Positions 1 through 23,481 of a DNA stretch of 23,481 nt are shown here, in pieces. This DNA comes from a virus. Position 1 is the first letter of the stretch. Each line of letters opens with the position of its first letter. The notes under the pieces were generated by a model. It was not told the origin of the DNA, did no database searches, and saw nothing but the letters and a program-made list of their open reading frames with translations. The translations under genes were made by a program, and so were the position numbers. The DNA lies in IMG/VR virus record IMGVR_UViG_3300020183_005431, positions 1 through 23,481 of that record; one strand, written 5' to 3'.

Positions 1-2
1 AG

Positions 3-161
3 TTTGACGATTTGACCGTACTGGTGGATTCGATGAGCATGGAATATCTGCGGAATGCCAGCATAGAATTCCGCGAGGACGCTATGGGTGCCAGTTTCGT
101 GATCGAGAACCCCCAGGCACAGACCACCTGCGGATGCGGATCTAGCTTCAGCCCCTACTAG
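3..161 (+). CDS. A-type iron-sulfur cluster carrier (IscA/ErpA/HesB-like), 3' part
   Basis: Only the C-terminal 52 residues are in the window; the reading frame is open to the left edge. It reads [16 protein letters not shown], then [11 protein letters not shown], and ends in [12 protein letters not shown]. The CGCG pair near the C-terminus supplies two of the three cysteines that A-type carriers use to hold a [2Fe-2S] or [4Fe-4S] cluster before handing it to apo-proteins; the third would lie upstream of the window. The V-D-x-x-S-x-x-Y-L stretch also fits the family. Such genes are known in marine T4-like phages. Its role here is not visible; it could serve host Fe-S enzymes or the radical SAM enzyme at 8152. 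The next gene follows after 45 bases that hold a late-promoter-like box. Confidence 0.9.
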
Positions 162-175
162 CCCTAGCCTTTCCG

Positions 176-182
176 GTAAATA
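176..182 (+). promoter_or_regulatory. Candidate T4-type late promoter box (GTAAATA)
   Basis: GGTAAATACTGTG lies in the short gap after the Fe-S carrier gene, with the box ending 24 bases before the fibre gene's ATG at 207. It matches the core TAAATA of the T4 late consensus TATAAATA. The same core recurs at a similar distance before several other genes in the window. AAGGA at 192-196 is the ribosome binding site. Confidence 0.5.
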
Positions 183-206
183 CTGTGACCTCAAGGACAC
201 AGCGAG

Positions 207-899
207 ATGGCCAACACCGGAAACACCCAACAACAGATCGACTACGGCGCTGCCGCCAATGACGGGCAGGGCGACCCTTTACGCACAGCGTTCATAAAAA
301 CCGACGACAATTTTGATGCCATCTGGAACACCGGACCAGTGGGCAGCAATATAACGATCCTCAACAACACCGTACAGAGCAACAATGTCAACGGCAACAT
401 CGTGCTGCGCCCCAATGGCGTGGGTGTGATCCAGGCCAACGCGTCTATCCTACCCAACACAGCGAACCTACGCGATCTTGGCAGCACGGGCCAGCGATGG
501 CGCGCGGCCTATATCGGTTCGGGTGGATTATCAGTGGACGGCAATGTCACAGTAACGGGCAATCTCACAGCAGGCAACATCTCTTACACTGGCAATGTGT
601 TCGTGGGAGATCTGCGGGGCTCGGTATATGCGGATGATAGCACCATAATGGTGGATGCAGTGGATAACCAGATGTTCGCCGATTCTGCTACTTTTGGCCA
701 AGCTACAATTGCTGGCAATATCTCGGCAAACAATGTCAACAGCACCACTAGTTTTGGATTGCCTGTATATGCCAATGCCACTGTGAGAGACTCCTCAATC
801 GCCAGTCCACGACCTGGCATGATGGTTTTTGTCACCGGCACGGGCCTGCAGGTGCGAGGGGCTACAGCCTGGAATACCGTGGCAGGAACATTGACATAA
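207..899 (+). CDS. Tail-fibre-like virion protein with beta-repeat body
   Basis: A 230-residue protein. Residues 11-41 hold IDYGAAANDGQGDPLRTAF followed by KTDDNFDAIW, a motif that recurs in the next gene and looks like a shared attachment or assembly domain of T4-like marine phage fibre proteins. The middle is rich in N, G, T and V with short repeated strands such as GNVTVTGNLTAGNISYTGNV, typical of beta-helical fibre shafts. The C-terminus, ASPRPGMMVFVTGTGLQVRGATAWNTV, resembles fibre ends that report a measured product. The ATG at 207 has AAGGA 10 bases upstream and a late box before it. Exact position in the virion (baseplate or fibre) cannot be told. Confident it is structural, less so of the subtype. 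Confidence 0.75.
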   Translation: MANTGNTQQQIDYGAAANDGQGDPLRTAFIKTDDNFDAIWNTGPVGSNITILNNTVQSNNVNGNIVLRPNGVGVIQANASILPNTANLRDLGSTGQRWRAAYIGSGGLSVDGNVTVTGNLTAGNISYTGNVFVGDLRGSVYADDSTIMVDAVDNQMFADSATFGQATIAGNISANNVNSTTSFGLPVYANATVRDSSIASPRPGMMVFVTGTGLQVRGATAWNTVAGTLT

Positions 900-914
900 C
901 CAGACCAAAACCCG

Positions 915-921
915 CTAAATA
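915..921 (+). promoter_or_regulatory. Candidate T4-type late promoter box (CTAAATA)
   Basis: GCTAAATACTCC sits in the 42-base gap between two virion genes. The box ends 20 bases before the ATG at 942, and GAGGA at 931-935 provides the ribosome binding site. The extended form CTAAATACT is repeated on the minus strand in front of phoH, which supports a real motif rather than chance. Confidence 0.55.
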
Positions 922-941
922 CTCCAAAGCGAGGATCCAAC

Positions 942-1202
942 ATGGCTCTAGAAGTGATCAACGTGGGTGCTGTGCCCAATGACGGTACTGGCGATCCCAT
1001 ACGCACCGCATATCAGAAATGCAATGCCAATTTCGCTGAGATCTTCAGCAGATTCCAGCAGAACATACCGGCCACGGCCGTGGGCTCAGCAGGCGATGCT
1101 GCAGGCATGTACGCAGCAGATGCCACACATTTCTATTATTGTTTCCAGGACTATGATGGCAGCAGTGAAATCTGGCGCCAGATCGCAGGAAGCACGTTCT
1201 AG
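942..1202 (+). CDS. Small virion protein sharing the fibre N-terminal motif
   Basis: An 86-residue protein. Its first 40 residues, INVGAVPNDGTGDPIRTAY then QKCNANFAEIF, align position by position with residues 11-41 of the fibre protein at 207. The remainder, ending in HFYYCFQDYDGSSEIWRQIAGSTF, resembles the short C-terminal tip of other marine phage fibre proteins. It therefore looks like a minimal fibre consisting of attachment domain plus tip, without a shaft. GAGGA precedes the ATG. Its stop at 1200-1202 is followed two bases later by the next start, implying translational coupling. No enzymatic motif is visible. Confidence 0.7.
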   Translation: MALEVINVGAVPNDGTGDPIRTAYQKCNANFAEIFSRFQQNIPATAVGSAGDAAGMYAADATHFYYCFQDYDGSSEIWRQIAGSTF

Positions 1203-1204
1203 CC

Positions 1205-3880
1205 ATGGCGCAACCGCAATGGATCACGCCCGCAGGTAGCTTGGGAGTCATCCCCGAGGGTGTGTTCTATTCGGTGGGCATCCAGGCAGTGGCCGACGGC
1301 GAAGATGTGAAATTCCGATTGATAGCGGGCGAACTGCCCGATGGTGTGCAGGTCACCCCCAACGGCATCATAGAAGGCGTGCCCAAGAACGTGGCCCGAG
1401 TTCAGGGTGTGCCCCAGGAAGTCTCAGTGGATACCACATCTAGATTCGCCATACGGGCATTCACCACCCGCGTGATCAACGGCCGCATAGTGGTGGATCG
1501 CCTGGCGGATAGAACCTTCACGCTGACCATAACAGGACAGGACATTCCTGAGTTCGTCACCCCACCGGGCAACATCGGCACCTTCTATGACGGCGATCCC
1601 GTGGAGATACAGATAGAATTCACTGATTCAGATCCCGATGAGACCGTGACCATACGGCGGCTCACCGGAGAACTGCCGCCGGGCCTAGTGCTGGATCCGC
1701 GCACTGGCCTGATATCTGGCGTGATAGCGCCCTTGGTGGGCCCACCCGACACGGCCCAGGCCGGATACGATGCCACTGCCTACGATCAGTACCCATTTGA
1801 TTTCTCCACCAGGAGCACTAGCAAGAACTTCCAGTTCAGCCTGGAGATAACTGACGGCAAAGATGCCAACGTGCGTGCTTTCGAGATCTTCGTGTACAGC
1901 AAAGATTCAATGACCGCTGACACCACGGATTTCACCGCGGACAACACTTTCATCACTGCGGACGTGGTGTCCACACGCACACCTGTGCTGCTCACACCAC
2001 CTGGTGATCTCGGCATCGTGAGAGCGGACAATTTCTATGCGTTCAAGTTTGATGGTTTTGATTTTGACGGCGATCCCATAGAATACTCTGTGACCACAGG
2101 TGCCGGCATAGGATTCGACAGCGGACTCACACCAGGCTCGCCTGGCAGCTATGATGTGGATGGATTCGATCGTGGGGCTTTCAGCCTGCCGCCTGGTCTG
2201 GTAATCAATCCTGACACCGGTTGGTTCTACGGTTACATCCCCGATCAAGGTGCCACCGAACAGACCTATAGATTCGCCGTTCGTGTGCTGAAAAAGAATC
2301 AGCCCGCGATCATATCTGGTTTCTATTACTTTACCATCACCATCACGGGCAATTTGAACACAGCAGTGACCTGGTTGACCCAACCCGATCTCGGCACCAT
2401 CTTGAATGGATCGATCTCTACGCTAACCATAGAGGCCGTGAACGCAGGCGGCCGGGCCCTGCAGTATCGGCTGGCCTCGGGCTCAAATAGTAGACTGCCG
2501 CAAGGACTCACCCTGCAGCCTTCGGGCAACATCACTGGCCGTGTGAGTTTCAATACCTTTGCTTTAGACGGTGGTGCCACTACCTTCGATACTGATCTCA
2601 ACACCAGGCTCGATATCCTAGAGACCACGTTTGACAGCGCCTACAGTTTCACTGTCAACGCTTTCGCGGCCGAATCCGAACAGGTGGGTTTCCAGGTGGG
2701 TTCTATCGCGATCACCAACGGTGGATCGGGCTATATCAGCCAGCCCACAGTGACCATGTCCGCGCCATCCAACACGGCCAATGCCATACAAGCCACCGCA
2801 GGAGTGGTGACCATAGTGAGCGGTGTAATCACCGCCATCGCCGTGGGCAATCCCGGTCGTGGGTATACTTCTGCACCCACAGTGACCATCACGGGTGGTG
2901 GAGGAACATCTGCCGCTGCCACCACTACCATCGTAGAGGCCGAAATAACCAATGCCGTGAGCGTGTTCCGTAGATTCACTGTCACGGTTGATCGTTATTT
3001 CAACGAACCTTATCAGAAGCTCTATATCAAGGCCATGCCGCCCGAAGCTGACAGAGATCTCATCAATGAGCTGATACAGAACCAGGATATCATACCCGAG
3101 TCAGTGGTGTATCGTGCAGATGATCCCAACTTCGGAGTGGCGCGTTCGGTAGTCTATGATCATGCCTATGGCCTGGACACTGCCAGCATCGAGACCTATG
3201 TGGAAAGCCTGGATATCAATCACTACTGGAAAAATCTCACCCTAGGGCAGATCCGCACAGCGCAGGCCTTGCGATCTGATGGTACGATATTGTATGAGGT
3301 TGTGTACAGTGAAATCATCGACGATTTGGTGAACAATCAGGGCGAAAGCGTGAGCAAAGAGGTGACCTTACCGTTCCCTGTGAATCCCGGAGATTCAACA
3401 GAGATCGCAGAGGTATATCCCAACAGCCTGATCAACATGAGAGATCAGGTCATCGATACTGTGGGACAGATCGCGCCGTCCTTGATACCGGTGCTGCCCG
3501 CCTGGATGACTTCCAAACAAGCATCAGGTCGCGTGTTGGGGTTTACTCCAGCATGGGTGATAGCCTATGTCAAGCCAGGGCAATCCGCGCGGGTGGCCTA
3601 CAACATCCAGGAATTGTTTGGTGACCAGTTGAATCTCGTAGACTACAAGGTGGATCGTTACGAACTGGATCGCAGCCAGACCTACAACTGGCAACCCTAC
3701 AGCGACAGCACAGAGGGTGGTAAATGGATACCTTACCCTCCAGTGGCCACTGTGTTTGACAATGGCACTACGATATTTGATGGTGGCAGCACCGAATTCA
3801 TCACGCCTGCAGATCGTTGGACCGGCACCGATGAGTTCGATAAATATCTGTTGTTCCCCCGGATCAACATCTTAGACTAG
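1205..3880 (+). CDS. Large virion protein with four Ig-like (He_PIG-type) repeats
   Basis: An 891-residue protein. Four repeats each open with a TPPGxLG-like turn (residues about 8, 118, 264 and 391) and contain a LPxGLxLxPxxGxIxGxV signature (about 44-60, 157-173, 328-346, 431-447), characteristic of the He_PIG putative-Ig fold of bacterial and phage surface proteins. Between about 499 and 567 are two copies of a different glycine-rich strand pattern, GGSGYISQPTVT and GRGYTSAPTVT, apparently inserted into the fourth Ig unit. The C-terminal 300 residues are unique and end in DKYLLFPRINILD. There is no signal peptide or transmembrane segment, as expected for a virion part. Likely a baseplate or tail-fibre component; which one is unresolved. 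No clear ribosome binding site, so it is probably coupled to the gene before it. Confidence 0.75.
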   Translation: MAQPQWITPAGSLGVIPEGVFYSVGIQAVADGEDVKFRLIAGELPDGVQVTPNGIIEGVPKNVARVQGVPQEVSVDTTSRFAIRAFTTRVINGRIVVDRLADRTFTLTITGQDIPEFVTPPGNIGTFYDGDPVEIQIEFTDSDPDETVTIRRLTGELPPGLVLDPRTGLISGVIAPLVGPPDTAQAGYDATAYDQYPFDFSTRSTSKNFQFSLEITDGKDANVRAFEIFVYSKDSMTADTTDFTADNTFITADVVSTRTPVLLTPPGDLGIVRADNFYAFKFDGFDFDGDPIEYSVTTGAGIGFDSGLTPGSPGSYDVDGFDRGAFSLPPGLVINPDTGWFYGYIPDQGATEQTYRFAVRVLKKNQPAIISGFYYFTITITGNLNTAVTWLTQPDLGTILNGSISTLTIEAVNAGGRALQYRLASGSNSRLPQGLTLQPSGNITGRVSFNTFALDGGATTFDTDLNTRLDILETTFDSAYSFTVNAFAAESEQVGFQVGSIAITNGGSGYISQPTVTMSAPSNTANAIQATAGVVTIVSGVITAIAVGNPGRGYTSAPTVTITGGGGTSAAATTTIVEAEITNAVSVFRRFTVTVDRYFNEPYQKLYIKAMPPEADRDLINELIQNQDIIPESVVYRADDPNFGVARSVVYDHAYGLDTASIETYVESLDINHYWKNLTLGQIRTAQALRSDGTILYEVVYSEIIDDLVNNQGESVSKEVTLPFPVNPGDSTEIAEVYPNSLINMRDQVIDTVGQIAPSLIPVLPAWMTSKQASGRVLGFTPAWVIAYVKPGQSARVAYNIQELFGDQLNLVDYKVDRYELDRSQTYNWQPYSDSTEGGKWIPYPPVATVFDNGTTIFDGGSTEFITPADRWTGTDEFDKYLLFPRINILD
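3839..3846 (+). promoter_or_regulatory. Possible late promoter box (GATAAATA) inside the gene end
   Basis: GATAAATA differs from T4 TATAAATA at one base. It lies inside the end of the Ig-repeat gene (coding Asp-Lys-Tyr) and 43 bases before the ATG at 3890, further than the 18-24 bases seen elsewhere. It may be a promoter embedded in the upstream gene or simply coding sequence. Confidence 0.25.
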
Positions 3881-3889
3881 GACGAAAAA

Positions 3890-4774
3890 ATGGCATCAAA
3901 CATAAACCCCCAGAACATCGATGGCGCTTACCCAGTAGCAGGGCAAGACAACGATTCGCAGGGATTCCGCGACAATTTCACGAACACCAAGACCAATTTC
4001 CAGTTCGCAGCCGCTGAGATCACTGATCTGCAGAACAAGGCAGTGTTGAAAGCCGCGCTGACTGGTACCGTGCTCAACAATGACATGGGTGGCTCCATAC
4101 TGAGCAATGCCCAGCTACAGGACATGAGCGAAACGCGGGTGGCTCTAGGAACAGTGAGTGGTGCACAGACCATCAACTATGCTGCTGGTCCATACTACAC
4201 GCTGACCACTGCTGGTTCTGTGAGCATCGAGTTTACCAATTTTCCGCCCGCCGGACAGCTGGGTCGGGTGCGGCTGCAGATCGCTGTGGCTTCCACAGCA
4301 CATACCCTTACCTTGCCTGCAGCGGTGTCAGTGGGCACTGCGAACATCCAGGGTTACTCTGCCAATATCATCACATTCAATCAGACCGGTACCTTTGAGT
4401 TTGAGTTCGAAACCAACAATGGCGGCAGCACCATAACCATCATCGATCAGAATCGCAATCTGGATCCCATGTATCTGCCTAGCTCGGAGGATCTGGCCGA
4501 CGCAGGTGCTGCGAGTCTCACCAAGACCACCAGTTTTTTCACTACCGCGGCAGCAGAAACAGCCACCTTGGCAGCGGGTGTCACAGGACAGGTCAAAGTG
4601 TTCGCCGCAGTAGATGTCACAGCAGGCAACATGGTGATCACTGTCAGTAACGCAGGTTGGAAAGCCAGTGGATCCGGTACCATCACTTTTGATGCCCGTG
4701 GCGAAGCCTGCACCCTGATGTACATAAATGCCAAATGGTACGTGATCGGCAACAACGGTTGCGCTTTCGCATAG
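3890..4774 (+). CDS. Virion structural protein (marine T4-like phage family)
   Basis: A 294-residue protein. The N-terminus, INPQNIDGAYPVAGQDNDSQG followed by FRDNFTNTKTNF, is the signature of a virion protein common in marine T4-like phages, and its DNxSQGFRDNFxxxKxNF part resembles the attachment motif of the two proteins at 207 and 942. The rest is rich in A, T and G with alternating hydrophobic residues typical of beta-structured fibre or decoration proteins. AGGA lies just before the ATG (ctaggacgaaaaa). It closes the structural block and is followed by a strong terminator. Structural role is likely; exact location unknown. Confidence 0.75.
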   Translation: MASNINPQNIDGAYPVAGQDNDSQGFRDNFTNTKTNFQFAAAEITDLQNKAVLKAALTGTVLNNDMGGSILSNAQLQDMSETRVALGTVSGAQTINYAAGPYYTLTTAGSVSIEFTNFPPAGQLGRVRLQIAVASTAHTLTLPAAVSVGTANIQGYSANIITFNQTGTFEFEFETNNGGSTITIIDQNRNLDPMYLPSSEDLADAGAASLTKTTSFFTTAAAETATLAAGVTGQVKVFAAVDVTAGNMVITVSNAGWKASGSGTITFDARGEACTLMYINAKWYVIGNNGCAFA

Positions 4775-4794
4775 CCAAAATCATTGACTAGTGC

Positions 4795-4834
4795 AGCCCT
4801 TGATGCTAACATAGAGTCAAGGGCTTTTTCTTTT
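4795..4834 (+). terminator. Rho-independent terminator after the virion gene block
   Basis: AGCCCTTGA (4795-4803) and TCAAGGGCT (4817-4825) form a perfect 9-bp stem with a 13-base loop. The stem runs into TTTTTCTTTT. It is the clearest terminator in the window. The last T of the tract directly precedes the ATG at 4835, so terminator and start codon abut. Confidence 0.9.
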
Positions 4835-5074
4835 ATGGAACATCCACTCATACACAACCTGGACGATCTCTCAATGGAGCAATTGCAGGAGAAAATCACA
4901 GAACTCAGCCGCAAGGTGGGCATAGCGCACAGGACTGGCAATGCGCATCTACGGCACCAAGTGCAGATGGCCCTGGAAACCTATCAGAACAAGTATCGCG
5001 AACGCATGGAACAGAGCTGGCGCAAAACGGATGGAACTGATCCGGACTTTTCGGACCGCATAGACATATCATGA
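4835..5074 (+). CDS. Conserved phage protein, unknown function
   Basis: A 79-residue protein starting MEHPLIHNLDDLSMEQLQEK and containing HLRHQVQMALETYQNKYRERM. It is predicted mostly helical and charged, with a likely coiled coil over residues 12-65. I recognise the type (MEHPLIHN start, helical body, ETYQNKY) from marine T4-like phages, where it has no assigned function. An in-frame TTG at 4784 would place the N-terminus upstream of the terminator hairpin; the ATG at 4835 is preferred because the MEHPLIHN start fits the family. The only purine-rich ribosome binding site, AAGGG (4819-4823), is in the 3' arm of the terminator stem. Its stop overlaps the next start (ATGA). Confidence 0.7.
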   Translation: MEHPLIHNLDDLSMEQLQEKITELSRKVGIAHRTGNAHLRHQVQMALETYQNKYRERMEQSWRKTDGTDPDFSDRIDIS

Positions 5075-5670
5075 ATGTGAGATTGGTCAAAACTTGGTAT
5101 TGGCAGTCCGGTCGTGTGCTAGCAGGAGAATGTTACATCAACTCTTACACCGCACGGGTGCAGATGCATACCACTGCCATGGATGCCGCTGAACACTCAG
5201 TGGCCTATGAGCGTATGGAGCACTGGTTCCAAAATGTGATGCAGGATTCCATCTTGATCTCCGCCGAAGATCCCAAGCTGCGAGCTTTTGGTGCCACGGG
5301 ACAGCGGATCCTGATTTTCCCAGAAGATCCCGTAGATCAGCTGGTGGGCATCATGCTGTGCATCAAGCTCAATCACATCACTGAAGGTCGTCTGGTGATC
5401 ACCGATGTAGATTTGAGCAGCATTAACGGAGAGGAAATGATCTATCGGCACAATCACTCCGAAGCCACTGGTCCGATGTCCGCACCAGGTTGGTGGCAAG
5501 ATCCACGGCCCACCTGGATGTTGGCCGGCAAAAGGAGCTCGGCCACCAAGGTAGTGTCTCTGTCGAGATATCCCGAATGGCATTCTACAAACCTGGAATG
5601 GCCAAACCGGGCCGCTGCGCCCGAGTCGGCCGTGGTGTTCGCGGATTTTGATCGAGATGATGACAAATAA
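5071..5670 (+). CDS. Conserved phage hypothetical protein
   Basis: A 199-residue protein of unknown function. It starts MNVRLVKTWYWQSGRVLAGE, has a central stretch reading FPEDPVDQLVGIMLCIKLNHI, then GEEMIYRHNHSE and a tryptophan-rich tail with PGWWQDPRPTWM. No signal peptide, transmembrane segment or catalytic motif that I can name is present. It overlaps the preceding gene by four bases (ATGA) and the following gene by 11, placing it in one translationally coupled set with a DnaE-like fragment. Proteins of similar layout occur next to that fragment in other marine T4-like phages as far as I recall, but this is memory, not a search. Confidence 0.65.
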   Translation: MNVRLVKTWYWQSGRVLAGECYINSYTARVQMHTTAMDAAEHSVAYERMEHWFQNVMQDSILISAEDPKLRAFGATGQRILIFPEDPVDQLVGIMLCIKLNHITEGRLVITDVDLSSINGEEMIYRHNHSEATGPMSAPGWWQDPRPTWMLAGKRSSATKVVSLSRYPEWHSTNLEWPNRAAAPESAVVFADFDRDDDK

Positions 5671-6178
5671 ATTTGGCGAGATCATGCTGTCAGAATCGGA
5701 TCTATGCGATCTCGTGATGCAGGGCAGAGATCTGACCACCATGGATCGTGTGACCGTGGATCCGGCCGTGGATCTGGAAAAAATGATACAACACCTGCGA
5801 GAACCCAGATCATTGCTGACTTGGACATTTCCGGAAGCATCTGATATTTCTGTACCCGAATTTGATCTGCAGCGACAGGCCCGATGGCTCATGCCCGACG
5901 AATATCGTGACACAGATATCGCGCAACATGTTTTGGATCTGTGTCAAACGCCAGAGCAACTGCAACGGGCCGGAGAAGAGTTGCTGCTGTTCCAGGAACA
6001 TGGACTATTTGATCTCTTGAGATATCTGCGCTATCTAGTACACACGATGCAGCAAAATCATGTGATCTGGGGAGTGGGCCGTGGCAGTTCTGTGGCCAGC
6101 TATGTGTTGTACCTGCTGGGTGTGCATCGCATAGATTCCATGTACTATGATTTAGACCCCCGAGAATTCCTGCGTTAA
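5660..6178 (+). CDS. Stand-alone DnaE-like (DNA polymerase III alpha) module
   Basis: A 172-residue protein. Residues 137-172, with VGRGSSVASYVLYLLGV followed by DSMYYDLDPREFLR, match the GRGSxxxSLVxYLLGIxxxDPxxYxLxFERFLN block at the start of the palm of bacterial replicative polymerases (C-family). The rest resembles the helical region before it (LQRAGEELLLFQEHGLFDLLRYLRYL). The protein stops exactly at FLR, so the following catalytic aspartates (PDxDxDF in DnaE) are absent and it cannot polymerise by itself. It could bind primer-template or a polymerase partner (inference). The start at 5660 (MTNKFGE) is chosen over in-frame TTG 5648 and ATG 5657 because family members begin near NKFGE; it overlaps the previous gene. 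Confidence 0.75.
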   Translation: MTNKFGEIMLSESDLCDLVMQGRDLTTMDRVTVDPAVDLEKMIQHLREPRSLLTWTFPEASDISVPEFDLQRQARWLMPDEYRDTDIAQHVLDLCQTPEQLQRAGEELLLFQEHGLFDLLRYLRYLVHTMQQNHVIWGVGRGSSVASYVLYLLGVHRIDSMYYDLDPREFLR

Positions 6179-6181
6179 ATA
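6175..6181 (+). promoter_or_regulatory. Candidate late promoter box (TTAAATA)
   Basis: GTTAAATAGC overlaps the stop codon of the DnaE-like gene and ends 23 bases before the ATG at 6205. A strong AGGAG ribosome binding site (6194-6198) follows. It would start the run that includes the co-chaperonin and the clamp loader. Confidence 0.45.
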
Positions 6182-6204
6182 GCGTATCTCACGAGGAGAC
6201 AACA

Positions 6205-6627
6205 ATGACTAGGAAAGTATACAGGACCGCCCAAGGCAAGATAGTGGATCTCGGTGCCCTGCAACTGCGCAACGAAAACGTGCGTGCAGTAGGCAACATG
6301 CAAGTAAATGCTCGTGGCGACCTTATCGACAGTGGCAATCGTCCGATAGACACCAGGAACAGCCAGGTAGCCCGTCAATACCGCCGCCAGACCACCAATG
6401 TCTCAGATACACCTGTACGGGCCAGCCAGTCGGCTGCTGCGGCCATGCCCCACCCTCCGGAAGATTTCCAAGATGATTTTGTCAAACAGCCGGCATCAGT
6501 AGCAACCACCGCTGCACCCACTGCGGGGTTGGCCGCGGCCATCGCCCGCGCCAGAGAGATACGCCAGGATCCACTGAAAACACATCAAAGTATCGTCGAA
6601 CATCAATCTCAAACAGGAAAATCATGA
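6205..6627 (+). CDS. Conserved phage hypothetical protein
   Basis: A 140-residue basic protein. The first 60 residues, including RTAQGKIVDLGALQLRNENV, then AVGNMQVNARGD, form the conserved part that I recognise from marine T4-like phages; no function is assigned there. The second half is low-complexity, rich in A, T and Q, and ends in a helical AAAIARAREIRQDPLKTHQS segment. Lack of a signal peptide or transmembrane segment suggests a cytoplasmic or virion protein. It has the best ribosome binding site in its neighbourhood (ACGAGGAGACAACA) and a late box, and its stop overlaps the co-chaperonin start (ATGA), so the two are probably made together. Confidence 0.7.
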   Translation: MTRKVYRTAQGKIVDLGALQLRNENVRAVGNMQVNARGDLIDSGNRPIDTRNSQVARQYRRQTTNVSDTPVRASQSAAAAMPHPPEDFQDDFVKQPASVATTAAPTAGLAAAIARAREIRQDPLKTHQSIVEHQSQTGKS

Positions 6628-7007
6628 TCTCTGCGTTTTCTCCACACCGTATCCAGAATCTCCGAGCGCTAGGCAACACTGTGATAGTGGCCGATATGGA
6701 GTTCCAAGGGCGCACTCTCAGCTCAGGTATCATCCTACACAACGACAACGGTACCACTGCCGGCATCAGACCTCGCTGGGGCCAGATCTATGCGGTAGGA
6801 CCAGAACAACGAGACGTGCGTCCAGGACAATGGGTATGCGTGGTGCACGGACGTTGGACCCGGGGTCTTGAAATAGAAGACGATGCCGGTGTCAAAACCA
6901 TAAGAAAAATCGATCCCGACGATATCCTGTTGGTGTCAGACCAAGAACCCGGCACTGATGATACCATCAGCGACGCCATCCAAGCACAAGCCAAAAACCG
7001 TTTCTAG
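6624..7007 (+). CDS. GroES-like co-chaperonin (phage gp31-type)
   Basis: A 127-residue protein. RALGNTVIVADMEFQGRTLSSGIIL (residues about 12-37) corresponds to the GroES core start (RPLxDRVLV...TxGGI) with its mobile loop. PRWGQIYAVGPEQRDVRPGQWV matches the GKVLAVGxG...VxxGDxV block, and DPDDILLV the C-terminal strand. It would cap GroEL during folding of phage proteins, as T4 gp31 does for the capsid protein. It is somewhat longer than bacterial GroES (about 95 residues), with an N-terminal extension and a polar C-terminal tail. It overlaps its neighbours at both ends (ATGA; TAGTG), pointing to coupled translation. Confidence 0.85.
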   Translation: MISAFSPHRIQNLRALGNTVIVADMEFQGRTLSSGIILHNDNGTTAGIRPRWGQIYAVGPEQRDVRPGQWVCVVHGRWTRGLEIEDDAGVKTIRKIDPDDILLVSDQEPGTDDTISDAIQAQAKNRF

Positions 7008-7231
7008 TGGGTTTTCAAAAACCTGATCTCAACATGGCAAGGATGGCCATCGGAGCCAGTATGGTGGAAATCCGCAGTCCCTACAACGACGGATGGACTG
7101 GTTCTGCTTGCAAACACGATCTATATCTGTTAAAATCGTGGTTAGATGATGAATACAATCGTCTACCCAAATTCATCGGAGAAGAACAATGGGAACAAGA
7201 ACGGATTGTCAACATATTGAAAAAGGACTAG
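7007..7231 (+). CDS. Small conserved phage protein, unknown function
   Basis: A 74-residue protein with RSPYNDGWTGSACKHDLYLLKSWLDDEY in the middle and an acidic, charged tail. A GTG at 7007 overlaps the preceding stop (TAGTG) and is preferred; an ATG at 7034 is the alternative and would remove nine residues. I recognise the PYNDGWTxxxCKxDLYxLK pattern from small marine T4-like phage proteins without known function. It ends two bases before the GTG of the clamp-loader gene, whose ribosome binding site (AAGGA) lies inside this gene's end. The position next to gp44 might hint at a replication role, but nothing in the sequence shows it. Confidence 0.6.
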   Translation: MGFQKPDLNMARMAIGASMVEIRSPYNDGWTGSACKHDLYLLKSWLDDEYNRLPKFIGEEQWEQERIVNILKKD

Positions 7232-7232
7232 C

Positions 7233-8159
7233 GTGAAGAAACTATGGACAGAAGCCTATCGACCCAAAACTATTGGTGATTATGTGTTCCGCGATTCGGC
7301 ACAGCGCCAACAGGTACAAAGTTGGGTGGATGCAGGAGCCATACCACATCTGTTGTTTTCGGGAGCACCGGGTGTGGGCAAGACCACGTTGGCCAAGATC
7401 TTGATCGCGGAACTTGGTATCGACGACTACGATGTGCTAGAGATCAACGCCAGCCGTGAAAACTCCGTGGACACAATCCGTGACAAGATCACGGGCTTCG
7501 TGCAAACCATGCCGTTTGGTCAGTTCAAGGTAGTCCTACTAGACGAAGCAGACTACATCTCGCCCAACGGTCAGGCTGCGCTTCGCGGTGTAATGGAGAC
7601 ATATCACGCCAGTGCAAGGTTCATCCTTACTTGTAACTATCCCAATCGAGTCATACCTGCTCTACATTCAAGATGCCAAGGATTCCATATTGAGCGTGTA
7701 GACGTGACCGAATTCACTGCTCGTGTGGCCACTGTCATGGTCACTGAGGGCGTAGAGTTTGATCTAGATACCTTGGATACCTATGTCAAAGCCACCTATC
7801 CCGATCTGCGCAAATGTCTCAACATGTGCCAGATGAAATCTGTGAATAGTATTTTGGTATCACCCACGGGCGACGAAGGTGGTACCAAAGAATGGAAACT
7901 GGAGGTGGTGCAACTGTTCAAGTCCGGAAGGGTGCAAGATGCCCGGCGACTGCTGTGTGCCAACGCCCGGCCCGAAGAAATGGAAGAGATCTTCCGTTGG
8001 ATGTATGACAATCTTGGGCTCTGGAGCACAGATCCGGAAAAACAAGATCAGGCGATCGTGATCATACGCAATGGATATGTGAACATACCCTTGGTGGCTG
8101 ATCAGGAAATTAACCTTGCAGCCACACTTATAGAGCTTAGTCATCTAGATCATGTTTGA
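7233..8159 (+). CDS. Clamp loader ATPase, gp44-like (RFC small subunit family)
   Basis: A 308-residue AAA+ protein. Walker A is GAPGVGKT (44-51), Walker B VVLLDEAD (100-107), sensor 1 lies in LTCNYPNRV and the SRC arginine-finger motif is at 146-148. The N-terminal LWTEAYRPKTIGDYV is the RFC box found in T4 gp44 and archaeal/eukaryotic RFC small subunits. In T4, gp44 forms the 4:1 clamp loader with gp62 and loads the gp45 sliding clamp; no gp62 or gp45 gene is seen nearby. The GTG start has AAGGA seven bases upstream. Its 3' end overlaps the radical SAM gene by eight bases. The assignment is secure. Confidence 0.93.
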   Translation: MKKLWTEAYRPKTIGDYVFRDSAQRQQVQSWVDAGAIPHLLFSGAPGVGKTTLAKILIAELGIDDYDVLEINASRENSVDTIRDKITGFVQTMPFGQFKVVLLDEADYISPNGQAALRGVMETYHASARFILTCNYPNRVIPALHSRCQGFHIERVDVTEFTARVATVMVTEGVEFDLDTLDTYVKATYPDLRKCLNMCQMKSVNSILVSPTGDEGGTKEWKLEVVQLFKSGRVQDARRLLCANARPEEMEEIFRWMYDNLGLWSTDPEKQDQAIVIIRNGYVNIPLVADQEINLAATLIELSHLDHV

Positions 8160-9282
8160 TTTTGAAGCACTAGAACCTACCATAGATCCTTGCAATCGGA
8201 TCTCATTTCTGTTAGACTGGGAATTGACAATGAAATGCAATCTAGATTGCAGTTATTGTCGTACTGGCATTGACGGAAGCCACGACAACACCACTTCACA
8301 TCCTCCTCTACAACAATGTATTGACACCATAGAGTTTATGTTTCAGTATGTAGATCTATACATGCAGCGCAAACCAAAAGGCATTAGATATGTTGTGTTA
8401 AATGTCTATGGAGGCGAATCTCTGCATCATCCTCACATCAGTACTATATTAAAGCATGTGCATCAAATCTATCGAGATACTTACAGGCTTAAATGGCAGC
8501 TCACTGTCACAACTACCACCAACGCCATTGTAAGCAAGAAGAAGTTGGACACCGTCATTCCATTCATAGATGAATTCACCGTCAGTTTCCACAGTGAAAA
8601 CAACCGCAAACAAATGGATCTTTTTAGATCCAATATCATGTATTTGAGAGAAAGGGGTAAACGAATCAAATGTATCATTTTGATGCATGCTAAACCAGAA
8701 CTTTTCCGTCTATCTCAACAAATGATTGAATGGTGCCAACACAACGAGATAAAATTTCTCCCTCGGCAACTGGATCACAATCCAGAACGACATGAATTCA
8801 ATTATATGCCAGAACAGACTGTTTGGTTCGATAAACTCTATAAGGACAAAGCCTATAACAGCCAAAAACACGTGGCGATCCCTATCATCCAAGAGTCAGT
8901 AGATCTTGCCAAGTTAGGTCGTGCTTGTTGTGGAGGTCGTTCTTTCTGCAAGGATCAATCATATAAACAACGAGATTTCTACATATCGAATCGGTTCCCA
9001 AATTGGCACTGTAGCGTGAATGAATTCTTTTTGTTTGTGAAACAAATAAATGGAGAAATCTATACTAACAAAGATTGCAAAATGAATTTCAACGGACAGA
9101 TTGGTCCTATAGGCAATCTAAATAACAAGAAAACCATTCTTGATTACACAAAAAAAAATTTAGAAACAGGATCGATGCCAATCATACAATGTCAAAAAAC
9201 ACGTTGTTACTGTGGCCTGTGTGCTCCCAAAGCCAAACATAAAGACACATACAGTAGCATAATGAAAAAATATCGCGTATGA
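8152..9282 (+). CDS. Radical SAM enzyme with extra C-terminal cysteines
   Basis: A 376-residue protein. C29-NLD-C33-SY-C36 is the canonical CxxxCxxC site for the radical-generating [4Fe-4S] cluster, and LNVYGGES resembles the GGEP motif that helps bind S-adenosylmethionine. Cysteines in ACCGGRSFC, WHCSVNE, KDCKMNF and CQKTRCYCGLC near the C-terminus suggest one or two auxiliary clusters, as in SPASM/twitch proteins. The substrate is unknown; peptide modification is common for SPASM enzymes but not shown here. Two sampled lines (8341, 9061) are about 33-35% GC, far below neighbouring late genes, suggesting separate acquisition. It overlaps the clamp-loader gene by eight bases and the next gene by four. 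No evident leader peptide precedes it. Confidence 0.88.
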   Translation: MFDFEALEPTIDPCNRISFLLDWELTMKCNLDCSYCRTGIDGSHDNTTSHPPLQQCIDTIEFMFQYVDLYMQRKPKGIRYVVLNVYGGESLHHPHISTILKHVHQIYRDTYRLKWQLTVTTTTNAIVSKKKLDTVIPFIDEFTVSFHSENNRKQMDLFRSNIMYLRERGKRIKCIILMHAKPELFRLSQQMIEWCQHNEIKFLPRQLDHNPERHEFNYMPEQTVWFDKLYKDKAYNSQKHVAIPIIQESVDLAKLGRACCGGRSFCKDQSYKQRDFYISNRFPNWHCSVNEFFLFVKQINGEIYTNKDCKMNFNGQIGPIGNLNNKKTILDYTKKNLETGSMPIIQCQKTRCYCGLCAPKAKHKDTYSSIMKKYRV

Positions 9283-9545
9283 GATATTTAATTATCCACT
9301 ACTATCGAAAACCTTCCATGCTCATGGATGAAGTGGTCACAATGGCACAACGGATCAAAACTCGGGACATCCAGAGTGCTGCTGTGATACTTGACTTCCA
9401 GACTCGATCTGTAGTAAAATGCAGCATGGATGGTGTGGTGGTGCCAAAGGATTGGCACCGTATACGAGATTTCTATCATCAATACTACGGCCAGATCATA
9501 GACGACCTGGAGATCTCCTACAGTGAAAAAAATCATACTGACTGA
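9279..9545 (+). CDS. Small conserved phage protein, unknown function
   Basis: An 88-residue protein beginning MRYLIIHYYRKPSMLMDEVV and continuing RIKTRDIQSAAVILDFQTRSVVKCSMDG, then a DW-x-R-I-x-x-F helix and an acidic tail. The pattern (YYxKP...DEVVTxxxxxKTRDxQSAAVILDF) is one I recognise from T4-like marine phages, function unassigned. It starts inside the stop of the radical SAM gene (ATGA) and overlaps the HAD-like gene by 23 bases. GC content is intermediate. It has no catalytic motif I can name and no membrane segment. The start is well supported by the coupling. Confidence 0.7.
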   Translation: MRYLIIHYYRKPSMLMDEVVTMAQRIKTRDIQSAAVILDFQTRSVVKCSMDGVVVPKDWHRIRDFYHQYYGQIIDDLEISYSEKNHTD

Positions 9546-10116
9546 TGTTGATGGAGTGTTATTAGATTGGGAATTCGCATTTGATGTTTACCTTCAGCAA
9601 CATGGTTTCCGCAAGACACAAGGTGGAAACCTCAAATACGACATAGGCAAGCGTTATGGGATAGACCGAGAACAGGGCAAACGACTGATCAAGATCTTCA
9701 ACGAATCTGCGCACATTGGATTCTTGCCACCTTTGCGTGATGCCATGTACTATGTGAAACGCCTACACGAAGAACATGGATATGTGTTCCATGCCATAAC
9801 CAGCCTCAGCCACGATGAAAATGCCTGCGAACTTAGGCGCATGAATCTACGCAAGCTATTCGGAAAAACGGCGTTTGACAGATTCGTGTTCCTGGATACC
9901 GGAGCCGACAAGGATACAGTGCTGGAAGATTACCGTGACTCCGGACTATGGTGGATCGAAGACAAGATAGACAACTGTCGTGCAGGTCAGCAGGTGGGCC
10001 TGAGATCTCTGTTGATGGAGCACGGACACAACATGCAATTCGAGGACCCGGAGATTTCCCGGGTCCGCAACTGGCGAGAAATCTACGATATCATAGTGGG
10101 TAACGATCAGCCATAG
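9523..10116 (+). CDS. HAD-like phosphatase / nucleotidase-like protein
   Basis: A 197-residue protein. TDVDGVLLDWE (residues 7-17) is HAD motif I, in which the first Asp forms the phospho-aspartate and the second is the general acid. HAITSLS (about 91-97) fits motif II with its conserved Thr/Ser, K128 in TGADKDT may be motif III, and WWIEDKIDN (about 147-155) provides the acidic motif IV. The family removes phosphate from nucleotides or other small molecules; the substrate here is not visible. The GTG start at 9523 is chosen because motif I must be near the N-terminus. It overlaps the preceding gene by 23 bases and converges with phoH, overlapping its end by 10. Confidence 0.8.
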   Translation: MKKIILTDVDGVLLDWEFAFDVYLQQHGFRKTQGGNLKYDIGKRYGIDREQGKRLIKIFNESAHIGFLPPLRDAMYYVKRLHEEHGYVFHAITSLSHDENACELRRMNLRKLFGKTAFDRFVFLDTGADKDTVLEDYRDSGLWWIEDKIDNCRAGQQVGLRSLLMEHGHNMQFEDPEISRVRNWREIYDIIVGNDQP

Positions 10117-10874
10117 ATCTCCAACACTGTGGAGATAATGGGATGACGTTGCACATCACGCGACCCTAGTTCACACACTGTTAGGCCCTGGCGTTGTTGC
10201 TGTCTAAGTCGACCAGCAAGATCCAGTAGACCATTGTTGCTCGCGGTCCTGTCGGTCTGTTCAACGTCTCCCGTGACCAGGATGCGACTGTTAGTGCCAA
10301 TGCGTGTGAGCAACATCTTCATCTGATTGGGAGTGGCATTCTGCATCTCATCTGCCACTATCCAGGCGTTTTTAAAAGTGCGGCCTCGCATGAAAGCCAA
10401 GGGCGCGATCTCAATGATACCATCTGCCAACATGTTGGCCACCTCTCTGGGATGATAAAACTCTCGCAAGATGTCCAGCAAAGGACGGGTCCACGGTTCC
10501 ATCTTGGCAGTGAGATCGCCGGGCAAGAAACCGTGTCGTTCATCGTCCACGCCTACCGCTGGTCTAGTAAGCACCAACCTATCGCATTCTCCCATGCGCA
10601 GGGCACGCATGGCGGCCAGCATGGCCAGGTAACTTTTGCCTGTGCCAGCTGGTCCTAGCGCTATCACGATGTGTTGATCAGGATCATTCAAGGCCAATAC
10701 CAGGCGTTCTTGATTGCGGCTTCTGGGGACCAGTTCTATGGTCCTGGGTTTGGCCTTTATGGCAGGTCGGAAATCTATGGTGTTTTCTACTGGATGGTAA
10801 TGCTGCTGTTGCTGCTGACGGCGTTGCGCCTTTGCACCTCTGGCTCTGCTCAAATCCCATTCTCCTTTGGACAT
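10107..10874 (-). CDS. phoH: PhoH-like ATPase
   Basis: A 255-residue P-loop protein. Walker A is GPAGTGKS (74-81), TRPAVGVDDERHGFLPGD (about 103-120) is the PhoH signature, IVADEMQN (172-179) is Walker B and TGDVEQTD (201-208) follows. PhoH-like genes are widespread in marine phages; the protein is an ATPase, possibly linked to RNA helicase activity, and its phage role is unsettled. The N-terminus is basic and carries a QRRQQQQQ run. It is one of two minus-strand genes in the window. Upstream, CCTAAATAC (a late-type box) ends 18 bases before the ATG, with GAGG as a ribosome binding site. Its 3' end overlaps the HAD-like gene by 10 bases. Confidence 0.92.
   Translation of the reverse strand: MSKGEWDLSRARGAKAQRRQQQQQHYHPVENTIDFRPAIKAKPRTIELVPRSRNQERLVLALNDPDQHIVIALGPAGTGKSYLAMLAAMRALRMGECDRLVLTRPAVGVDDERHGFLPGDLTAKMEPWTRPLLDILREFYHPREVANMLADGIIEIAPLAFMRGRTFKNAWIVADEMQNATPNQMKMLLTRIGTNSRILVTGDVEQTDRTASNNGLLDLAGRLRQQQRQGLTVCELGSRDVQRHPIISTVLEIYG
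10117..10136. other. Hairpin at the convergent gene ends
   Basis: ATCTCCA (10117-10123) and TGGAGAT (10130-10136) form a 7-bp stem with a 6-base loop where the HAD-like gene and phoH meet. It lies just past the plus-strand stop and inside the phoH coding end. There is no T tract on either strand, so terminator function is doubtful. Confidence 0.25.
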
Positions 10875-10892
10875 GATTTCGCTACCTCGCAG

Positions 10893-10899
10893 TATTTAG
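10893..10899 (-). promoter_or_regulatory. Candidate late promoter box for phoH (CTAAATA, minus strand)
   Basis: Read on the minus strand this is GCCTAAATACTGCG, matching the plus-strand box at 915-921 over CTAAATACT. It ends 18 bases before the phoH ATG. Only two TAAATA cores were found on the minus strand in the whole window, and this one sits exactly in front of a minus-strand gene. Confidence 0.55.
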
Positions 10900-11002
10900 G
10901 CAGCATAAAGGCAGGTTTTCTGGGTGTGTTTTGTCTTTGCCTCCGCCATAAGTATTAGGATCCACTACCGGCGGCTAGAAATCAGCAGCAACCACCTCGT
11001 TC

Positions 11003-11009
11003 ATAAATA
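11003..11009 (+). promoter_or_regulatory. Late-promoter-like ATAAATA four bases before a start codon
   Basis: TCATAAATAATCC precedes the ATG at 11014 with only four bases between the box and the start. If it works like a T4 late promoter, transcription would begin at or near the ATG, giving a leaderless message. No ribosome binding site is visible before this gene, which fits that idea. Confidence 0.35.
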
Positions 11010-11013
11010 ATCC

Positions 11014-11568
11014 ATGCTCCTTGACAAAGACATATTCAAAAATCACGAAGATTATTGGCTGGTAGCCGAAAACATCAGAGATATCTATCTTTCTGATGGC
11101 AGCCTTTTGAGCCTGATTGACTTTGAACGGGTATTGGATGAACTGGATCTTTATGCGTTCCGGAACTGGCAGTTAGGTGAACTGGTAGCAGGGCCTGACA
11201 TTGGCAGATATACTGTGAGCTGCACGTTCATGTGGCCCGAGCGGTTGATGCCAGATCCTCGAGGTGCACGCCGGCTGCTGCCTTTTGACTGCCGGGTCCG
11301 GTTCAAAAAAACCACTATCAAGATACCGATCAAGATCGAAGAACCCGATGACTTCGTACCTGGCACGCACAAAGCACGCCTGGTAAAAAAGATGGTTTGG
11401 CTGGTAGAGATAACCATGCCCAAGAGCCTCATGAACGACATCCGGACCGGTTCAGTGGAACTGGAAGATCAGGACATAGATCTCCAGGATCTCGATGCTG
11501 CCTACGAAGAAGATCTAGATCAACAGGAATTCCGCCAAGATGAACAAGCCGCCGTTCCCACTGTGTGA
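11014..11568 (+). CDS. Conserved phage hypothetical protein
   Basis: A 184-residue protein. The core, LDELDLYAFRNWQLGELVAG followed by DIGRYTVSCTFMWPERLMPDPRG, then RRLLPFDCRV, is highly conserved in my memory of T4-like marine phages, but function is unassigned. The C-terminal 30 residues are strongly acidic and glutamine-rich (DLQDLDAAYEEDLDQQ). No membrane segment or catalytic motif is recognisable. The ATG at 11014 has no ribosome binding site but lies four bases after ATAAATA; no alternative in-frame ATG exists before the conserved core. It overlaps the next gene by 29 bases, and the two probably act or assemble together (inference). Confidence 0.7.
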   Translation: MLLDKDIFKNHEDYWLVAENIRDIYLSDGSLLSLIDFERVLDELDLYAFRNWQLGELVAGPDIGRYTVSCTFMWPERLMPDPRGARRLLPFDCRVRFKKTTIKIPIKIEEPDDFVPGTHKARLVKKMVWLVEITMPKSLMNDIRTGSVELEDQDIDLQDLDAAYEEDLDQQEFRQDEQAAVPTV

Positions 11569-12085
11569 GGCCCTGGAGTACAAGGACATGGAGGGCATGA
11601 TCAAGCCCACCTTGCACATCGATGAGTTCGCCTCCAAGATGGGTGACGATGATGACATCATCGTGGCATCATTTTTCGTGCGGAGCCAGCAGGCCGCGCG
11701 CGACCTCATGAACTGGTTTGAAAAGGGCTACGACTGGGTGATGGATGCAGATGTGAGCCCAGGCGAGATCAGCCCCGGCAGATATCTTGTGTATATTGAG
11801 ATGCGACGCCGAACATCGGCAGGACAGAAGTTGGCAGATGCTGTGGAGGATCTAGAAACTCTAACCGAACTAAAACTCGCAGACTGGACCATGCACTACG
11901 GCGGTAGAACCGTGCCTTTTACCCGGGAAACATTTGATCAAATGGTGCCCTTGAGTCCAAAAGAATATCGTGCCCGGCGAGAGAGCGATCTCAATGAAGT
12001 GCGTGCTGCAGCTGGTCTAGACACAGTGGCAGTGTTTGAACGCGATCGAGATATCCGCCAACTGCAATCCGCAGCTGGTATATAG
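11540..12085 (+). CDS. Conserved phage hypothetical protein
   Basis: A protein of up to 181 residues. The conserved part is MIKPTLHIDEFASKMGDDDD, then IIVASFFVRSQQAARDLMNWFEKGYDWVMDAD and RYLVYIEMRRR, a pattern recurring in marine T4-like phages with no known function. The C-terminal third (LSPKEYRARRESDLNEVRAAAGL) is helical and charged. The start is uncertain: the ATG at 11540 gives a 29-base overlap with the previous gene, while in-frame ATGs at 11588 and 11597 lie closer to the conserved region. No signal peptide or transmembrane segment. Next to it the composition changes abruptly to the AT-rich gene at 12107. Confidence 0.7.
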   Translation: MNKPPFPLCEALEYKDMEGMIKPTLHIDEFASKMGDDDDIIVASFFVRSQQAARDLMNWFEKGYDWVMDADVSPGEISPGRYLVYIEMRRRTSAGQKLADAVEDLETLTELKLADWTMHYGGRTVPFTRETFDQMVPLSPKEYRARRESDLNEVRAAAGLDTVAVFERDRDIRQLQSAAGI

Positions 12086-12106
12086 CATCAACCATTATTT
12101 TCTTTT

Positions 12107-12814
12107 ATGAAACTAAAAAGTTTTGGGTGTAGTTTTATCTACGGTTCTGATCTCAAGGATTGTCCTCCGGGCATCAATCACAATCATCCTCCGCCGAGCA
12201 AGCTTACATGGCCCTCATTGATAGCTGATCTTTATGGTCTAGAGCACGAATGTTGGGCACGACCTGCAGCCGGTAATTTACAAATTCTGGAAACGCTGCT
12301 GTCACAAGTTAATTTACTAGAGGACGATCTACATGTGATCAATTGGACTTGGATCGACAGATTCAGTTTTACTAGAGAACAGGCCAAGAGTCATAGTTCA
12401 CCTTGGGGCAAGCCTTGGAACACCAATGGTTGGTGTAATATCTTGCCTGGTGATTCAGATCCTGTGTCAAAAATCTACTACAAGAATATACATTCTCAAT
12501 TTAGAGACAAGTTAGAAACTCTATTATGTATCAAGACCGCGCTCGACATACTGATGTCAAACGATAAAAAATTCTTGATGACATACACAGATGATCTAAT
12601 GTTTGAAAAGCAGTGGCATACATCACCGGGAATGCTACATCTTATGGCAGGGGTTGAACCTCTAGTGTTACATTTTGACAATTCTAGTTTTTGGCATTGG
12701 GTAAGGAAAAATGAGTTTGCGATAAGTGAAAAATGGCATCCACTAGAGCAAGCTCATAACGCTGCGGCACATCACATGCGACCCATCATCGATGCCATTC
12801 TGCGTAGAGCCTGA
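12107..12814 (+). CDS. SGNH/GDSL-like hydrolase, AT-rich
   Basis: A 235-residue protein. KSFGCSFIYGSDL (residues 4-16) fits block I of SGNH hydrolases with S9 as possible nucleophile, AAGNLQI (54-60) supplies the Gly-Asn of block III, and WHPLEQAHNAAA (210-221) provides candidate catalytic histidines (H211, H217). The family removes acyl or acetyl groups from sugars, lipids and peptidoglycan; the substrate is unknown. A sampled line (12541) is about 33% GC against about 50% nearby, suggesting separate transfer. No ribosome binding site is seen; the ATG follows ATTATTTTCTTTT, similar to the pyrimidine stretch before 4835. Its end overlaps the minus-strand methyltransferase by 29 bases. Confidence 0.65.
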   Translation: MKLKSFGCSFIYGSDLKDCPPGINHNHPPPSKLTWPSLIADLYGLEHECWARPAAGNLQILETLLSQVNLLEDDLHVINWTWIDRFSFTREQAKSHSSPWGKPWNTNGWCNILPGDSDPVSKIYYKNIHSQFRDKLETLLCIKTALDILMSNDKKFLMTYTDDLMFEKQWHTSPGMLHLMAGVEPLVLHFDNSSFWHWVRKNEFAISEKWHPLEQAHNAAAHHMRPIIDAILRRA

Positions 12815-13382
12815 CCACGCGACCGTTTGTCTCGCTCTGTTCATTGTACTGATGGAAGTCGTGTAGAGCCGCAAAATCCTGCAGCCTGCGATGTGTCCAG
12901 GGATAGAACGGAATGCCCTGGCATTTTTCACTGGCATGATCCCGGCGTCCGGGGTTGAGGCGCCAGTAGATCCTAGCAGTGGGCTTGAGGCAATCTACCA
13001 CTTTCTGTATCTGCCTGGAAATCACAGCGTCATCGCCAAAGTTTAGGCTCCCCAGGCAAACAGCCACATCAAACCGTTTGGAAGCATGGAATTCTTCGAT
13101 CGTGACCCGGAAATCGGCTTCATCTCTTGCGGGATCGATACCCACGACGTTTTTGATCAAATCCTTGAAAGGATTTGTACCACAACCCACGTCCAGTAGC
13201 CACTCGTGCGGTAGTATTTTCTTGGCTATGGTGTCATATGCACTATAACTATATGCATCAATGCTGGGCTGCCAGTGGTGCCGGAAATAATCGTTAAGGT
13301 ATTCTTGATCATGAAACATGAAGCGACTTTCTATGTAAAGTGGGCCAGCGCCTGTGTGATACTTATAGCCATGATTTTCCAT
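12786..13382 (-). CDS. Class I SAM-dependent methyltransferase
   Basis: A protein of up to 198 residues. WLLDVGCGTNPFKD (61-74) is motif I for S-adenosylmethionine binding, VVGIDPARDEAD (79-90) carries the acidic ribose-contacting position, and FDVAVCLGSLNFGDD (104-118) is motif IV. The C-terminal half (QKVVDCLKPTARIYWRLNPG) has the methyltransferase_11 look. Target (small molecule, sugar or protein) is not visible. The ATG at 13382 is the longest start; an alternative at 13319 (MFHDQEYL) would shorten the antisense overlap with the membrane-protein gene. Neither has a convincing ribosome binding site. It is the second of only two minus-strand genes and overlaps plus-strand genes at both ends. 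Confidence 0.8.
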   Translation of the reverse strand: MENHGYKYHTGAGPLYIESRFMFHDQEYLNDYFRHHWQPSIDAYSYSAYDTIAKKILPHEWLLDVGCGTNPFKDLIKNVVGIDPARDEADFRVTIEEFHASKRFDVAVCLGSLNFGDDAVISRQIQKVVDCLKPTARIYWRLNPGRRDHASEKCQGIPFYPWTHRRLQDFAALHDFHQYNEQSETNGRVVRLYAEWHR

Positions 13383-13544
13383 GTGCTAGGAATCACGCCC
13401 TGGAACAGTTTCCTCCAACTCATTGGTGCAGCTGGATGGGTCTACGTGGGATATCGGTGGAATGAACGTGCCATCATATTGAATTTCCTGCCGCAGTTTG
13501 CTATAATCATACCAGGACTGATATATCTCTATGTTACCCAATAA
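13311..13544 (+). CDS. Small membrane protein, unknown function
   Basis: A 77-residue protein with three likely transmembrane segments: about 9-28 (WASACVILIAMIFHVLGI), 31-46 (FLQLIGAAGWVYVGY) and 55-75 (FLPQFAIIIPGLIYLYV), joined by a short RWNERA loop. An upstream in-frame GTG (13275) is less likely because it lies deeper in the antisense methyltransferase gene. I recall similar small membrane proteins with WNxxxQLIGAxxWxYVGYRW in marine phages, function unknown. It overlaps the next gene by 14 bases and heads the set leading to the TctA/TctC pair. It is too short to be TctB (about 150 residues, four segments), though a membrane partner role cannot be excluded. Confidence 0.65.
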   Translation: MKHEATFYVKWASACVILIAMIFHVLGITPWNSFLQLIGAAGWVYVGYRWNERAIILNFLPQFAIIIPGLIYLYVTQ

Positions 13545-14115
13545 AATATTCATGATAGGCGTGCCTGGTTCGCGCTGGTCAGGCATCGCCCAAAACATCG
13601 AAGACAACGTTCCAGGATTCAATACGTCAGATCGCAGGCCCGATCGCGTGTACAGCCATCACAACTTTTCGGGACATCTAGGTGTGTATTTTGGCACAGG
13701 ATGGGAACATGATACCAGTCTCGATGAATCCAATCTAGATCATGGTTTTGCACACACCCAAGGCACACGCATACTCAAGAGCCACGAGTGGGCCTATCAC
13801 TTAGACGAGATACATCATCGCTATCCCGACTCCTGGGTCTTCTTGGTGTACCGACCCGATATGAGTGCATACTCGTGGTGGCACCAGGCCGGCGGTTTCA
13901 ATATCACCTATCCTCTATACGAACCTTACTATCATGACAGCGTGCGCATGATGTCAGAGATCATGCGGCAGAATCAAGCCATCATGCAGTTCGCTCAGCG
14001 GCATGATCTAGAGTGGCGACACATTTCAGGCCGCTGGATCCAAGAACATTTTGGTCAGTATGTAGAGCCCAGTCGCCGTGATCCTGATACTCTTGTTACT
14101 TTACTAAAACCGTGA
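13531..14115 (+). CDS. Sulfotransferase-like protein
   Basis: A 194-residue protein. IFMIGVPGSRWSGIAQ (6-21) resembles the 5'-phosphosulfate-binding loop at the N-terminus of sulfotransferases (a modified P-loop), and WVFLVYRPDMSAYSWW (about 102-117) fits the second PAPS-contacting segment (the R..S region). Members of this type occur in marine T4-like phages without known substrate. It ends in GTGA, overlapping the TctA-like gene by four bases, so the two are likely translated together. The ATG at 13531 lies inside the membrane-protein gene. The family call rests on two short motifs and could be another P-loop-like fold. Confidence 0.55.
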   Translation: MLPNKIFMIGVPGSRWSGIAQNIEDNVPGFNTSDRRPDRVYSHHNFSGHLGVYFGTGWEHDTSLDESNLDHGFAHTQGTRILKSHEWAYHLDEIHHRYPDSWVFLVYRPDMSAYSWWHQAGGFNITYPLYEPYYHDSVRMMSEIMRQNQAIMQFAQRHDLEWRHISGRWIQEHFGQYVEPSRRDPDTLVTLLKP

Positions 14116-15554
14116 TTGAATACATCGTCTGGACCTTGCTGGGCACCCTGTATGGTGTGATAATCGGCATCATGCCCATGGCCGGTGTCACGACGGGCCT
14201 GCTCACAGTGTTTGGCCTGGCCGACCAGTTCCTAGGCAACCCCTATCTGGGCGTGGTGTTCATGACCAGTCTCATAGCTGCCTGCAGCACCGCTGACAGT
14301 TTCACTAGCATACTCACCGGTATACCAGGATCTAATACCACAGCAGCGTCGATAATCGACGGCTATCCCATGGCCAAGAAAGGCGAAGCCGGCCGTGCCA
14401 TCGGCATCGCGCTGATGGATAGTACCGTGAATGGACTGTTCTGGGGTGCTATCGCTTTTGGGTTGATGCCGTTTTATAGCAATCTCATAATGTTTTTTGG
14501 CATACCAGAATTCATGGCTTTCATGATCCTGAGTCTAGCCTGTGTGGGTTTCATTACCACACGAAATCCTTGGCTCAGCATAGTCAGCATCGCGATAGGT
14601 ATCTTCATTGGTATGATTGGACAGAATCCAGCCACCGGAGCTCATAGGCTCACATTTGGTTGGGAGTATCTGGCGGCCGGAGTGCAGATGATACCCTTGA
14701 TAGCCGGCTTGTTCGCCGTGCCCGAAGTATTGCAGGGGTTCCGGTATCAGCACAACAGGCCAGAACCCATACGAGACTACTGGCAGCAGTTGCGCCAGGG
14801 ATTCGGTGATTGCTGGCGCTGTCGTGGTGATGTTGCCCGCGGTGGTGCTATAGGTTTTTTTACAGGTCTGCTGCCTGGTGTGGGTGGCACCATCGGTGAC
14901 ATCATGGCCTATGGTGCCACGGTGGCACGACACAAGACAGAAAAATTTGGTGCAGGCAATCCTCGTGGACTCTTGGGCTGCGAAGGCGCCAACAACGCAC
15001 AGAAACCCGCGAGTCTCATACCCACAGTGCTGTTTGGCATACCAGGTGCACCTTTCGCTGCGATCATGATGGCCATATGTATGTACTTCGGACTAGAGCT
15101 GGGATCACCAGCTCTGCTGGAAGATCGAGATTTTATCACTGCCTTGGGCGTGGCCTTCATTGTGGGCACAATTTTGTGCTTTGTGCTCTGTATTTTCACC
15201 ACACGCTGGATCGTGAAAATCTTGGAAATACCCTATTGGATCTATGCCGCCGTGATCATGACCATAGTTATTTGGAGCTGCTTGCAGTATTCGGGAACCT
15301 GGAATGATCTATATATCTTGGTTATTTGCTCGTTACTGGGCATGATCTGTGTGCGATACAAGATTTCTCGACCAGCTGTGTTGGTGGCATATATACTGAG
15401 TGAGAAGTTGGAAAACTACTCACAACAAGCCTTGACGCTGTACTCTTTCAGCGATCTACTACAACGTCCTCTGTTTTTAACTCTTCTTATCGTAAGCGTC
15501 CTTGTCATATCCTGGAGCCTGCTGCGACGGAATCGAGGCATCGATTTCCATTAA
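14112..15554 (+). CDS. TctA-like large subunit of a tripartite tricarboxylate transporter
   Basis: A 480-residue polytopic membrane protein with about 10-12 hydrophobic segments. Two family hallmarks are present: TGIPGSNTTAASIIDGYPMA (69-88) continuing KKGEAGRAIG, and in the second half GLLPGVGGTIGDIMAYG (252-268) with EGANNAQKPASLIPTVLFGIPG (291-312). Length fits TctA (about 500). TctA forms the inner-membrane channel of the TTT family, taking up tricarboxylates or other carboxylates delivered by a periplasmic TctC. TctB, the small membrane subunit, is not found here. The GTG start overlaps the preceding stop (GTGA). The ligand cannot be read from sequence. Transporters of this size are rare in phages. 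Confidence 0.92.
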   Translation: MIEYIVWTLLGTLYGVIIGIMPMAGVTTGLLTVFGLADQFLGNPYLGVVFMTSLIAACSTADSFTSILTGIPGSNTTAASIIDGYPMAKKGEAGRAIGIALMDSTVNGLFWGAIAFGLMPFYSNLIMFFGIPEFMAFMILSLACVGFITTRNPWLSIVSIAIGIFIGMIGQNPATGAHRLTFGWEYLAAGVQMIPLIAGLFAVPEVLQGFRYQHNRPEPIRDYWQQLRQGFGDCWRCRGDVARGGAIGFFTGLLPGVGGTIGDIMAYGATVARHKTEKFGAGNPRGLLGCEGANNAQKPASLIPTVLFGIPGAPFAAIMMAICMYFGLELGSPALLEDRDFITALGVAFIVGTILCFVLCIFTTRWIVKILEIPYWIYAAVIMTIVIWSCLQYSGTWNDLYILVICSLLGMICVRYKISRPAVLVAYILSEKLENYSQQALTLYSFSDLLQRPLFLTLLIVSVLVISWSLLRRNRGIDFH

Positions 15555-15577
15555 TCATCAACCAATGGAGATATCAA

Positions 15578-16663
15578 ATGATTAAAAAACTTCTAGCATC
15601 AATGGTAGCCAGCGCGTCCATGTTCATGACTGTTTTGCCTAGTTCAGCCTGGGCCGAATTCCGCATGATAGTACCACAAGCAGCCGGCAACGGCACAGCA
15701 GTATGGGCCGCGATCATAGCCCAACACCTGGAAAAACAACTGGGTGAAAAGATCGTGATCCAGCACATACCTGGTGCCAAAGACATACCGGGCTTCAATG
15801 AATTCCACAACAAGCTGAGACAAGATCCCAAGGTGATCATGGTCAGCCACGGCGGCAATGGCATCGGGTATCTGGTGGACAAAGTAGACTATGATTACAA
15901 ACACTACGATTCCATCGGTATGATGAATCTCAACATCGTGGTTGGTAAACACATAGGCAACCCTGCAGATGGTCGCGATCGCAAAGTGCGCATCGCCGGT
16001 GCATCTGGACAGGAAACAGACGGTATGGCTATAGCCATGTTGTTATGTGGCAATTTGCCTACCATGCAGGCCTATCTCGACTGTTGGAATCAGCGAGCTG
16101 TGTGGGTTAACGGAGTACCGGGCAACGAGCGCAGGTTAGGCTTCATGCGACGAGAATTTGACGTGGCTCGTGAGTCGGTAGTATCTTGGTTCAAATACTA
16201 TACCGATCCCAAGGCGGCTGCCGAAATCTGGTTCCATCACGGGGTTTATGATCTGGACCGTAGGGTGCAAAAAGAAGATCCTAACTTTGCCGCAGGTCTG
16301 AGATTTGAAACACAATTCCGCAAACTGCATGGTACGGAACCAAAAGGCCCTTTGTACGATGCTTACACCTTGAGCCGTAATTTCCGTGATGTGCTGCAAA
16401 AAGCACTGTGGGTTAACAAAGGCAATCCCAATACCGAGAGATTACGAGCGGCACTCACCAAGATGATCACGGATCCAGATGCGGCAGCTGCTTTAGAAAA
16501 AGACACAGGAAAATACGATTGGATCATCGGTAATGCCGGGAATCAAGTTGTAGATCGCATCCGTGGCAATATTACCGAACCAAAGCTGCGAGACATGGTT
16601 TGGTGGCACGAAAACGCCTACAAGTTTCCCAGCGTGTACAAACCCGAACTTATAGTGCGCTGA
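15578..16663 (+). CDS. TctC-like periplasmic solute-binding protein
   Basis: A 361-residue protein with a clear Sec signal peptide: MIKKLL, hydrophobic core ASMVASASMFMTVLP, and SSAWA cleavage after residue 26. The mature start EFRMIVPQAAGNGTAVWAAI fits the TctC beginning (xIxxIVPxAxGGxxDxxAR), and VIQHIPGAKDIPGFNEF fits the VExxPGAGGxxG motif. It would bind a carboxylate in the periplasm and pass it to the membrane subunit just upstream. It diverges from typical bacterial TctC in the middle, with long inserts such as QAYLDCWNQRAVWVNGVPGN. GGAG lies seven bases before the ATG, the first proper ribosome binding site in this set. The next gene follows after two bases. Confidence 0.85.
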   Translation: MIKKLLASMVASASMFMTVLPSSAWAEFRMIVPQAAGNGTAVWAAIIAQHLEKQLGEKIVIQHIPGAKDIPGFNEFHNKLRQDPKVIMVSHGGNGIGYLVDKVDYDYKHYDSIGMMNLNIVVGKHIGNPADGRDRKVRIAGASGQETDGMAIAMLLCGNLPTMQAYLDCWNQRAVWVNGVPGNERRLGFMRREFDVARESVVSWFKYYTDPKAAAEIWFHHGVYDLDRRVQKEDPNFAAGLRFETQFRKLHGTEPKGPLYDAYTLSRNFRDVLQKALWVNKGNPNTERLRAALTKMITDPDAAAALEKDTGKYDWIIGNAGNQVVDRIRGNITEPKLRDMVWWHENAYKFPSVYKPELIVR

Positions 16664-16665
16664 TC

Positions 16666-17352
16666 ATGCAGCCGCTGCCAGATCAAAACTCATATATCAG
16701 CAGCTGGGAATGGTGCCGAGATCGGTCTCGGTACCATTTTGATTGGCAGCGCCATGACAAACCAGGCGAGTGGTATCAGCTAATAGGTAATATCGAACCT
16801 AGCTGGCAACAAGAACTTGCTGATATCCAGCATCGAGCAAGACCTATAACCTGGGCCACGCGAAACTATCTAGGACTTGGAGTGAGTCCTATGCTGGCAC
16901 AAGAACAACACGATCTCGAACAGGCCGGAGCAGATCATGATCACGAGCTCACAGACTGCGTGGAAGATTTTTCAGGATATCCCCGACTGCAGAAATTGGC
17001 TGATTTTTTCCAAGTGCAAGAAGCCAAAAAAGTAATCCACACACAGATCACCGGGCAGATGTTCAATCTACACATAGACAAATTGTATGCTCGATGTCCC
17101 AATGATCCTGACCGAATCGTTCGCATCACCATAATGTTGCAAGACTGGTTACCGGGACATTTCTATCTCTACGGTACCAGGATCTACAGCCACTGGCGGG
17201 CAGGAGACGTGCATATCTTCGACTGGCCTAATGTACCTCATGCCACTGCTAACGCCAGTTTGTGGCCCAGAAGCACTATGCAGATTACCGGAATTAGATC
17301 ATCCCGCACAGATGAGTTGTTAAATAACCCACAACAATGGAGACTAGAATGA
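16666..17352 (+). CDS. 2OG-Fe(II) oxygenase-like protein
   Basis: A 228-residue protein. FNLHIDKLY (133-141) carries the HxD iron ligands (H136, D138), GDVHIFDWPNVPHATANAS (180-198) carries the distal His (H192), and WPRSTMQITG (200-209) includes an Arg (R202) suited to holding 2-oxoglutarate. Together these fit a double-stranded beta-helix dioxygenase. Substrates of phage members include nucleic acids, proteins and small molecules; none is indicated. An upstream in-frame start (16600) would overlap the TctC-like gene by 64 bases, so ATG 16666, two bases after that stop, is preferred; it has no ribosome binding site and is probably coupled. Its end overlaps the kinase remnant (ATGA). Confidence 0.75.
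   Translation: MQPLPDQNSYISSWEWCRDRSRYHFDWQRHDKPGEWYQLIGNIEPSWQQELADIQHRARPITWATRNYLGLGVSPMLAQEQHDLEQAGADHDHELTDCVEDFSGYPRLQKLADFFQVQEAKKVIHTQITGQMFNLHIDKLYARCPNDPDRIVRITIMLQDWLPGHFYLYGTRIYSHWRAGDVHIFDWPNVPHATANASLWPRSTMQITGIRSSRTDELLNNPQQWRLE
17320..17326 (+). promoter_or_regulatory. Candidate late promoter box before the kinase remnant
   Basis: TTAAATAACC lies in the end of the oxygenase gene and ends 22 bases before the ATG at 17349, the same spacing as the other boxes. GGAG (17339-17342) provides a ribosome binding site. This suggests the truncated kinase gene was once normally expressed. Confidence 0.4.
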
Positions 17353-17504
17353 CAGCACGACGCATCCTCATCATGGGCCTGCCCGGGTCGGGCAAGACCT
17401 TCCTGGCCCAGGCCTTGAAACAGTATCGATGGGGCCGTATAAATACAGTTTCTAAGGAAACAGATCCATGCAACTCACAGAAAATTTCAGCCTCAACGAA
17501 ATGA
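17349..17504 (+). pseudogene. P-loop kinase gene cut off just after Walker A
   Basis: The ATG at 17349 (ATGA overlap with the oxygenase stop) opens MTARRILIMGLPGSGKTFLA followed by QALKQ. This is a textbook N-terminus of a small P-loop kinase (adenylylsulfate-kinase-like or similar) with Walker A GLPGSGKT at residues 10-17. After about residue 25 similarity ends: the frame runs through the late box of the lysis gene (17438-17445) and into that gene out of frame, stopping at 17504 after 51 residues. No Walker B, lid or remaining core exists. It keeps a ribosome binding site and an upstream late box, so a short peptide may still be made. Most simply it is the 5' scar of a deletion or cassette replacement. 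Confidence 0.75.
17438..17445 (+). promoter_or_regulatory. Late promoter, exact TATAAATA, for the lysis cassette
   Basis: CCGTATAAATACAG contains the full T4 late consensus TATAAATA. It ends 22 bases before the M15 peptidase ATG at 17468, with AAGGA (17454-17458) as the ribosome binding site. It is the best match in the window and sits immediately after the point where the kinase remnant loses similarity. Confidence 0.7.
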
Positions 17505-17932
17505 TCAAGAGTGAAACAGCACTACGACACGGTATCGATAACACACCGCCAGAAGATGTGATAGAAAATCTACGCACATTATGCGAGCAGGTTCTGCAAC
17601 CCTTGCGCACGGCCTACGGTCGTGGCATCAAGGTCAATTCGGGATATCGTTCACCAGATGTAAATGCAGCAGTAGGGGGCAGTCGCACTTCGGATCACTG
17701 CAAAGGACAGGCCGCAGATATCGAAATACCTGGCATACCCAACTATGATCTGGCCAAGTACATCGAACAGTATTTCAACTACACTCAGCTAATACTAGAA
17801 TTCTACACTCCGGGCATACCCGATTCGGGATGGGTGCATGTGAGCTACGATCCCAACAATCTCAAAAAGCAGAGCCTCACTGCCATGCGCGAAAACGGCA
17901 AGACAGTGTACAAACCAGGATTGCTGGCTTGA
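17468..17932 (+). CDS. M15-family peptidase, probable endolysin
   Basis: A 154-residue protein. FSLNEMIKSETALRHGIDNTP (7-27) is the start seen in Peptidase_M15_3 phage endolysins. VNSGYRSPDVNAAVGGSRTS (56-75), then DHCKGQAADIE gives zinc ligands H77 and D84, and GWVHVSY (121-127) gives H124. Such enzymes cut the peptide stems of peptidoglycan (D-Ala-D-Ala carboxypeptidase or L-Ala-D-Glu endopeptidase type). No signal peptide is present, so a holin would be needed for export; none was identified with confidence. It is followed immediately by spanin-like genes, which supports the lysis role. It is expressed from the strong late box upstream. Confidence 0.88.
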   Translation: MQLTENFSLNEMIKSETALRHGIDNTPPEDVIENLRTLCEQVLQPLRTAYGRGIKVNSGYRSPDVNAAVGGSRTSDHCKGQAADIEIPGIPNYDLAKYIEQYFNYTQLILEFYTPGIPDSGWVHVSYDPNNLKKQSLTAMRENGKTVYKPGLLA

Positions 17933-18411
17933 TCATAGGCATCCTGCCGGCCATACGCATGATCCTGGTAGTGGTGGTGGTGGCCATCATCTCAGGTGGT
18001 CTCTACTATGTGATCAATCTCAAGGCCGATCTAGCTACCAGTGAAGCCAACAACCGCCAGCTAGTAGATGCCACGCGCGAACAGAACATGCTGATCGAAC
18101 AGATGAAGCGAGATGTCACTGCGATCCAGCAGGCCAATGCGGACCTGCGGGGCCAGGCCGAACGGCAGCGCAGAGATGTGGAGGCCTTGAGTTCTAAATT
18201 CAGCAAGAGAGATTTCGGTGCCCTGGCAGCAGAACGACCCGAGGCCGTGGAACGAGCCGTTAATCGTGGTACCCGGAATGCCCTGCGCTGTCTGGAACTG
18301 GCCGCAGGTGCGCCACTTACAGATCAAGAAAAACAAGCCAAAACGCCCATGGAGGCCAATCGTGAATGTCCAAACCTTATTGATCGCAACTACGCTGCCC
18401 CTGGTCCTTAG
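17929..18411 (+). CDS. Inner-membrane spanin-like protein (Rz-like)
   Basis: About 160 residues from a TTG that overlaps the preceding stop (TTGA) with AGGA eight bases upstream; an ATG at 17959 would remove ten residues. A single transmembrane segment (about 10-30, MILVVVVVAIISGGLYYVI) is followed by a long charged helical region (about 34-90, with REQNMLIEQMKRDVTAIQQA) suited to a periplasmic coiled coil. This is the topology of i-spanins, which join with an outer-membrane lipoprotein to fuse the membranes in the last step of lysis. The gene for a lipoprotein starts inside its 3' end in another frame. No sequence homology to lambda Rz is claimed; the call rests on topology and context. Confidence 0.65.
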   Translation: MIIGILPAIRMILVVVVVAIISGGLYYVINLKADLATSEANNRQLVDATREQNMLIEQMKRDVTAIQQANADLRGQAERQRRDVEALSSKFSKRDFGALAAERPEAVERAVNRGTRNALRCLELAAGAPLTDQEKQAKTPMEANRECPNLIDRNYAAPGP

Positions 18412-18745
18412 CGGTTGCGGCTCTTTCGGTTGGAAAGGCGTCCAGCCCGTGGAGATACAGAAACGCGCAGTGGAACGCACGCCGCTCAATCTGCCGGATC
18501 CTGCTCCTCCTCGAGCGCGCGAGTTGGAATGGATCATCGTCACCCCTGACAATGCCTCCGCTGTTTGGCAGCGGCTGCGCGATGCCAACTCCGACGTGGT
18601 GGTATTTGCCTTGACCGATGATGGTTACGAGACCTTGTCACTAACAATAGCCGAATTGCGTAATTTCATAGCCCAACAACGCGCCATCATCCTGAAATAC
18701 CGAGAATATTACGAACCCAAAAAGGCAGATGAAGCAGCGAAGTGA
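18362..18745 (+). CDS. Outer-membrane lipoprotein, o-spanin-like (Rz1-like)
   Basis: A 127-residue protein from a GTG with a perfect GGAGG six bases upstream (18351-18355). The signal sequence VNVQTLLIATTLPLVLSGC ends in a lipobox, LSGC (16-19), so C19 would be lipidated. A proline-rich linker, RTPLNLPDPAPPRARELEW, follows as in Rz1-type proteins, then a compact domain with IIVTPDNASAVWQRL and VVVFALTDDGYETLSL. The first 50 bases lie inside the Rz-like gene in a different frame, the classical overlapping spanin arrangement. It is longer than lambda Rz1, and the C-terminal domain is shared with other marine phage lipoproteins as I recall. The end overlaps the amidinotransferase-like gene by 17 bases. 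Confidence 0.7.
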   Translation: MNVQTLLIATTLPLVLSGCGSFGWKGVQPVEIQKRAVERTPLNLPDPAPPRARELEWIIVTPDNASAVWQRLRDANSDVVVFALTDDGYETLSLTIAELRNFIAQQRAIILKYREYYEPKKADEAAK

Positions 18746-19736
18746 TCTGCCGGTCATCAACAGCCACGATTCGTGGAGTCCGCTACAAGAAGTATGGTTA
18801 GGTGATGTGTACCCTGCATCGTGGTACGAACATCTTGATGCTCCTGTGCGAGATGTGTTCCAGCGGCTGACTGAAATCACACAGCAAGATCTGGCTGTGA
18901 TCCAGCAAACCATGGAATCATTTGATATCCTGGTGCAGAGACCCCGTTACCAACACATCGATCACTATCTGCGAGATGGCAATCTCATCAAGCCGGATAT
19001 CTGTCCCAGAGACACTTGCTTGGTGGTAGGAAACTGCCTCACGTTGCCAGAATCTCACAGGCCCTGGCAACACGTGATCGACCAATACAGCCAGGACTCA
19101 AGATGCCAGGTCCGTCCCGGTTTCACTGGCACGATCAATGGTGCCAATGTTGTGAGGATCGGTCGAGACATCATCATAGACCGAGACTGTTATGATTTTG
19201 AATATGACGATCGCTGGCCTGGGTATCGCGTGCGAGTGGTCAGCAACGGCGGACACATGGATGGTTGCTTCGCCATCCTCAGGCCTGGTCTGATCCTGGC
19301 CAATCACTACTGGGACGATTATGAGCGCACCTTTCCCGGCTGGGAGATCATACGATTAGATGACCCTACCTATCATGCGGCACCCAGCACAGGGTATCAA
19401 CAGCCCTACCCAGTATACAACGGCAAGTTCTGGGATACCACTGTGGGCACCAACCGCAGTTTTAACCAGCATATCATAGATCATGCCCTTGATTGGGTGG
19501 GTTGTTATACAGAAACCTATTTCGAACTAAATTGTTTAGTGATCGATCCTGCCAACGTGATAATGCTGGCAGAGAACCAAAACTTGGCCGACACGCTGAA
19601 CCACCACGGTATCACTGTGCATTGGGTACCATTCCGCGCACGCAGTTTCTGGGATGGCGCCATGCACTGCCTTACCGTGGACATCCGCCGGCTCAGCCAG
19701 ATCACGGACTATTTTCCCGAACTCTATGGCCATTAA
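18729..19736 (+). CDS. Amidinotransferase-like enzyme (guanidine-modifying superfamily)
   Basis: A 335-residue protein. NSHDSWSPLQEVWLGDVYP (11-29) matches the start of glycine/inosamine amidinotransferases; CPRDTCLVVGN (92-102) gives the PRD motif; GGHMDGC (174-180) gives the catalytic His (H176); and GAMHCLTVDIRR (310-321) gives the catalytic Cys (C314). The superfamily transfers or hydrolyses the amidino group of arginine or related guanidines through a covalent Cys intermediate. Glycine amidinotransferase makes guanidinoacetate plus ornithine; whether this one transfers or hydrolyses is not clear. Length fits. It starts inside the spanin gene by 17 bases and runs into the next gene by 11. 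Possible roles include altering host arginine pools or decorating DNA or surface sugars (inference). Confidence 0.85.
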   Translation: MKQRSDLPVINSHDSWSPLQEVWLGDVYPASWYEHLDAPVRDVFQRLTEITQQDLAVIQQTMESFDILVQRPRYQHIDHYLRDGNLIKPDICPRDTCLVVGNCLTLPESHRPWQHVIDQYSQDSRCQVRPGFTGTINGANVVRIGRDIIIDRDCYDFEYDDRWPGYRVRVVSNGGHMDGCFAILRPGLILANHYWDDYERTFPGWEIIRLDDPTYHAAPSTGYQQPYPVYNGKFWDTTVGTNRSFNQHIIDHALDWVGCYTETYFELNCLVIDPANVIMLAENQNLADTLNHHGITVHWVPFRARSFWDGAMHCLTVDIRRLSQITDYFPELYGH

Positions 19737-20352
19737 CATCATGGCTTACCCGCCTGGAGGCGGAGGCAATCATCTCAAGAACATGGTAGAACTAAATGAT
19801 CGTTTCTGTGATCAATGGCCGTGGCCTTGGGTGCGCGAACAGCGGGTGGGATTGGCGCCTTACGATCGACCTCTAGGCCCACCTGGAGAGGTACACAGCC
19901 TTCCGGGGCGCAACATCCACGCGGTTTTTGTGGATCATGTCAGCCAACATCCTCACGGAGACTATCTCCTCCACGGACATTTTGGCGAATTGGCAGAACA
20001 TGCGGATCAAATCAGGACCTGGACCGATGTGCGGTGGTTGGTGCAAACCATGGAAGATCAGCAAGATAGAGATCTGCTGCGGCAACGGCAGCATCGCCTT
20101 GCTTACCATCCTTACTGGCAGGACGAAGAACAGATTTTCATGTACCGACCAGAGATGTATCGCAGATATTTTGGTGCGGATCCGGCCCGGATCAGCACGC
20201 TGCCCGTGAGATTGTTATGGCAGAGAGATATCGTGGCCAGTGGTGTTTTGGAGACGCTGCAAACAGCATTTGACACTGTGATAGATCAGCAGGCAGCACA
20301 GGATCTGCATAGCAAGTGGTGCGATATGAATTTTGGACCCACTGTAGTTTGA
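19726..20352 (+). CDS. P-loop-like / sulfotransferase-like phage protein
   Basis: A 208-residue protein from the ATG at 19726 (alternative ATG 19741). INIMAYPPGGGGNHLKNMVE (3-22) is a glycine-rich N-terminal loop followed by a helix, resembling the phosphosulfate-binding loop of sulfotransferases and the motif of the protein at 13531, though without the Walker Lys-Ser/Thr. GRNIHAVFVDHV and HGHFGELAEHADQI follow. The second half has many W, Y and R residues (HPYWQDEEQIFMYRPEMYRRYF). Substrate and reaction are unknown. An upstream in-frame start at 19654 is unlikely because it would overlap the amidinotransferase gene by 83 bases. The family link to sulfotransferases is tentative. Confidence 0.55.
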   Translation: MAINIMAYPPGGGGNHLKNMVELNDRFCDQWPWPWVREQRVGLAPYDRPLGPPGEVHSLPGRNIHAVFVDHVSQHPHGDYLLHGHFGELAEHADQIRTWTDVRWLVQTMEDQQDRDLLRQRQHRLAYHPYWQDEEQIFMYRPEMYRRYFGADPARISTLPVRLLWQRDIVASGVLETLQTAFDTVIDQQAAQDLHSKWCDMNFGPTVV

Positions 20353-20376
20353 TGCCAGTGGGCTTGGTGCTATAAT
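20349..20376 (+). promoter_or_regulatory. Sigma70-type extended -10 promoter for dnaJ
   Basis: TTGATG (20349-20354) and TATAAT (20371-20376) are separated by 16 bases, and TG one base before the -10 (TGCTATAAT) makes it an extended -10. It overlaps the end of the preceding gene. The -10 ends six bases before the dnaJ ATG at 20383, so the transcript would start at or next to the start codon. It is the only good host-type promoter I found. Confidence 0.6.
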
Positions 20377-20382
20377 TACTAC

Positions 20383-21153
20383 ATGAAGGATTATTACGCC
20401 ACACTGGGCATAGGTCGCGGTGCGTCTGACCCAGAAATCAAGCGCGCCTATCGCAGGCTGGCCAGCCAGCATCATCCTGACAAGGGTGGAAGCAAGGATC
20501 GATTCCAAGAGATAGAAGAAGCTTACCGTGTGCTCAGCGATGCTGCCGCTCGTCAAGAATACGACAATCCCAGACCTCAAGCGCATTTCTCCTCGGCAGG
20601 ATTCAACCTCGACGAAATATTCAACATGTTTGGGGGTCGGTTCCAGCAGCAAGTACGGCAGCCCATCGCCAATCTTCAGCTCTGGATCACCCTGCAAGAT
20701 GTAGCCAATCCGGGTCCTAGGGTGATCTCGGTGAGTTCTCCCTACGGACAGAGCCAGATCGAGATACAGGTTCCTGCCGGCATAAGAGATGGTGACAGCG
20801 TGCGTTATCCGCAGGTGGCACCGGGCAAGCAAGATCTGGTGATCACCTACCGAATACGCCCCGACCCTGCATGGCAGAGAGATGGCGATCATGTGATCCG
20901 AGAACACAACATTGACATATGGCAGGCACTTTTGGGCGCTCTGATAAGGGTGCCCACGCTGCGAGACGGCGAGATCGAGCTGGCGGTACCAGCTCGCACC
21001 CAGCCCGGCACCATGCTGCGTGTGCGCGGTCACGGCTTGCCAGATCGCAGCGGCAGCCGCACGGGTGACATGTTGGTCCGCATAGCCTTGCGCCTGCCCG
21101 ACGATGTACCAGAAGATCTCTTGCAAGAGATCCGGCGCAGGATCGCTCGATAA
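20383..21153 (+). CDS. dnaJ: DnaJ/CbpA-like co-chaperone
   Basis: A 256-residue protein. Residues 3-65 form a J domain (DYYATLGIGRGASDPEIKRA) with the HPD motif at 31-33 that stimulates DnaK ATPase. A short F-rich linker (FNLDEIFNMFGGRF) precedes two beta-rich substrate-binding domains with the typical VPAGIRDGDSVRYP and VPARTQPGTMLRVRGHGLP. The CxxCxGxG zinc finger is absent, as in CbpA-type class II proteins. It would recruit host DnaK to phage proteins. It has no ribosome binding site; a sigma70-like promoter ends six bases before its ATG, suggesting a leaderless message. The end holds GATAAATA just before the deformylase gene. Confidence 0.9.
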   Translation: MKDYYATLGIGRGASDPEIKRAYRRLASQHHPDKGGSKDRFQEIEEAYRVLSDAAARQEYDNPRPQAHFSSAGFNLDEIFNMFGGRFQQQVRQPIANLQLWITLQDVANPGPRVISVSSPYGQSQIEIQVPAGIRDGDSVRYPQVAPGKQDLVITYRIRPDPAWQRDGDHVIREHNIDIWQALLGALIRVPTLRDGEIELAVPARTQPGTMLRVRGHGLPDRSGSRTGDMLVRIALRLPDDVPEDLLQEIRRRIAR

Positions 21154-21156
21154 ATA
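21149..21156 (+). promoter_or_regulatory. Late-promoter-like GATAAATA before the deformylase gene
   Basis: GATAAATA overlaps the dnaJ stop codon and ends five bases before the ATG at 21162. It differs from TATAAATA at the first base. As at 11003, the short distance would give a leaderless message; no ribosome binding site is seen before this ATG. It could also be chance around a TAA stop. Confidence 0.3.
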
Positions 21157-21161
21157 TTCCA

Positions 21162-21608
21162 ATGAAACTCACCAAACGGGTGCTCTACAAACGGGCCAAA
21201 CCGGCAGAGTTCCTTTATCCCGAACAAAATCGCCTGTTGGCCCAGGACTTGCGCAGATTCATGATCAATGAAAACGGTATAGGTCTCGCAGCGCCACAGA
21301 TCGGTGTCAGCCGGAGAGTTTTCGTGATGGAAATAAAGGGCTGGCAACGGGCCTGTTTCAATCCCGTTATCATGATGACTTCTGTCGAATCTGTGGATTT
21401 TGATGAAGGATGCTTGAGTTTTCCCGGAGAACACTGTATAATAAAACGTCCCGAGTGGGTAGATGTAAGGTATCAAGACCATTGGGGACACTGGCACGCA
21501 GAAAGATTTTCCGGTCTATTGGCTAGGTGTTTCCAACACGAACTGGATCATCTGGATGGCATAACGATGTGGGAAAGACACAAGGAACAAAATGCAGAAC
21601 AACCCTGA
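21162..21608 (+). CDS. def: Peptide deformylase
   Basis: A 148-residue protein with all three deformylase motifs: GIGLAAPQIG (39-48), EGCLSFP (82-88, metal ligand C84) and QHELDHLDG (125-133, ligands H126 and H130, catalytic E127). It removes the N-formyl group from new proteins. Phage deformylases, known from cyanophages and other marine phages, are typically shorter than bacterial ones because the C-terminal helix is reduced; this one is also short (E. coli Def has 169 residues). Located between dnaJ and a Clp ATPase, it fits a protein-maturation module. It overlaps the Clp gene by 17 bases. Confidence 0.94.
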   Translation: MKLTKRVLYKRAKPAEFLYPEQNRLLAQDLRRFMINENGIGLAAPQIGVSRRVFVMEIKGWQRACFNPVIMMTSVESVDFDEGCLSFPGEHCIIKRPEWVDVRYQDHWGHWHAERFSGLLARCFQHELDHLDGITMWERHKEQNAEQP

Positions 21609-23481
21609 AATTGAATATCTGGTAGAACAGTCCGCGGCCTTGGCCCGCCGACGCAACCATGCTTATGTGCTCACAGAACATCTCTTGGCCGCCATGATCG
21701 CTCATGCACCTTTCCGGCGAGTGTTGGAGAAGTTTGGGGTAGATGTGCTGGCCATGGAGCAGGACGTTGATCACTATCTTGACAACATGGTCACACTGGT
21801 CACATCTGATGCCGATGCGCAACCTCGCAAAACCAATGGTCTGGAACGGGTGTTCAATCGCGCGCTCACGCAGGTGTTGTTCACGGGACGCAGGAACATA
21901 ACCACTGCGGATCTATATCTGGCCATCATGGCCGAGACCAACAGCCATGCCCATTACTTCCTGATAAAGTACGGTGTGAACAAACAGGAATTCGTGAAAT
22001 TCTGGGAACAGCACTACAATCACGGCGATGTGAAAATCACTGATCAGCAGGCTACCGAGATCCTGGAGGAGCACTGCATCAATCTCACAGAACTGGCCAG
22101 GCAGGATAGATTGGAACCCGTTATCGGTCGTGATACCGAGCTGGACGAGATGATCACGGTGCTGGCGCGCAGATTCAAGGCCAACGTGCTCATGGTGGGT
22201 GATCCAGGTGTGGGCAAGACCGCCATTATCGAAGGTCTGGCCCAGAGGATGTGTCGCGACGAAGTGCCGGCTTTCCTGCGAGGTCATGAAGTATGGAGCC
22301 TGGAGATCGGGAGCTTGTTGGCCGGCAGCAAGTATCGAGGTGAGTTTGAAGAAAAACTCAAGCAGGTCATCCAGGCCTTGGAAAGCAAGAAAAAATGTGT
22401 GCTGTTTATTGACGAAGCACATACCATGCGTGGCGCGGGAGCGTCCGGCAACAGCACCATGGATTTCGCCAATATGATCAAACCCGCGATCACCAAAGGC
22501 CTGCTCAAGGTCGTGGCCTCTACCACATGGGAAGAATTCTACGAAAGTTTTGAGAAAGATCGTGCCCTGATGAGACGATTCCACAGACTCAGCATCGATG
22601 AACCCACACGAGGAGCCACTGAACAGATCTTGATCGGTCTTAGCCCGAGACTAGAACGATTCCATGACGTCATGATCGATACTGAAGCCATAGTCACCGC
22701 CATAGATCTCAGCGATCGCTACATCCATGACAAAAAGAATCCCGACAAGAGCATAGACCTCTTGGACGCGGCCTGCGCCAGGGAGAGAGTAAAGGATGCC
22801 GGCACGCTCACTGTCACGCGAGATCTGATCATGGCGCAGGTATCTCGCGTGGCCGGAGTGCCCATGGATCGCCTGCAGAACGAGCAGAGCCAGAAGATCA
22901 CCGAACTAGAGCAAAACATCAAGCAGGCCCTGTATGGACAAGATGAGGCCGTGGATTCAGTGTTGGATCGCGTGTACGTGAACTTCGCAGGCATAGGCCA
23001 TAGCACCAGGCCCATGGCCAGTTTCCTTTTCATAGGACCCACGGGCACGGGCAAGACCGAGCTGGCCCGATTGCTGAGCCGGCACCTTGACATGAAGCTG
23101 TTGAAATACGACATGAGCGAATACCAAGAACGACATTCAGTAAGCAGCCTGATAGGAGCACCTCCGGGTTATGTAGGCTATGAAGATGGCAATCTCGGCG
23201 GTGGCAAGCTGATATCAGACCTGTCAAAGAATCCCTTCGCTGTCGTGCTGTTCGACGAGATCGAGAAAGCGCACCCCGATGTAACCAATATCCTGCTGCA
23301 GATGCTGGACGAAGGACATGTAACAGGATCCAACGGAAAACGTGTAGATTGTAAAAACACCATCGTGATCATGACATCAAATCTCGGGGCCCGAGACAAC
23401 GAAAACAACAACATAGGTTTCAGCCAGGATCTAGAGCGCACGGGATCAGAAGATCGTGCTGTGCGAGATTTTTTCAAACCT
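21592..23481 (+). CDS. ClpA/ClpB-family AAA+ ATPase, 5' part
   Basis: 630 codons are in the window and the frame is open at the right edge. The N-terminal helical repeat domain (NPEIEYLVEQSAALARRRNH onward, with TEHLLAAMI) is ClpA-like. The first AAA+ module has Walker A GDPGVGKT (203-210) and Walker B CVLFIDEAH; the second has Walker A GPTGTGKT (482-489) and AVVLFDEIEKAHPDV. GAPPGYVGYEDG is the Clp pore-loop region. The middle domain of ClpB appears absent, so it is closer to ClpA; the ClpP-binding loop (IGF/IGL) would be beyond the window and cannot be checked. It would unfold proteins for ClpP or remodel complexes. AAGGA lies before the ATG, which is inside the deformylase gene. Confidence 0.92.
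   Translation, partial: MQNNPEIEYLVEQSAALARRRNHAYVLTEHLLAAMIAHAPFRRVLEKFGVDVLAMEQDVDHYLDNMVTLVTSDADAQPRKTNGLERVFNRALTQVLFTGRRNITTADLYLAIMAETNSHAHYFLIKYGVNKQEFVKFWEQHYNHGDVKITDQQATEILEEHCINLTELARQDRLEPVIGRDTELDEMITVLARRFKANVLMVGDPGVGKTAIIEGLAQRMCRDEVPAFLRGHEVWSLEIGSLLAGSKYRGEFEEKLKQVIQALESKKKCVLFIDEAHTMRGAGASGNSTMDFANMIKPAITKGLLKVVASTTWEEFYESFEKDRALMRRFHRLSIDEPTRGATEQILIGLSPRLERFHDVMIDTEAIVTAIDLSDRYIHDKKNPDKSIDLLDAACARERVKDAGTLTVTRDLIMAQVSRVAGVPMDRLQNEQSQKITELEQNIKQALYGQDEAVDSVLDRVYVNFAGIGHSTRPMASFLFIGPTGTGKTELARLLSRHLDMKLLKYDMSEYQERHSVSSLIGAPPGYVGYEDGNLGGGKLISDLSKNPFAVVLFDEIEKAHPDVTNILLQMLDEGHVTGSNGKRVDCKNTIVIMTSNLGARDNENNNIGFSQDLERTGSEDRAVRDFFKP

Follow-up and report, generated by a model that had tools for sequence, protein, structure and literature searches.

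A virus contig encodes the predicted nucleotide-binding half of a split C-family DNA polymerase

A split minimal Pol III alpha was described in group 2.2 jumbo phages by Iyer et al. 2021 (Viruses; PMC7824862, section 3.4.1, Fig. 3b): an NTP-binding N-terminal protein and a Mg2+- and template-binding C-terminal protein, encoded at a distance from each other beside a family B polymerase, with which Iyer, Aravind and colleagues suggested that the split enzyme cooperates. We found no experimental work on the system after this 2021 prediction in the open-licence literature. For one such N-terminal protein, CBB_328 of Pectobacterium phage CBB, the CBB paper (PMC5259590) gives the description of a truncated Pol III alpha. 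Here we analyse a relative encoded in a 23,481-nt stretch of virus DNA (IMG/VR record IMGVR_UViG_3300020183_005431; hereafter the window), which is very probably the NTP-binding subunit (N unit) of a predicted two-piece, thumbless C-family (DnaE/Pol III alpha) DNA polymerase whose catalytic half (C unit) is a separate protein. This reading is based on homology, the position of the seam, conservation, co-occurrence and predicted folds.

The N unit is a genuine open reading frame of 172 aa on the plus strand (5660-6178, from ATG 5660 to TAA 6176-6178); we place its start there and not at TTG 5648 because M-x-N-K-F-G is the conserved N-terminus of its relatives. The phrog_11127 profile ('DNA polymerase', 171 aa) covers it end to end (E 3e-37), and the Pfam family PF07733 (DNA_pol3_alpha) matches residues 98-171 at model positions 21-94 of 260 (E 5.8e-8), a match that exceeds the curated cut-off. 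The protein ends in EFLR, and its alignment extends to residue 392-393 of E. coli Pol III alpha, which runs on into the catalytic aspartate motif PDxDxDF where the N unit terminates. These matches and the EFLR end confirm the first-pass annotation, made from the letters alone, in its view that this is a piece of DnaE cut before the catalytic motif. Of the complete DnaE/PolC set (PHP, a palm with DxDxD and the third aspartate, thumb and fingers), only the palm front is found in the window protein. The comparison with the DnaE palm that the same annotation had proposed bears this out: in an AF2 model (pLDDT 83, pTM 0.61), residues about 74-172 align to residues 278-393 of E. coli Pol III alpha with a Z score of ~10, and all 15 structure matches listed are C-family polymerases. 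The best Foldseek E value is weak (0.12), and the best 15 Foldseek matches are likewise all C-family polymerases. By structure alignment, the homology to the DnaE palm front covers residues 76-172 (5885-6175, plus strand), up to the catalytic DxDxDF position; within this part, residues 137-145 (6068-6094, plus strand) form the triphosphate-binding motif WGVGRGSSV, whose GxGRGS residues are invariant or kept among relatives.

Is the abrupt end of this protein an accident of one contig? The family was found by tblastn in 71 phage records, among them PA5oct-like Pseudomonas phages, Atu_ph07, SCTP-2, Phosso and the RaK2/CBB/121Q group, and IMG/VR has at least 590 stretches that carry the gene. All 135 loci examined keep GxGRGS; in 129 of them 33 residues separate RGS from the C-terminus, and in the other 6 there are 34-35, the end falling at, or no more than 2 residues from, EFL[RK]. 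Ten residues are invariant across 96 aligned sequences (G138, G140, R141, G142, S143, S144, S147, L150, H156 and F170). An identical end zone in 135/135 loci means that the boundary is no accident, as the first-pass annotation had surmised from its exactness.

The surroundings of the N unit are also conserved, with the three downstream genes and the upstream gene described next all on the plus strand. Downstream lie phrog_14844 (6205-6627; 46/49 loci), a GroES-like/head morphogenesis protein of phrog_931 (6624-7007; 47/49) and a T4 gp44-type clamp loader of phrog_168 (7233-8159; E 3e-74; 45/49), and this order is retained at nearly all of the 49 loci compared. With few exceptions the phrog_14844 gene separates the N unit from the GroES-like gene, and its product is a possible third partner. 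The gene upstream (5071-5670), whose function is not assigned, overlaps the N unit by 11 bases and is an optional neighbour (31/49 loci). It contains ITDVD and ADFDRDD strings and was considered as a partner; whole branches keep the N unit without it, so it is not an obligate one. Some other window genes merit a record in their own right. A radical SAM-like protein (8152-9282), which few relatives have, follows immediately after the clamp loader; a full-length TctA-family tricarboxylate transporter gene (14112-15554; PF01970, E 3.5e-93) sits on this T4-like phage contig, followed by a possible solute-binding partner (15578-16663; TctC-like by eye, no Pfam match), with only distant matches among phage records; and a phage-borne peptide deformylase is encoded at 21162-21608 (PF01327, E 8e-39).

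Where, then, is the rest of the polymerase? No adjacent gene or frameshift restores DnaE, the next gene being phrog_14844, and a PF07733 search of whole genomes for the missing part returned the N unit only, except that two genomes also gave an unsplit mini-DnaE; additional weak matches, which we ascribe to chance, came from CBB (with three stops) and Vibrio phage 2.275. The catalytic half is too divergent for Pfam, falling below its cut-offs, and was instead found with the phrog_405 profile, which picks out an ORF of ~190 aa in almost every genome that has an N unit; its family is phrog_11778 (~190 aa). The aligned C units all open with DxDxD (for example, MSADIDIDFADR) and also carry HNSGVY, KxDxLN, IRPxK and FKKSHxxxY. 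Of 153 C units, 152 retain all five motifs (DxDxD, HxxGV, KxD, IRPxK and FKKSHxxxY) and 149 have DxDxD 2-7 residues past the start codon; no copy among the 153 has a GRGS module fused ahead of it. We take these motifs to be the catalytic aspartate pair, the HAGGVV strand, the third catalytic aspartate and the fingers motifs of DnaE, a correspondence based on what is established about DnaE and on the register in hhalign, where the C-unit profile aligns correctly to two mini-DnaEs at H-x-x-G and K-x-D with an E value of only 0.075. A profile search of PDB chains with the C unit gave no DnaE match; the assignment draws on PHROG profiles, motifs and predicted fold. Several RaK2-like records list the catalytic half as hypothetical or as a 'putative membrane protein', the latter in the case of CBB_287 (KU574722.1 209034-209684).

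The spacing of these motifs indicates both where the polymerase was cut and what it lost. DxDxD and HxxG are 28-32 residues apart in C units compared with 86 in an unsplit mini-DnaE, from which we conclude that the C unit has no thumb. From RGS to DxDxD there are 39 residues in the unsplit 566-aa mini-DnaE, and the split halves give 33 plus about 3-5, which comes close to that spacing. The predicted folds fit the same seam. The C-unit AF2 model (pLDDT 93.6, pTM 0.84) can be aligned to C-family polymerases over as many as 196 of its 198 residues, at an rmsd of 4-5 Å, and covers residues 399-814 of E. coli Pol III alpha; Z scores are 5.9-9.3 for all 15 C-family entries compared with at most 3.3 for unrelated rows, and the best Foldseek E value is 2.4e-4. 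The N-unit and C-unit alignments end and begin at 393/399 in E. coli, 455/460 in Taq, 413/418 in M. tuberculosis and 965/970 in PolC, so that the two models tile the C-family polymerases with a seam of 5-6 residue numbers. The GRGS segment (residues 133-147) has no regular structure in the model of the N unit alone, as expected if its neighbouring strand sits on another chain.

The two halves also travel together. Both occur in all seven named phages searched, in the complete 141-kb Alishewanella phage Slicko01, in 10 of 10 IMG/VR contigs of at least 290 kb and in 5 of 5 MAG bins; among N-bearing contigs of 100-265 kb both were found in 8 of 24, a count expected from fragments. In the reverse direction, the N unit is present in all five C-bearing contigs of at least 212 kb. 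The C unit (phrog_11778) does not occur in the 23-kb window, which we attribute to the contig being a fragment; the phage presumably carries the C gene outside it, and a 209-kb contig (L092/G018) whose N unit is 75% identical to that of the window has one. The first-pass annotation had seen nothing in the following bases to restore DnaE, and this holds locally; the remainder, which it had named as evidence against its own reading, is encoded in relatives, by a distant gene instead of the next one. In a mirror-tree analysis, correlations were high for all genes and the N-C pair was not singled out (partial correlation given gp44 of 0.47, compared with 0.46 for GroES-C).

The distance between the N and C genes ranges from ~11 kb (Slicko01) to ~256 kb (G010), and in each of the 17 genomes compared one strand carries both. 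The C gene is near a primase and a gp41-type helicase in MIJ3, CBB, Atu_ph07, 121Q and Slicko01. A family B polymerase (PF00136) was found in 15 of 16 relatives' records searched and was not found among the window proteins scanned. Slicko01, which is below jumbo size, encodes both halves and the clamp loader on one strand in a stretch of ~12 kb (L343, OQ508956.1 64000-82500), an arrangement possibly nearer the ancestral state. Two contigs additionally encode the unsplit 566-aa mini-DnaE (L060:1432-3129 on contig G005 and L061:1450-3147 on contig G002), which has no PHP, has DVDID and has a longer stretch at the thumb position; with it, these phages encode three DNA polymerases: a family B enzyme, the predicted split C-family enzyme and the unsplit one.

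How might the pair work? In DnaE, the GRGS loop holds the triphosphate of the incoming nucleotide. The N unit would supply the helical front of the palm and this loop, gripping the triphosphate, and the C unit would start with the catalytic DxDxD strand, the structural element that follows, supplying the three metal-binding aspartates and reduced fingers and binding two Mg2+ ions and the template. Most likely the two associate non-covalently to rebuild a Pol-beta-like palm, given that neither half has intein-like extensions at the seam, and the restored active site would then operate without PHP, thumb or C-terminal domains. We infer that the N and C units form a complex that polymerises DNA and works beside the family B polymerase, where its predicted role would be gap filling, synthesis of one strand, or repair. 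Processive synthesis by a thumbless N-C complex is doubtful; since the complex has neither a thumb nor a part that would bind the clamp, it seems more likely to carry out short gap-filling or repair synthesis than to replicate DNA in bulk.

A more specific form of the two-piece polymerase, which we put forward tentatively, is that the thumbless two-chain enzyme has a role distinct from family B replication (for example, as a primer-making, end-tailing or gap-filling nucleotidyltransferase), with the assembly of its separately encoded halves serving as a control point. Another idea is that the halves do pair but form a different nucleotidyltransferase, not a DNA polymerase directed by a template, and act in end-tailing, priming, or RNA or protein modification. 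The lack of a thumb (28-32 residues between DxDxD and HxxG, compared with 86) and of PHP would suit such an activity, as would the family B polymerase that these phages already have; the near-invariance of the DnaE-fingers motifs FKKSHxxxY and IRPxK, however, and the primase and helicase beside the C gene make it unlikely.

Less probable still is that the N unit works by itself, assisting the family B polymerase or the clamp loader by binding nucleotide or template, with the C unit a separate protein. The N gene does cluster with the gp44 clamp loader and the GroES-like gene and not with the C gene, but the complementary, exact seam and the matching co-occurrence with the C unit argue against solitary action, as does the irregular GRGS segment, which fits a partner strand on the other chain. 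A stand-alone template- or nucleotide-binding module had been one suggestion of the first-pass annotation. Its nucleotide-binding part survives, in that the protein is an NTP-binding half with a conserved cut; the proposed reuse of a domain on its own is not supported, given a C unit with three catalytic aspartates, encoded in trans, in every complete genome checked. That annotation had also offered a decoy for host replisome parts, for which there is a likeness to part of a host protein and nothing further. We consider a decoy or inhibitor very improbable: the parts of DnaE that bind clamp, tau and epsilon are the C-terminal and PHP regions, and these partner-binding regions are missing from the N unit; residues of the active-site motif are among its invariant ones; and a cognate C unit is present in relatives. 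That the gene is what is left of a decaying, once complete DnaE, or comes from an error of sequencing or assembly, a view to which the description of the CBB copy as truncated in PMC5259590 might lend itself, is refuted by conservation, with dN/dS of ~0.14-0.19 against the nearest relative and a common end point in 135/135 loci, named complete phages included.

If the two-piece polymerase is real, the cut in its active site lies precisely where the triphosphate-binding loop gives way to the catalytic aspartates, and 11-256 kb separate the genes for the halves. It would be a rare natural case of a replicative-type enzyme in two pieces and, for the C family, a strikingly small polymerase, retained in a large group of phages.

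Comparison with known systems places the window protein among described ones. Relative to bacterial DnaE and PolC, the palm front with GRGS is homologous to the N unit and the catalytic aspartate triad and fingers motifs are matched in the C unit, whereas the split pair consists of two chains, lacks PHP, thumb, clamp-binding and OB parts, and totals ~360 aa compared with ~1,160. A split-intein DnaE of the cyanobacterial kind does not apply: there are no intein halves at the split ends, nor is there room for them, with N units ending 33-35 residues after RGS and C units starting 2-7 residues before DxDxD in 149/153. CBB_328 and its RaK2-like relatives belong to phrog_11127, with 172 aa and an end point like that of the window protein; in the passages of PMC5259590 consulted, CBB_328 is not paired with CBB_287, the C unit. 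The window protein matches the N unit as predicted in PMC7824862, shows no difference in kind and is therefore a further member of that published split-polymerase system, to which our analysis adds the exact seam, the counts, the structural tiling, hundreds of metagenomic copies and an occurrence in a 141-kb, non-jumbo phage.

Follow-up and report, generated by a model that had tools for sequence, protein, structure and literature searches.

The closest described systems are transporters of the TTT family (TC 2.A.80; Salmonella TctCBA), in which the membrane channel TctA is accompanied by a four-helix subunit, TctB, either separate or fused, and by a periplasmic TctC/Bug-type binding protein. 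The ligand loop of TctC has the form P-F-x-A-G-G-x-x-D with a near-universal Asp, fused TctAB proteins are rare, and the need for TctB is an open question of the family; TRAP transporters cannot do without DctQ, their counterpart of that subunit (PMC5812351). The channel has been named in viral sequence before: on SUP05 viral contigs, a single domain hit led to the listing of tctA among putative viral metabolic genes (PMC4164917), a report that one review cites, and 'tricarboxylate transport' is mentioned for a norB/nirK myovirus scaffold from an oxygen-minimum zone (PMC8115048). Both place the channel gene or its function in viral contigs, as here, whereas the available parts of the two reports describe no conserved TctC partner, clade, cassette or question of TctB. 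No account of a conserved TctA-TctC pair or clade was found in the literature searched, most subscription journals and preprints lying outside that search.

The window analysed here, the whole stretch of 23,481 nucleotides (positions 1 to 23,481 of IMG/VR record IMGVR_UViG_3300020183_005431), carries such a pair (Table 1). Like the Salmonella system, it combines a full-length TctA channel with an adjacent periplasmic TctC/Bug-type binding protein; it differs in that no TctB gene or domain was found, the binding protein falls outside PF03401 and the ligand loop is changed. Since the third subunit was sought and not found, we class the pair as a TTT variant rather than a full member. With moderate confidence, we read it as a phage-specific, TctB-less TTT variant that would act as an importer made in infection.

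Table 1. Features of the Tct locus in the window and members of a small membrane protein family in related contigs.
Feature	Sequence	Position	Strand	Basis
SAM-methyltransferase-like, cassette member	Window	12786..13382	-	Methyltransf_23, E 3e-4 here, 3e-6 in a relative
DUF6552, ~78 aa, two hydrophobic segments, optional cassette member	Window	13311..13544	+	PF20189, 4.7e-15
Sulfotransferase-like P-loop protein, cassette member	Window	13531..14115	+	GxPGS(R/K)WS motif
TctA, membrane channel subunit, 480 aa	Window	14112..15554	+	GTG start, Pfam PF01970
TctC/Bug-type solute-binding protein, 361 aa	Window	15578..16663	+	Predicted fold, TctA adjacency
Putative Sec-type signal peptide, residues ~1-26	Window	15578..15655	+	KK n-region, hydrophobic stretch, A-x-A
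2OG-Fe(II)-oxygenase-like, cassette member	Window	16666..17352	+	Invariant HxD...H...R in 12 relatives
117-aa three-helix family member	L010	12539-12889
117-aa three-helix family member	L011	7641-7997
117-aa three-helix family member	L036	15714-16067
117-aa three-helix family member	L042	4698-5051

The TctA reading frame is matched by PF01970 over its full length (profile positions 1-422 of 423; 3.5e-93, 313 bits against a cut-off of 28.9), which bears out the intact 480-residue channel of the initial annotation. Many columns are invariant across 24 phage TctA relatives, including GIPG..AA...DG and RGG..G...G..PG.GG..D, and the AlphaFold model (pLDDT 87) shows the all-helical pattern of a membrane protein. 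One point that counts against an importer is that this model found no significant fold match in the PDB. The starts are coupled to neighbouring genes, as had been noted: the GTG of TctA shares four bases (GTGA) with the stop of the upstream reading frame, and the ATG of TctC lies 23 bases after TctA, preceded by a GGAG ribosome-binding-like site. Both frames are uninterrupted, again as described from the sequence.

The binding protein is far more diverged. The TctC frame has no match to PF03401 even at E<=1, nor to any other Pfam family, and its phmmer and profile matches to Bug/TctC chains are weak (E 0.016-0.2). The predicted fold is more telling: the AlphaFold model (pLDDT 89.4) gave 17 best PDB matches that all belong to the TctC/Bug family, at E 4e-10 to 3e-7 and before any other fold, among them TphC, TBP, MatC, BugD, Bug27 and AdpC. 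It resembles the structures of TphC (7ndr), TBP (8hk9), MatC (6hke), BugD (2f5x) and AdpC (5oei) with TM-scores of 0.50-0.58 on query length, but shares only 9-16% identity with them, lacks the loop Asp and belongs to a family with two invariant cysteines, C157 and C169. Bacterial homologues, at 21-30% identity, adjoin TctA in their own genomes. The TctC-like label therefore stands on fold and on homologues next to TctA, where Pfam cannot show it, and the claimed divergence from bacterial forms is borne out. The putative signal peptide likewise looks intact, with a single hydrophobic stretch at residues 5-23 that ends in an AWA|E-type cleavage site; within its A-x-A motif, A26 is invariant and A24 at least 90% conserved in 30 phage relatives. 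Bug-domain proteins of uncultured Caudovirales phages in BFVD share 10-14% identity with the phage TctC, so other phage Bug proteins exist.

The ligand loop departs from the family pattern. The phage TctC reads P-Q-x-P-G-x-G-T-S/A and retains the P and one G; the Asp has become Ser, Ala or Thr in 53 of 53 phage representatives and the Phe has become Gln in 49 of the 53, which counts against an importer. With the Asp lost and the Phe replaced, the phage ligand or its coordination may differ from those of known Bug proteins. A Ser at this site may substitute in part for the Asp through its hydroxyl, by analogy with a proposal for other Bug proteins (PMC5812351). Two positions beyond the Asp site, a Trp is invariant in the phages and is shared by most of the bacterial relatives examined for this loop. 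The loss of the Asp in all phage copies, the very long stem of the phage clade (1.6 changes per site) and the sensing roles discussed for orphan TTT binding proteins (PMC5994714) could also mean that TctC, or both proteins, have been repurposed as a periplasmic sensor, a blocker or a membrane factor directed at the host or at competing phages. This is improbable, as TctA retains its channel motifs under strong purifying selection, and the nearly obligatory pairing of the two genes agrees with transport, whereas a lone sensor would not call for it.

For the importer that we favour, we infer expression, export, docking, transport, its direction and the substrate class as follows. The phage would make TctC in infection and the host Sec system would export it to the periplasm, where it would fold as a two-lobed binding protein. 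There it would capture a small, probably carboxylate-bearing solute and dock on TctA in the inner membrane, which would move the solute inward using an ion gradient and so supplement host uptake or take its place. Phages carry metabolic enzymes; a conserved, phage-owned importer built on a solute-binding protein would mean that infection could change bacterial uptake from the surroundings.

The pairing is conserved well beyond the window. Profile-based scans of IMG/VR returned at least 540 TctA-related and at least 471 TctC-related stretches; the family is thus carried by hundreds of viral contigs, which corrects the initial picture drawn from a single phage. TctC lies within 1.5 kb on the same strand in 77 of 80 IMG/VR loci, and as these were selected by TctA alone, the count is free of circularity. 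The three exceptions are L241 (on the contig of L042), where TctC is found 1.5 kb further on, and two loci near a contig end. The search for a conserved order in other phage contigs, which had been suggested, revealed two orders: A-C in 62 and C-A in 13 of the 75 contigs of a first set, and TctC downstream of TctA in 31 and upstream in 46 of the 77 loci of a second. The sampled C-A phages form one nested clade in the TctA tree, so adjacency survived rearrangement. In most contigs the two genes overlap or lie close together (-8 to +20 bases). Across 75 contigs, the pairwise distances of TctA go with those of TctC (r 0.93), a correlation that owes something to common ancestry in addition to any co-evolution. 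The chief exception is a clade (L027, L059, L085 and L093) in which the TctC loop is of another kind, GSGGAVW. L027 holds two TctC genes of different loop type (6632-7678 and 10010-11062), one adjoining TctA and the other 3.4 kb off, as if the binding protein were exchangeable.

The surroundings of the pair are those of a phage. In a broad sense the name T4-like is apt: the window encodes a T4-type clamp loader (phrog_168, 3e-74), which shares 54% identity with its nearest isolates, the PA5oct-like jumbo Pseudomonas phages. PhoH, tail-fibre-type proteins and an endolysin-type peptidase are encoded as well. Relatives of the pair occur on contigs of 140-167 kb, and the longest viral contig with such a relative reaches 342 kb; among 25 whole records, 7 have a T4 portal and 6 a T4 capsid protein. 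Selection on both genes is purifying: dN/dS is mostly 0.03-0.18, with about 0.01-0.11 for TctA and 0.05-0.18 for TctC among informative pairs, those with saturated or almost no change being uninformative. Intact frames under such selection, on records with T4 portal and capsid genes, make the pair a candidate viral auxiliary metabolic gene set. On one jumbo-size contig of 316,012 bases (L313/L044), the Tct pair is found together with T4 portal and capsid genes, and several others measure 306-342 kb.

As the window is a single metagenomic contig, bacterial DNA might have been joined to phage DNA in assembly, or host genes picked up recently without being fixed. We give this explanation next to no weight. 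Contigs from other metagenomes (L002, L013 and L014) show the same gene junctions around the pair, and finding the sulfotransferase-TctA and TctC-oxygenase joins in independent assemblies rules out a chimera. Further, the family spans hundreds of viral contigs and forms a single phage clade, and a search of 754 genomes of two classes gave no close bacterial relative besides two contigs from metagenome-assembled genomes (MAGs). Of the two findings that the initial annotation named as fatal to its claim, neither was seen: no chimeric join appeared in the assemblies compared, and the tree holds phage relatives. The pair is thus genuinely viral and not host contamination. One concern for an importer is that no isolate phage in INPHARED carries the pair, and TctC gives no match there. 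The TctA matches in INPHARED (24-29% identity, on small or bacterial-looking records) were taken for host sequence and rejected as phage relatives. No PHROG family matches TctA and TctC of the window or of two distant relatives, so standard phage annotation would miss the pair.

Phylogeny, a further check proposed at the outset, places the phage channel apart from ordinary bacterial forms. Among 102 TctA proteins placed in one tree, the two MAG contigs group with 44 phage representatives in a single clade (SH-aLRT 100) on its long stem. Its sister group is a bacterial long-form TctA of 642-727 aa (L109-L117, L121-L126, L149), with the ordinary TctA of ~500 aa on the other side. The extra C-terminus of the long form is a TctB in L112 (5.4e-8, above cut-off), matches TctB more weakly in L117 and L111, and does not match in L113. 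These loci resemble the phage loci in placing TctC directly before TctA, as do 13 phage contigs, and their long TctC is nearest to the phage TctC and mostly shares the loop Trp. They differ in the C-terminal TctB-type part, which the phage proteins of 473-504 aa do not have, and in a TctC only ~25% identical to that of the phages. From sequence comparison, the phage channel would have either descended from this TctA-TctB fusion subfamily or shared a common ancestor with it. In the long-form loci, PrpF lies nearby in L111, L112 and L114 by Pfam and in L115-L117 by eye, MmgE/PrpD in L109, and FAD-binding dehydrogenases in L109 and L117; from these, tricarballylate- or aconitate-type acids may be guessed, by analogy, as the ancestral ligand and as a hint to the substrate class of the phage importer. 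Of the MAG contigs, L096 is short, phage-like and from a Pelagibacter bin. In the other, L095 (marine bacterium B5-7), the Tct pair at 8551-12391 is accompanied by sulfotransferase-like and methyltransferase-like genes, amid bacterial-looking YcaO, TfuA and UDP-GlcNAc acyltransferase genes; L095 could carry a phage-derived insertion, or the cassette could belong to the bacterium itself.

The absence of TctB beside the pair, noted from the start, was confirmed as far as the family profile reaches. PF07331 has no match at E<=10 in 25 whole viral records (that of the window and 24 related ones), a weak search for so variable and poorly conserved a family, so that a diverged TctB could still lie elsewhere in a large genome. 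The phage TctA proteins end without a TctB part, nor does any small membrane protein regularly accompany the pair: no family occurs near it in more than 11 contigs. In this lineage, to judge from the gene content, TctB would be either dispensable or borrowed from the host. By analogy, the essential DctQ counts against an importer without TctB. A bolder reading, which we hold only tentatively and regard as somewhat doubtful, is that the phages carry a virus-specific TTT branch stripped of TctB, in which TctA and TctC would make up a true two-component secondary importer that depends on the binding protein and has a non-canonical ligand loop. If so, phages and not bacteria would hold the minimal form of the system. 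The lineage bears on the need for TctB, as it apparently has none and TctA with TctC can be tested alone.

Two small membrane proteins deserve mention here. DUF6552 is present in 10 of the 25 whole records and near the Tct pair in 11 contigs; it was rejected as a general stand-in for TctB, being absent from large records, among them G001, G007 and G014, and found elsewhere beside the sulfotransferase-like gene without Tct. A family of 117-aa three-helix membrane proteins occurs in 9 of 85 contigs, directly beside TctC or TctA in several phages; Pfam gives it no link to TctB, and it could be a TctB analogue in the phages that carry it. In L172, from the marine single-cell virus AG-345-D19 (cyanophage-type, with a psbA-like gene), sulfotransferase-like and DUF6552 genes are adjacent at 11200-12269 without Tct.

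The pair does not stand alone. It sits in an uninterrupted plus-strand run (13311-17352) of DUF6552, sulfotransferase-like, TctA, TctC and 2OG-oxygenase-like genes; the oxygenase-like ATG follows the TctC stop by two bases, and its frame also has an upstream TTG at 16600. The genes that the initial annotation read as an auxiliary function belong to the phage, but as part of a larger cassette, and a viral tctA had been listed earlier (PMC4164917). Relatives of the methyltransferase-like gene are found in 66 of 85 contigs, of the sulfotransferase-like gene in 59 (58 within 3 kb of the pair) and of the oxygenase-like gene in 46 (all within 3 kb). One sulfotransferase-like relative matches Sulfotransfer_3 at E 0.001, below cut-off; the 2OG-like protein has no Pfam match, and as neither family matches PDB profiles, both names rest on motifs. 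The window and L002 have in common gp44, HAD-like, PhoH, g11014, g11540, g12107, DnaJ and PDF genes. The block from the methyltransferase-like gene through DUF6552, the sulfotransferase-like gene, TctA and TctC to the oxygenase-like gene precedes PhoH in L002 but follows g12107 in the window; in these two phages, which are otherwise similar, it is transposed relative to PhoH, g11014, g11540 and g12107 (window 9523-17352, L002 8072-15240). This difference in position indicates that the cassette moves as a unit. The late-promoter motif TATAAATA occurs in the window at chance level, and a promoter and terminator scan of the window gave results near shuffled expectation.

Based on this company, the transporter might instead supply a solute to the cassette enzymes, for a modification pathway and not for energy metabolism: 2-oxoglutarate for the 2OG-Fe(II)-oxygenase-like protein, for example, or a precursor that undergoes methylation or sulfation on some target such as a surface glycan. 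The recurrence of the three enzyme genes, nearly always within 3 kb, and their shift with the pair as one unit speak for such a role, as does a cyanophage in which a weak relative of the oxygenase-like protein lies inside a glycosyltransferase island. However, the AG-345-D19 contig has methyltransferase and sulfotransferase genes without Tct, and some contigs have Tct pairs without the sulfotransferase-like or oxygenase-like gene, so the link is loose; T4-type phages also gather unrelated genes in such islands. We therefore consider a modification pathway unlikely, though a more serious contender than repurposing, and retain the importer as the preferred reading.

A few other genes of the window merit note. 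A GroES/gp31-like co-chaperonin (phrog_931, 2e-11) is encoded at 6624-7007, and a radical SAM protein weakly similar to peptide maturases and viperin-like enzymes at 8152-9282. The product of 18729-19736 is a weak arginine deiminase/amidinotransferase-like protein (PF02274, E 0.005; phrog_25854, 2e-11). Finally, two overlapping reading frames at 17830-18745, after the M15 endolysin, resemble a spanin pair, the second with a lipobox-like VLSGC.
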